Positions 1 to 64,000 of a DNA stretch of 64,000 bases are shown here, piece after piece (the stretch's first letter is position 1; every line of letters starts with the position of its first letter). This stretch comes from Actinomycetales bacterium (GTDB lineage: Bacteria; Actinomycetota; Actinomycetes; Actinomycetales; Microbacteriaceae): the NCBI GenBank assembly GCA_015654475.1, contig JAATGV010000017.1:1-64000 (forward strand), given 5' to 3'. The notes beneath the pieces are model-generated. The model had not been told where the DNA came from. It saw nothing but the letters and a program-made list of their open reading frames with translations, and did not search any database. The position numbers were made by a program, and so were the translations under genes.

Positions 1-95
1 ATATTGCCGCCGGCCTCGATGCGCTAGTGGATGCTTGGGAGTCGTTAGGCGGCGGCCTGATGAATACTCCGCTGCTCGATGAAGCAGTCGTCTGA
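1..95 (+). CDS. C-terminal end of an unidentified protein (5'-truncated by window edge)
   Basis: An open frame enters from the left edge and ends in TGA at 93-95, leaving 30 residues that finish ...NTPLLDEAVV. The residues are a plausible helical C-terminus, but too little is present to name a family. It lies convergent to the manganese transporter gene, with about 140 bases between the two stop codons. That it is a coding end rather than chance reading is itself an inference from frame and composition. Confidence 0.4.
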   Translation, partial: IAAGLDALVDAWESLGGGLMNTPLLDEAVV

Positions 96-232
96 GGTCG
101 CTTGACGACGCTTCTCGCTACCGTTCCTGGGCAAGGCGGCTGGGACTTCCCGGTCGTCCGCCGCATGGACAAAGGCAAACCGCATACACTTGCCTCAGAT
201 CAGCAAAGGCGCCCGATCTGTGATGGCGGTGG

Positions 233-1495
233 TCAGCTGCCTCCCCCAGCGCTGAGCACCGTCATCACTATCAACGCAACATTCAGCGCAATGATGAGCG
301 CCGCCACGATAATGGCAAGCAGTGTGGTCACGCGGTGGTTGGCGAAGCGGCCCATCAGCGACCGCCTACTCGTCAAAACCACGAGCGGAATCAGTGCAAA
401 CGGAATGCCGAAACTCAGCACCACCTGACTGATCACCAGCACAAGCGTCGCATCCACCCCAAGGCACAGCACCACAAGCGCAGGAATCGCAGTGACGGCG
501 CGCCGCCACATCAACGGAACACGAATGTGCAGCAAACCGTCCATGATCTCGGCCCCGGCATAGCTGCCCACCGAGGTGGATGCCAAGCCGGAGGCCAGCA
601 GCCCGACAGCGAAAAGCACCCCGATCACCGGGCCGAGGGCTGAGGAGATCGCCTCCTGCGCACCCTGAATGGTGTCGGTGCCGCCAACGCCCTGGAGAGC
701 GGTGCCAGCCAGGACGAGCATGGCGATGTTCACCGTTCCTGCCAGCGCCATCGAGCCGACGACGTCCCACCTGGTCGCGCGCAGCACATCATCCACCGAC
801 ACGCTGTCTGCTCCGCTGCCGATCGCCAACGCTGCGCCATGACGATCGCGCACCAAAGAAGAGTGCACATAGATAGCGTGCGGCATCACTGTCGCGCCCA
901 ACATGCTTGCGGCAAGAAGCAGCGAACGAACTCCCTCGAAGCGCGGCACCAGGCCCTGTGCGACCTCGCCCCATGGCACAGGAATCACCGTGAGGCCCGC
1001 GACGAAACCAATCGTGATCACAGCGAGCAAACACATGATCACAATCTCGAAACGCCGTTTGGCGTCGCGCGAATGCATCATCAGCAGCGCCATCGAGATA
1101 GCTGTCACGATAACGCCGCCAACCGGCAGCGGCAGGCCAAACAAAATATGCAGAGCGATAGCCCCGCCGATGATCTCGGCAAGATCCGTTGCGACGGCGA
1201 CCACCTCGGCCTGCAACCAATAGGCACGCCTGGGGACAGGCCTCATGCTTGCGCCGAGCAAGTGCGGAAGCCCGGCTCCGGTGACCGCACCAAGCTTGGC
1301 CGACAGGTACTGAACGAGCACCGCCATCGAGTTTGCGATGAAAAGCACCCAGACCAGCGTGTAGCCGAACTCTGAGCCGGCCGTCAGATTCGCGGCCACA
1401 TTGCCAGGGTCGACATACGCCACCGCGGCGACAAACGCAGGGCCAAGCAGGTAAGGCACTCGACTGGTGCGTTGACGCCTGGTTGCTCCGCTCAC
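233..1495 (-). CDS. mntH: Nramp-family divalent metal (Mn2+/Fe2+) transporter MntH
   Basis: This is a polytopic inner-membrane protein of about 420 residues that should import Mn2+ (and possibly Fe2+) by proton symport. The family signature DPGN, which lines the metal site in transmembrane helix 1, is present close to the N-terminus (AYVDPGNVAANLTAG), and the second metal-site motif MPHAIYVHSS (family form MPH) occurs in the helix-6 region. About eleven hydrophobic segments are visible, matching the family. The frame is open upstream to 1525, but GTG at 1495 is preferred: a TACCTT hexamer (RC of 1502-1507) lies exactly 6 nt upstream, the leaderless arrangement seen elsewhere in this window. 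Upstream of that, CATGTG and CACATG flank a 7-base spacer and could be a metal-regulator site, which is unproven. Confidence 0.92.
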   Translation of the reverse strand: MSGATRRQRTSRVPYLLGPAFVAAVAYVDPGNVAANLTAGSEFGYTLVWVLFIANSMAVLVQYLSAKLGAVTGAGLPHLLGASMRPVPRRAYWLQAEVVAVATDLAEIIGGAIALHILFGLPLPVGGVIVTAISMALLMMHSRDAKRRFEIVIMCLLAVITIGFVAGLTVIPVPWGEVAQGLVPRFEGVRSLLLAASMLGATVMPHAIYVHSSLVRDRHGAALAIGSGADSVSVDDVLRATRWDVVGSMALAGTVNIAMLVLAGTALQGVGGTDTIQGAQEAISSALGPVIGVLFAVGLLASGLASTSVGSYAGAEIMDGLLHIRVPLMWRRAVTAIPALVVLCLGVDATLVLVISQVVLSFGIPFALIPLVVLTSRRSLMGRFANHRVTTLLAIIVAALIIALNVALIVMTVLSAGGGS

Positions 1496-1661
1496 AAACC
1501 TAAGGTACATGTGAAATTCGCACATGGTTCTGCTTTGTCACGCTGCCGACGGCTGAGCCTCGCATATTCTCGACAATTCGACTTATCCCCTGCGCTCAGC
1601 CGGCCGCAGAACTATACGCGCGAACGACCGCACGACCGACCGCACGACATAGGCTGAAGTA

Positions 1662-3440
1662 ATGGCGCATCTGCTTGGAGCCGAATCCCTCCACCTCGAA
1701 TATCCGACACGGGTCGTCTTCGACTCCATCACGCTCGGCGTTGCCGAGGGAGATCGCATCGGCATTGTGGGGCGCAATGGCGACGGCAAGTCGAGCCTGC
1801 TCGGCATGCTTGCGGGCAAGATCGTTCCCGATAGCGGCCAAGTCACCCGCCGCGGCGGCCTGCGCATGGGCGTGCTGGACCAGGCAGACACCCTCGACTC
1901 GATGGATACGGTCGGGCACGCGATCGTCGGCGATCTGGCCGAACACGAGTGGGCAGGCGACACCAGCATTCGCGATGTCATAGCGGGCCTCGTCGCCGAC
2001 ATCGACTGGGCTGCGGTCATCGGCACCCTGAGCGGGGGCCAACGCCGCCGCGTCGCCCTTGCCGCGCTGCTCACGGGCGACTGGGATGTGCTCGCTCTCG
2101 ACGAACCCACCAATCATCTCGATCTTGAAGGAATCGTCTGGCTTGCGCAGCATCTGCGCCGCCGCTGGTCCGCCTCGGCCGGCGGGCTGCTCGTCGTCAC
2201 ACACGATCGCTGGTTTCTCGACGAGGTGTCGACTCGCACCTGGGACGTGCACGACCGCACAGTTGATGCGTATGAGGGCGGTTACGCCGCATACGTTCTG
2301 CAGCGCGTCGAGCGGGAACGCCAAGCGAACACCGTGGAGGCGAAACGTCAAAACCTGATGCGCAAAGAACTCGCCTGGCTCGGCCGCGGTGCACCAGCGC
2401 GCACCGCAAAGCCGAAGTTTCGCATCGAGGCCGCCAACAATCTGATCGCCGATGTGCCTGAACCCCGCAACCGGCTCGAGCTGAGTCGCCTGGCTGTCGC
2501 GCGCCTTGGCAAAGACGTTGTCGATCTGCTGGATGCTGGCGTCGCGTTCGACGGGCGGCCCGTCCTGACCGGCGTGGAGTGGCGCATCGCACCCGGCGAG
2601 CGTACCGGCATCCTCGGGCCGAATGGAGCGGGAAAGTCGACGCTGCTCGGTCTCATCGCGGGAACGCTCTCGCCCACCTCTGGCCGAGTAAAGCGCGGGA
2701 AGACGGTCAAGCTTGGCGTGCTCGACCAACAGTTTCGCGAACTGACAGACATCGCGGATGACCGAGTACGCGAGGTGCTTGCCCGGTTGAAGACCAGCGT
2801 CGTCGTTGACGGCAAGGAGCTCACACCCGCTCAACTGCTTGAACGCCTTGGGTTCAGCACACAGCACCTTTCGGCATATGTGCACGACCTTTCCGGCGGG
2901 CAGAAGAGGCGCCTGCAGTTGCTCCTGGTGCTGATGGCAGAGCCGAACGTGCTGATCCTGGACGAGCCGACCAACGATGTCGACACCGACATGCTGGCCG
3001 CGATGGAGGATCTGCTCGACTCGTGGCCAGGCACACTGATCGTGGTCTCGCACGACCGGTATCTGCTGGAACGGGTGACGGACCAGCAATACGCGATCTT
3101 GGATGGCCGGCTTCGCCACCTGCCGGGCGGGGTGGACGAGTACTTGCGGCTGCGCGCGGCCAGCGATGCACAAAGAGTCAAGCCGGATGCCGATCGGAGG
3201 CAGAGCGCACCGCGACCATCGGGGGCCGAGGAACGCTCTGCACGCAAGGAGTTAAATGCGACGGAGCGGAAATTGGAACGCCTGGCCGAGCGTATTGCGC
3301 GAATCCACGAGCAGATGGCCGCGCACGATCAGAGCGACTACGAGGGCTTGGGCCGGCTGAACGATGAGCTGCGGGAAGCCGAGGCGGAGACATCGGCGCT
3401 CGAAGAACGCTGGTTCGAGTTGTCCGAATTCGAGGGCTGA
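1662..3440 (+). CDS. ABC-F family ATPase (Uup-like, ribosome-associated type)
   Basis: The 592-residue protein has two ABC ATPase domains and no membrane segments, which is the ABC-F plan (soluble, acting on ribosomes or translation rather than transport). Domain 1 shows Walker A GRNGDGKS near residues 37-44, signature LSGGQRRR and Walker B LALDEPTNHLD. Domain 2 shows GPNGAGKS, LSGGQKRR and LILDEPTND. A charged linker separates the domains, and the last ~70 residues form a predicted coiled coil (ERKLERLAERIARIHEQM), as in Uup. The ATG at 1662 is preceded by TAGGCT (1650-1655) with a 6-nt gap and no Shine-Dalgarno, suggesting a leaderless mRNA. In related actinobacteria an ABC-F gene commonly sits next to ispE (recalled, not checked here); in this window the two are 18.7 kb apart. 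Confidence 0.9.
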   Translation: MAHLLGAESLHLEYPTRVVFDSITLGVAEGDRIGIVGRNGDGKSSLLGMLAGKIVPDSGQVTRRGGLRMGVLDQADTLDSMDTVGHAIVGDLAEHEWAGDTSIRDVIAGLVADIDWAAVIGTLSGGQRRRVALAALLTGDWDVLALDEPTNHLDLEGIVWLAQHLRRRWSASAGGLLVVTHDRWFLDEVSTRTWDVHDRTVDAYEGGYAAYVLQRVERERQANTVEAKRQNLMRKELAWLGRGAPARTAKPKFRIEAANNLIADVPEPRNRLELSRLAVARLGKDVVDLLDAGVAFDGRPVLTGVEWRIAPGERTGILGPNGAGKSTLLGLIAGTLSPTSGRVKRGKTVKLGVLDQQFRELTDIADDRVREVLARLKTSVVVDGKELTPAQLLERLGFSTQHLSAYVHDLSGGQKRRLQLLLVLMAEPNVLILDEPTNDVDTDMLAAMEDLLDSWPGTLIVVSHDRYLLERVTDQQYAILDGRLRHLPGGVDEYLRLRAASDAQRVKPDADRRQSAPRPSGAEERSARKELNATERKLERLAERIARIHEQMAAHDQSDYEGLGRLNDELREAEAETSALEERWFELSEFEG

Positions 3441-3512
3441 GTAGCGCTGGACAGGGCTGCGCGGTTGGCGGTGGGAGCAGAGACGACTAAGAATGCTCCA
3501 GCTTAGGTTCAA

Positions 3513-3556
3513 GGCGACGGGCGACGGCCCAGCTAGGGCGCACCGCCCGTCTCGCC
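3513..3556. terminator. Hairpin between convergent genes, probable bidirectional terminator
   Basis: GACGGGC (3516-3522) pairs with GCCCGTC (3545-3551), and the pairing can extend with GGCGA/TCGCC outside it. It lies between the convergent ABC-F and dehydrogenase stop codons. No clear T-run follows, so Rho-independent termination is an inference. Confidence 0.45.
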
Positions 3557-3570
3557 ACGTCTCGCGCCTC

Positions 3571-4629
3571 TCACATGTGGACGAGGATCTTTACCTGCTC
3601 ATCTGCGTGGTCGCGAAGCTCCACGTAGCCTTTCTCGACGATGTCTTCGACACCGATGCGGGAGGTGATGAAAGGTTCCAGATCGATCTTGCCGTCTTGG
3701 AGGAGCTTGATGACTTCCTCATGGTCATTGGCATAGCCGACGCTGCCCTGGACACGCAATTCCTTGAACATAACCTTGCCCATGTCATAGGTCGGGTCTT
3801 TGCCATATAGCGCGACCAGCTGCAGCACACCACGGACCTTGAGTGCGTCGCATAGCGTATTGAGGACAACCTGGACTCCCGCCGCATCGATTGCCACATC
3901 AACGCCACGCCCATCCGTGAGCTCCATGGCCTTGGCGACAACGTCGTCCTTGGAGGGGTCGAACACGTAGTCTGCGACGCCGCTCGAGAGCGCCTTTTCT
4001 TTGCGCTTGGCGCTGAGTTCCGAGATGATGACGGTCGCTCCTAGCGCTTTGAGCGAAGCGGCGGCGAGTAGCCCAATCGGTCCTGCACCGCCAATGAGAA
4101 CGACGTCGCCTGCCTTGGCGCCGGAATACTTCACCGCATGATACGCGACCGATAGCGGTTCGATCATCGCGGCCTGATCGAGCGGGAGATCGCCGACCGG
4201 GTGGGCCCAACGTGACTCGACGACAATGCTGTCGGCCAGGCCGCCGCCTCCGCCAGAGATCCCGATGAATCCCATGTTCACGCAGGCGTTGTAGTGACCA
4301 GCCTGGCATGCCGCGCAAGTGCCGTCGACCAGGAGTGGCTCCACCGCCACAGCGTCACCAGGCTTGATCCCTTTGACGCCTTCGCCTACCTCGACTACAG
4401 TGCCGGAAAACTCATGTCCGAAGACCAACGGGAGGCCTTCTTGAGAGACGGGATGCACATGTCCTGGCTCGGGCATAGGCGGTATCGGCCCGCCGAAATA
4501 GATGTGCAGATCGGAACCGCAGATTCCGTTCCAGGCGAGTTTGACCCTCACTGTTCCTGGCTTCAACTCTTGTTCTGGAACCTCGTCGATCCTCACATCT
4601 TCCTTGCCGTAATAACGCAATGCTCGCAT
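3571..4629 (-). CDS. Zinc-dependent medium-chain dehydrogenase, 2,3-butanediol / sorbitol dehydrogenase type
   Basis: This 352-residue protein is a cytoplasmic NAD(P)-dependent alcohol dehydrogenase. The catalytic zinc region is clear (GICGSDLH and GHEFSGTVVEVGEGV), and the nucleotide-binding motif GGAGPIGLLAAAS is in the middle. The structural-zinc loop has only three of the usual four cysteines (GTCAACQAGHYNAC). The overall pattern, with the HIYFGGPIPPMPEPGH insertion and the HYNACVNMGF segment, is closest to (R,R)-butanediol dehydrogenases. ATG at 4629 has GGAAGG upstream (GGAAGGTTGCGTA-ATG). It lies immediately downstream of the rhamnose genes in the same orientation and may act on a related short polyol, such as the 1,2-propanediol made from lactaldehyde; this substrate is inference. 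Confidence 0.85.
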   Translation of the reverse strand: MRALRYYGKEDVRIDEVPEQELKPGTVRVKLAWNGICGSDLHIYFGGPIPPMPEPGHVHPVSQEGLPLVFGHEFSGTVVEVGEGVKGIKPGDAVAVEPLLVDGTCAACQAGHYNACVNMGFIGISGGGGGLADSIVVESRWAHPVGDLPLDQAAMIEPLSVAYHAVKYSGAKAGDVVLIGGAGPIGLLAAASLKALGATVIISELSAKRKEKALSSGVADYVFDPSKDDVVAKAMELTDGRGVDVAIDAAGVQVVLNTLCDALKVRGVLQLVALYGKDPTYDMGKVMFKELRVQGSVGYANDHEEVIKLLQDGKIDLEPFITSRIGVEDIVEKGYVELRDHADEQVKILVHM

Positions 4630-4717
4630 TACGCAACCTTCCTTTCATCACCGTGACCTTGAGGATGGCACGGGCCATTAGCCTATTGCGTTTCTGTGAG
4701 TCGGAGCTTTGACCTGA

Positions 4718-4729
4718 CTGTCCGGACAG
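4718..4729. promoter_or_regulatory. Perfect 12-bp palindrome CTGTCCGGACAG upstream of the dehydrogenase
   Basis: The palindrome sits 89 bases before the dehydrogenase start, in the gap after fucO. Cores of the TNGTCCGGACNA kind are typical operators of FCD-type GntR regulators, but no such regulator is encoded in this window, so the role is tentative. Confidence 0.35.
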
Positions 4730-4817
4730 GGGGGGGTGGGGCGTTCCGTAAGCCCGTGCGGAGGGCGGCGATATGGCTCGCGACATATTGCCTCGCCGCC
4801 AGGACCAGCATTCCTCC

Positions 4818-5969
4818 CTACAGAAGCGAACGGTAAAGAGTCGCGATGTCTGAGACAGTGGCCTCGCGAGGGTTTCCTCCCGTGCAGACGTCAGCAAAGG
4901 CCGCCTGTGCGAGCGCATCGATCCCGTCGCTGGCAACGCCGATCTCGCCGAGACGCGTCGGGTTTCCGAGGTCCTCGACCAAACCGCGGACGGCCGCAAC
5001 GGCTGCGCGCCTGACATCCTGGAGGTCGCGCGTGTACGCACCGACCACCCCGAATGCGTCCGCGATGTCTCGAAAACGTTCACCGGTGTAGTCGGCGTTG
5101 TACTCCATGACGGTCGCAAGCAGCAGTCCGTTCGCGACACCATGCGGCGCCTGGTATTGAGCACCGAGCGGATGAGCCATGCCGTGCACCAGTCCGAGTC
5201 CGACGTTCGAATATCCCATCCCGGCGACGTACTGCGCAAGCGCCATCCGCTCGCCGGCTGCGGGATCGCCATCGACCGATTCCCGCAACGAGGATGCAAT
5301 GGTGCGGATCGCGTGGAGATGGAACAGGTCTGAGAGTTCCCACGCTCCCTTGGTCGTGTACCCCTCGATCGCGTGGGTCAAGGCGTCGAGTCCTGTCGCT
5401 GCTTTGAGCCCGCGCGGAGAACTCGCCATCATCTCCACATCGACGACCGCCACGAGAGGGATGTCGTGCGGATCCACACAGACGAACTTCCGCCCCCGTT
5501 CGGTATCGGTGATCACGTAGTTAATGGTGGTCTCGGAGGCCGTCCCAGCGGTGGTCGGCACCGCGATCAAGGGCAGCGCCGGATTCTTGGTCGCGACGAC
5601 CCCTTCTAGACTGCGCACATCCGCATACTCGGGGTTCGCGGCGATGATGCCAATCGCTTTGGCGGTGTCCATGGCCGATCCACCGCCGACTGCGACGATG
5701 GCGTCGGCCCCGCTCTTTTCCAGTGCCGCAAGGCCTGCGAGGACATTCTTGATCGGCGGATTCGGTGCGATGTCGGAAAACACCGAGTAGGAAATGCTCT
5801 CCTTGTCGAGCAGATCCGTCACTTTGGCAGCAACGCCACTGTCGACCAGAACCGCGTCTGTCACCACAAGCACCGAGCGGAAGCCTCGGCTTGTGATCTC
5901 CGCGGGGATCTCGGCGATGCTTCCTGCACCGAAATAGGCCCGCTGATTCCATATCATTCTGTATGTCAT
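4818..5969 (-). CDS. fucO: Iron-containing (group III) alcohol dehydrogenase, probable lactaldehyde reductase
   Basis: This 383-residue cytoplasmic enzyme belongs to the Fe-dependent alcohol dehydrogenase family. The NAD-binding signature VGGGSAMDTAKAIG is present, and metal ligands are visible in GLDALTHAIEGY (Asp and His four residues apart), GLVHGMAHPLGA and APHGVANG. Its position directly downstream of the rhamnulose-1-phosphate aldolase supports reduction of L-lactaldehyde to (S)-1,2-propanediol with NADH, the FucO reaction that disposes of the three-carbon product of rhamnose or fucose breakdown. ATG at 5969 has only a weak purine-rich site upstream (AAGAGTGAG). About 120 bases separate it from rhaD, so it could be cotranscribed or have its own promoter. 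Other short-chain alcohols remain possible substrates. Confidence 0.85.
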   Translation of the reverse strand: MTYRMIWNQRAYFGAGSIAEIPAEITSRGFRSVLVVTDAVLVDSGVAAKVTDLLDKESISYSVFSDIAPNPPIKNVLAGLAALEKSGADAIVAVGGGSAMDTAKAIGIIAANPEYADVRSLEGVVATKNPALPLIAVPTTAGTASETTINYVITDTERGRKFVCVDPHDIPLVAVVDVEMMASSPRGLKAATGLDALTHAIEGYTTKGAWELSDLFHLHAIRTIASSLRESVDGDPAAGERMALAQYVAGMGYSNVGLGLVHGMAHPLGAQYQAPHGVANGLLLATVMEYNADYTGERFRDIADAFGVVGAYTRDLQDVRRAAVAAVRGLVEDLGNPTRLGEIGVASDGIDALAQAAFADVCTGGNPREATVSDIATLYRSLL

Positions 5970-6092
5970 TTAATGCTCACTCTTTACGCTCACTATTTGT
6001 CTTTGTCATTCTCATTGCGTGTGTCATGCTCGGCCCCAGCTCGGGCAGGAGGCGATTGCCCGGCCACCCGCGCTGAGACGTTTGCAGCACGA

Positions 6093-6905
6093 TCAGTACA
6101 GGGAGGTCTTGACCTGGAACGCCGCGATGACGCGACGGATCTCGGCATCTGTGAGACCCGTCGCGATGCCGCCATTACCGAGGTTCATCATCTCGTACCG
6201 TGCGCCCATCTCGGCGTACTCGATCTTGTCGACCGCCGATAGCGCCGACTGGTCACTTCGCGCCATTAGCCCGTGCTTGGCCCAGATCGTGATCTGGTGA
6301 TCGCGGAGCCCCTCGATGTTGTTCTTCATGAGTTCCTGCGAACCCGGCACCATGAATGGCATGTATTTCACGCCATCCGGTAGCTGAATGATCGCCTCCG
6401 ATTCCCAACGCAGAATCGCGCGATTGTACGCGAGGACGTCCTGGTAGGCGGGGATCTGGCTCATCGCAGTGAGGTACGGCGGCTGCGCGTGGACGAGGGC
6501 ATGGTACTCCACCCCGCGGCGGAGGTATTGCTCCTCATGCACGCCGAGGTGTGAATTGAATTCGCTTGTCGGATGGAACTCGCCCTTCCGATCGTTCGAG
6601 TGCTGCGTGGCAGTCTCACCGCCGTCATGGATGACGAAGGCCGCAATGTTCGTCTCCGGCTCGTCGCAGAGGTCGCGCAGTCGGCGTCCGGTCCCCGTCA
6701 CGAAGACCGTATGGCCTGCGAGACCAGGTACCTTCCAGGGAAGCGTCACCTCGCGGCTGTCGGGGAACGATTCACCGATGTGAACGTGGCCGGCGACGAA
6801 CACCGAGATGTTCCCCGCTCCCGCCTCGCACGCATCGATCTCGTTCACACGTCTTCCAGCGTTCCCCATGTCATCGAGAATGCTCGCTAACGTCAGGTCA
6901 TTCAT
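6093..6905 (-). CDS. rhaD: Rhamnulose-1-phosphate aldolase
   Basis: The 270-residue class II aldolase splits L-rhamnulose-1-phosphate into dihydroxyacetone phosphate and L-lactaldehyde. Features of the AraD/FucA/RhaD fold are present: the phosphate-binding stretch AGAGNISVF near the N-terminus, VTGTGRRLRD, and zinc-binding histidines in EYHALVHAQPPYLTAM plus a third in the IWAKHGLMARS segment. The start is ATG at 6905, chosen because AAGGA lies five bases before it and because the residues before that ATG are antisense to the kinase. It is the third enzyme step of the pathway, and the isomerase and kinase lie just upstream in the same transcript (88 bases to the kinase stop). Confidence 0.93.
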   Translation of the reverse strand: MNDLTLASILDDMGNAGRRVNEIDACEAGAGNISVFVAGHVHIGESFPDSREVTLPWKVPGLAGHTVFVTGTGRRLRDLCDEPETNIAAFVIHDGGETATQHSNDRKGEFHPTSEFNSHLGVHEEQYLRRGVEYHALVHAQPPYLTAMSQIPAYQDVLAYNRAILRWESEAIIQLPDGVKYMPFMVPGSQELMKNNIEGLRDHQITIWAKHGLMARSDQSALSAVDKIEYAEMGARYEMMNLGNGGIATGLTDAEIRRVIAAFQVKTSLY

Positions 6906-6993
6906 CTGTCCTTGTTTCCTTTCCACTGTGGAAGAGCTTCCCGTTCGGAAGTCTCTGCGACGGGTATGCTTTCCCGCCAGATCTTTTGCCTGC

Positions 6994-8523
6994 TCATGCA
7001 CTTCTCCGTGCGGGAGCTTGGTTGCGGAATGCCCGCTCTTCAGCGAGGTCCCAGGCTGCGGTCGCGCCAGGGACCGGCTCGTAAACTCTCGTCGGCGACG
7101 ATGCCTGGACGATGGAGCGCAACGCGGAGAGGTCGCCGTCGACTGCCCCGATCGCACGAAGCTGAACGACCATGTTCCCGATCCCCGTTCCCTCCTCTGG
7201 CCCGGCGACAACGCGCATCCCAGTCGCATCTGCCGTTTGTTGACACAGCAGCGCATTATTGGATCCACCTCCGACGATATGTACGACGCTGATCGGCGTT
7301 CCCGAGAGCTCTTGGGCCTCGCGCAGGGCGCGCCGATACGCGACGGCGAGCGAGTCGGCGATCGCCCGCAGATACTCGCCCCGGCTCCGTGGGACGGGCT
7401 CGCCCCTCGTGACCGCTGCGGCATCGATGCGCCCGAGCACGTCTCCCGGAGCGAGGAACTCGGGTGCATTGATGTCGATGATGGTTCGCAAGGGTGGCGC
7501 GGATTCCGTCTCAGCCGTGAGCGTCGGCCAATCAAGGTCTGTGACGTGCTGCTCGCGCCACTGCCTGATGCATTCCTGCTGTACCCACATGCCCATGATG
7601 TTCTTGAGGTATCGCACCGTGCCGTCAACCCCGAGTTCGTTCGTGAAATTGGCGCGCTGCGACTCGGCGGTGCGCACCGGATGCTCCAGTTCCATTCCGA
7701 CGAGCGACCACGTTCCGCATGAGATGAAGCCGAACGAGGTTCCCGGGTCGGGCGCCGGGACGGCCACGACGGCTGAGGCCGTGTCATGGGATCCGACGGC
7801 GATGAGCGGAGTCTGCTCACCCGTATGCGTTCGCAAATCGGCCCTCGCAAGCTCGACGGTGCCAAGCCGCATACCCGGCTCAACCAGATCGGGAAGCATC
7901 TCTGGAACGGGCACGCCGAACTGCTCATCCAGTGCGGCGAGGACCTCCGGGCTCCAGGAGCGTGTCTCAGGATCGATCATCCCAGTCGTCGACGCATTTG
8001 TGACCTCGCACACCCGACGACCGGTCAGCCAGTAGCCGAGAAGATCGGGCAGGAGGAGCATGGTCGCGCTGAGAGAGGATTGCACCCGCTGCCGGTCAGC
8101 GACCAACTGATAGAGCGTGTTGAACGGCTGGAATTGGATTCCTGTGTTCCGGTAAAGCCAAGCTGGGTCGATGCGCCGGTGGATCTGATCGATGACGGTC
8201 TCGGTTCGTTCCGACCGGTATGCGGTCGGGTTGCCGACGAGTCGGCCGTCGCTGTCGAGAATCCCGTAGTCGACCCCCCAGGTATCGATGCCGATGGCGT
8301 CCACAGGCCCCCGCTGCGCGGCTTCGCGTAGGCCTGCCCTTATCCCCTTCCACAGTGAGAGAACATCCCACTCGAAATCCTGGTCGTGATCATTCGGGAC
8401 ATGAACCGGGCGATTCGGAAAGCGCCCACATTCTTCGATGCGAAGCTTCGTGCCGTCGAATTGCCCCCGCAGAACCCGTCCACTCGAAGCGCCGAGGTCG
8501 ATCGCCACCACAGTGTGCAACAT
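6994..8523 (-). CDS. rhaB: L-rhamnulokinase
   Basis: This 509-residue FGGY-family sugar kinase phosphorylates L-rhamnulose at O1 with ATP. The N-terminal phosphate-binding loop VVAIDLGASSGRVLRG is followed by WDVLSLWKGI, and IGIDTWGVDYGILD is the RhaB sugar-site motif. The C-terminal actin-fold half has the adenosine motif HIVGGGSNNALLCQQTAD. ATG at 8523 was chosen because the ribokinase-like fold begins right there (MLHTVVAIDLG) and a GGGAAAGGG purine run lies upstream; the open frame extends further but that portion is antisense to rhaI. It lies between rhaI and rhaD in a single-orientation operon, matching the pathway order. Confidence 0.94.
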   Translation of the reverse strand: MLHTVVAIDLGASSGRVLRGQFDGTKLRIEECGRFPNRPVHVPNDHDQDFEWDVLSLWKGIRAGLREAAQRGPVDAIGIDTWGVDYGILDSDGRLVGNPTAYRSERTETVIDQIHRRIDPAWLYRNTGIQFQPFNTLYQLVADRQRVQSSLSATMLLLPDLLGYWLTGRRVCEVTNASTTGMIDPETRSWSPEVLAALDEQFGVPVPEMLPDLVEPGMRLGTVELARADLRTHTGEQTPLIAVGSHDTASAVVAVPAPDPGTSFGFISCGTWSLVGMELEHPVRTAESQRANFTNELGVDGTVRYLKNIMGMWVQQECIRQWREQHVTDLDWPTLTAETESAPPLRTIIDINAPEFLAPGDVLGRIDAAAVTRGEPVPRSRGEYLRAIADSLAVAYRRALREAQELSGTPISVVHIVGGGSNNALLCQQTADATGMRVVAGPEEGTGIGNMVVQLRAIGAVDGDLSALRSIVQASSPTRVYEPVPGATAAWDLAEERAFRNQAPARRSA

Positions 8524-8609
8524 GTCAACTACCCTTTCCCATTGTTCATTCGCCGCAAGATGTCCCTGTGGAGGCGAGCGCAATGCTTCGCCTCCACAGG
8601 GACTGGCCG

Positions 8610-9791
8610 TCAAGCGCCCCAGCTTGCCTGTACTCCTCCAACGCGGTCGGCCGCGATCTTCTCCAGATATCCGGAACGGCGGAACGCGCCGAGCGGATCG
8701 GGATCGAGTCCCTTTTCCTCGCGCAACTCGGCGAGTAGCGGCTGAACGTCGGTGAAGAACGCATCCCACACGATCTGGTTCGCGCCGAGAACGTCGTGCG
8801 CCTCTTGCGCGGCCGTCAACGCAGCGCGGTCCATGAGGAGCACTTTCGCCGTCATCTCTTGCACATTCAATGCCGAGCGGATCTCCCCTGGAATCTTCTC
8901 CTCCAGGTTGTGGCACTGATCGAGCATGAAGTTGACGCCCGACACGGGCGTGTCGAGTGCATCGGCGTCGATGATCTCGTTCAGGATCCGGAACAACTGG
9001 TAGGGGTCGGCGGCACCGACCATCAGGTCGTCGTCCGCGTAGAACCGGGAGTTGAAGTCGAATGCGCCCAGCCTCCCCGCACGTAACAACTGCACGACGA
9101 TGAACTCGATGTTCGTTCCCGGTGCGTGGTGTCCCGTGTCTAGACAGACCACGGCGCGATCGCCGAGCGCCTGCACCTGCCCGAGAGAGGTTCCCCAGTC
9201 CGGCACGTCGGTGTGATAGAAGGCAGGCTCGAAGAACTTGTACTCCAGCAACAGCTTCTGATCCTCATCGAGTTCTGCATAGATTTCCGCGAGCGATTCG
9301 TGCAGGTTGTCCTGACGTCGACGGATGGAATCCTGACCGGGATAGTTGGTGCCATCCCCAAGCCAGATCTTCAGCGTGTCCGAACCCGTCTTGCGCATGA
9401 TGTCGATGCAGTGTTTGTGCGCATCGATCGCCTTGCGGCGGATATGGGGATCGGAGTTGGTCAGAGAACCGAACTTGTAGTCGTCATCCTGGAACACGTT
9501 CGAGTTGATGTTGCTCAATTGGATACCGCGCTCCTCCGCATACTCACGGAGGGCTCCATAGTCCTCCGTCTCGTCCCAAGGAATGTGGAGCGAGATGCGA
9601 GGAGTGATTCCCGTGAATGCATTGACCTGTGCCGCATCGTCGATCTTCTCGAACGGGTCGCGAGGCGTGCCGGCAGTGGAATAGACCTTGAACCGGGTCC
9701 CTGCGTTGCCGAACGCCCAACTCGCGAGTTCGAGGGTCTGTTCCGACAGCAGACGATGGGCTTCCGGCGTCAGATCCTTTAGTGTTGCCAT
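8610..9791 (-). CDS. rhaI: L-rhamnose isomerase (RhaI type)
   Basis: The 393-residue TIM-barrel enzyme interconverts L-rhamnose and L-rhamnulose using divalent metals. It belongs to the RhaI (Pseudomonas stutzeri-like) family rather than the E. coli RhaA family. Metal-site segments are visible: LLLEYKFFEP (Glu), VCLDTGHHAPGTN (Asp and His) and AFDFNSRFYADDD (Asp). The N-terminal SWAFGNAGTRFKV and ISLHIPWDE are also typical. ATG at 9791 follows a strong purine run (AAAGAAGGAGAAAAAGTC before ATG). It is the first enzyme of the catabolic pathway and is cotranscribed with the permease upstream and the kinase downstream. Confidence 0.93.
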   Translation of the reverse strand: MATLKDLTPEAHRLLSEQTLELASWAFGNAGTRFKVYSTAGTPRDPFEKIDDAAQVNAFTGITPRISLHIPWDETEDYGALREYAEERGIQLSNINSNVFQDDDYKFGSLTNSDPHIRRKAIDAHKHCIDIMRKTGSDTLKIWLGDGTNYPGQDSIRRRQDNLHESLAEIYAELDEDQKLLLEYKFFEPAFYHTDVPDWGTSLGQVQALGDRAVVCLDTGHHAPGTNIEFIVVQLLRAGRLGAFDFNSRFYADDDLMVGAADPYQLFRILNEIIDADALDTPVSGVNFMLDQCHNLEEKIPGEIRSALNVQEMTAKVLLMDRAALTAAQEAHDVLGANQIVWDAFFTDVQPLLAELREEKGLDPDPLGAFRRSGYLEKIAADRVGGVQASWGA

Positions 9792-9911
9792 GACTTTTTC
9801 TCCTTCTTTAGTGATGCCCGTCGGTTTTCTCTGTGCGGGGCGCCGGACGACGGCCCCGCACAGCCCCGTCGACTCTGGTCGACCGGGATGTTTCGTTGGT
9901 GAGGTATTTCG

Positions 9912-11216
9912 CTAGTCGGACGAGGTCGATACCACCTCGCCGTACCGTTCGACCTCGATCTGGTCGAGGGTCTTCCCTTGGGTTCGTGGCGCCCAGATCG
10001 TGCCGATCAGCAACGAGAGCGTCAGGAAGCCGATCAGGATGAGGCCGTTGACCAGTAGCCCGTTGGGCCAGAGCAGGATGACCGGGAAGATCAGCGATAT
10101 GGCGCCGCTCGCGCACCGCACCACGAAGAAGACAATTCCTTGCGCCCCCGCCCGGTACCGCGTCGCGAAGAGTTCGGGCGACCAGACCGCGTAGAACGCT
10201 TGTGCCGACGGCCCGCAGGCGAGGCCCCAGACGATCGCGTATCCGAAGGCGGTTCCCGCGGAGGTCGAAGATCCGAAGACCAGGATGACCCAGGAGAGCA
10301 CTGCGAGCGCGCCGCCGAGGAAGAAGAACCAGCGATAAGACCACCGGTCGACGAAAAGCATGAAGACAATCGTGCCGACGATGACGAATGCCCAAGAGAG
10401 CATGGAGAACAGGTCGGCTTGCACCGTCTCGTATCCCATCGAGGTAAGGATCGTGGGGAGAAAGATACCGTTCTGGCTGGCTGCCTGATTCCAGAAGGTG
10501 TAGATGCCGGCGAGGAAGAGAAGAGCAGTGATGTTGACCTTCTTTGTGAAGAGTGCCTTCATCGACTGCCAGGTGGAGATCGGGAGATTCCCAGCACTGT
10601 CCTCGCGCTTAGACGCCTTCCATGCCTCGGACTCGTCGAGCCCCCGCCGGATCCACCAGGTGACCAGCGCGATGACGACGAGATGGAGGAAGACGATCCG
10701 GCTGCCTAGCAGGCCGAGACCGAAGGCCTGCAATGCCGCGGCGAAACCGAATCCGATGAATGGCCCGACTGACCACGCCAACTGCGTCATGCCGATATGC
10801 CGCCCACGTTTTTCGGTGGGCGCGAACTCAGCAATATACGTCCACCCCGCCGGAACGCTCGCTCCAACCGCAAGTCCGATAATGACGAACCCAACGAATA
10901 GCGCCGCGACCCCGCTGGCGAAGACGACGACCAGTCCTCCCACCGCATAGACCAACAGGTCGTATGTGTAGATGAACTTTCGCCCGAACTTGTCGCAGAG
11001 CGGCCCGCCGATGAGTGCACCGATCGCCGCGCCGAACGCGTTCGAACTGAACGCAGCCAGCAGGCCCGCGATCGTGCCATCGTCGCCCGGGAAGTAGGCC
11101 GCGCCCCAGAACCCGAGTGAGGTCGCGATCGCGATGATCGAACCCGAATCGATGTAGTTGGACATGGAGACCGCGATAGTCGCCTTCCAACCTGTCAAAT
11201 GCCTTGTTCTTGCCAT
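9912..11216 (-). CDS. MFS sugar-porter transporter, probable L-rhamnose permease
   Basis: This 434-residue protein has about twelve transmembrane segments and sugar-porter motifs: GPLCDKFGRKF between helices 2 and 3, EFAPTEKRGRHIG after helix 4, and ELFATRYRAGAQG, the second-half equivalent with the conserved E...R pair. ATG at 11216 is preferred over the longer frame because AAAGGAG is correctly spaced before it. Its position between the mutarotase and the isomerase makes L-rhamnose (proton symport) the likely substrate; this is inference from context. The locus also has an ABC importer, so this carrier may take the free monosaccharide while the ABC system takes oligosaccharides. Confidence 0.88.
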   Translation of the reverse strand: MARTRHLTGWKATIAVSMSNYIDSGSIIAIATSLGFWGAAYFPGDDGTIAGLLAAFSSNAFGAAIGALIGGPLCDKFGRKFIYTYDLLVYAVGGLVVVFASGVAALFVGFVIIGLAVGASVPAGWTYIAEFAPTEKRGRHIGMTQLAWSVGPFIGFGFAAALQAFGLGLLGSRIVFLHLVVIALVTWWIRRGLDESEAWKASKREDSAGNLPISTWQSMKALFTKKVNITALLFLAGIYTFWNQAASQNGIFLPTILTSMGYETVQADLFSMLSWAFVIVGTIVFMLFVDRWSYRWFFFLGGALAVLSWVILVFGSSTSAGTAFGYAIVWGLACGPSAQAFYAVWSPELFATRYRAGAQGIVFFVVRCASGAISLIFPVILLWPNGLLVNGLILIGFLTLSLLIGTIWAPRTQGKTLDQIEVERYGEVVSTSSD

Positions 11217-11289
11217 GAAAACATCTCCTTTGATATTCCCTCTGACGCCTACGAAAAACGGGGGTGCCGTGCGGCCGTCTCGATGGCCC

Positions 11290-11664
11290 TCAAGCGAGGT
11301 AGAAGTACTGGGGAAGTACTTCGTTCTTGCCGCCGTAGGGAGTGACGAAGTACTCCGCCATAGCCGCCTGCCACCGGGAGTTGATCTCAAGCATCGACAT
11401 CGACTCCTGCGCGGCATCGACATCGTCCGCCTCGAAGTATCCGACGACCATCCCGGTTCCAGGCTGAACGAACAGCGAATAGTTTCGCCACCCGCACTCT
11501 GTTAAGGCCTGTCGCATCTCCGGCCACACCCGCTGGTGCACATCCAGATATTCCGCCAGCCTTTCGGCCCGTACCCGCAGCAGGAAACAACACCGCGACG
11601 ACGATTTCTGGGTTGTGGCAGCGAGCACGCTGTCGATGCCTGGAACAACATCTCTGTCGCCCAC
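11290..11664 (-). CDS. rhaM: L-rhamnose mutarotase
   Basis: The protein belongs to the RhaM/YiiL dimeric alpha-beta barrel family, which interconverts the alpha and beta anomers of L-rhamnose so the isomerase receives its preferred form. Typical segments are EYLDVHQRVWPEMRQAL (His in the active site), CGWRNYSLF, GYFEADD and SRWQAAMAEYF. The frame opens with ATG at 11676, but that ATG is part of GGAGG, which is well placed for GTG at 11664; this gives 124 residues, about 20 more than the family usually has. A start nearer the conserved RCCFLLRV is possible but has no visible ribosome site. It is the first gene of the operon, directly behind the operator. Confidence 0.85.
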   Translation of the reverse strand: MGDRDVVPGIDSVLAATTQKSSSRCCFLLRVRAERLAEYLDVHQRVWPEMRQALTECGWRNYSLFVQPGTGMVVGYFEADDVDAAQESMSMLEINSRWQAAMAEYFVTPYGGKNEVLPQYFYLA

Positions 11665-11686
11665 CTGAACCTCCATTGGTATCAGG

Positions 11687-11702
11687 AATGAAACGATTCA
11701 TT
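11687..11702. promoter_or_regulatory. LacI-type operator in front of the rhaM-led operon
   Basis: AATGAAACGATTCATT is a near-perfect inverted repeat (14 of 16 positions) centred on CG, the usual form for LacI-family sites. It lies between the divergent rhaM operon and the LacI gene at 11867, so it probably lets that repressor control the catabolic operon and perhaps itself. Confidence 0.6.
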
Positions 11703-11866
11703 CATTGGGAGGCTAGCGCACCCGCGGCGCGCTGTCAACGAGCGGGCGGACTTCTGCGACCACATACAAATTTCTCGGAACAGAACGAGGGCAGACGTGA
11801 CTTACCAGACAACGCCCGCCAAGTCCGGCGATAATTGGCGGTAGCAGAGGGAAGAGAGGAGTGCCC

Positions 11867-12865
11867 GTGAACCGTCCCGGGATTAAAGACGTGGCCAAGC
11901 TCGCGGGGGTCTCGGTAGGAACGGTCTCGAATGTGATCAACAACGTTCCCACAGTCACACCGGAGCGGATCGAGCGCGTCAACGCGGCGATCGCGCAGGT
12001 AGGTTATGTCCGCAACGCCGCTGCCAAGACGCTGCGGAGAGGGGTCGCCTCGGCAGTCGGCGTACTAGTGCTCGACCTCAACAATCCCTTCTTCATGGAA
12101 GCTGCCGAAGGTGTCACAGATTGCTTGAGCCAGACGGAAAGCTTCATGCTCCTTGCCTCGACGCAGGCAAGCGTCGAGAAAGAGGCCGAGTTGCTCACCC
12201 TCTTGGAATCGCATGCCGTGCGGGGCGTGCTGCTCTCGCCGGCCGGTGCCTCCCTGGCAGCGGCAGAGGAGATCGTGCAACGTGGCACCCCGGTCGTCCT
12301 GTTCGACTCCATTGCGACGCCGCCCACGATGTCATCGGTCTCAGTCGATGATGCATCTGGGGCCGCGCTCGCCATGCAGCACCTACTCGGCCTCGGGCAC
12401 AGGCGGATCGCCTTCCTCAATGGCCCCGAAGATGTCCACCAGTCGCAACAACGAAAGCGAGGAGTGGACACCGCGATAGCCAGGTGGTCAGGCAAAGAGG
12501 CGCAACTCATAACGCACAACCTCGATTCCTATACAATCCGCGCCGGGGCCGCTGGCATGACGAAACTGTTAGCAGAGCAGCACCCGAGGCCAACGGCGAT
12601 ATTCTGCGCCAACGACCTCATCGCCATCGGCGCCTCAATGACCGCGCGCGAACAGGGACTCCGCATCCCCGATGACCTATCCATCGTCGGATTCGACGAC
12701 ATAGCACTGGCGTCGCAGCTCTCTGTTCCGCTGACCACGGTTCACCAGCCGATGTTCCAGCTCGGCTGGCGTGCCGCGAACCTCCTCCTAGAAGGTGCAA
12801 TCGTCCGCCACGAGACCTTCTCACCCGAGCTGCGTGTGCGCCGCTCGACCGCGCCTCCTAGTTGA
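11867..12865 (+). CDS. LacI-family transcriptional regulator of the rhamnose operon
   Basis: This ~332-residue repressor has an N-terminal helix-turn-helix (IKDVAKLAGVSVGTVSNVINN) with the hinge helix KTLRRG. A periplasmic-binding-protein-like effector domain follows (AVGVLVLDLNNPFF, and near the end IVGFDDIALASQL and PLTTVHQP). The frame opens at GTG 11861, but AGAGGAG overlaps that codon and is ideally placed for GTG at 11867, so 11867 was chosen. It is transcribed away from the rhaM-led operon with a palindromic operator between. The likely inducer is rhamnose or a phosphorylated intermediate; this is inference. AraC-type RhaR/RhaS regulators are absent. Confidence 0.88.
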   Translation: MNRPGIKDVAKLAGVSVGTVSNVINNVPTVTPERIERVNAAIAQVGYVRNAAAKTLRRGVASAVGVLVLDLNNPFFMEAAEGVTDCLSQTESFMLLASTQASVEKEAELLTLLESHAVRGVLLSPAGASLAAAEEIVQRGTPVVLFDSIATPPTMSSVSVDDASGAALAMQHLLGLGHRRIAFLNGPEDVHQSQQRKRGVDTAIARWSGKEAQLITHNLDSYTIRAGAAGMTKLLAEQHPRPTAIFCANDLIAIGASMTAREQGLRIPDDLSIVGFDDIALASQLSVPLTTVHQPMFQLGWRAANLLLEGAIVRHETFSPELRVRRSTAPPS

Positions 12866-12931
12866 TCGCACACACCGCACGCTGCGCGGACGATGCACTG
12901 ACGCTGTCTCGCCGTCGCGGCGCAACGCGCT

Positions 12932-15538
12932 TCATTTGCCGGAGTGGGTAGGCATCCTTGCGCGGAAGGAGCTTCGACCATGACCGACCTCGATCGGATC
13001 ACTTCCCGGGAGACGAACCGTGCCGTGAGCGCCGACCGGCACAAGTACTTCCACTTCGAGGTCGTCACCATCCAGGTGCCAGTCGATCCGGGCTTCGCCG
13101 TACGGCGTCATGTGGGTTGCTCCTGCGCTGGTCAGGCTGCCACCCGGTCGAGGCGCGAACTCGATCTGGCGGTAACCCGGTGCGGCCGGAGCCAGTCCCG
13201 CTACCACCCGATGCAGCCAGTCCGCAACAGAGCCAAGAGCATAGTGGTTGAACGATGTCATCTCACCGGGGTTGACCGTGCCGTCGGGGAGCATGCTGTC
13301 CCAGCGTTCCCAAATAGTCGTCGCCCCCATGGAGACCATGTAGAGCCAGGAAGGGCATTCCGTGCACTCCAAGAGACGGTACGCCGCTTCGACATGGCCG
13401 CTGCGGGTGAGTGCCTCAGTCATGAGCGGGGTCCCGGCGAATCCGGTGGCGATCTTGCCCCCTGACTCCTCGACGAGCTGCGCCAACCGCGCAGTGCCGG
13501 CCGCTCGGGTGGCGTCATCCGGCCACAGCTCGAAAACCGTCGCCAGCGCATAGGCCGTCTGGGTGTCCTCTCGGTCGGGTGAACCGGTGTCGAGGTAGAC
13601 GTCGGAGAAGGCTGCGGCCACCGTGTCTGCCACCTTCTGTACCCGCTGGGCTTCGGCGGTGTCGCCCAGGATCTGGGCCATCCATGCGACAGCCCTGGCC
13701 GACTTGGCGAGGTAGGCGGTGGCCACGAGTTCGGGGCTGGTCGCGGCTTGCAGCGGGTCTTCTGGTGGCGCGGTCGGGTCGAGCCAGTCGCCCAGCTGCA
13801 TTGTGCCGGAGACCAGCCCGTCAACGGAACGTTCGATGCAGTGCCGCAGCCACTCGCGCGCACTGTCGTACTGGCGGCGCAGCAGCTCGACATCGGTGGT
13901 GCGTTCATAGAGCACCGCGGGCGTCAGTGTCGCAACATCTCCCCACACAGCCACAGGGTCGTGCGGCATCTCGCCCCACGAGCCCTGGGGAGTGTAGGGG
14001 ATCCATAGCGGCAGCCAGCCCAAGTCGCGTTGCTCGGCGGCCAGGTCGCGTAGCCACGATCCGAGAAATCCAGTCACGTCATAGAGGAAAGCTGCGGTAG
14101 GAGTGAAGACCTGGATGTCACCGGTCCAGCCGAGCCGCTCATCTCGTTGCGGGCAGTCGGTTGGCAAATCGACGAAGTTGGAGCGCATGCTCCAAAGCAC
14201 GTTCTCGTGCAGGCGTTCGATCTGCGGGTTCGAGGCGCGGAACCATCCTGTGCGCTCGAGGTCGGAGTGCAGCACTCGGGACACCACTGCTTCGTCACCC
14301 AGTTCGCCGGGCCAGCCGGAGATCTCGGCGTAACGATAGCCGTGAACAGTGAACCGCGGCTCCCAGGTCACCTCGCCCTCCCCCGCGAGAGTGATCCTGT
14401 CGGTTGCAGCCGCTTGGCGCAGCGTGCGGGTATAGAGCTCGCCATCTTGCAGCACTTCGGCATGCCGCAGGGTGATGATGGTCCCGCGCGGGCCATTGAC
14501 GGTGATGCGCAGCCGGCCGCTGTGGTTCTGGCCGAAGTCCAGCAGATAGCGCCCAACGCCTCGACGCTCGATCGAAACCGGCAGCAACTCTTCCGTGACA
14601 CGCACTGGGGGACCATCCGGGGCGACCAGGATCGAGGCGTCGAGTGGCTGTACACGCACGGGTGTGGCGCTCGGGTCATCGTAGCCAGGCGCCGACCAGG
14701 CGCGGCTGTCGAGCCGCGCGTCGAACTCCTCCCCGTCGTACAGGCTGCTCCAGCGGATCGGCCCGTACGCGGCCGTCCAGTCGGCGTCGGTGGCGATGAC
14801 GTGTCGAGTGCCGTCAGACGTGACCACCTCGAGCTGCCCGAGGGCCGCCAGATCGTCGCCATACCGGTCCCGCTGACCATCTTCAAACGCCAGACGTCCG
14901 CGCCACCAGCCGTCGGCGAGCCACACTCCGATGGCATTGTCGCCGGAGCGGACAAGGTCGGTGACATCGAAGCTCGCGTACCTCAGGCGGTGGTGGTAAC
15001 TGGTCCACCCCGGAGTGAGCTCTTCGTCTCCAACGCGTACTCCATTGATCTCGGCCTGTGCCAGCCCGTGTGCATACAAATACAAGCGAGCACTGACGAT
15101 GTCTTGGGAAATGTGAAATTCGCGGCGTACCCGCGCAGGGCGCCGTAGGTCCTCCGCCGGCTCAGACCAGGCCGGGCCGACGAACATTGCTTTCCAATCG
15201 CTCGTGTCGAACAGACCCGCCTCGACGGTGGAAGGCTGGCTCCACGACCCCCACTCGGTTCCGTCGGAGACCTGCACACGTACCTGCACTCGTTCTCGCG
15301 ACCGGAGCGGACGGGCAGGCCACTGCACAAGCACCTGCTCGGAACCTTCCAACTCGTGAACGGACGTCTCTGCCTGGCCGGCAGGCATCCCGATCGTTAC
15401 CTCCACTCGGGCAGCACGCTGGACATACCCAGGACTCGCATCCTCGACCTGCCACGACAGCCTCGGGCATCGCTCACCAATGCCGAGGCGCCCCGGTGCG
15501 TGGTGCTCGAAACGCACTCGAGAAACGGTAGGCGGCAT
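12932..15538 (-). CDS. Alpha-L-rhamnosidase, glycoside hydrolase family 78
   Basis: The ~868-residue enzyme hydrolyses terminal alpha-L-rhamnose from glycosides (flavonoid glycosides, pectin fragments or similar). N-terminal beta domains are followed by the (alpha/alpha)6 barrel. The family motif DCPQRDERLGWTGD, with the general-acid Asp region, is near residue 465, and the catalytic Glu region TIWERWDSM is near residue 745. There is no signal peptide, so it probably acts in the cytoplasm on imported rhamnosides. Two starts compete: ATG 15538 (SD GGAGAG six bases before, protein begins at the family N-terminus RVRFEHHAPGRLGIG) and in-frame ATG 15649 (SD GAGAGGAG six bases before, adding 37 unrelated residues). 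15538 was chosen on homology. It is downstream of the ABC permease genes in the same orientation and convergent with the LacI gene. Confidence 0.92.
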   Translation of the reverse strand: MPPTVSRVRFEHHAPGRLGIGERCPRLSWQVEDASPGYVQRAARVEVTIGMPAGQAETSVHELEGSEQVLVQWPARPLRSRERVQVRVQVSDGTEWGSWSQPSTVEAGLFDTSDWKAMFVGPAWSEPAEDLRRPARVRREFHISQDIVSARLYLYAHGLAQAEINGVRVGDEELTPGWTSYHHRLRYASFDVTDLVRSGDNAIGVWLADGWWRGRLAFEDGQRDRYGDDLAALGQLEVVTSDGTRHVIATDADWTAAYGPIRWSSLYDGEEFDARLDSRAWSAPGYDDPSATPVRVQPLDASILVAPDGPPVRVTEELLPVSIERRGVGRYLLDFGQNHSGRLRITVNGPRGTIITLRHAEVLQDGELYTRTLRQAAATDRITLAGEGEVTWEPRFTVHGYRYAEISGWPGELGDEAVVSRVLHSDLERTGWFRASNPQIERLHENVLWSMRSNFVDLPTDCPQRDERLGWTGDIQVFTPTAAFLYDVTGFLGSWLRDLAAEQRDLGWLPLWIPYTPQGSWGEMPHDPVAVWGDVATLTPAVLYERTTDVELLRRQYDSAREWLRHCIERSVDGLVSGTMQLGDWLDPTAPPEDPLQAATSPELVATAYLAKSARAVAWMAQILGDTAEAQRVQKVADTVAAAFSDVYLDTGSPDREDTQTAYALATVFELWPDDATRAAGTARLAQLVEESGGKIATGFAGTPLMTEALTRSGHVEAAYRLLECTECPSWLYMVSMGATTIWERWDSMLPDGTVNPGEMTSFNHYALGSVADWLHRVVAGLAPAAPGYRQIEFAPRPGGSLTSAGATHMTPYGEARIDWHLDGDDLEVEVLVPVGAHGTVRLPGSDPIEVGHGRSSFRARMPTHSGK

Positions 15539-15566
15539 GGCATTCTCTCCATTCAATGGGGTGGAA

Positions 15567-15616
15567 ACGGGGCGTGCGCCCCGTGTGAGCGTGTTGTCGG
15601 ACCGAGACCGGTCCGA
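15567..15616 (-). other. Two perfect hairpins in front of the rhamnosidase gene
   Basis: ACGGGGCG/CGCCCCGT (15567-15584, loop of 2) and TCGGACCG/CGGTCCGA (15597-15616, loop of 4) lie between two candidate start codons of the rhamnosidase. Neither is followed by a T-run. They may stabilise or attenuate the distal message. The wider gap 15539-15828 shows no other feature. Confidence 0.45.
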
Positions 15617-15828
15617 GATCGAGGCGGCGATATTATCTGCCGCAGGCATTCGTTGCTCCTCTCCAGGAGATATTGTCTGGGTGATAGACGATCTTCATGT
15701 TGTCATCCTCGGAATCTCGGGAGTCCTGATTCACAGAACGACGATTGGTCAACAAGGGCGTACAGGGGAATCCGGAAGGGAATCACCATACCTGACGGAC
15801 GAATGTGCCAAGCAGGTCTTCGTCCTCA

Positions 15829-16722
15829 TCAACCCTTCACCGCACCAGCCGTCAGTCCCTTCACCACCCGCTGGTTCAAGAACATATACAGCACGAGGAT
15901 GATGATGACGTTGATACAGATCGCCGCAAACGTCGGCCCGTAATCCACTACGCCGAATCGGCCAGTGAAATTCAACAGACCGACCTGAATAGTGCGCAGG
16001 CTATCGTCTGTGGTGAAGGTCAGGGCTATCAGGAGGTCGTTCCATAGGAAGAAGAACTGCACGAGCGCGATAGTGAAGATCGCATTTCTCATCATGGGTA
16101 GCGCCACCGAAAAGAAGGATCGGATGATGCCCGCGCCATCGAGGGTGGAGGCCTCGAAGATCTCGCGTGGTATCGCGTGGAAGTACGTTGCCATCATGAA
16201 GACCGTCAGGGGTAGGGCCGTGGCGGTGTATGTGATGATCAATGGCCAGAGGCTGGAGCTGAGACCAGCCGTAAAGTACACCGTGAACAGGGGCAGCAGG
16301 ATCATCTGTCCTGGGATCATGATGCCGACCAGGAACAGGAGCAGTATCTGCCTGCGCCCGCGGAAGATCATGACCTCCAGAGCGAAACCGGCCGCCGTGC
16401 CGATAAGCAGAGCGATCAGCAACGACGGAATGACCGTCAGTACAGAGTTGAGCAGGTACTTCGAGACTGATGACCATGCCGTAACGTAATTGGAGAAATT
16501 GAGCCAGTTTTCCGGCAATGCCCACGTCGGATTGTTCAGGAACTCGTCTTGCGTCTTCAGAGAACCGAGAAGAAGCCATATGAGCGGGTAGACGAAGATC
16601 ACGAGAACTATCGCAACCACGACGTACATCGGAATTCGTGCAAGCCGGCGACGGAGCGGCGTTGACCGTCGTTGACGGATGGGAGTGCCGGTGCTGGAAC
16701 TGGTAGCGGTGATGGTGCTCAT
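15829..16722 (-). CDS. Carbohydrate ABC transporter permease, MalG/CUT1 type
   Basis: The 297-residue inner-membrane permease has six hydrophobic segments and the EAA loop EIFEASTLDGAGIIRSFFSVALPM, which contacts the ATPase. A Ser/Thr-rich cytoplasmic N-terminus precedes helix 1. ATG at 16722 has a textbook AAGGAGG and overlaps the stop of the upstream permease (ATGA), indicating translational coupling; the longer frame upstream is rejected. Together with the next permease and the lipoprotein it forms a CUT1 importer. No ATPase gene is present nearby, so a shared MsmK/UgpC-like ATPase encoded elsewhere is expected. Linkage to the rhamnosidase suggests rhamnose-containing oligosaccharides as substrate. 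Confidence 0.93.
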   Translation of the reverse strand: MSTITATSSSTGTPIRQRRSTPLRRRLARIPMYVVVAIVLVIFVYPLIWLLLGSLKTQDEFLNNPTWALPENWLNFSNYVTAWSSVSKYLLNSVLTVIPSLLIALLIGTAAGFALEVMIFRGRRQILLLFLVGIMIPGQMILLPLFTVYFTAGLSSSLWPLIITYTATALPLTVFMMATYFHAIPREIFEASTLDGAGIIRSFFSVALPMMRNAIFTIALVQFFFLWNDLLIALTFTTDDSLRTIQVGLLNFTGRFGVVDYGPTFAAICINVIIILVLYMFLNQRVVKGLTAGAVKG

Positions 16723-17609
16723 GACGCTTCCTCCTTCGAGTTGCTGGAGTTGGTTCGGTAGATCACGACGGTCACGACGAGGCACATGATCGTCAGAAGC
16801 AACGCGATGGTCGACCCGTACCCGTAGTTGCCGCCGGCGAAGGCCTTCCGGTACATCAGCAATGTCAGCGGCGTGGTGGCACTGCCGGGCCCGCCACCGG
16901 TGAGAGCGTAGACCGAGTCGAACACCTTGAGCGTGCCGTTGATACTGAAGATCGCCGACGAGATGAGCACGGGCAGAGACAGCGGGAATACGACGTGCCG
17001 AACCAGCTTCCAGCCGGAGGCGCCATCAAGGCGCGCCGCCTCCATCACGTCATCTGGAATGTCAAGGAAGCCTGTAAATAGAAGCACTCCATAGAAGCCC
17101 ATCGCGCGCCAGATGTCCATGATTGCGAGCACGACGAAGGCGTACTTCGGGTCGCCGAGCCAATCGATCGAACCGATCCCCATCAAGTTGAGGACAGAGT
17201 TGACAAGTCCGTTCTGAGGCGCGTATTCGAAGAGTTTCTGAAAGAGCAACGACACTGCGACCGTCGGAAGAACGACGGGAAAGAACACGAGAGTCCGGAT
17301 GAAGGACGATGACCCTTTGAGGAAGAACTGGTACAACAACGCCATCAAGTAGCCCAGGACGATCTGGCCGATCGTCACGATCAGTGCGTACTTCAGCGTG
17401 AAGATGATCGCCGGCCCGACGTTGGGATCGGTGAAGAGCCGCTCAAAGTTGGAGAGTCCCACGAACGTGAAGCCCTTGAGCACGTTTCCTGTGAAGAACG
17501 TGTACCCGAGAGACCACAGCATTGGGATCAGCATGACAGCGGTATAGACGAGAAGCGCCGGCCCGAGGAGAAGGGCAATAGCGCGTTTATCTCCGAGAAC
17601 GGATTTCAT
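16719..17609 (-). CDS. Carbohydrate ABC transporter permease, MalF/CUT1 type
   Basis: The 296-residue permease has six membrane segments and the EAA loop DVMEAARLDGASGWKLVRHV. The conserved tail GGPGSATTPLTLLMYRKAF is typical of MalF/UgpA-like CUT1 permeases. Its stop overlaps the start of the partner permease by four bases. The start at ATG 17609 is followed by a charged N-terminus (MKSVLGDKRAI) and the first helix. It is the first permease after the binding-protein gene, separated from it by an 86-base gap that holds a stable hairpin. Confidence 0.93.
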   Translation of the reverse strand: MKSVLGDKRAIALLLGPALLVYTAVMLIPMLWSLGYTFFTGNVLKGFTFVGLSNFERLFTDPNVGPAIIFTLKYALIVTIGQIVLGYLMALLYQFFLKGSSSFIRTLVFFPVVLPTVAVSLLFQKLFEYAPQNGLVNSVLNLMGIGSIDWLGDPKYAFVVLAIMDIWRAMGFYGVLLFTGFLDIPDDVMEAARLDGASGWKLVRHVVFPLSLPVLISSAIFSINGTLKVFDSVYALTGGGPGSATTPLTLLMYRKAFAGGNYGYGSTIALLLTIMCLVVTVVIYRTNSSNSKEEAS

Positions 17610-17625
17610 AGTTAGCCTGGCTTAG

Positions 17626-17663
17626 TGGCCGTGGACGCCCACACCGGCGTGCACCCACGGCCA
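17626..17663 (-). other. Hairpin between the binding-protein and permease genes
   Basis: TGGCCGTGG and CCACGGCCA form a perfect 9-bp stem with a 20-base loop. In such operons a hairpin here commonly protects the upstream message, so that binding protein is made in excess over permeases. No T-run follows, so partial termination or RNA stabilisation is inferred. Confidence 0.5.
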
Positions 17664-17695
17664 GATGAAGAGATGGATAGGGGGATGTGACGTCG

Positions 17696-18991
17696 CTAGC
17701 CAGCCAGTGCTGCCTGCACGGTGTTCATGAAATCGCTGCCCGATAGGTTGCCAGCCCCGAGCGGTCCACCATTATTTTGACTGGTCGTAACGGCATCGGT
17801 GTTGAAGAGACTTTCGAACCAGCCGACAGAGGTTTCTGTGGCGGCGATCTGTTCCTGGATCAGTTGTGTCAACTCGGCCACCTTCACATCACCAGTGACC
17901 GTGAATCCGGTGATCTGACCGAAATCGCGCAATGCGACGTTCCCGTAGTTCTTGGCTATGCAAGAAGCCCAGTCTCGTACTCTCGAGTCACCGTCGTACG
18001 CCGACTTCGAGAAAGCGATGTCGGTTCCGATGTTGGTCGGAGTCTGATCCGCAGAGCCTTTGCCACCCGCGACATTGGGGAACGGGATGAAACCGATGTT
18101 GTCCGTTCCGATCTTGTTCTCGTCCTCGTTGTTGAAGTCCGCGAGCGCCCAAGAACCCTGATAGTAGAACGCCGCCTTGCCTGTGAGGAACGTGTTCATC
18201 GCCGTCGCATAGTCGATCGAGCTCACGGACTTGCCGAAGTATCCTGCCTTACCGAGCGAAGCGACAGCATCCGCTGCCTTGACGTATTCTGCATCGGTGA
18301 GCGTGGCGTCGCCATTAGAGATTGCCGTCATCGCGTCGGGGCCGATATCGCGGAAGATATAGGCGCCGACCCAGCGGGTTACGCCCCATCCGTCGCCGCC
18401 CTTGCCTGCTGCAGAAATCGGCTGGACACCTGCAGCACTGAGAGTGGCGAACGCAGAGACGAGCGAATCCCAGGAATCGGGGACCGTAACGCCCGCCTCT
18501 TTGAGCAGCGACTTGTTGTACCAGACACCCTCGATGTTGAGTTCGGTTGGCAGCACCATGGTGTTGTCACCGTATAGCGCCTTGATGCCTGACGCGGCGA
18601 GAGGAACGATCGAGTCGGCGACGTCCGTGCCGGCGAAGTCGACGATCTTGCCCGCCTCGAAGAGTTCCTTGGTCAGGTCTGCAGAGTTCCCTGATACGAA
18701 CGCCGGCGGCAGCGCATTCTGGCCGCCGAGCAGTTGAAGCTGTTGGTCGAGCGTTCCCTGTGCTTGCTTTGTGATCTTCAGCGGAAGTGCTGCATTCTCG
18801 GCTGAGCATTCGTTCTCGCTGAGCGAGGTGAGTACGGCAGCAATCGTGGTGTTCTCGTTGATGGTAAGAAATGTGAAATCGGTTGCGGCGGCGCTACTAC
18901 TGGATCCGCTGCCGGAACAGGCAGAGAGTACGAGCGCAACACTTACCGCTGACCCGATCACTGCTAATCTGCGAATTGTGTGATGGGACAT
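17696..18991 (-). CDS. Extracellular sugar-binding lipoprotein of the ABC importer
   Basis: The 431-residue protein starts with a lipoprotein signal: basic MSHHTIRRL, a hydrophobic stretch and the lipobox VLSACSGSG, so it is anchored outside the membrane at Cys. The mature part looks like a family 1 solute-binding protein, with segments FSKSAYDGDSRVRDW, AAFYYQGSWALADF and the late aromatic region SVGWFESLF. ATG at 18991 has AAGGAGG upstream. It is the first gene of the ABC operon, directly downstream of a perfect LacI-type palindrome. Rhamnosides are the likely ligand from context; the exact sugar cannot be read from sequence. Confidence 0.92.
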   Translation of the reverse strand: MSHHTIRRLAVIGSAVSVALVLSACSGSGSSSSAAATDFTFLTINENTTIAAVLTSLSENECSAENAALPLKITKQAQGTLDQQLQLLGGQNALPPAFVSGNSADLTKELFEAGKIVDFAGTDVADSIVPLAASGIKALYGDNTMVLPTELNIEGVWYNKSLLKEAGVTVPDSWDSLVSAFATLSAAGVQPISAAGKGGDGWGVTRWVGAYIFRDIGPDAMTAISNGDATLTDAEYVKAADAVASLGKAGYFGKSVSSIDYATAMNTFLTGKAAFYYQGSWALADFNNEDENKIGTDNIGFIPFPNVAGGKGSADQTPTNIGTDIAFSKSAYDGDSRVRDWASCIAKNYGNVALRDFGQITGFTVTGDVKVAELTQLIQEQIAATETSVGWFESLFNTDAVTTSQNNGGPLGAGNLSGSDFMNTVQAALAG

Positions 18992-19048
18992 ATGTTCCTC
19001 CTTGAACGTTCCCTGGCGTGAGTCACAGCCTCGTGAAACACACTCTAT

Positions 19049-19060
19049 TGAAGCGCTTCA
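19049..19060. promoter_or_regulatory. LacI-type operator for the ABC importer operon
   Basis: TGAAGCGCTTCA is a perfect 12-bp palindrome centred on CG. It is located 58 bases before the binding-protein start and 109 bases before the divergent LacI gene. It differs from the operator at 11687, matching the presence of two different repressors. Confidence 0.65.
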
Positions 19061-19168
19061 CAAGCTAGCATCTTGGCCGCATGGTGTCAACTTCAAGGGA
19101 ATGGCATTGCGGCAGCACAGCGGTGCCGCAGCTCGCGTAGTAATCAGCGAGATGGTATAAAAGGCGGT

Positions 19169-20206
19169 ATGGCGTCCTCCCCTGACTCGCGCGTGCCGCG
19201 AATGGAAGATGTCGCTCGGGAAGCAGGTGTCGCGCTAGGCACCGTCTCGAATGTCTTGAATCGTCCGCAGAAAGTGTCACCAAAGGTTCAGGCGAAGGTG
19301 CACAAGGCCATCGCGGATCTCGGGTTTGTGCCGAACAGAGCGGCCCGGGTTCTCGCGGCAGGCACCAGCTCCACGATCGGATTCGTCGTCGTCGACCTCA
19401 GCAACTCGTTCTTCTTGGACATGACTCGTGGAGCAGAGCGCGAAGCCGCGCTTCACGGGCTGAATCTCCTGCTCGCAAACTCCGATGTCGACTTCAATCG
19501 AGAACGCGCATATCTGGAACTCTTTGCCCAAGAGCGGGTTGCCGGTGTGCTCCTGGCGCCCGTGACGACAAGTCAGCCGGTCCCCACCGCCATTCCCCAT
19601 GCATTCCCACTTCACACCGTGCTGCTGAATAGTGACGCCACCGAGGATGCGTGTACCGTTGGTGTCGACAATGAACTCGGTGGGTATCTTGCTGCCCGCC
19701 ACCTCATCGAGTTGGGGCGTAGCCGGCTCATGTTCGCCGGAAGCCCCGATTTCGCCCGGCCAGTCGGTCAACGATTTGCGGGAGTCAAACGAGCCATCGA
19801 TGAGGTGCCCACCGTCGGGCTTGAACTAATGCCCACAGATGAGGTGCAAGCAGAGGACGGACGCGCCGTCGGAAGAGCGGTATTGGATCGCCAACCATCC
19901 GAGCGTCCCGATGGAATCATCGCTAGTGCCGATCTCCTCGCGTTCGGCATCGTTCAGGCGTTCCTCAGCACGAGCGAAGTGCGCGTGCCGCAGGATATCG
20001 CCGTCACTGGATACGACAACAACCGAGCGGCCTGGGACAGCGGAGTGCCGATCACGACGCTCGCGCAGCCCGGGGAAGAGTCGGGTGCCGTGGCCATGCG
20101 GATGTTAATGGACGAACTGCGCGAAGGCAGGTCTCACGTACACACGCACACGGTGCTTAGCCCGAAGCTCCTCGTACGGGAAAGCACCGTGCCTCGCAGT
20201 TCATGA
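19169..20206 (+). CDS. LacI-family transcriptional regulator of the ABC importer
   Basis: The ~345-residue repressor has the helix-turn-helix MEDVAREAGVALGTVSNVLN and hinge ARVLAAG. An effector-binding domain follows (TIGFVVVDLSNSFF, VTGYDNNRAAWDSG, PITTLAQPGEESG). The longer open frame starts at 19073, but ATG 19169 is the natural N-terminus: AAAAGG precedes it and the upstream part overlaps the operator. It is divergent from the importer operon, with the palindrome between them. Its DNA-recognition helix (VALGTVSNVLN) differs from that of the first LacI (VSVGTVSNVIN), consistent with distinct operators. The inducer is unknown. Confidence 0.88.
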   Translation: MASSPDSRVPRMEDVAREAGVALGTVSNVLNRPQKVSPKVQAKVHKAIADLGFVPNRAARVLAAGTSSTIGFVVVDLSNSFFLDMTRGAEREAALHGLNLLLANSDVDFNRERAYLELFAQERVAGVLLAPVTTSQPVPTAIPHAFPLHTVLLNSDATEDACTVGVDNELGGYLAARHLIELGRSRLMFAGSPDFARPVGQRFAGVKRAIDEVPTVGLELMPTDEVQAEDGRAVGRAVLDRQPSERPDGIIASADLLAFGIVQAFLSTSEVRVPQDIAVTGYDNNRAAWDSGVPITTLAQPGEESGAVAMRMLMDELREGRSHVHTHTVLSPKLLVRESTVPRSS

Positions 20207-20315
20207 CATGCCTCGCGGATCCTTATCGCTAGCGCGTAGAAACGAGACTTTTCGGTGATTCAGATGAGGCATCACAGCGATAGACTTGTCTGAGGATGTT
20301 GTGAATATGTGCCCC

Positions 20316-20512
20316 ATGGCAAGGCAAGGAGGCCTTAGCGTGGATGTCCGAATCGCCGTGGTGCAGGCGACCGCAAGATCGCTAATCCTCTGACGGCGTC
20401 TGTGCAGTTCGGCTGCCTCTCTCCGGTTTCTGGAATCCACAACGTCGTGGACCCGCTCGGCCCACCGGCAAGGATGCTCGTGGAGTTGTGCTGGGTACTC
20501 AACCGCTAGGTC
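20316..20512 (+). pseudogene. Possible remnant of a nitrilase-family gene
   Basis: After the LacI gene the 340-base gap (20207-20546) holds an AAGGAGG six bases before GTG 20340 that opens VDVRIAVVQATA, the typical beginning of nitrilase/amidohydrolase proteins. The frame stops 18 codons later. In another frame from about 20391 the reading NPLTASVQFG...HNVVDPLGPPARMLVELCWVLNR ends in TAG at 20510-20512, vaguely like a nitrilase C-terminus. This suggests a gene reduced by internal deletion. The match is by eye and weak. Confidence 0.3.
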
Positions 20513-20546
20513 TCGGCCTGGCTCAGAACAAAAGAGGAGAATTCAA

Positions 20547-22028
20547 ATGACTGACACACTCTCCAGGGGAGAATTTGCAACAACCGGCGACCTTCCGAAG
20601 GCTGACCACATCATCAATGGTGAGCGCGTTGCTGCCAAAAGCTAAAAGGATGTCGTCGACCCCGGACGCCTCAACGAGGTCGTCGCCCAGTGCGGGCTCG
20701 GTACCCCCGAGGATGTCGACATGGCGGCAAAGGCCGCTCATGCCGCGTACCCGGGTTGGCGTGATACGGACCCCGCCGAACGCGCTGCGCTTGTGACGAA
20801 GGCGGCTGAGGTACTGAGCGAATCCTCCGCGGAGCTTGCGCCGCTACTGTGCCGTGAACACGGCGGCGTCTTGTGGGAAGCCGAAACCGACTTCAACGCT
20901 GGCGCCGGCACCTTGATGACGACCGCCGCCCAGGTCGAGGACTTCTATCGGCCGCAGACCATCGAGGACGACAACTGCATCATCCGTGTCGAACACACCC
21001 CGAAGGGTGTCGTGTCTGGGATCGAGCCCTGGAACATGCCCGTGGTGCTCACCATGATGAAGGTCGCACCGGCCCTGACGACGGGCAACTGCCTGATGAT
21101 AAAACCATCCAGCTCCGCACCCACCGCGCTGACATTCGCGTTGGAGAAGATGGCTGCTGTCTTCCCGCCTGGTGTTCTGAACGTGGTGAACGGCGCCGGG
21201 GCTCTAGGCGAGTCGCTGGTCACGCATCCGCTGGTTCGTAAAGTGGCATTCACCGGTGGCAACGATACCGGCTCCGGTGTGATGCGCAATGCTGCCGACA
21301 CCATCAAGAACGTTACCCTCGAGCTGGGGGGCAATGATCCGGCGATCGTGCTCGCTGATGCCGACATCGACATGGCCATCCCGCGACTGGTCAAGGGCAT
21401 CTTCACCCGGAGTGGGCAGATCTGCTTCGCCGTCAAGCGCATCTACGTGCAGAACAGCATTTACGACAAGTTCGTGGATGTGCTGACCGCCGCTGTCGAC
21501 GAGATCGTTGTCGGCCATGGGCTCGATGATGGCGTCACGATGGGCCCGCTGCACAACAAGGCTCAGTTCGACAGTGTTCAGTCGTTGCTGCAGCAGACCC
21601 GGAATTCCTCGGCGAAGGTCATCGAGCTCGGCAAGAAGGCGAACCCGGACGAGTGGGACAACGGCTACTACATGCTGCCCTGCGTGGTGCGTGACATCGA
21701 GCACTCCGCCCCTCTGAGCACACGTGAGCAGTTCGGCCCGGTCATCCCCGTCATCTCGTTCGACACCGAGGACCAGGCCATCGACTATGCGAACGACTCC
21801 GAGTTCGGCCTGTGCTCCTCCATATGGAGCAGGGACACCGAGAAAGCCCTTGGCCTAGCGCGTCGCATCGAGGCTGGGACAACCTTCATCAATGAGCACT
21901 CGCTCCTCGGCCTCGACCTGCGCATGCCCTTCGGTGGCGTAAAGCAAAGCGGCATCGGGCGTGAATACAGCCATTACGCGATGGAGGAGTACTCCGAATA
22001 CCACGCCATCAAGACGATGAAGCACTGA
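20547..22028 (+). pseudogene. NAD(P)-dependent aldehyde dehydrogenase interrupted by an in-frame TAA
   Basis: Reading from ATG 20547 (AAGAGGAG upstream) gives MTDTLSRGEFATTGDLPKAD, then HIINGERVAAKS, then TAA at 20643-20645. The same frame continues KDVVDPGRLNEVVAQ and on to a full aldehyde dehydrogenase. The catalytic core is intact: PWNMPVV, KPSSSAPT, FTGGNDTGSGV, Glu in TLELGGNDPAIVL and nucleophilic Cys in SGQICFAVKR. The C-terminal FGGVKQSGIGRE is also present. Translation could restart at ATG 20721 to give 435 residues, but this would lack the first ~58 residues, a conserved part of the NAD-binding domain. By context it could have oxidised lactaldehyde to lactate. Either a real recent nonsense mutation or a sequencing error explains the stop. 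Confidence 0.85.
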
Positions 22029-22125
22029 GCTGCGCCGTGGCGGGGCCGGCCGCCATGCTCTGCGCGGACGTTGTCCGGCGGTTAGCGTAACCGCGAACCG
22101 CGTTGTCTCACCGCGCCCGCGTTGC

Positions 22126-23040
22126 TCATGCCTGCGGCCCCAGACCGCCACGCGCCGCAATCGCCGAATGCCCGCCATTCAGCATCCGTCCGGCCACCAG
22201 ACGAGCGTGTGCCTCGTCGGCACAGAGGAGCGCCACGGACGGGCCGGACCCGGAGACGACCCCGCCAAGTGCACCAGCATCGCGCCCAGCGGCGAGAGTA
22301 TCGGCCAGATGCGGGGCAAGGAGGATGGCCGCTGCCTGCAGGTCATTGCGTAAGAGGGCGGCTATGGCTTGGGGATCCCCAGCACGGAGCGCGCTGATCA
22401 TGGCATCGGCGTCCGTGCGGCCCGGATCGACCATAGCCGCACGCTCGCCGGCACCAACACGATGCAACTCGTCAAACGTGGCATAGACCGCTGGAGTGCT
22501 CAACCCCGCCGGAGCGGTGACGATCACCCACCACAGCGGTGGTGCATCCACCGGTTCGAGGCATTCGCCCCTTCCTGTGCCCAATGCGGTTCCCCCGACA
22601 AGACAAAACGGCACGTCCGAACCGAGCTCGGCTGCAATTCCGAGCAACTCAGTTCGTCCTAGACCAGTGCCGAACGCGTCGTTCGCCGCGACCAGCGTTG
22701 CTGCGGCGTCGGCCGAGCCACCAGCCATTCCTCCTTGGATAGGGATGCGTTTGGTCACCGTGATATCGAGCGCCTGCCGCCGGCTGAGCTCACCACGAGC
22801 CGCAACTGCTTCAACGGCTCGCCATACGAGGTTGTCGTGACCAGTATCGAGAGCCGTCGTGTCGATCGGGCCCACGAACATGAGTCGGTCGATCCCATCG
22901 GCCGCGAATGCGACATGCACATCCTCTCGCAAGTCGACTGCGTGGAAGACGGTGACAAGCTCGTGGTACCCATCGGCTCGTCGCGGCCCGACCGCAAGAA
23001 ACGGGTTGATTTTTGCCTGGGAGGTGGCCAAAAATGCCAT
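22126..23040 (-). CDS. ispE: 4-diphosphocytidyl-2-C-methyl-D-erythritol kinase
   Basis: The 304-residue GHMP kinase carries out the ATP-dependent fourth step of the MEP isoprenoid pathway. The N-terminal substrate motif AKINPFLAVGPRRADGYHELVT, the ATP loop PIQGGMAGGSADAAA and the third motif VSGSGPSVALL are all in place. The start ATG 23040 is preceded by TAGGCT (RC of 23047-23052) with a 6-nt gap and no ribosome site, so a leaderless transcript is likely even though rsmA lies upstream. The order rsmI-metG-tatD-rsmA-ispE is a conserved actinobacterial block. Confidence 0.95.
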   Translation of the reverse strand: MAFLATSQAKINPFLAVGPRRADGYHELVTVFHAVDLREDVHVAFAADGIDRLMFVGPIDTTALDTGHDNLVWRAVEAVAARGELSRRQALDITVTKRIPIQGGMAGGSADAAATLVAANDAFGTGLGRTELLGIAAELGSDVPFCLVGGTALGTGRGECLEPVDAPPLWWVIVTAPAGLSTPAVYATFDELHRVGAGERAAMVDPGRTDADAMISALRAGDPQAIAALLRNDLQAAAILLAPHLADTLAAGRDAGALGGVVSGSGPSVALLCADEAHARLVAGRMLNGGHSAIAARGGLGPQA

Positions 23041-23071
23041 GTGCCGAGCCTAGCGGCTCGCATCCACTGCT

Positions 23072-23212
23072 GAACCGAGCAAAACCCGACAACAGCCCCT
23101 TCGCCTCCACCATTGAACGGAGCAAAACCCGACAGATAATACCGAATTCTGTCGGGTTTTGCTCGGTTCGGCGGGCAGGACTACACCGGGTTGTCGGGTT
23201 TTGCTCGGTTCA
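23072..23212. repeat. Four copies of an AACCGAGCAAAACCCGACA motif, two per orientation
   Basis: Between ispE and rsmA the motif occurs forward at about 23073-23091 and 23116-23134 (one base different), and reversed at 23150-23169 and 23192-23211. The inner pair can form a ~20-bp stem with a short loop and the outer pair can form a second, nested stem. The last copy contains the rsmA stop codon. Likely role is transcription termination or a REP-like element; nothing protein-coding is seen. Confidence 0.8.
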
Positions 23213-24091
23213 ACGAGGCGACGCGACCCGAGACTCCCCGGCCTTCGCCAACCCAACGAAGTCGGCAAGCGAAAGCCGTTCGGCACGATTGGACGGATCG
23301 ATGCCAGCGGATCGAAGAATAGCCTCGGCAGCCGCAGGTGAGCCAGCCCAGTCGCCAAGCGCTTGCCGCAACGTTTTGCGCCGAGCAGAGAATGCCGCTT
23401 CGATCGCCGCAAAGACTTCGCCCCGCAAGGCCTCGTCACCGAGCGACACATCCCGCGCGGAAAAACGCAGTAGCGCCGAGCCCACATTCGGCGCGGGCCA
23501 AAACACGTTCGTGCCCACAAGGCCAGCAACCTCCCACCGGCCAAACCACGCCAGCTTGGCGCTCGGCACGCCATACACTTTGCTCCCAGGTGGCGCGGCG
23601 ATTCGCTCAGCCACCTCCTGCTGCACCATCACCAAACCAGTGCGCACGCCAGGCAACACCGTCAACAGATGCACAAGCACCGGCACAGACACGTTGTACG
23701 GCAAGTTCGCGACCAAAGCAGTCGGCGAATCCCCCGCGGCCTCCACCTCTGCCGCCGTCACGGCCATCGCGTCCGAATGCAAAACGTCCGCAGGTACCCC
23801 CGGCGCGCGCTCTGCCAGGGTTGCGGGAAGCTGATCGGCCAACCGCGCATCGATTTCGACGGCGACGACATGCGCGCCCACATCCATCAGCCCAAGCGTC
23901 AGCGAACCGAGACCCGGCCCCACCTCAAGCACACGTTGCCCTGGAACCACGCCAGAGGCTGCGACAATGCGGCGAATCGTGTTCGGGTCGATAACGAAGT
24001 TCTGACCAAGCTTCTTGGTCGGACGGATGTCGAGCGTTGCTGCGAGCGCCCGAACGTCTGAAGGCCCAAGCAGCTTCACGCCAGAATCCAC
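23210..24091 (-). CDS. rsmA: 16S rRNA dimethyladenosine transferase (RsmA/KsgA)
   Basis: The 293-residue SAM-dependent enzyme dimethylates two adjacent adenosines near the 3' end of 16S rRNA late in 30S assembly. The motifs are [18 protein letters not shown] at the N-terminus, [10 protein letters not shown] (SAM motif I) and the catalytic [13 protein letters not shown] at 24091 is chosen because GGGGAG lies seven bases upstream; the longer frame to 24115 overlaps tatD. Only one base separates it from the tatD stop, so the two are translationally linked. Its TGA stop lies within the repeated motif described at 23072-23212. Confidence 0.95.
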
Positions 24092-24092
24092 G

Positions 24093-24980
24093 TCACCACT
24101 CCCCGTACACGGCATGAGTGTTGGCGGCGATCATCGTGGCAAGAACCGGTGCCGCAACTCCGCGTACTTCGGCCATCGCACGCAACGTGTCAGGCACGAG
24201 ATATGGCGCATTCGGGCGCCCCCGGTTCGGTATCGGGGTGAGGAACGGCGCATCCGTCTCGACCAGAATATGGCTCGGATCGGCGACGGCGAGAGCACGG
24301 CGAAGGTTCTGTGCGTTCTTGAACGTGACATTGCCCGCAAACGACAGATACCAGCCATGCTCATTGCAGATCTGCGCCAACTCGACATCCCCGGAAAAGC
24401 AGTGGAACACCGTGCGTTCGGGGGCGCCAACCGACAACAAGACTTCGACGACGTCGTCATGCGCATCACGGTCATGGATCTGCAGGGCTACGCCGGCATC
24501 TTTGGCAATCGCAATATGGTGGGCAAAGGCCGTACGTTGCAGCTCGCGTTCACGCTCGAACTCGGCTGTTCCAGCCTCGACGTAGTGATAGTCGAGGCCC
24601 GTCTCACCCACTGCGCGCACCCGCGGCAACCGCGCGAGTCGGTCGATCGTGTGCAGGCCATCATCCAATATTCCCTGATCGGCATATTCAGTGATGTAGT
24701 TGGGATGAATCGCAACAGCAGCAAGCGCCCGAGGCTCCGTTGCCGCAAAATCGGCGGACCACTGACTTGATACCGGATCGGTGCCCACCTGGACGATACC
24801 GGCGATTCCGACCGATTGCGCCCGGTCGAGGTGCTCCGACGGTGTAAGCGGATCAGCACCGTCACGCAACCGAGGCGACTCTTCGACAACCGGGTCAAGA
24901 TGTGTGTGATTGTCATACACAGCTACGTCGAGCGGCGCAGGCAACTCGGGGTAGCCACGCGGCCGGGATGAAGAACTCAC
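24093..24980 (-). CDS. tatD: TatD-family metal-dependent DNase/hydrolase
   Basis: This ~295-residue TIM-barrel hydrolase has the family metal ligands: HxH in DNHTHLD, Glu in GETGLDYHY, His in FHCFSGD and Asp in LVETDAPFL. TatD proteins are 3'-5' exonucleases or deaminase-like hydrolases implicated in DNA repair and RNA quality control. GTG at 24980 lies two bases after the metG TGA and is the natural start; the longer open frame is antisense to nothing useful and overlaps metG. No resuscitation-promoting-factor gene lies between tatD and rsmA, unlike in mycobacteria and streptomycetes. Confidence 0.93.
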
Positions 24981-24982
24981 CG

Positions 24983-26575
24983 TCAGGCCTGCGGTACGGG
25001 GGTTGCGGGCACAGCATCGTCGTCGACCCGAGGAAACAGCGGTGGAATCGTGTGCACAGGACCAGCCGAGGCAACCGCAAACGCAGTGCGCACATCCTGA
25101 TCCTGTACGGGGCCTTTGCCGCCAATGGCCGCCCACAGCGTCTGCATCGACCCCGGCATGACGGGGGCAAGAAGCACGGCAAGCGTGGCAACGCCGTGCG
25201 TGAGGGTACTCAATACACGCGCAAGTCGGCCCGTGTCGCCCGCCTTTGCGAGTGCCCACGGCTCCTGCTCGGTGACATACCCGTTCAAAGCGTCAACGAG
25301 TTCCCAGATCACCGCAATGGCCTCATGCGGGGCAATGCGCTCGATCGCCGCATCGGCCTCACGCGTAACTCGCTGCTCAAGATCGGCAAGCGCCTGCTCT
25401 GGCTCGGTGACCGAGTCGAGAGCATCAACAGGAACCTGTCCATCAAAATATTTCTGCACCATGGCGATCACCCGGCTACCCAGGTTGCCAAGGCCATTGG
25501 CAAGCTCGGCGTGGTACCGGGCGTGGATGTCCTCCCAGGAGAACGACCCATCCGAACCAAGCGTGATTGCACGCATGAAGTAATACCGAAACGCATCGGT
25601 GCCGAACACGTCCGTGATCTGGCTTGGGGCAATGCCGGTCGCCTTCGATTTCGACATCTTCTCACCACCGACGAGAAGCCATCCGTGGCCAAACACTTTC
25701 TCAGGTATGGGCAGCCCGGCGGCCATCAGCATCGCAGGCCAGATCACGGCGTGAAAGCGCAAAATGTCTTTGCCGACCATGTGCAAGGCCGCAGGCCAGC
25801 GCCGCGCGAACTCGTCGGGGTCGGCGTCATATCCCACCGCAGTGACGTAGTTGAGCAGTGCATCGAACCAGACGTACACAACATGGCTTTCGTCCCACGG
25901 CACTTTGATGCCCCAGTCGAAGCTCGATCGCGAAATCGACAAGTCTTTCAGGCCGGACTGCACAAACGACACCACCTCGTTGCGTGCGGAATCGGGCTGG
26001 ATGAAGTCCGGGTGTGCCGCGTAATACTCAAGCAGCGGCTCGGCAAACTGGCTCATCGAGAAGAAATAGTTCTTCTCGCTCAGCAGTTCAAGAGGCTTGG
26101 AATGGATGGCGCACACCTTCTGGCCTTCAAACTCGCCCGTCCCATCCACAATCTCGCTCTCGGGCTTGAACTCTTCACAACCAACGCAATACAGCGCCTC
26201 AAACTCGCCGGCATAGATGTAGCCCGCGTCATACAGGCGCTGCAAGAAGATGCGCACGCCCTCCTCGTGCCGTTCGTCAGTGGTTCGGATGAAATCGTCG
26301 TTTGCGATGTTGAGAGTCTTCAGCAGGGGCTTCCACGCAGACTCGACAAGGCGGTCGACCCACTCCTTCGGCGACGTGTCGTGCGCCGTGGCAGTGCGCA
26401 AGATTTTTTGGCCATGCTCGTCGGTTCCCGTCAACAGCCAGGTGTCGTCGCCGCCCTGCCTGTGCCAGCGCGCAAGCACATCGCAGGCAACCTCGTTGTA
26501 TGCGTGGCCGATGTGCGGCACGTCATTGACGTAGAAAATTGGGGTAGTGATGTAAAAAGAGCGGCCCGACGACAT
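24983..26575 (-). CDS. metG: Methionyl-tRNA synthetase
   Basis: The 530-residue class I synthetase charges tRNA-Met. The HIGH motif is in VPHIGHAYNEVACD, the KMSKS motif in EKMSKSKATGI, and the anticodon-binding helical domain follows. The connecting peptide has one CxxC (YCVGCEEF), the single-knuckle form, and the C-terminal dimerisation domain is missing, as usual in actinobacteria. ATG at 26575 is chosen over ATG 26584 because TAGAAT (RC of 26583-26588) would start transcription at the A of 26575, giving a leaderless message. Confidence 0.96.
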   Translation of the reverse strand: MSSGRSFYITTPIFYVNDVPHIGHAYNEVACDVLARWHRQGGDDTWLLTGTDEHGQKILRTATAHDTSPKEWVDRLVESAWKPLLKTLNIANDDFIRTTDERHEEGVRIFLQRLYDAGYIYAGEFEALYCVGCEEFKPESEIVDGTGEFEGQKVCAIHSKPLELLSEKNYFFSMSQFAEPLLEYYAAHPDFIQPDSARNEVVSFVQSGLKDLSISRSSFDWGIKVPWDESHVVYVWFDALLNYVTAVGYDADPDEFARRWPAALHMVGKDILRFHAVIWPAMLMAAGLPIPEKVFGHGWLLVGGEKMSKSKATGIAPSQITDVFGTDAFRYYFMRAITLGSDGSFSWEDIHARYHAELANGLGNLGSRVIAMVQKYFDGQVPVDALDSVTEPEQALADLEQRVTREADAAIERIAPHEAIAVIWELVDALNGYVTEQEPWALAKAGDTGRLARVLSTLTHGVATLAVLLAPVMPGSMQTLWAAIGGKGPVQDQDVRTAFAVASAGPVHTIPPLFPRVDDDAVPATPVPQA

Positions 26576-26585
26576 GAGAGCCATT

Positions 26586-27425
26586 CTATGGCCGGTGCGA
26601 AGCGTTCACCGTTCGCGAGTACAACTCTTTCTTCGAAATGCCCGAGCGCTCCGCGACGATGGCACACGCATCCTTGAGGCGCAAGCCACCCTTCGCCAAG
26701 GCGAGCACCTCGGCAACGAGATCGTCCTCATCGCCTTCCTTCACTGTCTCAGCGCTGCTCGACGCGCCCTCGACGACGACAACGATTTCGCCCCGCACAC
26801 CCTCGGCGGCCCAGTCGGCAAGGTCGGTCAGAGTGCCGTGCTTCACCTGCTCAAACTTTTTCGTCAGTTCGCGACATACCGACGCGCGACGCGTTTCGCC
26901 GAACACAGCGGCCATCTCGGCGAGTGTGGCGGCAAGCCGGTGCGGGGACTCGAAAAAGATGAGCGTATGGCGATCAGCCTTCAGTTCGGCCCATGCTCGA
27001 GCACGGTCGCCTGCCTTGCGCGGCACGAACCCCTCGAAGCTGAAGCGATCAGTCGGCAGGCCGGAAACCGCGAGCGCGGAGAGCACCGCCGACGGCCCAG
27101 GAATGATCGTGACAGGGACGTCACGTTCCCGTGCCGCAGCGACAAGTTGGTAGCCGGGATCGGAGATTGTGGGCATACCCGCATCCGACAACACAAGGAC
27201 AGAACCGGCTTCGGCAAGTGCAAGCACCTCGTCCACGCGTGCGCCCTCGTTGTGCTCGAACATGCTGATCAGACGTGGCCGGTTGTCAATGCCGAGCACC
27301 TGCAACAGGTGGGAGGCCACACGGGTGTCTTCGGCTGCGATGACGCTCGCCTCGGCGAGCGCTTCGCGAAGCCGGGGGGATGCATCGCCAAGGTTTCCGA
27401 TCGGCGTGGCTGCGAGAATGATCAC
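26586..27425 (-). CDS. rsmI: 16S rRNA (cytidine-1402 2'-O)-methyltransferase RsmI
   Basis: The ~279-residue tetrapyrrole-methylase-fold enzyme uses SAM to methylate the ribose of C1402 in 16S rRNA. Typical segments are ILAATPIGNLGDASPRL at the N-terminus, AAEDTRVASHLL, VLSDAGMPTISDPGYQLV and IIPGPSAVLSALAVSGL. GTG at 27425 was chosen: the protein family begins here, and TAGTCT (RC of 27433-27438) sits 7 nt upstream, consistent with a leaderless start. It is divergent from the protein mannosyltransferase gene, an arrangement conserved in many actinobacteria. Confidence 0.94.
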   Translation of the reverse strand: MIILAATPIGNLGDASPRLREALAEASVIAAEDTRVASHLLQVLGIDNRPRLISMFEHNEGARVDEVLALAEAGSVLVLSDAGMPTISDPGYQLVAAARERDVPVTIIPGPSAVLSALAVSGLPTDRFSFEGFVPRKAGDRARAWAELKADRHTLIFFESPHRLAATLAEMAAVFGETRRASVCRELTKKFEQVKHGTLTDLADWAAEGVRGEIVVVVEGASSSAETVKEGDEDDLVAEVLALAKGGLRLKDACAIVAERSGISKKELYSRTVNASHRP

Positions 27426-27629
27426 GCGTTCCAGACTACGGCGTGTGTGCTGGGACACATGTATGCGCGTAGCCGCCTCAAGCGTGCAGGGTCCTGCCCG
27501 CACGAACCACGCGGTCCGCACGGAAACACACATTTACGCGCCCGCACCGGGCACCGCACGACGGCGACATGCAGGCAGGCACCCAAGCGAACGCTGCAAA
27601 GCAGAACTTCGCTGGGCTAGCATGTTCAC

Positions 27630-29627
27630 ATGCCGGATCGCCCAACGGACGGGGTGCCCTCGGGGGAGCCCTCGCCGGAAACGTCACCCGAACAGCCCTC
27701 AACCTCAAGACACCGCGCACCAAGACGGAGTGCCAAAAGAGAGCCATCGGTGGCAAAGAGCGGCCGGAGAGGCCTCGACATTACGCAGCCAGATAGCCGA
27801 AACAACATCACCGATCCTCCGACCTCATCGGCCGAAGCCCCACTCACAGGCGATGACGGCGGCAATCTCGCTAGTACGGGAGGTGACGACGGCACCACGT
27901 CATCGGCCACCGCACGCTCGGCCACGCTCATAGCCCCCACTGGCGGCGAACTTTTCGGCGGCATCGGCGAAGAGGTCGACACCACCACACACACAGGTCA
28001 AGAATCGTTCGACGACATCGTCATTGACTCGCGCCCAAGACGCGGCAACCGCCCGGGCTCCGCGCTTGACCGCTGGTGGGCGAAAGTGCAGTCCACCACC
28101 CGCAACCGTAAGCTCTGGTATTGGGGTGGCCCACTTTCGGTGACGGTTCTCGGCGGCATTCTTCGGTTCTGGAATCTGGGGTCTCCTCGCGCATTCATGT
28201 TCGACGAGACGTATTACGTCAAAGATGCGTTCACCTTGAGCAGGCTCGGGTTCGAGGCGTCATGGCCCGACGGCGCGAACGAAAGCATCCTCGCAGGCAA
28301 CTACAACATCTTCAATGCGAGCGACCCAAGCTTTGTCGTGCATCCTCCTCTCGGCAAGTGGATTATCTGGCTCGGCATGGCGATTTTCGGCCCGGATAAC
28401 ACGGTGGGCTGGCGATTCATGAGCGCAGTGATGGGTACGCTTGCCATCCTGATCCTCGCGCTGCTCATCCGCACTCTTTTCCACTCGACTTTGCTTGCCA
28501 CTATCGGTGGTGGCCTGCTGGCAATAGACGGGCTTGCGCTCACAATGAGCCGCATCGCGTTGCTCGATCAGTCGCTGATGTTTTTCGTACTGCTTGCCAC
28601 GTTCGCTCTTGTGCTCGACCGACGATGGTACGAGAAACGACTACTCGATGCGATCGTGCGGCAAAAACGTGCGAAGGGGACCGACGATGCGCCTTTCCTT
28701 GGCCCCGTCGTGTGGTGGCGTCCTTGGTTGATCGCGTGCGCCCTGCTGCTTGGGGCGGCGACCGCGGTGAAGTGGTCCGGGCTCTATTTCGTGGCGTTTT
28801 ACGGGGTATACGTCGTGGTCGCCGACATTTTTCTGCGCCGTCGCTATGGGGTCGTTGCTTGGTATTCGGCCGCAATGCTCAAGCAGGCCCCCGTATCGGC
28901 CGTTCTGCTGCTTGTGCCCTCGTTTGTGGTGTATCTGACGTCATGGACAGGTTGGATCGTGACCAGCGGTGGCTGGGGACGCGATTGGGCAGACCAGCCC
29001 GGCAACGCCGCTACAGGGTTCTTCGCCTGGGTGCCAACGGTTTTCCAGTCGCTGTGGCACTATCACGTCACCGCATACAACGCCGCTCTTGCCATTACTT
29101 CGACACACTCGTGGGCGGCCAATCCACTCACTTGGCCGCTCATGACCCGACCGACGTTAGTGTTCCGGGAGATGACGTACGCCCCCGATGCCACGTGCGG
29201 CGCCAACCAATGCATTTCGACGGTCAGCACGATCGCGAATCCAATTATTTGGTGGTCTGCGCAGATCGCCGTCGTTGCGCTCATCGTGTTTTACATCCGC
29301 AGACGTGACTGGCGCATTCCACTCATCCTGCTACCGATCGCCGCCGGATACCTGCCCTGGCTCAACTATCTTCAGCGCACCGTTTTTCAGATTTATACGG
29401 TGGCATGGCTGCCGTTCCTCATTCTTGCCATCGTGTACTGCATCAAGGTGGTGCTTGGCAAACGCACCGACCCGTCGCGGTTCCGGACTCCGGCCGTAGC
29501 CATCGTCGGCGGCTATCTGCTCATCGTCGTGGCCGTCTCCGTCTTTTTCTATCCCCTTTGGGTGGGCACGTCGATTCCATACTCGTATTGGGCATTGCAT
29601 TCGTGGCTGCCTACGACCTGGCAATAG
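27630..29627 (+). CDS. pmt: Polyprenyl-phosphate-mannose--protein mannosyltransferase (Pmt family, GT39)
   Basis: The 665-residue membrane enzyme transfers mannose from polyprenyl-P-mannose to Ser/Thr of secreted proteins as they are exported by Sec. The catalytic DE pair is in FMFDETYYVKDAF, and VHPPLGKW, AVKWSG and the C-terminal PFFYPLW-like segment (SVFFYPLWVGTSIPYSYW) match the actinobacterial family. About ten membrane segments follow an unusually long (~150 residues) N-terminal region rich in Ser, Pro, Thr, Gly and Asp, probably disordered and cytoplasmic. ATG 27630 follows TAGCAT (27618-27623) by 6 nt, a leaderless arrangement. It is divergent from rsmI, with both promoters in the 204-base gap. 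Confidence 0.93.
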   Translation: MPDRPTDGVPSGEPSPETSPEQPSTSRHRAPRRSAKREPSVAKSGRRGLDITQPDSRNNITDPPTSSAEAPLTGDDGGNLASTGGDDGTTSSATARSATLIAPTGGELFGGIGEEVDTTTHTGQESFDDIVIDSRPRRGNRPGSALDRWWAKVQSTTRNRKLWYWGGPLSVTVLGGILRFWNLGSPRAFMFDETYYVKDAFTLSRLGFEASWPDGANESILAGNYNIFNASDPSFVVHPPLGKWIIWLGMAIFGPDNTVGWRFMSAVMGTLAILILALLIRTLFHSTLLATIGGGLLAIDGLALTMSRIALLDQSLMFFVLLATFALVLDRRWYEKRLLDAIVRQKRAKGTDDAPFLGPVVWWRPWLIACALLLGAATAVKWSGLYFVAFYGVYVVVADIFLRRRYGVVAWYSAAMLKQAPVSAVLLLVPSFVVYLTSWTGWIVTSGGWGRDWADQPGNAATGFFAWVPTVFQSLWHYHVTAYNAALAITSTHSWAANPLTWPLMTRPTLVFREMTYAPDATCGANQCISTVSTIANPIIWWSAQIAVVALIVFYIRRRDWRIPLILLPIAAGYLPWLNYLQRTVFQIYTVAWLPFLILAIVYCIKVVLGKRTDPSRFRTPAVAIVGGYLLIVVAVSVFFYPLWVGTSIPYSYWALHSWLPTTWQ

Positions 29628-29706
29628 GCGCATCGGGCCGGGTCCCGCTCACCGCTAGGTGAACTCCCGAGGGACAGCACCGATCCACCGATACAATTGT
29701 TCGGTT

Positions 29707-30912
29707 ATGAGTGGATACGGTCAGATCTTGCGGCTTCCTGGCATCGCACCACTGATCGCATCCCAATTGGTGGCTCGCTCGCCAGGTGGCATGCTCTCGA
29801 TCGCCATCATCATGCACATCCACAATCTATTCGGCTCGTACGCGTTCGCCGGTCTTGCGGTAGCCTCCTTCAGCGTCGGGGCGGCTGTTGCAGGGCCGGT
29901 AACGAGCAGGTGGATGTCATCGTGGGGCATGCGTCAGGTGCTGATTCTGACCACCATCGTGTTTGTTGCAACCCTGGTTGTCATCGCCAGCGTGGACCTG
30001 GTGTTCCCCGCATACTTAGTGGCCGGGGTGCTTCTCGGAGCGGCCAACCCGCCCGTGCAGTCCGCTGTTCGCACCATCTACCCCAAGATAGTCAACGCCA
30101 AACAGTTGACGGCAGTGTTCTCGCTCGACGCGTCGGCTCAGGAACTGATCTGGGTGTTGGGCCCGATGATCGCTGCGCTGGTCGCTGTGCAGTTCAGCAC
30201 CATGGCCGCGCTTCTGTTGACCGCAGTGCTGGCTCTTGGCGGCGGTCTGTGGTTCATTCTTCAACCGAGCGTTGGGATGGTACGAATTCCGCATTCGTCG
30301 CGACGCATCGGCACGGTGCTGACTAAACCTCCCGTGTTTTTCATGGTGATCATCGGGATGGCGCTGATCGCCACATGCGGCGCGATCGAGGCGGGGACGG
30401 TGGCCGAACTCGGCGAAGACGGAATCGCGTCAGGCATCGTGCTCGCAGCTTTCTCGGCAGGTTCGCTTACTGGCGGTCTTGCCATTGGCAATGCGAAGGT
30501 CACCAGGTGGTCGCTGGTGCGCCGGATGACCGTCGTCGCCGTTGGCGCCGGGCTTGCGTCGATTGTGATGAATGCGTGGTGGATCGGTGCGATGCTGGTC
30601 CTTGCTGGGCTCGGCATCGCGCCCGCCTTGGGTTTGCTGTTCACTGTCGTATCTTCGAGCGTGCGGTTTTCGGATACGGCGGAGGCGTATGGCTGGGTCG
30701 GCACAGGCCAGTTGATCGGTTCAGCGTTGGGTTCGGCTGCTGCCGGGTTCGCCGTTGACACGGGCGGCCCCCAAACTGCGTTCGTCGTCGGGGCGCTCCT
30801 TGCCGTGATCACGGTTGTGCTTTCGATCATTGCGCGGCCCTGGATGCCTGACCTGAATGACGGGGCGGCCGGCCCGCTGCCCGACACCGCTCCGACACAG
30901 GTCATCGGGTAA
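29707..30912 (+). CDS. Major facilitator superfamily transporter (drug/metabolite exporter type)
   Basis: The 401-residue protein has about twelve membrane helices arranged as two halves, with a G-x-x-x-S-R-W-like loop (AGPVTSRWMSSWGMRQ) in place of the first MFS motif. It resembles uncharacterised actinobacterial MFS proteins near TetR genes. ATG at 29707 starts the first helix region (SGYGQILRLPGIAPLI); TACAAT at 29692-29697 is a likely -10. It is convergent with the TetR gene downstream. Substrate unknown. Confidence 0.8.
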   Translation: MSGYGQILRLPGIAPLIASQLVARSPGGMLSIAIIMHIHNLFGSYAFAGLAVASFSVGAAVAGPVTSRWMSSWGMRQVLILTTIVFVATLVVIASVDLVFPAYLVAGVLLGAANPPVQSAVRTIYPKIVNAKQLTAVFSLDASAQELIWVLGPMIAALVAVQFSTMAALLLTAVLALGGGLWFILQPSVGMVRIPHSSRRIGTVLTKPPVFFMVIIGMALIATCGAIEAGTVAELGEDGIASGIVLAAFSAGSLTGGLAIGNAKVTRWSLVRRMTVVAVGAGLASIVMNAWWIGAMLVLAGLGIAPALGLLFTVVSSSVRFSDTAEAYGWVGTGQLIGSALGSAAAGFAVDTGGPQTAFVVGALLAVITVVLSIIARPWMPDLNDGAAGPLPDTAPTQVIG

Positions 30913-30981
30913 CCAGCGTTCATCGCCGGGCGCTGCGCGCGGAGTATGCGTCGGCCCCGAGCGCCAACGGATGCTGACCGG

Positions 30982-31641
30982 TTACGCGCCTGTGAGGGGT
31001 TGGCCGGTTGCGCGTTCTACCGCAGCGGCGAACGCAAGCCGGGTCTCGGCCCATAGCCAAGCCGAGAACTGCTCGGCGGGAACCGGGTCTTCTTCCATGA
31101 TCCAGTGGCTGATCGCGCCGACCATCCCACCGGCCAGGAATGCGGCCTGCACGCCGAAGCCGAGGTCGGCGTCCTCATTTCCATGAAGGTGGTGGTCGAA
31201 GCCTTGTTTTAGGCCGATTCGGAATCGTTCCCGCAGCCGGTGCACGATTTCGGGGCTGCCTTCTTGACCGAGCGCCCATCGGTAAACGTCGATATTCGCA
31301 GCGATGTGGGCAACGAAGCTGCGCACCGCTTCTGGCATGTCGCCCGCATCGCGATTGGCATCTTCGCCATCGGAGTGGCCGCCGACCTTGCCTGTCTCGA
31401 TTGCAATGCTTTCGAGCGCGTCGGCATACAGGGTCTGTAAAGACGAGTAATGAGTGTAGAACGAGCTTCGGTTGACGCCTGCCTTCATGACAATGTCGCC
31501 GACACTGATCTCTTGAACTGGCTTCTCGTGAAACAGTGCGAGGGCAGCAGTCTGAAGCGCACTTCGCGTGCGAGCCTTTCGAGGATCCTCGGCGCGATCC
31601 TCGACGGCTACGCCGGGTTCGATGAGTTCTCCAGTCGCCAT
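30982..31641 (-). CDS. TetR-family transcriptional regulator
   Basis: This 219-residue protein has an N-terminal TetR helix-turn-helix (ARTRSALQTAALALFHEK, ISVGDIVMKAGVNRSSFYTHY) and an all-helical ligand domain with a C-terminal TetR_C-like region. ATG 31641 is preceded by TACTAT (RC of 31648-31653) at 6 nt and no ribosome site, so it is probably leaderless. An inverted repeat CCGACA-TG-TGTCGG lies just upstream of its promoter and is the likely autoregulatory operator, which would also face the divergent carboxypeptidase gene. Target genes beyond these neighbours are unknown. Confidence 0.85.
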   Translation of the reverse strand: MATGELIEPGVAVEDRAEDPRKARTRSALQTAALALFHEKPVQEISVGDIVMKAGVNRSSFYTHYSSLQTLYADALESIAIETGKVGGHSDGEDANRDAGDMPEAVRSFVAHIAANIDVYRWALGQEGSPEIVHRLRERFRIGLKQGFDHHLHGNEDADLGFGVQAAFLAGGMVGAISHWIMEEDPVPAEQFSAWLWAETRLAFAAAVERATGQPLTGA

Positions 31642-31663
31642 GGCGACATAGTACCCACTTTTT

Positions 31664-31677
31664 CCGACATGTGTCGG
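31664..31677. promoter_or_regulatory. Inverted repeat, probable TetR operator
   Basis: CCGACA and TGTCGG are separated by two bases. The site lies 11 bases upstream of the TACTAT -10 of the tetR gene, in its spacer or -35 region, so binding would block that promoter. Confidence 0.55.
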
Positions 31678-31779
31678 TTAGGTTTTGCCACTGAACATGC
31701 GAGCGTCGCAGAATGAATGCCGCGCGGGCAATGCCGTGCCGCGCAGACAATCGACCCAGGCGCTCCGTATGCTAGTTGC

Positions 31780-33036
31780 GTGGCGGTCTTTCGGCGAATT
31801 GTGAAATGGGTTGTCGGCCTCGTTGTCCTCAGCCTTGTCCTGGTCGGGGCCGGAGCGGTCTCCGGGTTGGCCGCGCCCCTTCCGACGGCGACGCTGAGCC
31901 CGGTGCAAGGTGGAGAACTCACCGATGCGGCCAAGTATTCGCTTCCCAAGGCCGGGGCGAGTGCGATCGGATTCGTCGATACCGACGCCATGTTGGCGAG
32001 CAAAGACCCAGACGAGCAGCGCGCTATCGGCAGCATTGCCAAGATCGTTACCGCACTCATTGTGCTTGACGCCAAGCCCCTTGCCAAGGCTGCGGACGCC
32101 CCGACGCTGACGATGACTCAGACCGATGTCAAGTTTCACAACTCCTACGAGTCCAAGGGTGGAGCGGTCACTGAGGTGCTGAACGGCCTCAAACTCACCC
32201 AATACGAGGTGCTCCAGCTGATGTTGCTTCCGTCGGCAAACAATTACGCGGCCACCGCGGCGAACTGGGCATTTGGATCGCTCGACAACTTCGGCAATGC
32301 CGCGACAACGTGGCTGGCAAAAAATGGCCTCCATTCGACAACTATTACTGACCCTGCGGGGTTGGACTCGGCGACGGTGAGCACGCCGAGTGACCTGCTC
32401 GCCATTGCCCGCCTTGCGATGGCCAACCCTGTGATCGCCGAAATTGTCGGCCAAACCCGGGCGAGCATCCCCGTGATCGGAACGATTACCAACACCAACC
32501 TTTTGCTCGGCACGAGCGGGATTGTGGGAATCAAAACCGGCACAACCCTTTCCGCGGGACACTGCCTTCTATTCGCCGTCGAGATCGGTTCGAACGCTCC
32601 CGGCAGCCCCGTCGTCGGGGTGATCTTGGGCCAGCAGTCGCGCGATGGGCTCAATGCGGCGGTGAAGAAGGTGGCCGCGCAAATCCTCGACTCATATCAC
32701 CGAGTCACTGCGGCAAAGGCGGGCGATACTGCGGCAACTTTGACAACCGAGTGGGGTGCCATATCCACGCTTGCGTTTACTGAAGCAGTGACCGCACGCA
32801 CAGTCGGCAAGACCACTTTTTCTGTTGACGTCGCCCATCCTGAGGTCACCACCTTGGTCAAGGGCCCCGGCGACGGGGTGGCAACCGTTTCGGTGACAGA
32901 TCTGCGCGGCACCCAAGAGTTCACGGTGCCACTGACCGCGACGAAAGAGATCTCGACAGCGCCGCTTTCGTGGCAATTGGATCACGCGTTGAGGTGGATG
33001 CCTGCGGACGTTCTGCCGTTTATCGGCTGGCGGTAG
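31780..33036 (+). CDS. D-alanyl-D-alanine carboxypeptidase (low-molecular-weight penicillin-binding protein)
   Basis: The ~418-residue serine peptidase trims the terminal D-Ala of peptidoglycan stem peptides outside the membrane. The three active-site motifs are present: SxxK as S-I-A-K in AIGSIAKIVTAL, SxN as S-A-N in LLPSANNYAAT, and KTG in VGIKTGTTLSAGH. An N-terminal membrane segment (VKWVVGLVVLSLVLVGAGAV) acts as an anchor or signal. The C-terminal ~120 residues form an extra domain ending in a hydrophobic stretch (WMPADVLPFIGW). GTG at 31780 is preferred: TATGCT (31768-31773) lies 6 nt upstream. It is divergent from the TetR gene. Confidence 0.87.
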   Translation: MAVFRRIVKWVVGLVVLSLVLVGAGAVSGLAAPLPTATLSPVQGGELTDAAKYSLPKAGASAIGFVDTDAMLASKDPDEQRAIGSIAKIVTALIVLDAKPLAKAADAPTLTMTQTDVKFHNSYESKGGAVTEVLNGLKLTQYEVLQLMLLPSANNYAATAANWAFGSLDNFGNAATTWLAKNGLHSTTITDPAGLDSATVSTPSDLLAIARLAMANPVIAEIVGQTRASIPVIGTITNTNLLLGTSGIVGIKTGTTLSAGHCLLFAVEIGSNAPGSPVVGVILGQQSRDGLNAAVKKVAAQILDSYHRVTAAKAGDTAATLTTEWGAISTLAFTEAVTARTVGKTTFSVDVAHPEVTTLVKGPGDGVATVSVTDLRGTQEFTVPLTATKEISTAPLSWQLDHALRWMPADVLPFIGWR

Positions 33037-33107
33037 CTGCCCTACGGGCACCGCCCATCCCGGAGTGCGCCTGCGCTTCTTCACCTTGTCTCGTTTTGTC
33101 TCGCCAG

Positions 33108-34691
33108 CTACCGTGACTTCGACTCGATTCGAACGATAATGAGTTTGCTTGCCGAGAATTTTTTGGTAGCGGTAAGCGAGTGTGCTTCAAGTGCCTTCTG
33201 AACCGCGGGTTCACTCAGCGACGTTTTCGTCCAGTTTTCGGCAAACAACCATAGACCCTGCTTGGCAACGCGTTTGGTGCCCAACACCTCTCCCAGCGGG
33301 ACTTGCTCATTGAGCAGCGATCCAGCTGAAGTCGCTGATCTGGCCTTGGCTACATCCACCACGCCGAGGAAAGCCTGAGGTTGTGCGATCTTCAGGAACT
33401 GTATCTCTAGCGACACCGGGCCCAAATAGACAAGGTCTCCTTCGGACTTGTTTTGCTCAAACCAGGCCGCGCCTGTGCTCCAATCACCCGCTTCGGTTCC
33501 CTTCGCATTGATACCCCTGTTTTCTATCGCCGTGGGAACAACCAGCGCGACAACCATGGCGTAAGCGAGAACCACCATCCACCACGTCTTAAGCCGAGCG
33601 AGTGCAAGACCGGAGATAACCGCCACAGCAGGGGTGCTATAGATCAGATATCGCGGCCAGTAAACGTAGACTCCGACCGCAGTCGCACCGATTAGCACGA
33701 TGGTTGGCAGCCACGCGAAAAAGAGGAGAAAGACCAGCTCGGCCCGCGGAATCAGCTCCTTGCCGCTGTCCGCAGAGGCTGTAATTAATGCAGGAGCCAA
33801 TAGCATCCCGAGGGCGACATAGAACACTACGGCGAAACCTATGTTGTTTGCAAACCACTGCTGAATGAAAACCTGCGATGCTGTGGACGACCCGATTGGG
33901 TCGATCCAATACACCTGGTCGATCTGGGAATAGCATTTGGCAGCAAATGGTATGAGTACCATTGCCGGCAGACCGAATCCTAGGGCGGCGGGAGTGAAGC
34001 TTCCTTTCTCGCGGCGAAATAGTGCTGCCCAAATCGCTAACGCAAGAAATATGAATGCCGTGAATATGTTCAACAGGATGGCGAGCGTCATCAGCACTGA
34101 GAATAAGGCCCACAAGCGGAAGCGCGAGCTTGCACGCGCATTCGACCCAGGCGCATCCGTGGCGTAAAGAAACACCAGAGTCGCCAGTGCCACGACCAAG
34201 GTGGCGGTCGACGGCGACCGCGCATCGGTAGCAAAGCGCAACCAAGCAGGCATAAGCATATAGATGATGGCAGAGGCCAACCCGACAGCGCTCCATGGGT
34301 TTTGTGGCCGTGCACCTGGATCAATTTTGCGGCCGATGAAGTAGATAACAATAACAGAAAGTGCGAACGCAACAACGGCCGGAAATCGCAGCCAAAATGC
34401 CGTGACGCCTACAAGCTTTATCCAGAAGTGCATCAACATGTAAAACAGACCATGCACCAGGTCGACATTGCCAAGCATATTTATCAGTGCAGCTAGGCTT
34501 CGTCGCGCCGCACTAATGGTAGCTGCTTCGTCGCGCCAGAGAGGTGGTAGTCCAGAACCAGGCAACAGAATCGCGAGCGTCACAACAAAAAGCGCTCCAC
34601 TAATAACGACTCCGAGAGCGACTGGATGAGTTAGCGCATTTTTCGACTGACTGTTCTTCATGCCTACTCGAAATTGTGCGGAGCCGCTCAC
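33108..34691 (-). CDS. Polytopic membrane glycosyltransferase (ArnT/GT39-83-like)
   Basis: The ~527-residue protein has around eleven membrane segments and, after the first helix, the acidic loop GLPPLWRDEAATISAARRS typical of GT-C enzymes that use polyprenyl-phosphate sugars (the DE/E-type catalytic acid after TM1). The C-terminal ~120 residues are soluble and probably extracellular. It is similar in plan to mycobacterial and corynebacterial membrane mannosyl- or arabinosyltransferases of unknown acceptor. GTG at 34691 is preceded by GAGGAGG ten bases upstream; ATG 34661 is an alternative start without a good site. The sugar and acceptor cannot be read from the sequence. Confidence 0.8.
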   Translation of the reverse strand: MSGSAQFRVGMKNSQSKNALTHPVALGVVISGALFVVTLAILLPGSGLPPLWRDEAATISAARRSLAALINMLGNVDLVHGLFYMLMHFWIKLVGVTAFWLRFPAVVAFALSVIVIYFIGRKIDPGARPQNPWSAVGLASAIIYMLMPAWLRFATDARSPSTATLVVALATLVFLYATDAPGSNARASSRFRLWALFSVLMTLAILLNIFTAFIFLALAIWAALFRREKGSFTPAALGFGLPAMVLIPFAAKCYSQIDQVYWIDPIGSSTASQVFIQQWFANNIGFAVVFYVALGMLLAPALITASADSGKELIPRAELVFLLFFAWLPTIVLIGATAVGVYVYWPRYLIYSTPAVAVISGLALARLKTWWMVVLAYAMVVALVVPTAIENRGINAKGTEAGDWSTGAAWFEQNKSEGDLVYLGPVSLEIQFLKIAQPQAFLGVVDVAKARSATSAGSLLNEQVPLGEVLGTKRVAKQGLWLFAENWTKTSLSEPAVQKALEAHSLTATKKFSASKLIIVRIESKSR

Positions 34692-35003
34692 GCGCGCGCT
34701 ACCTCCTCGGCCACAATGTTAGGGGTTACGTCGATCCAATAGATATTACCCGTTTGCAGTTCGTCGAATTCACTAACGTCGTGCATCCGGACAAAATCCC
34801 ACCCAGCAGACTCACGCAACACCCATCCCCAAATTCACACGAGTAGCCGCCACCAAGGCATAGATTGCATACACGAAATGCAGGCGCATAAGTGGATCTC
34901 ATGTCGCACATGTCCCGATTGGACCGTCGCAGGCGACCTGGGAACCGTGGCTACTATCTCGAAGCCAGGGCGGCCTCCTGCCTCCGACTAGCGGAAGACG
35001 CTG
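34692..35003. other. Intergenic region, no gene recognised
   Basis: The 312-base stretch has lower GC in its first half and a single 61-codon minus-strand frame (34726-34911) with no ribosome site, no recognisable residues and unusually many cysteines. Apart from the GAGGAGG that serves the upstream glycosyltransferase, nothing functional is seen. Confidence 0.5.
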
Positions 35004-35657
35004 TCATTGGGGTTGCGGGAAAATGATGGGGTCCCCGAGCTTCTTACCGCGACGGTGTTCGACAGCCACGATCACCGCGACCACGGCCAGCGAGACAAGC
35101 CCGCCACCGATCGCAATCCCGGGTGCCATACGCAGCACTGGCCCGGGGATTGCTGTCGCCGCAACGATGACGACGACGAAGATGGCCCCCGTGAGCAGCG
35201 CCCCTAAGACGGGATGCCGCACCAGACCACGTAATGCCGCACCACTTGTGGCCGAGAGAATCGCGAACACCGCGATGGCGGCGGCGATGATGATAATGAG
35301 CTCGACCACGGGCACACGTGCGTCTCCACCGATCCACAGCGCAGCAAACCCACCGATCAACAGGAAGACCGCCACTATTTCCAGGATCGTCTTGACGAAC
35401 TGGCGGACGAGCTCAGGCATCGTCCATTCCTGGGTATCGGGCAGTTCCAGCGACGCAGCATACTGTGTGGCATCCCCGAACGTCGCTGTCACGCTGGTGC
35501 CTTGTTCGGCGACATGCGATTCGACTTCAAGAAGCGCCGCGCCGATCGCAGCACCGCTGGCGCCCCGGAGCCGAAGCTCGAATACGAACTCGTCCGCCCA
35601 GGAACCGTCGACATGCGGAGCATGCGCCTTCAGTTCATCTTTCACCGACGTGGTCAT
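35004..35657 (-). CDS. HAAS-domain (DUF1700-like) membrane protein
   Basis: The 217-residue protein has an N-terminal soluble helical segment (ASGAAIGAALLEVESHVAEQG) resembling the HAAS signalling domain found in proteins paired with PadR regulators. About four to five hydrophobic helices follow, then a basic tail (EHRRGKKLGD). ATG at 35657 has AAAGGAGA well spaced upstream. It overlaps the PadR gene by 23 bases and so forms a two-gene unit. The accepted view is that HAAS membrane proteins sense an envelope state and act with PadR; the exact signal is unknown. Confidence 0.8.
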   Translation of the reverse strand: MTTSVKDELKAHAPHVDGSWADEFVFELRLRGASGAAIGAALLEVESHVAEQGTSVTATFGDATQYAASLELPDTQEWTMPELVRQFVKTILEIVAVFLLIGGFAALWIGGDARVPVVELIIIIAAAIAVFAILSATSGAALRGLVRHPVLGALLTGAIFVVVIVAATAIPGPVLRMAPGIAIGGGLVSLAVVAVIVAVEHRRGKKLGDPIIFPQPQ

Positions 35658-36018
35658 GTTCTCTCTCCTTTGTCTGTGCTCCCGAGATCGCCCGTGTTGT
35701 GATCTCACTGAATTCGGCCCAGCGTGCGGCCTCCGTCGCGACGTAGCGACTTCCCTGCTCGGTCACCGTGTAGACCTTCTTCGCCGGACCGTTCTCGCCT
35801 GCCACCCAGTCGGTGGTTACCAGCCCGTCCCGCTCGAACCGACCCAGCAGCGGGTACAACGTCCCACCACCGATTGCTCCTAACCCCGCATGCTCAAGAC
35901 TCTGCGCGATCACATAGCCATGCAACGGGCCCTCGTCTGCGACGATCCGCAGCACGCAGAGCGGCAACGCGCCGCGCAACCACTGCGCCGGCCACTCCCG
36001 GGTGGATGTTTCAGTCAT
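35635..36018 (-). CDS. PadR-family transcriptional regulator
   Basis: The 127-residue protein has a winged helix typical of PadR: LPLCVLRIVADEGPLHGYVIAQ, GGTLYPLLGRFERDGLV and GPAKKVYTVTEQGSRYV. The C-terminal dimerisation helix is short, so it is of the small PadR subfamily 2 type. ATG 36018 is preceded by TACCGT (RC of 36025-36030) at 6 nt. Two direct copies of ACAACCTAG, 17 bp apart, cover the promoter and are the probable operator. It is the first gene of the PadR/HAAS pair. Confidence 0.88.
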   Translation of the reverse strand: MTETSTREWPAQWLRGALPLCVLRIVADEGPLHGYVIAQSLEHAGLGAIGGGTLYPLLGRFERDGLVTTDWVAGENGPAKKVYTVTEQGSRYVATEAARWAEFSEITTRAISGAQTKEREHDHVGER

Positions 36019-36032
36019 GTAGATACGGTAAC

Positions 36033-36058
36033 ACAACCTAGATCGCTATACAACCTAG
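36033..36058. promoter_or_regulatory. Direct repeat ACAACCTAG x2 at the padR promoter, probable operator
   Basis: Identical nonamers lie at 36033-36041 and 36050-36058, 17 bp start to start, immediately upstream of the -10 (TACCGT in the gene's sense). PadR proteins bind AT-containing repeats in their own promoters, so autoregulation is likely. Confidence 0.5.
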
Positions 36059-36262
36059 TGACAAGACTCGTGGATAGAGTTCGGAAGGATGCCCAATGAC
36101 GAGGTAGCGCTGGACGAGACTGCGAGCTTAGGTCGATCTGACCGCCTTCGACGTTCCGATGCTGCATCCGACGCTCCTCAAGAAGCTGCCACGCGTCAAC
36201 AACTTCGCCACCTCGTCCGACGGCTGTGGCCGACGCCTCTGTCTATCGAGAGAAGGCACGAA

Positions 36263-36304
36263 AAGAGGCCTAGACCCGCAGAATCCTGCGGGTCCAGGCC
36301 TCTT
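36263..36304. terminator. Strong hairpin terminator downstream of nrdF
   Basis: AAGAGGCCT-A-GACCCGCAG pairs with CTGCGGGTC-C-AGGCCTCTT around a four-base loop, an 18-bp stem with one mismatch, 36 bases after the nrdF stop. It is the most stable hairpin in the region and should end the nrd transcript. The rest of the 322-base gap (36019-36340) holds only the padR promoter and unrecognised sequence. Confidence 0.75.
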
Positions 36305-36340
36305 CAGCAGCCCTTGCGGGCCAGGGTCAGAATCGGTGCT

Positions 36341-37351
<1,011 letters not shown>

Positions 37352-37376
37352 TCATGTGAGTCTTGTGAGGGCCGAC

Positions 37377-37421
37377 CGATGGATTCGTGGGCAAACCGAA
37401 GCTTGACCCACGAATCCATCG
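37377..37421 (-). other. Perfect 15-bp hairpin between nrdE and nrdF
   Basis: CGATGGATTCGTGGG (37377-37391) is exactly complementary to CCCACGAATCCATCG (37407-37421) with a 15-base loop. It could act as a partial terminator or RNA-stability element setting NrdF levels. No T-run follows in the direction of transcription. Confidence 0.6.
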
Positions 37422-37452
37422 CGTCGGATCCATCGCATTTTCGGCAGCAGGC

Positions 37453-39615
37453 CTACAGCATGCAGCTGACGCAGCCCTCGACCTCGGTACCCTCGAGCGC
37501 GAGCTGGCGCAGGCGAATGTAGTACACCGTCTTGATACCTTTGCGCCACGCGTAGATCTGCGCCTTGTTGATGTCGCGGGTTGTGGCCGTGTCCATGAAG
37601 AACAAGGTCAGCGACAAGCCCTGATCGACATGCTGGGTTGCCTCAGCATAAGTGTCGATGATCTTCTCCGGCCCGATTTCGTAGGCGTCTTGGAAGTATT
37701 CGAGATTGTCGTTGTCGAGGAACGGCGCCGGGTAGTAGACGCGGCCGAGCTTGCCCTCTTTGCGAATCTCGATCTTTGAGGCGACCGGGTGGATCGATTA
37801 AGTCGAGTTGTTGATGTAGGAAATCGACCCGGTTGGTGGCACAGCCTGCAGGTTCTGGTTGTAGATGCCGTGCTTTTGGACCAGCGCCTTGAGCTCGACC
37901 CAGTCTTCCTGGGTAGGGATGTGAATGTTGCTTGAGGCAAACAGCTCTTTGACCTTATCGGTCTTCGGCTGCCAGGCCTTCTCAACATACTTGTCGAAGA
38001 ACTCACCGGTGGCGTATTTGGAATCTTCGAAACCGGCAAATGCCTCGCCGCGCTCTTGTGCAATCAAGTTGGATGCACGCAGGCAGTGGTAGAGCACCGA
38101 ATAGAAGTAGATGTTGGTGAAGTCGAGGCCCTCTTCTGAACCGTAGTAGACGTGCTCGCGCGCCAGGTAGCCGTGCAGGTTCATCTGGCCGAGGCCGATG
38201 GCGTGCGACATGTCGTTGCCTCGGGCGATGGATGGCACCGAGTTGATGTGGCTCATGTTCGAGACCGCGGTGAGGCCGCGAATCGCCGTCTCGATGGTCT
38301 TGCCGAAATCGGGCGAGTCCATGGTCAACGCGATGTTGAGTGAGCCGAGGTTGCAGGAGATGTCTTTGCCGATGCTCTCGTAGCCGAGGTCGTCGTTGTA
38401 GATTGACGGCTCGCTGACCTGCAAAATCTCGGAGCACAGGTTCGACATCGTGATCTTGCCCTTGATGGGGTTGGCACGGTTCACGGTGTCTTCGAACACA
38501 ATGTACGGGTAGCCGGATTCGAACTGGATCTCGGCGATGGTCTGGAAAAATTCGCGCGCGCTGATCTTGGACTTCTTGATACGAGCGTCGTCGACCATTT
38601 CGTAATACTTTTCGGAAACGTTCACGTCGCTGAACGGAATACCGTACACACGCTCAACGTCGTAAGGGCTGAACAGGTACATATCTTCGTTGTTCTTGGC
38701 CAGTTCGAACGTGATGTCTGGCACGACGACACCGAGGGAAAGCGTCTTGATACGGATCTTTTCGTCAGCATTTTCACGCTTGGTGTCGAGGAACCGGTAG
38801 ATGTCTGGATGATGCGCGTGCAGGTACACGGCACCGGCACCCTGCCATGCGCCGAGTTGGTTGGCGTAGCTGAAGGAGTCTTCAAGCAGCTTCATCACAG
38901 GAATAACCCCGGATGACTGGTTCTCGATCTTCTTGATGGGAGCGCCATACTCGCGCAGGTTCGTGAGGTTGAGAGCGACACCGCCGCCGCGCTTCGAGAG
39001 CTGCAATGACGAGTTGATGCCGCGAGCGATCGACTCCATGTTGTCTTCGATGCGAAGCAGGAAACAGGAAACGAGTTCGCCGCGCTGGGCTTTGCCGGAG
39101 TTGAGGAATGTTGGCGTTGCCGGCTGGAACCGCCCGTTGACCATCTCGTCAACGAGCTCGGTAGCAAGCGTCTCATCGCCATTTGCGAGGGTGAGCGCCA
39201 CCATCACGACACGATCTTCGTAGCGTTCGAGGTAACGCTTGCCGTCGAATGTTTTGAGCGCGTACGAGGTGTAGAACTTGAACGCACCGAGGAAGGTCTG
39301 GAAGCGGAACTTGTAGCTGTATGCACGCTTCTCGAGCTGTGCGATGAAATCGCGCGAGTACTGATCGATGACCGCCGCCTCGTAGTACTCGTTGTCGATC
39401 AGAAACTTCAGACGCTCATCCAGGTCGTGGAAAAACACGGTGTTCTGGTTGACGTGCTGAAGAAAGTACTGCCGAGCCGCTTCGCGATCCTTGTCGAACT
39501 GGATCTTGCCGTCCGGACCATACAGGTTGAGCATGGCGTTCAGCGCGTGGTAGTCCTGTTCGGCGATCAAGCTCCGTGACTCTGTGCGGTCGACGTCTAT
39601 GGTTGCTGTGCCCAA
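37453..39615 (-). pseudogene. nrdE: Class Ib ribonucleotide reductase alpha subunit NrdE, interrupted by an in-frame TAA
   Basis: The full frame encodes 720 residues of the catalytic subunit that reduces NDPs. Active-site cysteines are seen in GELVSCFLL and NLCSEIL, and the specificity region is normal. After [12 protein letters not shown] a TAA (37798-37800) stands where the conserved Ser of the SYINNSTSSIHP segment is expected; the same frame then continues [23 protein letters not shown] up to CVSCML and TAG at 37453. The lost 115 residues hold the radical-transfer tyrosine pair ([10 protein letters not shown]) and the C-terminal CVSC thiols reduced by NrdH, so the 605-residue truncated form should be inactive. 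TCA to TAA is a single change. The start is TTG at 39615 with GGAGG upstream. A sequencing error, stop suppression, or another reductase elsewhere are the options. Confidence 0.92.
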
Positions 39616-39797
39616 AACCCCTCCAACCCTTCTGTTGTGACGATTCTGAGGTCGTCAGTTGTTCTCATAAGTTCACATGTATGTTTGGCGCTGACGTCGT
39701 GTGCCGAGGCCAGCAAAGTTGCCCTCTGAACGCGCCCTAATTGCCTATACGAATCGTCGGGTGTGTTACCAGAGGTGCGGGAAGTGCACCGGGCCGG

Positions 39798-40043
39798 TCA
39801 TGCTACAGGTGCTGCAACCCTTGCGACCAGTTCGGTGATCTTGTCTGGACGGAATCCCGACCAGTGACCCTCGTCTGTGACAACGACTGGTGCCTGCAGG
39901 TAGCCGAGACCTTTGACTGCCTCAAGCGCTGCTGCGTCCTGGGTGATATCAACAACGTCGTAGTCGATACCAGCCTTGTCGAGCGCCCGATAGGTCGCAT
40001 TGCATTGCACGCAGGCCGGCTTGGAGTAGACAGTGATCGTCAT
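39798..40043 (-). CDS. nrdH: Glutaredoxin-like electron donor NrdH
   Basis: The 81-residue thioredoxin-fold protein reduces the class Ib reductase. The redox motif CVQC is at the end of the first strand (ITVYSKPACVQCNATYRAL), and the C-terminal WSGFRPDKITEL matches NrdH. ATG at 40043 has AAAGG/GGAAG upstream; earlier residues of the open frame overlap the NrdR sites. It is the promoter-proximal gene of nrdHEF; 182 bases separate it from nrdE, too small to hold nrdI. Confidence 0.94.
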   Translation of the reverse strand: MTITVYSKPACVQCNATYRALDKAGIDYDVVDITQDAAALEAVKGLGYLQAPVVVTDEGHWSGFRPDKITELVARVAAPVA

Positions 40044-40087
40044 GGATGGACCTTTCTTCCTTGGGCGTGCTGTCGATACTACATCGC

Positions 40088-40134
40088 ACACTAGATGTTG
40101 TGTCGCATTTCGCGACAGCTACTACATGATGTGT
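40088..40134. promoter_or_regulatory. Pair of NrdR boxes controlling nrdHEF
   Basis: ACACTAGATGTTGTGT (40088-40103) matches the NrdR consensus ACACWATATATWGTGT at nearly every position. CTACTACATGATGTGT (40119-40134) is a weaker second box, exactly 31 bp away start to start. This three-helical-turn spacing is characteristic of NrdR, the ATP/dATP-sensing repressor of ribonucleotide reductases. The pair lies 45-91 bases upstream of nrdH. Confidence 0.8.
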
Positions 40135-40491
40135 TACACACGTGTAATTATCAACACTGTGGAGAACTCAAAAATGCCCGTCGTTAGGCTCTTTTTGCGG
40201 GTTCTCCACAACAAAAATCTGTCTCGATGTGAACAGAGAGTTTCGTCGGCGACATGCCGGTTCGGGCGTGTCGCACATGTGCATCATGTGTGGCGGGCGA
40301 AGCGGAACGAGCGAGCAGAACGACATTTTGTGAACGCTTGAGATGTATATGAACCGTATGTAAGATTCATCGCGTAAATAATATATTTTTATCCTTTTTT
40401 GGTGCATAGTACACATAAGTGTTAGCGCACAGGATGCGACAACACTTGACCGCAACGGTCGCCTCTCTATTCATATACACAAAGGACGACA
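40135..40491. other. Intergenic promoter region between nrdH and the secreted protein gene
   Basis: The stretch becomes strikingly AT-rich at 40365-40415 (run ATAATATATTTTTATCCTTTTTT). AAGTGTT (40417-40423) and AACACTT (40441-40447) form an inverted repeat with a 17-base spacer, and AAAGGA (40481-40486) is the ribosome site of the gene at 40492. No coding sequence is recognised here. Confidence 0.5.
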
Positions 40492-41703
40492 ATGAAAACC
40501 CCCACCCGTTCTCGCGTTGTTGGCATCATCGGGGCTACGGCGCTGACGTTCGCAGCGCTTACGGCCCCAGTCGCAGCCCAAGCCGCCGACACGCAGATAT
40601 GCGCTCCCACGAAGGTACCCACCGCGAAGACGCAGCCCTTCTACAACCTCGCGCAATCAAAAAACCCAGTCTGGGAGTCAATTCCCGCATTCGACACATA
40701 CGTGGCCAACACCACGGCACTCGCCAAGACGCTCTCCGCATCCTCGACACCCGAACAAGTGGATGCTGCGTTGGAAGCCAACAGTCTCCGATCAAATGGC
40801 ATCTACTACAGCGTCTACTACAGCCTTCTCGGCGTTCAGGCCAGCTATTACAACTTCGAGGCGGAAATCGAACTCGCAGATCCGACATTCGATGTCTATG
40901 CCTACCTCAATTCTCTGGATTCGGTCCTGGACACTTCCTTCGAGAACACTTTTGAGACATACCTCAATGACGTTTATGATGCGTTTGACTCAGGAAGCTA
41001 TCCGATCACGCTCCCCTCTTCCACGGCCACCCGCGCCTCCATCGTCAGCTTCGCAAAATCCGTCGATTCTTCCTATGCGAATGCCCTCAGCAAAGTGGTT
41101 TATCAAAGCGGCACGAAGTCAACCTGTGTAAGTGTCCCAACCATCAGCCTGCCTGCGCCCACACTGAGCTACGGCAAGGGAGCATCATTCACAGTTAGTG
41201 CGACCTCGTCCGGGCTCGCTGCCCCAGGCGAATTCGTTGTACTGCTCGACGGAAACCGGCTTTCACGCACGGCCCAGGCTGCTAAGGCGACGGTGACAAT
41301 CCCCTCAGCCACTCCCGCGGGCGTGCACTCCCTCACAGTTGCGTTCCAAAGCAGCACCGGCGCACCCATCGCAACCAAGACAGTGAAGATCACCGTCAAC
41401 AAAGCCAAGACGACGACAAAGCTGAAACTCGCCAAGAAGTCAATCAAGAAGAAGAAAAAGAGCAAGGTAACCGTTACCGTCACCGTTCCGGGGCTGTCGG
41501 TCAAGCCGACCGGAACCGTAATTGTCAAAAACGGCAAGAAGTCGGTTGGCTCCGCCAGCCTCAGTTCTGCTAAGAAAGGCAAAGTCACGGTCACCATCAA
41601 GGCATTCCCCAAGAAGACCAAGGCGAAGCTCACCGCCACCTTCAAAGGCAACGCCAACCTTGCCGCAAGCACCTCTTCAAAGGTCAAGCTGACAGTCAAA
41701 TAG
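40492..41703 (+). CDS. Secreted protein with C-terminal Ig-like repeats, lysine-rich
   Basis: The 403-residue protein has a Sec signal peptide (MKTPTRSRVVGIIGATALTF, cleavage after AQA near residue 31). Residues ~32-205 are a mostly helical domain rich in Tyr, Ser and Asp with no recognised family. Residues ~215-310 and ~312-403 look like two bacterial Ig-like repeats (ends VKITVNKAKT and VKLTVK). The second is exceptionally basic, with KKSIKKKKKSKVTV and many KT/KK pairs, suggesting binding to anionic wall polymers. There is no LPXTG or membrane anchor. ATG 40492 has AAAGGA six bases upstream, and a strong hairpin follows the stop. It stands alone between nrd and DNA-repair genes; function is unknown. 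Confidence 0.8.
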   Translation: MKTPTRSRVVGIIGATALTFAALTAPVAAQAADTQICAPTKVPTAKTQPFYNLAQSKNPVWESIPAFDTYVANTTALAKTLSASSTPEQVDAALEANSLRSNGIYYSVYYSLLGVQASYYNFEAEIELADPTFDVYAYLNSLDSVLDTSFENTFETYLNDVYDAFDSGSYPITLPSSTATRASIVSFAKSVDSSYANALSKVVYQSGTKSTCVSVPTISLPAPTLSYGKGASFTVSATSSGLAAPGEFVVLLDGNRLSRTAQAAKATVTIPSATPAGVHSLTVAFQSSTGAPIATKTVKITVNKAKTTTKLKLAKKSIKKKKKSKVTVTVTVPGLSVKPTGTVIVKNGKKSVGSASLSSAKKGKVTVTIKAFPKKTKAKLTATFKGNANLAASTSSKVKLTVK

Positions 41704-41722
41704 GACAACTCGGCCCTGTGCC

Positions 41723-41768
41723 AGCAACGCGACGGTGTTCCACCCCGGTGGGGCTCCGTCGCGTTGCT
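41723..41768 (+). terminator. Terminator hairpin after the secreted protein gene
   Basis: AGCAACGCGACGG pairs perfectly with CCGTCGCGTTGCT (13 bp), and the loop itself contains CCACC/GGTGG. It begins 20 bases after the stop codon. The rest of the gap to 41986 is GATGC/GCAG-rich sequence with no gene seen. Confidence 0.75.
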
Positions 41769-41986
41769 TGTGTACCGCAGGGCTGCGTGCAGCAGTGCGC
41801 TATCGCTATGTGCAGCAATGGATGGATGCAGTCGGCAGGGTGGTAGACGGCAGCGGTTGATGCTGACAGAGGTGGATGCTGGCAGCTGGCAGCAGGGCGG
41901 GTGGCAAGCCGTCATCCCGGCCGTCAGAAACACGCTGAAGCGCAGGCAGCAAGGATATGGGCAGCCAAGACATCCACCTTTTCGGC

Positions 41987-42499
41987 TTAGAGCATAAGCA
42001 CGGAAGGCAGCACACCCTCGCGCTCAAGCAACCGACGCTTCACATCCATCCCCCAAGCAAACCCGGTCAACGATCCACCGGCCCCAACAATGCGATGACA
42101 TGGCACGAAAAGCGCGACTCGGTTGCGCGCGCACGCACTTCCGACAGCTCGGACCGCCGCCGGTGAGCCAACGCTGGCGGCAAGCTCACCATACGTGCGG
42201 CTTTGCCCCGCCGGAATAGCCCGCAACGCACCCCAAACCTGCTGCTGAAAAGCAGTGCCCGCCGTCACAACCGGCACAGCCAAGGGCGCATCGAGGGCAC
42301 CGCTGTAGTAGGCCTCCACAGCAGCTGCGGCATCACACACGCCTGGCACGACGAGTGCGCCACCGATCCCGCTTCGGCTCACCAGCGCCGCAACATCATC
42401 CGTCCACCCCGCAGCGATCACGGCACCGGCGGTGTCCTCGATCATCACAAAAGGTCCGTCTGGGGTTGACATCATCTGACTTACGAGGGGCTGAATCAT
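41987..42499 (-). CDS. ogt: Methylated-DNA--protein-cysteine methyltransferase
   Basis: The ~170-residue suicide enzyme removes alkyl groups from O6-alkylguanine onto its own cysteine. The active-site motif PCHRIVGAGGSLTGFAWG and the DNA-binding helix TYGELAASVGSPAAVRAVGSA are present. ATG at 42499 overlaps the ada-alkA TGA (ATGA), so the longer frame upstream is rejected and translation is coupled. The same gene pair occurs in mycobacteria as an adaptive-response unit. Confidence 0.93.
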   Translation of the reverse strand: MIQPLVSQMMSTPDGPFVMIEDTAGAVIAAGWTDDVAALVSRSGIGGALVVPGVCDAAAAVEAYYSGALDAPLAVPVVTAGTAFQQQVWGALRAIPAGQSRTYGELAASVGSPAAVRAVGSACARNRVALFVPCHRIVGAGGSLTGFAWGMDVKRRLLEREGVLPSVLML

Positions 42500-43983
42500 G
42501 CTGCTGCTTTCGTCGGGTTTCTCGGCACTGCGGCAGCTCGCCACAAGTGCAGGCTTGCATAACTGCGCCATGGCGAGAGGCGCTGGATGTTGGCGTCAAG
42601 CTCGCTGCGATTGGTGGCGAATCCGAGTCTCTGGGCGCCACGCAGCAAAGCGATGTCACCAGGAATACTGATGTCTGGGTGACCGAGCACCCGTAGGGCG
42701 ACGTAGCCGGCGCTCCACACCCCCACCCCACGTAGCAGGCACAACTCATGGATGAGATGCTCGCGAGTATCGGCGCGGTCAAGGACGAGATTGCCGTCTG
42801 CGACTGCTTCGCACGCTCCGCGCAGCGCTTCCGTGCGGGCGCGTGGGCCGCGCACAAGCTCGCTCGCATGTTCGGCGATCGCCATCGGGGTTGGAAAAAG
42901 TCGGGTGATGCCGAGCTCGGGTATTGCAACACCCGAAGGCAGATCCTCGCCGATCTCGGAGGCAAGCCGGTTCAGTTGGGCGCGGGCCGACGCGACAGTG
43001 ACCTGTTGCCCAAGAATGGCCCGGACAAGCATTTCGGATGCGTCGACCGACCCGGGAATGCGAATGCCTGGCACCGCGGCGACCGAATCGCGCAATGCGG
43101 GTTCCTCAGCAAGCGCCTCGTCAACCGCGAGCGGGTCTGCGTCGAGATCAAACAGCCGACGCAAACGCGAAAGGGCCGCAGGCAGGTCGGCACGATCGTG
43201 CAACCGCAACGTAACCCGAACGGTGGCACCGTCGTAACGCACGTCAACTGTGGCGGGGCCGTTGGGCAGCCGCAGGGACCGCGCATACCGATCCCCGGTC
43301 ACGGCCTCAACGCCATCCACAGCCCTATCGGCAAACCACGACAACAGGCCGATGCCGTCGAATGGCTCGCGATTGGCAAGAGTGAGGTGGATGATCTGAG
43401 GAGTGGAGCCTGCGGGTGTGGTGGTGCTTCGCCTGGTTGCGCGCAGTCGGCTCGGGGTCATGCCGTACACGCGCCCGATGGTGTCGGTGAATTGACGCAC
43501 ACTGCCGAAGCCGGAAGCAAACGCGACGTCCGCGAGAGCGAGATCGGTGTTGATGATCAGGTCGCGGGCGGTGTGGGCGCGAGCGGCCCGGGCGATGGAT
43601 TCGACGCCAGTGCCGATTTCGGCGTGCAGAATGCGGCCGAGCTGCCTCGTGGAGTAACCGAGACGCCGGGCAAGGCCGTCTACACCATGGCGATCAACAA
43701 CACCGTCTGAGATGAGGCGCATGGCGCGTGCTGCCGTATCTTCTCGCAGATTCCACTCGGGGCTGCCAGGGGTCGCCTCCGGTAGGCAACGTCGACACGC
43801 TCGATACCCGGCATCCTGAGCGGCCGCGCTCGTGGAAAAGAACTCGACGTTCTCGGGTTTAGGGGTACGGGCCGGGCAGCTTGGGCGGCAATAGATGCCC
43901 GTGGTGCGCACCGCTGTGATGAACTGCCCGTCGAAACGGGAGTCTTTTGCCGCGATTGCTCGGTACCGGCTAATGAAATCCAC
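42496..43983 (-). CDS. alkA: Ada-AlkA fusion: methyl-sensing AraC-type regulator and 3-methyladenine DNA glycosylase
   Basis: The ~495-residue protein joins four parts. The N-terminal Ada zinc domain has four Cys (GIYCRPSCPARTPKP ... YRACRRCLPEA) that accepts methyl from phosphotriesters. Next is an AraC helix-turn-helix (GLARRLGYSTRQLGRILHAE, ALADVAFASGFGSVRQF). Then come an AlkA N-terminal beta domain and an HhH-GPD glycosylase (RGVGVWSAGYVALRVLGHPD, with the catalytic Asp in SIPGDIALL). It would sense methylation damage, induce itself and ogt, and excise alkylated bases. GTG at 43983 gives the family length. A hexamer AAGCAT lies 6 nt upstream, so it may be leaderless; the frame continues further but runs into a tandem repeat. 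Confidence 0.92.
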   Translation of the reverse strand: MDFISRYRAIAAKDSRFDGQFITAVRTTGIYCRPSCPARTPKPENVEFFSTSAAAQDAGYRACRRCLPEATPGSPEWNLREDTAARAMRLISDGVVDRHGVDGLARRLGYSTRQLGRILHAEIGTGVESIARAARAHTARDLIINTDLALADVAFASGFGSVRQFTDTIGRVYGMTPSRLRATRRSTTTPAGSTPQIIHLTLANREPFDGIGLLSWFADRAVDGVEAVTGDRYARSLRLPNGPATVDVRYDGATVRVTLRLHDRADLPAALSRLRRLFDLDADPLAVDEALAEEPALRDSVAAVPGIRIPGSVDASEMLVRAILGQQVTVASARAQLNRLASEIGEDLPSGVAIPELGITRLFPTPMAIAEHASELVRGPRARTEALRGACEAVADGNLVLDRADTREHLIHELCLLRGVGVWSAGYVALRVLGHPDISIPGDIALLRGAQRLGFATNRSELDANIQRLSPWRSYASLHLWRAAAVPRNPTKAAA

Positions 43984-44047
43984 ACCTCTATGCTTGCACG
44001 CGACCTTGATCGTGTCTGGCGAAATTCGGACACGGCAGTGGGGGCGA

Positions 44048-44118
44048 ACACCTACACCTACACCTACACCTACACCTACACCTACACCTACACCTACACC
44101 TACACCTACACCTACACC
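44048..44118. repeat. Tandem hexanucleotide repeat ACACCT, about 11.8 copies
   Basis: Seventy-one bases of uninterrupted ACACCT units lie 65 bases upstream of ada-alkA. Reading minus in the alkA frame gives a Gly-Val run, so the open frame continues through it, but the repeat itself is better explained as a variable microsatellite. Confidence 0.95.
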
Positions 44119-44126
44119 ACCATGAC

Positions 44127-44205
44127 ATCTTCGCTCTGACAGGAAAAACCGGGGTCCACGTCGCGGAGGGCAATGGCTTTGAGTTTTTCCTGTCAGAGTG
44201 AAGAT
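44127..44205. repeat. Palindromic element, family A copy 1 (TCTTCRCTCTGACAGGAAAAA arms)
   Basis: A 23-base arm at 44127-44149 and its complement at 44183-44205 differ at one position and enclose a 33-base loop. A second, related copy with the same arm core occurs at 58953-59031. No coding function is seen; a mobile or RNA-level palindromic element is inferred. Confidence 0.85.
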
Positions 44206-44216
44206 CTCGCGCGCCG

Positions 44217-44310
44217 CTACAACCAGTCGTTGCGCGTAAACGATAGACACAGGCCCACCGACGACACCACAACTAGTGCACTCGAGATCGCGAGGCCCGT
44301 CGCCGGCACA
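44217..44310 (-). pseudogene. 3' remnant of a second corA gene
   Basis: The last ~31 codons read LAISSALVVVSSVGLCLSF then TRNDWL and TAG, closely matching LVISSVLIVVSSVGLYLAF then KHNDWL at the end of corA at 44741. The two 3' ends are about three-quarters identical over ~94 bases, including the stop. No remaining part of the gene precedes it; the frame breaks into the CCAACCCA repeat. It is therefore a truncated duplicate of the CorA C-terminal membrane helix. Confidence 0.8.
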
Positions 44311-44333
44311 GCAGCACCGGCCGCCAAACGCCG

Positions 44334-44372
44334 ACCCACCAACCCACCAACCCACCAACCCACCAACCCACC
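44334..44372. repeat. Tandem octanucleotide repeat ACCCACCA, about 4.9 copies
   Basis: Four complete units and a seven-base partial unit lie directly after the corA remnant. Such minisatellites often arise where duplicated ends were joined. Confidence 0.9.
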
Positions 44373-44376
44373 GTCG

Positions 44377-44460
44377 CGCAACTTCGCGGACAAAAGCAGT
44401 TTTCGGGCATGTACAGGCCCCAAAACACGGCGTGTCACAAAAACTACCCGCGAAGTTGCG
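44377..44460. repeat. Palindromic element, family B copy 1 (GCAACTTCGCGG arms)
   Basis: Left arm GCGCAACTTCGCGG and right arm CCGCGAAGTTGCG are complementary over 12-13 bp and flank about 58 bases. The interior contains ACACGGCGTGTCACAAAAACTA, also seen in copy 2 at 44555. A divergent third copy is at 61357. Confidence 0.85.
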
Positions 44461-44554
44461 TCACGTTCGACCCCGTGCCGCGTTCGAAGTTGCACCGCAT
44501 TCGACGTTGTCGTGCACCGAACCCATACGCACAGCTGAGAAACCACGCGGCCAC

Positions 44555-44636
44555 ACAACTTCGCGGACAAAAGCGGTTTTGGGGTGTGTTTGGGGCCCGA
44601 AACACGGCGTGTCACGAAACCTATCCGCGAAGTTGC
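44555..44636. repeat. Palindromic element, family B copy 2
   Basis: ACAACTTCGCGGA and TCCGCGAAGTTGC are complementary ends. The interior shares the AAACACGGCGTGTCAC core with copy 1, and the two copies are about 178 bp apart. The surrounding 44461-44740 holds no gene and carries short CACTCGA/CTGTACTGCACTC reiterations. Confidence 0.85.
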
Positions 44637-44740
44637 ACTGCACTCGACGCTGTACCGCACTCAAGGCTGTACTGCACTCGAGGCTGTCGCGTGCGCCGCG
44701 GGGAACACGTGCGGACGGGCAACGCACCCCGCCCCCGCCG

Positions 44741-45724
44741 CTACAACCAGTCGTTGTGCTTGAACGCCAGGTACAGGCCAACCGAGGAGACCACGATCAG
44801 CACGCTCGAGATCACGAGCCCGGCCGCTTGGCCAAAGCCCCAAAATGCCACATTCTGCCCAAAAAAGCCGGTGATCAGGGTTGGCACAGCAATAATGGCC
44901 GCCCAACTGGTGACCTTCTTCATGATCATATTCATGCGGTTGCCCTGAATGGTGAGGCTCGCATCCAGGAGGCTCGTGACCAAGTCACGCAACGCATCCA
45001 CCCACTCATTGACTCGCAGAGTGTGATCGTAGACGTCGGCGAAATAGGGACGGATCGTCGGCGAGATCCGGTCCTGACCGTCGCGAAGCACCGAGTTGAC
45101 GAGTTCCCGCATAGGCAGCGTGAGGCGTCGCACCTGGACAAGTCGTTTGCGGGCGCGAAACAGGTCACGCTGAAGAACCGACTCCTGCGTACCCACACCC
45201 TCCTGGAAAACGCGATCCTCAAGCTCGTCGAGGCGTTCATCCATATCCTGAATGGTGTCGAAATGGCTGTCGACAACCAAGTCGAGCAAAGCCCAAAACA
45301 GCGAATAGACGCCTCGTCCCATGATCTCTGGATGCCTGACGATGCGCTCGTGAAGTGCGTCGAATATTCTCACGGGCGCCCGGCGCGCGCTCACCATCGC
45401 TCGTTCCGTGACGAATACCGAAAGCTCATGGGCGGTCAGTTCGTCGTCGCCAGCCCGCAAATCAAGGTAGTAACAGACCACGAAATCGTGGGTGTCATAG
45501 CGTTCGATCTTCGGGCGCGTATGTTTTTCCAGCGCATCGGTGACGGCAATGGGATGCAGGTTCAGTTCGTGGATGATCCACTCGAGGTCACCTTCGTCCG
45601 GCGCAACGAAGTCGACAAGCACGATGGCATCTGGGTCGGCGAAATAGGCGGCCAGTGTTTCACGGTCGAAGTCTTCACCGATAAGGGTGCCCGCCTTATA
45701 CACGCGCGAGCTGATCTGAGTCAC
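44741..45724 (-). CDS. corA: CorA-family magnesium/cobalt transporter
   Basis: The ~327-residue protein has a large cytoplasmic domain, the long stalk helix (DMDERLDELEDRVFQEG ... RDLFRARKRLVQVRRLTL) and two C-terminal membrane helices, as in CorA pentamers. The selectivity motif after TM1 is GQN (ITGFFGQNVAFWGF) instead of the classical GMN, a variant known from actinobacterial homologues. The final HNDWL is the basic cytoplasmic tail. GTG at 45724 has GAGAAT six bases upstream and no ribosome site, again suggesting leaderless initiation. A remnant of a second copy follows within the repeat-rich 3' region. Confidence 0.9.
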   Translation of the reverse strand: MTQISSRVYKAGTLIGEDFDRETLAAYFADPDAIVLVDFVAPDEGDLEWIIHELNLHPIAVTDALEKHTRPKIERYDTHDFVVCYYLDLRAGDDELTAHELSVFVTERAMVSARRAPVRIFDALHERIVRHPEIMGRGVYSLFWALLDLVVDSHFDTIQDMDERLDELEDRVFQEGVGTQESVLQRDLFRARKRLVQVRRLTLPMRELVNSVLRDGQDRISPTIRPYFADVYDHTLRVNEWVDALRDLVTSLLDASLTIQGNRMNMIMKKVTSWAAIIAVPTLITGFFGQNVAFWGFGQAAGLVISSVLIVVSSVGLYLAFKHNDWL

Positions 45725-46267
45725 GCGCCCATTCTCGCAGGAATGGATGCCAACCGTGCGCACGTGGCGCCTATTTATTGCGATGGATGTTTGCCAGCTG
45801 GGCGTGAAATCGTGCGACGTCGACGCGCCTGGGGGGGGATTGCCCCTCGAAGGCGCCTTCTGCGCCAAACTGTGCACCAAAAATACAGCGCCTCACAGAC
45901 AGTGGGCAAGGAAATGCACAAAAGGCATGGCGACGAGGGCGAACGGATATGGGGAAGGCGGACTGGGATAGCGCGACGAGTGCAGGCCGAACGGAACCAC
46001 CACATCGGGTGTGAGCAAGTAGGCTTTGGATGCTGACAGTCCGCCGACGTTGCGGCGCACCACTCGCATCCTGCTCGGCCGCGTTGTGCTCGACTGCACC
46101 CCGCGTTCCGCCGTCGCGCTGCGCCAGAGGATTGCGCCGTGTCGCGCACACCTGCCACGCCGCATGTCACACCCAGAACGACCGCCACCAACTACCAACC
46201 CGACTACCAACCCGACCACGAGAACCACAACCATCACCGACAACATCCCAGGAAGAACCGCCGGCAC
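45725..46267. other. Long intergenic stretch without a recognised gene
   Basis: In these ~540 bases open frames exist on both strands but show no known motif and no ribosome site. The segment 46180-46255 has low-complexity ACCAACCCGACTACC and CCACAACCATCACC repeats, which extend the frame of the mannosyltransferase upstream to GTG 46139 as a His/Asn/Pro-rich string. Confidence 0.5.
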
Positions 46268-47785
46268 GTGAAGACGAAGACCTCTGACGCACAACGATCG
46301 CGTTTCGGCGTTGCATTGGCGGTCGGGACCGCATCGACCACCGTGCTTGCCCTAGCCAGTTACGTTGTGGCACCCATTGGCAGTGCCGCGCCCTTATGGC
46401 AGCAGGCGTGGTTTGTGGATGCGCGCGCGAACTCCGGGTTGGCGATGGCTGCGGCTGCCGGCATCACTGTTGCCGGGTTCGCACTGCTGGCAGTCTGGCT
46501 TGCGGTGGGACCGCGAAACGGCCGCACGCATCCACAAGCCTCACCTGCACTGAGCATGAAACAGGTCATCATTCTCGCGAGCGCCTGGGCCGCACCACTG
46601 CTGTTCGCCCTGCCCCTGACGAGTCAAGACGTGTATTCGTACGTCGCGGTCGGTCACCTGAGTGCTTCGGGAGCTAACCCGTATACGACGGGGATCAACG
46701 TGCTACCCGACTGGGCGGGCTTTGGCGTGCACCCCAAGTGGGCGTCCACCCCGACACCGTATGGCCCGTTCATGCTCATGATCGGTTCGGCCATCACGAC
46801 CGTCACCGCACCGCTTGGGTACTTGGGAGCGATTGCCGGGTTTCGCCTGGTCATGGTAGGGGCGCTCGCATTGACGGCCTTCTTCGTGACGCAGATCAGC
46901 CGGCGTACCGGTGCCCGCTCTGCAACTGCCTTATGGGCAGCGATCGCCAACCCGTTGACGCTGATTTCATGTGTGCTGGCGATTCACAATGATGCCCTAG
47001 TGATCGCGGCGGTGGCCGGTGGTCTCGCAGCCGCACATCACGTGTTGCGACCGACGGCAGTTCGCCTGACTGGCGCGTGGGTGTGGCTGACGATCGCCAC
47101 GGCAATCAAGCCGACTGCAGCAATCGCCTATCCCGCCGCGCTCAGGATCGCGATGCCCGGCCGGCAGCCATGGCGACGCACCGTCACAGCACTAGCCACG
47201 ATGGCAGTTGGCTGCATCGCAGCGCTGTGGCTGATGCTCGCCGTTGTTGGTGCATCGTTTTCTGACTGGCTGCACGCCGTATTTTCTACACCACAACTGT
47301 CGCGACCGCTGTGGTTCGTGCCAGTGCAGTTATTGACCGGCGGGTCTATCGTTGCGCCTGAAGATGGTACGACTCCTACGTGGGCGGCGGTTGTGGCCAC
47401 GAGTGTCGGCGTGGCCACGGTGGTTGCGGCGATCGTGATCTCGCTGTGGCCGACAAGGCGCCCGGCCGCGAGTCAGCTTGCGCTGGCATACACCGTTTTT
47501 CTCGCCGGTTCGAGCGTGATCTGGCCCTGGTATGTGCTGCTGTGGATCGTGGCGGTCGCCGTGTCCGAAAGCCTGGGACGCTGGGTTGGCGTGCTCGTTC
47601 TCGTCACCATCTTCATGACAACCCAGTCGCTTGCTGCGGGCTTCTTCGATGCGACCGCGCTGCCCGAATGGTTCGAGTCTGTCTTTAATGTGCTGCCGGG
47701 CATTCTCGGAGTGGTCTGGGTTGTTCTGCTCGGGATGCGGATGTGGATGCGGCGTCAATCCTCGGGCTTCGAACACGCGAAGTAG
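46268..47785 (+). CDS. Polyprenyl-phosphomannose-dependent alpha-mannosyltransferase, MptB-like
   Basis: The ~505-residue GT-C membrane protein has about thirteen helices. The loop SQDVYSYVAVGHLSASGANPYTTG followed by STPTPYGPFML is the signature of MptA/MptB-type alpha-1,6-mannosyltransferases that build mannan or lipomannan cores outside the membrane, and ANPLTLISCVLAIHNDAL also matches. GTG at 46268 follows AGGAAG; the frame is open to GTG 46139, but that extension is low-complexity. It heads the envelope polysaccharide region and probably uses the polyprenyl-P-mannose that also feeds Pmt. Confidence 0.85.
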   Translation: MKTKTSDAQRSRFGVALAVGTASTTVLALASYVVAPIGSAAPLWQQAWFVDARANSGLAMAAAAGITVAGFALLAVWLAVGPRNGRTHPQASPALSMKQVIILASAWAAPLLFALPLTSQDVYSYVAVGHLSASGANPYTTGINVLPDWAGFGVHPKWASTPTPYGPFMLMIGSAITTVTAPLGYLGAIAGFRLVMVGALALTAFFVTQISRRTGARSATALWAAIANPLTLISCVLAIHNDALVIAAVAGGLAAAHHVLRPTAVRLTGAWVWLTIATAIKPTAAIAYPAALRIAMPGRQPWRRTVTALATMAVGCIAALWLMLAVVGASFSDWLHAVFSTPQLSRPLWFVPVQLLTGGSIVAPEDGTTPTWAAVVATSVGVATVVAAIVISLWPTRRPAASQLALAYTVFLAGSSVIWPWYVLLWIVAVAVSESLGRWVGVLVLVTIFMTTQSLAAGFFDATALPEWFESVFNVLPGILGVVWVVLLGMRMWMRRQSSGFEHAK

Positions 47786-47867
47786 ACAAATGTGCCGAGC
47801 ATCACGCTAATGCCGCTGCCCGCATGCAGGAGCAGCCATTCCGCCACAAAAAGGCTCTGAGAACCGA

Positions 47868-48818
47868 CTATGGCCGACCAACCGAAGGGTATGAGAGGTA
47901 GATCAGCCGAGCATTTTCATGCCGAGATCGGGTGACACCTTCGAGCAAAAGTCCAACAACCCAGGTCACGGCACCGAGAATGACGAGCGACGAGGCAAGC
48001 ACAGCGGAAGGCAAGCGCAGAACTAAGCCGGTGGTAAAAAATTCGGTTATAACCGGGATCCCGATGATAAGGGCAACGAAGAACACAATCAAGCCAAGCA
48101 ATCCGTGAAAAGCTACCGGGCGCTCATGACGGACAAGATGGAGCACGAGGTTGAGAATCTTGAATCCGTCGCGAAAGGTGCGTAACTTGCTTTCCGTGCC
48201 AATAGCACGCTCCCCAAACCCTACCGGCATCTCGGTATGAGGAATTCTCAAACTGCAATAATGGATTGTCAGCTCTGTCTCTATCTCAAATTCATGAGAA
48301 ATTGCAGGGAATGATTTGACGAACCGACGAGAAAATACTCTGCACCCACTCAACATATCGCCAATAGACTCACGAAAGAGCCAACCGACCAGCGCGTTGA
48401 ATGCCCTATTCCCGATCGAATGCCCTGGACGATACGCGTCAGCTGTGCCCTCTCTCTGATACCGCACGCCAAGAACATGGTCAAATGGCCCATCCAGAAG
48501 TGCATTGATCATAGGAGGGATGCTGGCTACGTCATACGTGTCATCACCATCGATAAGTACGTACACATCGGCCTCCACGTCGGCAAACGCGCGCCGTACG
48601 ACGTTCCCCTTGCCCTTCGCGAGTTCAGTGCGCACGATCGCCCCCGCCGCGGCTGCACGCGCTGCGGTCTCGTCTGAACTGTTGTTGTCGTAGACATAAA
48701 TGTCGGCGGTCGGAAGTGTCAGCTTGATGTCGGCGACCACCTTGGCGATGGCTGCTTCCTCGTTGTAACACGGGATGATAACCCCCAGCCGAAGGTCATC
48801 CGGAATAGGAAGACTCAT
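47868..48818 (-). CDS. Family 2 glycosyltransferase, polyprenyl-phosphate hexose synthase-like (DPM1/GtrB type)
   Basis: The 316-residue protein has an N-terminal GT-A domain with LGVIIPCYNEEAAIAKVV, YVYDNNSSDETAARA, ELAKGKGNVVRRA and the metal motif LIDGDDTYD. The later stretch MLSGCRVFSRRFV is typical of polyprenyl-phosphate transferases. Two C-terminal hydrophobic segments anchor it, as in GtrB. ATG at 48818 has GAGG upstream. It would make polyprenyl-P-sugar on the inner face for the GT-C enzymes around it, and the GtrA-like flippase at 51010 fits that role. The sugar is uncertain. Confidence 0.86.
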   Translation of the reverse strand: MSLPIPDDLRLGVIIPCYNEEAAIAKVVADIKLTLPTADIYVYDNNSSDETAARAAAAGAIVRTELAKGKGNVVRRAFADVEADVYVLIDGDDTYDVASIPPMINALLDGPFDHVLGVRYQREGTADAYRPGHSIGNRAFNALVGWLFRESIGDMLSGCRVFSRRFVKSFPAISHEFEIETELTIHYCSLRIPHTEMPVGFGERAIGTESKLRTFRDGFKILNLVLHLVRHERPVAFHGLLGLIVFFVALIIGIPVITEFFTTGLVLRLPSAVLASSLVILGAVTWVVGLLLEGVTRSRHENARLIYLSYPSVGRP

Positions 48819-48917
48819 ACTCACATTCCTCGATAAGGACTCGTTAGCGGGCCAGCGAACAGCCCCCACCACATGCTACAGCCCGGTGCAAGCTGAATCG
48901 TCGCCTAGAGTGTTTGC

Positions 48918-50966
48918 ATGCCCAGTCACCGCAGGCAACGTCAACTCAACATGCGAATGCCAGCGTTTCAGCTCGCGAACCGTATCTCTTCAAGGTATGC
49001 GGAATTGGTCACCCCTCGTAGCAACGGATTGCCGAACTTGCTGGTGGTTCTTTGGTTCCCACTACTTGTACTGCTTGCCACAATACTGTTGACGGTGCTA
49101 GGCATCAGCGGCTCGTCCACCGGATATTTCTGGAAGTATTTCGGCACAGGTACCGACCCGAATCTGATCTGGGGAACCCCACGAGGTATTCGTGGCGACG
49201 AATGGTGGGTGCAATCCGCCTGGGTGGTCTCTCAGTATCAACAGGGTTTTCCGGTCACCAACAACAGCTTTCCCGGCGGCATCAGCGCTTTGCTCTACAA
49301 CGATTCACCCTCTTGGCATTGGTCGATGATTTTTCGCCCGCATGCTGCAGGAATGCTCTTCCTGCCTCTGGACCAGGGGATGGCGTTACGGTGGTGGCTT
49401 CCGCTCGCGGCAACCGCCGCCGCCGCATATGTGTTCTGCGTATCGCTACTTCCGAAGCGACCGTTGTCATCAGCCGCACTCGCCGCCGCGACCGCATTTT
49501 CCCCCATGATCATGTGGTGGTTCCTGCCGAGCAATATCTGGCCGGTTGCGTGGGGATTCAGCGTGCTTGCCGCCGTAGTCATCAGCCTCAAGGCACGCAA
49601 AACGATCACACGAATCGTCCCCGCCGCCATCGCCGGATATCTGACGGTAACCATGGCCATGTCTCTATATGTGCCCTACATCGTCGCCATCTTCCTCCCC
49701 GTTCTGCTGATCAGCATCGGCTTGACTCTCGGGTCGATCCCAGGGGCCCCCTCTCGCATCGCGCGGCGTTTTCGCACCTTGATTCCGTTAGCAGTTGCCG
49801 GGCTGACCTCTATCGTGATCACCGGTTATTGGCTGTTTGCGAATCGTGATGCGGTTTCGGCGATGCTCAACACTGTTTATCCGGGAGCGCGAGATGCCAG
49901 TGCCGGCCTAGCAGGATTTCAACATTTCATCAGATTGATGTCGTCTCCTTTTCAGACCGCACTTCAGACCCAGATCACCTTTCTCGGGACAAACCAGTCC
50001 GAAGCCTCCGCGCCCATCGTGCTTTCTGTATTTCTGTGCATCCCCCTCGCCTGGCTGACCTGGCGTCGGTGGAAGAGCGAGCGCCGATTCGACTGGTTAT
50101 GCGCGTCGATCGTGATAGGAAACGTGGCCGTCTTCGCATGGATGTTTGTACCCGGTTGGGATTGGTTGGCGAACCTGCTGCTGCTCAATCGCACGACGAC
50201 ACCGCGAATATGGTACAGCTTCATCATCTTGACATTGGCGGCTGTCGTGGTTGTATTCCTTCGTACCACTGAGCTCAAGATCCGCACGCCCTGGCCGATC
50301 ATTGCGGTCACAGGGGCCGCAATGATCGGCACGACGACAGTCGTCTGGTTCTATTTGCGACAGAATGAACCAGAGGTGCTCTCTGCCGCGACGAGTTGGA
50401 AACTACTGCTCGCCGGGCAACTCGTGGCCGCACTTGCTGTCTTGCGACGCCACCTCGCAACCACGGCGGTGGCCTTTCTCGCCGTGACCCTTGCAGTCAG
50501 CGCGGGCGTGAACCCGCTCTATCGCGGAGTCTTCAATCTCAATGACACAGAAGTTGGGCAACAGGTCTCCGCTATCCACGAGACCGACCCTGAGGGAAGT
50601 TGGGTGAACGTCGGTGAATTTTTGCCTATGACTATCTTGTTCGAATCTGGCGTGCCGGTGTACGGCGGGGTTCAGACGTACCCCTCGGCGAAGATGTGGA
50701 GCCAGATCGACCCGACCGGCACGTACGAGAACACATGGAACCGCCTTGCCCACATCAAGTGGACACCGGGAAGTGGTGAGCCGGTTGTAAGCCTCACACG
50801 CGCAGACCAGGTTCTCGTGACCTTCGACTCGTGTTCCGCATTCGCCCAGAAGAATGTTGCACATGTGCTCAGCGACAAGCCCCTGACGCAAGGGTGCCTC
50901 AGCGATCCCACGGTCGTCACTCAAGCTCAAACGACCTTCTACATTTACTCGGTGCTGCAACGCTAG
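48918..50966 (+). CDS. Large polytopic membrane protein of an envelope-polysaccharide locus (function unknown)
   Basis: This 682-residue protein has around thirteen membrane helices and a ~150-residue soluble C-terminal domain. The early loop TPRGIRGDEWWVQSAWVVSQYQQGFPV, with an acidic pair after helix 1, is reminiscent of GT-C glycosyltransferases. Related actinobacterial proteins of unknown function are usually found next to GtrA and GT2 genes. TAGAGT (48906-48911) lies exactly 6 nt before ATG 48918, so it is probably leaderless. It precedes gtrA by 43 bases. No reaction can be assigned from sequence. Confidence 0.7.
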   Translation: MPSHRRQRQLNMRMPAFQLANRISSRYAELVTPRSNGLPNLLVVLWFPLLVLLATILLTVLGISGSSTGYFWKYFGTGTDPNLIWGTPRGIRGDEWWVQSAWVVSQYQQGFPVTNNSFPGGISALLYNDSPSWHWSMIFRPHAAGMLFLPLDQGMALRWWLPLAATAAAAYVFCVSLLPKRPLSSAALAAATAFSPMIMWWFLPSNIWPVAWGFSVLAAVVISLKARKTITRIVPAAIAGYLTVTMAMSLYVPYIVAIFLPVLLISIGLTLGSIPGAPSRIARRFRTLIPLAVAGLTSIVITGYWLFANRDAVSAMLNTVYPGARDASAGLAGFQHFIRLMSSPFQTALQTQITFLGTNQSEASAPIVLSVFLCIPLAWLTWRRWKSERRFDWLCASIVIGNVAVFAWMFVPGWDWLANLLLLNRTTTPRIWYSFIILTLAAVVVVFLRTTELKIRTPWPIIAVTGAAMIGTTTVVWFYLRQNEPEVLSAATSWKLLLAGQLVAALAVLRRHLATTAVAFLAVTLAVSAGVNPLYRGVFNLNDTEVGQQVSAIHETDPEGSWVNVGEFLPMTILFESGVPVYGGVQTYPSAKMWSQIDPTGTYENTWNRLAHIKWTPGSGEPVVSLTRADQVLVTFDSCSAFAQKNVAHVLSDKPLTQGCLSDPTVVTQAQTTFYIYSVLQR

Positions 50967-51009
50967 TGCGCAACGTCAGCGGATTTCTCCTGCACGCTAC
51001 TGTTAGTGG

Positions 51010-51456
51010 GTGGTAAATCCCAAACGCAACCATCGGGCTGTCGGGGTGCGCTTCCTCATCGTTGGTGGCGGGGCATTCCTTGTCGACGCCGGGCTCTACA
51101 ACATCCTGGTTTTCTGGGGAGGGCATGGCCCCCTCTTCTCGCTGCCGCTCGTCGCCAAGTGCATTGCGATCGGCGTAGCGACGGTTGCTTCCTATTTTGG
51201 AAGCAAATACTTCACATACTCCGACTCCCCTAAGCCGCGGTCACTCTCACAGTTTCTGCTCTTCGCATTGTTCAATGTCATTGCAATAGTGCTACAGCTT
51301 TTGTGTCTTGGGTTCTCTCGCTATGTGCTCAAGCTTGATGACCCAGTCGCCGACAATATCTGGGGCACCGTCGTCGGGCAGGCGGTCGCAATGCTGTTCA
51401 GATTCGTAGCATATGGAAAATGGGTATTTCCACCGGACAGCGCACGGCCTCAATAA
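51010..51456 (+). CDS. GtrA-family membrane protein (putative polyprenyl-linked sugar flippase)
   Basis: The 148-residue protein has four membrane helices. The family sequence VRFLIVGGGAFLVDAGLYNIL opens it, and ASYFGSKYFTY and FRFVAYGKWVF are the conserved GtrA tail motifs. GtrA proteins are thought to flip polyprenyl-phosphate sugars across the membrane. GTG 51010 lies 6 nt after TACTGT (50998-51003), so leaderless initiation is likely despite the close upstream gene. It fits with the GT2 gene at 47868 as a GtrB-like partner. Confidence 0.87.
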   Translation: MVNPKRNHRAVGVRFLIVGGGAFLVDAGLYNILVFWGGHGPLFSLPLVAKCIAIGVATVASYFGSKYFTYSDSPKPRSLSQFLLFALFNVIAIVLQLLCLGFSRYVLKLDDPVADNIWGTVVGQAVAMLFRFVAYGKWVFPPDSARPQ

Positions 51457-51504
51457 ACAGGAGTCACACGTCGCATCGAATTTGCGTGACCCTAAGACAT
51501 GATC

Positions 51505-54500
51505 CTACGAGTTCTGGCGAAACTCTCGCACAGCGTGAAGCAACTGCTCGGCACGGGCATGGAACGTGTGCTTTACAGCCACCTCTCGAGCAGCCTCGGC
51601 CAATCGTCGATCATCCGGGAAAAGCGCCTCTCCCGCCGGGGCACACAACTCAGAAAGCTCCTCAAGTGAGTTATAGGTTCGCACAACACCTCCGAAGAGA
51701 GCATCCACCCCTTCGACGTAGTCAGAGACGACCCGAGCACCAGAGGCGACCGCATCAAAGAGGCGGTTCGAGATGAAGCCCTCTTCTGCCATGTCCTCCC
51801 AATGGTCGTTCAAGACGACCGACGCGCTCGAATAGAGCTGCCCCAGTTCTGCATTCGGATAGTTCTCGCCGACTATGTACCGTTGGTCAATGAAACGTTC
51901 CCACCTCGGCCCCCAGACGCGCACATCCACACCCGCCGCTATCGCATCCATGACAATCTTTCGAGGCGCCCCGGGACGAGCTTGACCAACGAAAATGACC
52001 CCGTCATCCCGCTGTGGCTGAACGGGCGGCAGCGAGAAAACACTTGGATCGGTGGCCTGAAGCAAGGGCCGCACAGCCACTCCCGTGCGTGCAGTTGTCT
52101 CAGCAGCCCACTTCTCCGAGGCAGCGAAGACAAGGTCAAAACCATGCAACTCGTCATCTTCCACCAACTCCGGGTGGCTGATCACCCACAGCACATTCGT
52201 CTTTGCGGGCTGTGGATACGCCTTGATCAGACCCCGAATTGCGAGGTTGACGTCGTCGTATGCGGTTGCGGGCACAGCAAAAGCCGTCCGACGATACGTG
52301 ACCACTTCTTGTCCAAAGGAACGCAACCCATCAGCCAGGTTTGATATGAAGTGGGTGTCGCCCCAGTTATCGCCGATCTTTCCTGCGGTTGCGGGATTCT
52401 TGATCGACCATCGCAAGACCGGGACAGCTTCCCCATTGAGATGGACATCACCGTGCCGGGGACGTGTCACGAGGAGCTTTGGTGCCGGCATCACGGCACG
52501 ATCTGCACCAACGTGTGCGACTTCAAACCCCAGAGGCGTGTAGAAGTCGTCTGGACCCGGGAGCAACCCCTTCCATCGATCAATAAAGATCGCCCGGTTC
52601 TCAAGCACTTGCGCACCGCGCCCGGGGGTCTTGCTTTCGAGATGATTCACTCTCGACCGAGGCTCAACGACGAAGTACCGTTTTCCTCCTTCGCGAGCAC
52701 GTAAGCACAGATCGACATCCTCCCAGCCATTCACATAGAAAGTATCGAAGCCCTCCAACTCGACTACGTCAGAAGCACGCATAAGCAGAGCCGCGGCGGT
52801 CACTGCTGAAAAGCGAAAATCCCCAAGCTCCTGTGCATCGTCGGGGGAGTGCCCTACCAGAAAATGTGTCGGCAATTCGCCCTGGAGAGGGAAGATCGTT
52901 CCCGCGGATTGGATGGTGTCGTCTTCGTAAAGCAACAAGGGCTGCACCCCAGCAACCGCCGGGTCTTCGAGCCGTCTGAGCAATGGATCGAGCCAACCCG
53001 ATCGCACCGCCGTGTCATTGTTCAGGAACAACACGAACTCTCCGGTTGAGGCCGCGACTCCGACATTGGAGCCAAGAGCGAAATTCAGATTGCGCGGCAA
53101 ATGGGTGATCTGCACATTCTCTGCGCCAGCCAACGCCGCATCCAACGTCAAGGCCTGCGGTGCGGGCGACCCGTTCTCGACGACGATGATTTCGAGGTCG
53201 CGGTCTGAGGTGAACTCGATAAGTGCTCGCACCGCACCGATAGTCATGCCCACATCGCGAAAAGATGGAATCACCACGGAAACCCGGCCAGGTATCCTCG
53301 CAGAGACCTCGGCCCGCAAGCGCGCCCAATCGACCCACGCCTTCTCCAGCACTACATATTGCCAATGGTTCGACTCGGCGGTGGTGATTCTGACGAAATC
53401 GTCTGAGTTCTCATAGACGCAACCCACGAAGTGAAAGAATTTTGGTTCGGTTCGTTCTGCAATTCGCAAAACGAAATCGTGGTCAACCCATCGCTTAATC
53501 TTGGTGTCAAAAATGCCGACCTCACGCACGAGTTCCGTCTCGACGACAAGAACGTTGAGGTCGATGAAGTTGTAAACCTTGAGCTCGTCCAAGCCCCCTT
53601 CGTAAGCGCGGTAGACCTTTTCCCTCGTGTCTGCGTCAATGAGTTCGACGCCCGCATACCCAGCCCGAGCTCCAGAACTGATCATCCCCTTGAGGGCGAA
53701 TTCGAGAAAATTAGGTTGCCACTTGTTATCCGAATCCAAAAATGCGAGATAACGGCCGCGCGCAACGTCGACCGCCGAATTCCTTGCCGCGGAGACACCG
53801 CCATGCATCCCCTGCACAAGTCGGACGCGATGGTCGCTTTCACCGATACGGCGCACGACGTCCCGGGTTCCATCGGTGGAGCCATCATCGACAACGATCA
53901 GCTCCCAGTTGTCAAAGGATTGCGCCTGCACAGAGCGAATAGCATCTTCCACGATGAACTCGCGATTCCATACCGGCATCACGACACTGAGAAGAGGGCC
54001 ATCTGTGTGCGGGATCTCAACATGGGCGACGCCTTGAAGCCACCTTCGGTCGCGGCCCTTGGACCATTTGTCGTGGGTACGATGCCCCAATCGTGCACGC
54101 TGCGCACCGATCTCCTTTGCCGAGGCGATCAGCCGGTTGCGCAGATCGCCAAAACGCAGTGGATCCCGCGCACCAAGACGATCATCGATAGGCAGCAAGT
54201 CCCCCTCGCCGATGTTCCGCAACCAGTCGACTACCCGGATGGCATCTTCATCCGTAACTTCTTGGGCAGTGACCAAAGGATGGCCGTCGCCGGGTTCGAG
54301 ATCCGCCTCGTCCTCCCACTCGTCCGGTTGTTCAGCAGAAGCCGATTGCGCAAACGTCCTGAGCAGATTTCGAGGACTGAATGTCGGCGACCAGGATACG
54401 GAGAGGCTTTCACTGCTAGACAACCATGCCAATATGCCTTCGATATCGGATTCCCGCCAAGCGCGCCGAACGTCCATGGGAAGATACACCGGCAAGATAA

Positions 54501-54783
54501 GCGGGTGGAACGCCCGCATAAGCGGCATCCCGCGAGCGAGAAAATGTTCAGCGGCCGCAACAGCACCTGGCTTCCTGACGAGGCTCTGAGCACGATAAAA
54601 ATCTTCGTCAAACAATCCACTATCAAGCAGAAGTCGCGCACGTGCATCGACCTCGGGTTCAGAAATTGCCTGGACAGCTGGATGATTTTGGATGGCTGGA
54701 TTTTGAATAGCCGGATGACTTTTCCCCCCTCCACGAACGACGCGTCTAACTTTTCTAATGACGCGTTTCGTGAACTTCGTCAT
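51505..54783 (-). CDS. Three-domain 1092-residue glycosyltransferase (GT2-GT2-GT1/4-like)
   Basis: The protein has three transferase modules. Residues ~260-480 are a GT2 domain (LLSVVMPVWNREFIVEDAI, LIVVDDGSTDGTRD, YLAFLDSDNKW). Residues ~520-770 are a second GT2 of the rhamnosyltransferase type (VSVVIPSFRDVG, LEIIVVENGSPAPQ, EFVLFLNNDTAV, NGWEDVDLCLRAREGG). Residues ~800-1085 resemble a GT-B glycosyltransferase of the CgeB/GT1 type (DDGVIFVGQARPGAPRKIV, AEEGFISNRLFDAVASGARVVSDY). The N-terminal ~250 residues contain HPAIQNPAIQNHPAVQ repeats and a helical region. ATG at 54783 has GAGAGGG upstream. It sits beside the dTDP-rhamnose genes and probably assembles a rhamnose-containing chain from one polypeptide. 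Confidence 0.85.
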   Translation of the reverse strand: MTKFTKRVIRKVRRVVRGGGKSHPAIQNPAIQNHPAVQAISEPEVDARARLLLDSGLFDEDFYRAQSLVRKPGAVAAAEHFLARGMPLMRAFHPLILPVYLPMDVRRAWRESDIEGILAWLSSSESLSVSWSPTFSPRNLLRTFAQSASAEQPDEWEDEADLEPGDGHPLVTAQEVTDEDAIRVVDWLRNIGEGDLLPIDDRLGARDPLRFGDLRNRLIASAKEIGAQRARLGHRTHDKWSKGRDRRWLQGVAHVEIPHTDGPLLSVVMPVWNREFIVEDAIRSVQAQSFDNWELIVVDDGSTDGTRDVVRRIGESDHRVRLVQGMHGGVSAARNSAVDVARGRYLAFLDSDNKWQPNFLEFALKGMISSGARAGYAGVELIDADTREKVYRAYEGGLDELKVYNFIDLNVLVVETELVREVGIFDTKIKRWVDHDFVLRIAERTEPKFFHFVGCVYENSDDFVRITTAESNHWQYVVLEKAWVDWARLRAEVSARIPGRVSVVIPSFRDVGMTIGAVRALIEFTSDRDLEIIVVENGSPAPQALTLDAALAGAENVQITHLPRNLNFALGSNVGVAASTGEFVLFLNNDTAVRSGWLDPLLRRLEDPAVAGVQPLLLYEDDTIQSAGTIFPLQGELPTHFLVGHSPDDAQELGDFRFSAVTAAALLMRASDVVELEGFDTFYVNGWEDVDLCLRAREGGKRYFVVEPRSRVNHLESKTPGRGAQVLENRAIFIDRWKGLLPGPDDFYTPLGFEVAHVGADRAVMPAPKLLVTRPRHGDVHLNGEAVPVLRWSIKNPATAGKIGDNWGDTHFISNLADGLRSFGQEVVTYRRTAFAVPATAYDDVNLAIRGLIKAYPQPAKTNVLWVISHPELVEDDELHGFDLVFAASEKWAAETTARTGVAVRPLLQATDPSVFSLPPVQPQRDDGVIFVGQARPGAPRKIVMDAIAAGVDVRVWGPRWERFIDQRYIVGENYPNAELGQLYSSASVVLNDHWEDMAEEGFISNRLFDAVASGARVVSDYVEGVDALFGGVVRTYNSLEELSELCAPAGEALFPDDRRLAEAAREVAVKHTFHARAEQLLHAVREFRQNS

Positions 54784-54976
54784 GCACCTACACCCTCTCT
54801 TACGGTCGAACCATGCGGCTCCGGGATTGCGGATACATTCTCCCATAGCAGAGAAGCAGCCATTTCTGCCCCCTTTGGATGCCTACTTTATGGGGAATTA
54901 AGCCGCCAGCTACCACACAAGGACGTCAGTCTAGTGGTGGTCTTTGTGCCAGGCCCTCAGGTCTGCATCTATTGAT

Positions 54977-55993
<1,017 letters not shown>

Positions 55994-56089
55994 TCAACCA
56001 GACAACTGTCGATGCACACGCAAGCCTAGCTGACACCAACAGGTCAAAGACGGTAGCGTTGACTCGTCGCCGACGCAGAAAGGGCTGAT

Positions 56090-56965
56090 GTGAAAGGCAT
56101 AATTCTCGCAGGTGGATCTGGTACCCGGCTGCACCCCATAACCCTTGGCACCTCGAAACAGCTGGTCCCCGTCTACGACAAGCCCATGGTGTACTACCCA
56201 CTTTCGGTGCTCATCCTTGCGGGCATCAACGATGTGCTCGTCATCACGACACCTCACGACGCTGACCAGTTCCGCCGACTCCTCGGCGATGGAAGCCAAT
56301 TCGGCATCGACATCAGCTACGCGGTACAGGCAGAACCCAACGGACTCGCCCAGGCGTTTGTGATCGGCAAAGAATTCATCGGCAACGAAAGCGTCGCCCT
56401 CGTGCTTGGCGACAACATCTTCCACGGCCCCAAACTCGGCACCCAGCTCTCCCGATTTGAAAACATCGATGGCGGCGCAGTCTTCGCCTATTGGGTTGCT
56501 GACCCCAGCGCTTACGGTGTCGTAGAATTCGACGCGCATGGAGCGGCCATCACCCTCGAAGAAAAACCCAAGCATCCACGCAGCAACTATGCGGTTCCCG
56601 GCATTTATTTCTATTCGAGCGACGTCACCGACATTGCCGCCAACCTGAAACCATCTGCCCGCGGCGAGTATGAGATCACCGACATCAACAAGGAATACCT
56701 CCGACAAGGCCGACTGCACGTCGAGGTGCTCCCGCGCGGAACCGCCTGGCTAGACACAGGAACATTCGACTCGCTGAGCGATGCATCCGAATACGTGCGC
56801 ACCTTGCAAAAGCGCACGAGCCAATACATTGGCAGCCCAGAGGAAGTCGCCTGGCGTCAAGGATTCCTCAGCGACAGCGGCTTGCGGGCTCGCGGTGAAG
56901 CACTCGCCAAATCGGGCTACGGCTCCTACCTGCTCCAACTACTCGAACGGGGAAAAGGCGCATAA
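56090..56965 (+). CDS. rmlA: Glucose-1-phosphate thymidylyltransferase
   Basis: The 291-residue nucleotidyltransferase makes dTDP-glucose from dTTP and glucose-1-phosphate. The pyrophosphorylase motif [20 protein letters not shown] and [18 protein letters not shown] are diagnostic, and [13 protein letters not shown] is the late substrate motif. GTG at 56090 has AAAGGG six bases upstream. One base separates its stop from the rmlCD start, so the two are coupled. It is the first step of dTDP-L-rhamnose synthesis. Confidence 0.96.
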
Positions 56966-56966
56966 C

Positions 56967-58334
56967 ATGACCGAACTCGCCATCCACCCGACACCTATTC
57001 CTGGCCTGCTTGTCATCGAACTTCCCGTACACGGCGACAATCGCGGTTGGTTCAAAGAGAACTGGCAGCGCGCCAAGATGACGGAGCTCGGCCTGCCCGA
57101 CCTCGGCCCAGTGCAGAACAACATCTCGTTCAACGCCACGACGGGCACCACCCGCGGACTACACGCCGAGCCGTGGGACAAATACGTCTCACTAGCCACC
57201 GGGCGCATTTTCGGCGCCTGGGCCGACCTGCGCGAAGGCCCGAGCTTCGGCACCGTCTTCACCATCGAGCTCACCCCCGAACGCGCCGTCTACGTACCAC
57301 GCGGTGTCGCCAACGGCTTCCAAACGCTTGAGGCAGACACGGCATACACGTACCTCGTCAACGACCACTGGAGTCAAGAAGCCCAGGCGCAATACACATT
57401 CGTGAATCTGGCCGACCCAACGCTCGACATCCACTGGCCAATCGCGCTCGAGAACGCCGAAATGTCCGACAAGGACAAAGCGCACCCACAGCTTGCCGAT
57501 GTGGTGCCGATGCCGCCGAAGAAGACGCTCATCCTCGGATCTCGGGGGCAGCTCGGCAAAGCCCTCAGCCGCATCCTTCCCCATGCTGAAGCAACCGATC
57601 GCACCGAGCTCGACATCACAAGCGACACACTCGCCACAGATCGCAACTGGGCACAATACGACACCATCATCAACGCAGCGGCATACACCGACGTCGACGG
57701 CGCCGAGACTGCTGAAGGGCGCCGGTCGGCGTGGAAAATCAACGTCAGCGCGATCGTGGGGCTGGCCCGTATTGCCACAGAACACGGCATCACGCTGGTC
57801 AACGTCTCAAGTGACTACGTCTTCGATGGCGTAGCCGAAAGCCACGACGAAGACGAAGACTTCGCGCCGCTGAGCGTATATGGCGCGACCAAAGCCGCAG
57901 GCGATGCCGTCACAGCTACCGTGCCACGTCACTACATCGTGCGCACCAGTTGGGTGATCGGCGAAGGCAACAACTTCATCCAAACCATGCGCAACCTCGC
58001 CGAACGCGGCATCTCGCCAACCGTCGTCGACGACCAGATCGGCTCGCTCACCTCAGCTGAAGACCTCGCCGACGCCATCGTCGCACTGTTGCACAGCGAT
58101 GCGGCATACGGCACCTACAACGTCACAAGCGACACCGGGCCAGAGTCATGGGCCGACATCGCGAAGAGAGTATTCGTGGATGCAGGGCGGGATGCACACG
58201 ATGTCACCCCGGTGACGACAGCCGAATACTTTGCCGGCAAAGAAGGCGTCGCCGTGCGACCAACCAACAGCGGCCTGCCTCTCGCAAAGATCGCCGATGC
58301 AACCAACTGGTCGCCGAAACATCCACCTCGCTAA
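56967..58334 (+). CDS. rmlCD: Fused dTDP-4-dehydrorhamnose 3,5-epimerase / dTDP-4-dehydrorhamnose reductase (RmlC-RmlD)
   Basis: The 455-residue protein joins two consecutive enzymes of dTDP-L-rhamnose synthesis. Residues ~1-170 form the RmlC cupin (DNRGWFKENWQRAKM, GTTRGLHAEPWDKYVS with the active His, VPRGVANGFQTL). Residues ~180-455 form the RmlD SDR (TLILGSRGQLGKAL, INAAAYTDVDGAE, VNVSSDYVFDG, Tyr-Lys in LSVYGATKAAG). The RmlC half differs from free-standing enzymes in its HAEPWDK loop, a form known from actinobacterial fusions. ATG 56967 is preceded by GGGGAAAAGG; the longer frame overlaps rmlA and is rejected. With RmlA and RmlB it completes the pathway. Confidence 0.94.
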   Translation: MTELAIHPTPIPGLLVIELPVHGDNRGWFKENWQRAKMTELGLPDLGPVQNNISFNATTGTTRGLHAEPWDKYVSLATGRIFGAWADLREGPSFGTVFTIELTPERAVYVPRGVANGFQTLEADTAYTYLVNDHWSQEAQAQYTFVNLADPTLDIHWPIALENAEMSDKDKAHPQLADVVPMPPKKTLILGSRGQLGKALSRILPHAEATDRTELDITSDTLATDRNWAQYDTIINAAAYTDVDGAETAEGRRSAWKINVSAIVGLARIATEHGITLVNVSSDYVFDGVAESHDEDEDFAPLSVYGATKAAGDAVTATVPRHYIVRTSWVIGEGNNFIQTMRNLAERGISPTVVDDQIGSLTSAEDLADAIVALLHSDAAYGTYNVTSDTGPESWADIAKRVFVDAGRDAHDVTPVTTAEYFAGKEGVAVRPTNSGLPLAKIADATNWSPKHPPR

Positions 58335-58391
58335 GGCTAAGGTGCGCAGGCCGCAGGCAGGGCTCAGGCTCAACCCATAGTGTGGGGCGAA

Positions 58392-58418
58392 CGGCGAGAA
58401 TCGAAATCTCTCTCGCCG
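58392..58418. terminator. Hairpin between rmlCD and tagD (convergent), probable terminator
   Basis: CGGCGAGA and TCTCGCCG form a perfect 8-bp stem around an 11-base loop. It is 57 bases after the rmlCD stop and 49 bases before the tagD stop, so it could serve both strands. There is no long T-run. Confidence 0.5.
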
Positions 58419-58467
58419 GCTGCGGCTGGTTGAGGGCACAACGCGCCAAAATACTGTGCCCGCAGGG

Positions 58468-58869
58468 CTAGTGGCCTGAGCCTTCCAGATCTTGCTTGAT
58501 CTTCGTCGTCGAAACCCCACCCGTACGCGGCAAATACACGAGCTCGCAGTAAGGAGCGAGAACCTCGAAACGCGGGTCGCCGGCCCAATCGTCGCCCATC
58601 ACCACAACATCCACCTCGTAGCGCTGGACGTCAGAGATCTTCTGATCCCAGCTGTCCTCGGGAATCACCAAATCGACGTAACGCACCGCCTCGAGCATCG
58701 CCTTACGGGTGCGGTAATTGTGGTACGTCTTCTTGCCTTTGCCCGCGTTGAAAGCCTCGGTCGAGAGAGCCACGATCAGGTAGTCGCCGCGCTGCCGGGC
58801 ACGCTTGAGCAACCGGATGTGCCCCCAGTGCAGCAGGTCGAACGTGCCATACGTCAGCACTCGGCGCAT
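58468..58869 (-). CDS. tagD: Glycerol-3-phosphate cytidylyltransferase (TagD-like)
   Basis: The 133-residue nucleotidyltransferase makes CDP-glycerol from CTP and glycerol-3-phosphate. The HxGH motif is in TYGTFDLLHWGHIRLLKRA, and GDDWAGDPRFE and PRTGGVSTTKIK match TagD; the usual RTEGISTT is GGVSTT here. ATG 58869 or the GTG just before it (58872) could start translation; GAAGGG lies upstream. Its presence with rhamnose genes suggests a glycerol-phosphate-decorated or teichoic-acid-like wall polymer, but no CDP-glycerol transferase is seen in the window. Confidence 0.9.
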   Translation of the reverse strand: MRRVLTYGTFDLLHWGHIRLLKRARQRGDYLIVALSTEAFNAGKGKKTYHNYRTRKAMLEAVRYVDLVIPEDSWDQKISDVQRYEVDVVVMGDDWAGDPRFEVLAPYCELVYLPRTGGVSTTKIKQDLEGSGH

Positions 58870-58952
58870 CACAAACGACCCTTCAGATCACGGGCGCACC
58901 CGACGATTCGGGGCACACAGCCATGCTATCGCGCAGGCGCAACCCAGGTGGC

Positions 58953-59031
58953 GTCTTCACTGCGACAGGAAAAAGTGGCCTTCGGCGTCCTATTCGACAT
59001 GTACCCCGTTTTTTCCTGTTGTAGTGAAGAC
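58953..59031. repeat. Palindromic element, family A copy 2
   Basis: The arm GTCTTCACTGCGACAGGAAA (58953 on) and its complement ending at 59031 match at about 20 of 22 positions around a ~34-base loop. The arm core TCTTCACTNNNACAGGAAAAA is shared with the element at 44127-44205. The rest of the 58873-59153 gap has no other recognisable content. Confidence 0.8.
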
Positions 59032-59153
59032 CGGTGCACGCATGCCCGGGCGCTGGGACGCCAGCAATTCACTTTGAGCGTTCAGGCCGCACTAGACCCG
59101 TCAGCGCGGCAACCCGCAGACGGCCACAGTGCCGACGACCACAACACCAGCGA

Positions 59154-60668
59154 TCACAGAACCGAAAAAACGAACTCGCCCGCAACAAGAGTGGCCGCCA
59201 CCGGCATCGAAGCCAACGCGGCCGGATCACACTCGTGCGGATCCACATCCAGCAACACCAGGTCGGCATCATCACCAGGCCGCAGGGTCGTACGACCCGA
59301 GTTTGTCGAAGCAGCAATCGCCTCGATGACGCTCAACGACTCCGACGGCTGCCACGGCACATCGCCAGGAAGGGCACGCGCGACCGCCGCTCCGATCGCC
59401 ACCCAAGGGTCGAGGGGTGCAACCGGAGCATCCGACCCCAAACGCAGCCGCACCCCGGCGTCGATGAGCGAACGCATACGGAACGCATCACCCACACGGT
59501 CGGCCCAATACTCGTCGGTGACCCACCGGTCATCCACCGCATGCTGCGGCTGAATGCTTGCCTCAATGCCGAGAGCCGCCATGCGCTGCATGTCTGCGGC
59601 ACGCAGCAGTTGGGCGTGTTCGATGCTGCCGGTTGCTCCGGTCGCCGCAAACGCATCAAGCACGACGGCATTCGCATTGTCGCCGATCGCGTGGATCGCG
59701 CAACGAATTCCGGCATCGGCCGCGCGCGTCATCACATCCGCAAGGCCATCCGGTGTGAGGTTGAGCACACCACGGTGTTCGGTGCCGACCGCGCCATACG
59801 GCTCAAAACAGTATGCGGTGCGCGTGTTGAGCGAACCATCGGCGATAACTTTCAGCGGGCCCATGCGAAGAAGATCAGTGGATGAGGTGAGTGCGGCGGG
59901 CAGGGCACGGTCGGCAATCAACGCGTCACCAGACGACCATCCGGCCGCGATGGCGCGGTCGACGTCCTGCTCATAAACAGCCACATCCACACGGAAAGGG
60001 ACGGTGCCGACGGCCGCACGACGCAGCCACTCGCCGGGGCTCCAGGCCATCTCCATGTCGACAACCCCCACAACTCCCCTGGCTGCAGCCTCACCAGATG
60101 CGTCAGCCACCCACGCGTCGAGGATTGAAGTTGGCACGTCGCCGAGGCGGCGCAGCAGGTCGAAACAGTCGCCCTCGCGGACAACGCCATCACAGGTCTC
60201 TGCAAATCCGTAAAGCGCGAGCGCAGCCGAATTGAGCCACGCCGAATGCAGGTCCGAGGCTACGAGCACCGTGGGAATCGGGCCGACAACAGCATCGAGC
60301 ACGCCCTTGAGCGGGGCATCCGGCCAGAGGCCATCGCGGTATCCGAACCCCGTGAGAGGGCGGCCCGACCCCGCATCGAACTGACCGACGGCGGCACCAG
60401 TCAACTCGGCGGCGTGCTGCGCAGAGGTGGCCGCGCTCACGTCGAAACGGCGGCGCGCCATCGCCCACTGATTCATGTGCACATGGCGATCCCACAAACC
60501 CGGGATGACCCAGCGGCCCTGTGCATCGATCCGTTCACCGCCCGTAGGAGCGCTGCCTGCCGGAACGATCGCGGTGATCGCACCAGCCTCGCACACAATA
60601 TCGACAAGGTCGGCCTTCACGGAGCCGGCATTGACAGGGCGAACGTTTGCGAGCACAAGCTTGACCAT
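59154..60668 (-). CDS. YtcJ-type metal-dependent amidohydrolase
   Basis: The 504-residue protein is an amidohydrolase-superfamily enzyme of the YtcJ/amidohydrolase-3 type. The metal motif HxH is in LWDRHVHMNQW, and AIHAIGDNANAVVLDAF, SIEHAQLLRAADM and RLGSDAPVAPLDPW carry the later His and Asp ligands. The ends are beta-sandwich strands (VKLVLANVRPVN, DADLVLLDVDP). ATG 60668 is preceded by TATAGT (RC of 60675-60680) at 6 nt with no ribosome site: a clear leaderless start. No signal peptide. The substrate of this family is not predictable. Confidence 0.88.
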   Translation of the reverse strand: MVKLVLANVRPVNAGSVKADLVDIVCEAGAITAIVPAGSAPTGGERIDAQGRWVIPGLWDRHVHMNQWAMARRRFDVSAATSAQHAAELTGAAVGQFDAGSGRPLTGFGYRDGLWPDAPLKGVLDAVVGPIPTVLVASDLHSAWLNSAALALYGFAETCDGVVREGDCFDLLRRLGDVPTSILDAWVADASGEAAARGVVGVVDMEMAWSPGEWLRRAAVGTVPFRVDVAVYEQDVDRAIAAGWSSGDALIADRALPAALTSSTDLLRMGPLKVIADGSLNTRTAYCFEPYGAVGTEHRGVLNLTPDGLADVMTRAADAGIRCAIHAIGDNANAVVLDAFAATGATGSIEHAQLLRAADMQRMAALGIEASIQPQHAVDDRWVTDEYWADRVGDAFRMRSLIDAGVRLRLGSDAPVAPLDPWVAIGAAVARALPGDVPWQPSESLSVIEAIAASTNSGRTTLRPGDDADLVLLDVDPHECDPAALASMPVAATLVAGEFVFSVL

Positions 60669-60828
60669 GTTTTGACTATATCGCCGTCGGTGCCTTGCGC
60701 CTGGAAGAGCTGGTGCGAGCGACGAGAGTGCATGAGGCAGCAGCATTCCCTTCGCTGCAGAGAGCTCGACCCGCACCCGCAAACCCTGCCCCCTATGCTC
60801 GTAGTTGAGCCAAGAAAGAGGAACCACG

Positions 60829-61317
60829 ATGATGTCGCGTTGGGTTGTTGAGTCGGCCGTTTACGGCATCGTTCTCGTCTCCGGCCTCGTCATTGTGGTC
60901 GGTGATGATGATGCAAGCTCGTGGGAGTCGCTCGTCAAAGTTGTTGCGACCGTCGTCGTATTCTGGCTCGCACACGTTTATGCCGAAATCGTGGCCCGGC
61001 TCGGCGACACCCCTGATGATGTGAAACCACACTCACGGCAGCTGCGTGACGCGTCCGTCGAAGCCATAGACCACTCGTGGGGCCTGCTCGCCGCCGCCGC
61101 GATTCCCTCTTTCGTCCTCTTACTTGGTGTTTTTGGTGTCATCAGCGACGCAACCGCGGTCTGGGGTGCACTCTGGATCGACGTCGCAACACTTGGTGTG
61201 CTCGGATATTGGGGGTTCGGCCGCTGGAGCACCCGCGTCACCACTCGGCTAGCCGGCGGCCTTGCCACTGCAGTGCTTGGCGCAATTCTTATCGCGCTCA
61301 AAGTGCTCATCTACTAG
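60829..61317 (+). CDS. Small integral membrane protein, function unknown
   Basis: The 162-residue protein has four predicted helices: VYGIVLVSGLVIVV, VVATVVVFWLAHVYAE, LLAAAAIPSFVLLLGVFGV and a C-terminal pair (WIDVATLGVLGYWGF, LATAVLGAILIALKVLIY). Conserved-looking polar residues are in AHVYAEIVARLGDTPDDVKP. ATG 60829, or ATG 60832 directly after, follows AAGAGGA. Homologues appear to be actinobacterial hypothetical proteins (inferred from style). The gene is convergent with dnaE2 across a repeat-filled gap. Confidence 0.75.
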   Translation: MMSRWVVESAVYGIVLVSGLVIVVGDDDASSWESLVKVVATVVVFWLAHVYAEIVARLGDTPDDVKPHSRQLRDASVEAIDHSWGLLAAAAIPSFVLLLGVFGVISDATAVWGALWIDVATLGVLGYWGFGRWSTRVTTRLAGGLATAVLGAILIALKVLIY

Positions 61318-61356
61318 CGTCGTGCGGTCGTTCCCGCCCGCAGCGAGTATCCCCCG

Positions 61357-61437
61357 ACAACTTCGCGGATACTTTTGGCGACCCGCCCAGTTTCCGGGCC
61401 AAAGTTGTTCACAAAAACTAATCCGTGGCCAAAGTTA
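61357..61437. repeat. Palindromic element, family B copy 3 (divergent)
   Basis: ACAACTTCGCGGA with interior CACAAAAACTAATCCG and an AAAGTTA end resembles the two copies near 44377 and 44555. The right arm is degenerate (CCGTGGCCAAAGTTAC). A second AAAGTTG/CAAAGTT repetition occurs inside. Confidence 0.6.
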
Positions 61438-61614
61438 CCGAACGCATCACAGATGCGTCCGGCGACATACCGCGCAAAACTGCGCTTCGCCCTAGCGGAA
61501 GCAACCCGCAACACACCTAGTCCAAACCACAAACACGCAGCCCTGCAAACCCGAACGCATCACAGATGCGTCCGGCGACATACCGCGCAAAGCTGCGCTT
61601 TGCCCTAGCGGAAG
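61438..61614. repeat. Direct repeat of 64 bp at the 3' end of dnaE2
   Basis: CCGAACGCATCACAGATGCG and the following bases to GCGGAAG occur at 61438-61501 and at 61551-61614, with two differences, 113 bp apart. The second copy contains the last codons and stop of dnaE2 and the small hairpin ACGCATC-ACA-GATGCGT (61555-61571); the first copy repeats the same hairpin. Confidence 0.9.
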
Positions 61615-64000
61615 TCGCGCGATGCACTTTGGCGCGAGCCAACATCCAAGGCCTCAAACCAGTCGGCGATAAGGTTGATCACTCCCTCAGGGGAGCGTTC
61701 AAGAATGCCACGAACGATAAGCGCCGGCGACTGACGAGCAACCTGGCTGAACCGAATCCACGCCCCAGCCGAACAAATCACGTTCACCATTCCCGTCTCA
61801 TCTTCAAGGTTCAGAAACACCATCCCGCTGGCAGTTCGCGGGCGCTGCCTATGGATAACGACTCCCCCGACCTCGATCCTCCGCCCCGGCTCGGCGGTAG
61901 CCAGATCGACGGCAGCGAGCACGCCCCGGGCGGCCAGAGCCGGGCGCACCGCAACGATTCGGTGATTGTCGACCGAAATTCCGGTAGCCCAAAGATCAGC
62001 CGACAAGATGTCACGATCAGTTGGCATGTCGAACAACGGCACCGGCACACTGGCAAGACTTCCTGCCAAAAACTCGGCACGATCTTGTGAAGCCTGGCCC
62101 GCATGCCACAACGCCTGGCGCCGATCGAGGTCGAACGAGTCGAATGCGCCCGCAGAGGCCAGCGCCTCAAGCTGAGACTGCGTAAGGTCGGCACGGCGCA
62201 CCAAATCCTCCATGCTGCGATAGCGGCCACGCGCATCACGCTCAGCGACGATGCGCTCCGCCAGACGGGTTCCGATTCCCCGTACCCCGGCCAGCCCAAG
62301 CCGCACAGAGACACCCTCATCGCGACGATGCGTCGCGGCAGAATCAGCAGCAGCCGATGCATCGAACGGGCCGACCTTGGGCTGCTCACGGTCAAGGCAA
62401 CCCGGTAAACCCGACTCGGCAACATGCTGCGGCTCAGCTGCACCGGCAGCATCCATCAGCCCAACATCCGCACCAGGTGGTTCAAGCTCAGCCTCGACCC
62501 CAGACAACGCGATGTCTGGGCGCAACACCACAACCCCGTGCCGGCGAGCATCGGCGACAAGGGATGCCCGCGAATAGAACCCCATCGGCTGGGCACGAAG
62601 CAGACCCGCCAAATAGGCGGCCGGATAGTGCAGTTTGAGCCATGAACTCGCATAGACGAGCAGCGCAAAACTGAGCGAATGGCTTTCGGCAAACCCAAAG
62701 TTCGCAAACGCCTCGATCTGGCTATAAACCGCAGCGATCGCCCCATCTGCCATGCCGCGGGCCCGCATGCCATCAATCATCCGGGTGCGGATCGAGTCAA
62801 TGCGTTGCTGCCCACGCTTGGATCCGAAAGCACGGCGCAACAGATCCGCCTCTTCGGGATTCAAGTCAGAAAGGGCGACAGCCATAGCAATGATCTGTTC
62901 CTGAAAAATGGGCACACCCAGGGTGCGTTTGAGGATCGGTTTGAGCAACGGATGCAGATACTTCACCTTCGACGGGTTCGCCCGACGTTCAACGAATGGA
63001 TGCACGGCCCCGCCCTGAATCGGGCCAGGCCGGATCAGCGCGACCTCTACAGTGAGATCATAAAAGTTGCGCGGCTTGAGCCGAGGCAGCAGCCCAAGCT
63101 GGGCACGACTTTCAACCTGGAAAACACCAATCGCGTCGGCGCGGCACAACGCGTCATACACGCCCTGCTCTTCCTTAGGGATCGCATCGAGGTCAAGCCG
63201 AGTGCCAAAAGTCGACTCGATGAGGTCGAAACTTCGCTGAATTGCCGACAGGATGCCAAGCCCGAGCAGATCGAACTTGACCAGGCCCATCCATTCGCAG
63301 TCGTCTTTGTCCCATTGCAGCACGGTGCGGCGCTCCATGCGCGCATGCTCGATGGGCACGATCTCGCCGATAGGCCGGTCGGTGAGCACCATGCCACCTG
63401 AGTGGATGCCAAGGTGGCGAGGGTTGCCCTGCAGGCTGGCGGCCAAGTCGAGAACGACAGGTGGAATTTCGAGTTCGGCGAAGGATTCTGGGTCTGCTTG
63501 ATGGATGGATGCAGAATCTGAAGGCGCGTGGTCAGGCGCTGGCACAGGCGCAGGCGTTGGCACCGCTGACCTTGGCACCGCTGACTTCGGCTCAGGCGTC
63601 GGTACGGAAGTTGACGCAGCCCGCGTCACAAGCTCCGACCGGCTGCGACCCATCTGCTTTGACCAAGCATCTTGTTGGCCGGGGCCGAAGCCAAGCGCCT
63701 TCGCCATATCACGCACTGCGTTTTTAGGGGTATAGCTGATCACGTTCGCGACTTGGGCAGCATTACGCCGACCGTAGGTGGCATACACGTATTGGATGAC
63801 TTCTTCGCGACGATCCGAATCAAAATCGATATCGATGTCAGGTTCTTCGTCTCGAATGGTCGACAAAAACCGTTCGAACGGCAGATCGTAGCGAATCGGA
63901 TCCACCGCCGTGACATCGAGCAGATAGCAGACAGCGCTCGCCGCAGCCGACCCGCGCCCTTGGCACAGAATTCCGCGCCCACGCGCAAACTGCACGATGT
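61605..64000 (-). CDS. dnaE2: Error-prone DNA polymerase DnaE2 (ImuC), 5' end beyond the window
   Basis: About 798 C-terminal residues of a C-family DNA polymerase alpha subunit are present. The palm motif GRGSAAASAVCYLLDVTAVD, catalytic aspartates in PDIDIDFDSDRREEVIQYVY, then the fingers (VEVALIRPGPIQGG, MVHPFVERR-like, FGFAESHSLSFALL), the tandem HhH region and the OB-fold (GMVFLNLEDETGMVNVI) are all recognisable. The short PHP-containing N-terminus lies outside. The loop after the palm carries a Pro/Ala/Ser/Asp-rich insertion (PTPEPKSAVPRSAVPTPAP near 63600-63520), and a second one occurs before VRLGLAGVRGIGT. These are unusual for the family. Likely role: SOS-induced translesion synthesis with ImuB. 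Confidence 0.93.
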   Translation of the reverse strand, partial: IVQFARGRGILCQGRGSAAASAVCYLLDVTAVDPIRYDLPFERFLSTIRDEEPDIDIDFDSDRREEVIQYVYATYGRRNAAQVANVISYTPKNAVRDMAKALGFGPGQQDAWSKQMGRSRSELVTRAASTSVPTPEPKSAVPRSAVPTPAPVPAPDHAPSDSASIHQADPESFAELEIPPVVLDLAASLQGNPRHLGIHSGGMVLTDRPIGEIVPIEHARMERRTVLQWDKDDCEWMGLVKFDLLGLGILSAIQRSFDLIESTFGTRLDLDAIPKEEQGVYDALCRADAIGVFQVESRAQLGLLPRLKPRNFYDLTVEVALIRPGPIQGGAVHPFVERRANPSKVKYLHPLLKPILKRTLGVPIFQEQIIAMAVALSDLNPEEADLLRRAFGSKRGQQRIDSIRTRMIDGMRARGMADGAIAAVYSQIEAFANFGFAESHSLSFALLVYASSWLKLHYPAAYLAGLLRAQPMGFYSRASLVADARRHGVVVLRPDIALSGVEAELEPPGADVGLMDAAGAAEPQHVAESGLPGCLDREQPKVGPFDASAAADSAATHRRDEGVSVRLGLAGVRGIGTRLAERIVAERDARGRYRSMEDLVRRADLTQSQLEALASAGAFDSFDLDRRQALWHAGQASQDRAEFLAGSLASVPVPLFDMPTDRDILSADLWATGISVDNHRIVAVRPALAARGVLAAVDLATAEPGRRIEVGGVVIHRQRPRTASGMVFLNLEDETGMVNVICSAGAWIRFSQVARQSPALIVRGILERSPEGVINLIADWFEALDVGSRQSASRDFR

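Follow-up and report, generated by a model that had tools for sequence, protein, structure and literature searches.

A single in-frame TAA in an otherwise intact nrdE of a Microbacteriaceae draft genome, probably one of several scattered base-level defects of the assembly

We analysed a class Ib ribonucleotide reductase locus in a 64,000-nucleotide stretch (hereafter the window) of contig C30 of an Actinomycetales draft assembly of the family Microbacteriaceae (GCA_015654475.1; 2.41 Mb, 42 contigs, 98.3% complete; here G000). It is the sole representative of its genus in the set of genomes searched. The locus carries the following features, by position in the window:

36341 to 37321, minus strand: nrdF, intact, 326 aa
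37453 to 39615, minus strand: nrdE frame, catalytic subunit of class Ib ribonucleotide reductase, 720 positions including the internal TAA, plus the terminal stop
37453 to 37797, minus strand: conserved 3' part of nrdE beyond the TAA, 114 codons plus the stop
37798 to 37800 (plus-strand numbering), minus strand: internal TAA, codon 606 of 720, where 124 relative loci have Ser (122) or Ala (2)
38845 to 38847, minus strand: nrdE codon 257, TGG (Trp), where every other aligned NrdE row with a letter there has Arg
39616 to 39800, minus strand: nrdH-nrdE gap, 185 bp, without the nrdI that relatives carry here
39801 to 40043, minus strand: nrdH, an intact glutaredoxin-like protein

The whole of 37453 to 39615 is a single NrdE frame of 721 codons, open throughout apart from the TAA at codon 606 and the terminal stop. 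Translated through the TAA, it scores 1253.3 bits against the TIGR04170 (class Ib NrdE) cut-off of 750, matches positions 1-698 of the 698-position profile, and aligns to NrdE proteins of known structure (1pem, 9l6o) on both sides of the TAA. It is thus a full-length match to the family whose frame is nevertheless interrupted, much as a first-pass annotation of this DNA had described it: intact save for one in-frame TAA and conserved beyond it to a CVSC tail. Because 114 conserved codons continue past the TAA, chance alone does not account for the open frame. The locus resembles known class Ib NrdHIEF systems (TIGR04170; 1pem, 9l6o) in sequence, length, CVSC tail and the neighbouring nrdH and nrdF, but differs in the TAA, in lacking nrdI at the locus, and in having Trp for an invariant Arg.

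The proposal that relatives have Ser opposite the TAA held on re-alignment, in which near-duplicates were kept (122/124), and again after near-duplicates and short rows were dropped (91 Ser and 2 Ala in 93 rows). None of the 124 re-aligned relative nrdE loci has a stop at this site, and no internal stop in NrdE was found outside the window among the matches listed (~150 places, 299 family genomes). The codons opposite the TAA in the 124 stop-free matches (duplicates kept) are TCG (55), TCC (29), AGC (28), TCT (4), TCA (3), AGT (3) and GCG (2), and TCA accounts for 10% of the Ser codons in this genome's long ORFs. The suggested one-base origin, TCA to TAA, is uncertain; the change may have taken one step or two. 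The companion claim, that a truncated NrdE could not work, is right in so far as a 605-residue product would lose the C-terminal part of the protein.

In none of the 121 other sources in which nrdH was found (duplicates kept) is nrdH as close to nrdE as in the window, and the gap leaves no room for nrdI. A divergent, stand-alone nrdI lies instead on contig C11 (L184:9493-9933), adjoining a transketolase-like gene; tblastn with its product gave no match in the window and matched 120 of the 124 relative loci, although two of the four loci missed (L005, L020) do carry nrdI. This absence from the nrdHEF locus fits either relocation of nrdI or early decay of the class Ib system. Some relatives (G014, G024, G041) have two nrdI matches. 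In a relative, G003, a second nrdE copy on contig C3 (L185:8135-8512, minus strand) is followed by an early-ending nrdF frame; we rejected this stand-alone C-terminal NrdE fragment as a parallel case, as the copy is cut by the contig end.

A functional substitute elsewhere in the genome, in the form of nrdJ, nrdA or a second nrdE, had been named as something to look for. A PF02867 search of the genome returned only this nrdE, and with a protein search added no second class I or II catalytic subunit (nrdE, nrdA, nrdJ) was found in the assembly. The PF02867 search is imperfect, having given no match in a Corynebacterium glutamicum control, which we take to carry nrdE; the protein search did find the NrdJ-type genes of relatives. 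A class III reductase, on the other hand, is intact on contig C22: nrdD (L132:1333-3321) has no internal stops and is followed downstream by an nrdG2-type activase gene (L132:3639-4472), with both the NrdD and NrdG2 models above cut-off. The gene nrdD is rare in the family (8/299 genomes), and we found no literature on nrdD in Microbacteriaceae. The claim that nrdE is essential therefore stands in part: no second class I or II subunit turned up, but with class III present the gene could be dispensable under anoxia.

The emphasis of the first-pass annotation on nrdE alone proved too narrow, since the same type of lesion recurs in unrelated genes of the assembly. We scanned 1.54 of the 2.41 Mb, the window among them, for stops with coding signal in the same frame on either side; this left 29 final candidates, of which 24 were checked against family models, the other five being L191:12376, L331:9340, L201:14738, L207:367 and L200:8868. 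Besides nrdE, four conserved genes each match a family model that runs on across a single nonsense codon:

L258:15829-15831, minus strand: TAG in sufB; Tyr in 23 of 23 relative loci
L218:13821-13823, minus strand: TAG in dnaX; 15 Glu, 3 Asp, 3 Gly and 1 Ser in 22 relative loci (23 available)
L199:14892-14894, plus strand: TAG in pntA; the E. coli PntA residue aligned there is Glu
L216:16484-16486, plus strand: TAG in ppk1, where relatives vary; 16 Ala, 4 Ser, 4 Glu, 3 Gly, 1 Phe and 1 Lys in 29 loci

At the sufB, dnaX and ppk1 sites no re-aligned relative has a stop (0/23 for sufB, 0/22 for dnaX and 0/29 for ppk1). A first search had reported stops in 11 other genomes for their best dnaX match and in 5 for ppk1 matches; in the re-alignment, which took in those of these genomes with an extracted locus, 4 of 22 dnaX loci (query positions 27-57) and 1 of 29 ppk1 loci (position 48) had stops, in every case ahead of the gene start. 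Other candidates were set aside as gene borders rather than nonsense codons, with domains that end before the stop and restart after it (e.g. L208, L201, L217, L213, L261, L194, L258:12890 and L206:7708), or were left out of the count because a domain lay on only one side of the stop (L193, L206:14080, L215, L330 and L209). Five frames with six stops (L192, L200:8553, L267, L331:3634 and L338) had no Pfam match.

We reasoned that, with the same lesion in four other conserved genes, the nrdE stop is most likely a scattered base-level error. We put a probability of roughly 70% on this reading, in which the TAA is one of several scattered single-base substitution defects of the draft assembly and reflects no biological feature of NrdE. 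Such defects may have arisen by base-calling or consensus error, or through a minority-strain base entering the consensus, and the living organism would most likely have a sense codon at the site and make full-length NrdE. SufB and DnaX are essential, and an organism lacking working NrdE, SufB and DnaX together would hardly be viable; it is from this joint loss that we infer a cause in the sequence data for stops that are themselves plainly present in the assembly.

The kinds of stop accord with this reading. Random single substitutions in these genes are expected to give 53% TAG, 25% TAA and 22% TGA, and the observed 4 TAG, 1 TAA and 0 TGA, nrdE included, fit random substitution (chance of zero TGA, 0.30); the residues lost at the five stops also differ from one another, as random hits would give. 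No convincing frameshift emerged from the 12 inspected of 45 candidates (1.19 Mb), which looked like antisense shadows, gene borders or low-complexity ends, and this suits substitution-dominated read errors. A control scan of 400 kb of a relative, G141, gave 92 candidates, and among the 17 checked (those least antisense-like; 10 with any Pfam domain, 7 without) no domain spanned a stop; the control is weak, because at the G000 rate a stretch of this length should yield only ~1.3 cases and the check covered 17 of the 92 candidates. A pattern search of viral contigs yielded no independent copy of the stop region.

Some observations count against error. The first stage of the scan catches ~28% of planted stops, so that the five seen point to ~18 in the scanned 1.54 Mb, even before allowing for those lost at the Pfam step; as 3% of substitutions are nonsense, the sample would hold several hundred substitutions, a high number for a modern assembly. 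Moreover, there is no clear surplus of changes at columns that are otherwise invariant in NrdE (1, R257W; relatives' mean 0.41), NrdF (1, P287A; 0.27) or SufB (1 besides the stop, H332Y, vs. a relatives' mean of 1.43). Among the 30 PPK rows, G000 ranks first in such changes (7 vs. a maximum of 5 in the others), and is also the row most distant from its nearest neighbour (69.1% identity).

It is also conceivable, but in our judgement unlikely, that the nrdE nonsense codon is real and tolerated, with NrdD and NrdG supplying deoxynucleotides under anoxia while the class Ib system decays, the operon nrdI having been lost as well. The absence of nrdI from the locus, with the tightest nrdH-nrdE spacing seen, is the best support for a real stop, and the intact nrdD and activase genes, in a family where nrdD is so rare, together with the Trp at an otherwise invariant Arg, point the same way. 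According to a review (PMC4009431), however, class III enzymes work only anaerobically, so that loss of NrdE could be survived only in an anoxic life, whereas the COX1 oxidase gene of this genome is intact and aerobic growth is likely. Furthermore, five of the seven other nrdD-positive genomes (G001, G144, G158, G261 and G301) have a stop-free nrdE, nrdF and nrdH are intact here, a divergent nrdI persists elsewhere in the genome, and a class III bypass would leave the sufB and dnaX stops unexplained.

We consider it quite improbable that the stops are real and read through, near-cognate or suppressor tRNAs decoding UAG and UAA often enough to give working protein at lower levels. That the lesion is common to several genes held essential would agree with such decoding, as would the lack of TGA among the five stops, which an ochre-type suppressor would give, and one study (PMC7918605) reports widespread in-frame stops under purifying selection in bacteria. 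The suppressor tRNA that the first-pass annotation had proposed seeking did not appear: there is no UUA or CUA anticodon among the 45 tRNA genes found, although this set is incomplete, lacking the tRNA-Glu that we did not find anywhere in the assembly. Both RF-1-family factors are intact, and of 840 long ORFs 273 end in TAG and 166 in TAA; TAG and TAA are thus ordinary terminators in this genome, and we rejected a change of genetic code. Nor are back-up stops in frame within the following 8 codons more frequent after TAG overall, with position +5 alone raised (6.6%). Tolerance of ordinary UAG and UAA inside several essential genes through leaky termination, with no dedicated suppressor tRNA or altered release factor, seems to us very improbable.

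Among the RNA genes, those for tRNA-Asp and tRNA-Phe sit where contig C26 ends (L254), and tRNA-Glu may be lost in a gap. An odd 85-nt tRNA-like gene on contig C17 (L147:93-177, minus strand), called tRNA-Gly(gcc), has a GC-rich palindrome in its anticodon arm. No 16S or 23S rRNA core turned up when the 1.54 Mb sample was searched by motif.

That NrdE is made as two assembling pieces, as reported for the class II enzyme of Pseudomonas aeruginosa, which is split (PMC4009431), is highly implausible: both pieces are conserved, but the earliest in-frame ATG, GTG or TTG past the TAA is the 61st codon, so re-initiation would cost conserved residues, and no re-aligned relative has the stop.

Base-level error in the assembly, the reading that we prefer, has a parallel in the interrupted coding sequences of Mycobacterium smegmatis, where genes likewise seem broken in the deposited genome and 28 of 73 resequenced cases were sequencing errors (PMC1852416). 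The cases differ in that none of those 28 errors was a miscall, owing to the detection program, as that paper reports, whereas all five here are substitutions to stop. The nrdE frame also resembles the prokaryotic in-frame stops of PMC7918605, where readthrough is proposed as frequent in bacteria, in that one stop interrupts a frame conserved along the rest of its length. That study kept only stops common to at least two genomes, however, whereas the nrdE stop occurs in one genome only and in none of the 124 relative loci, none of which is of the same genus.

If the stops are errors, this assembly is unfit for inferring gene loss and the nrdE case falls away. If they are real, a bacterium living with stops in three genes held essential would be a strong natural case of readthrough.
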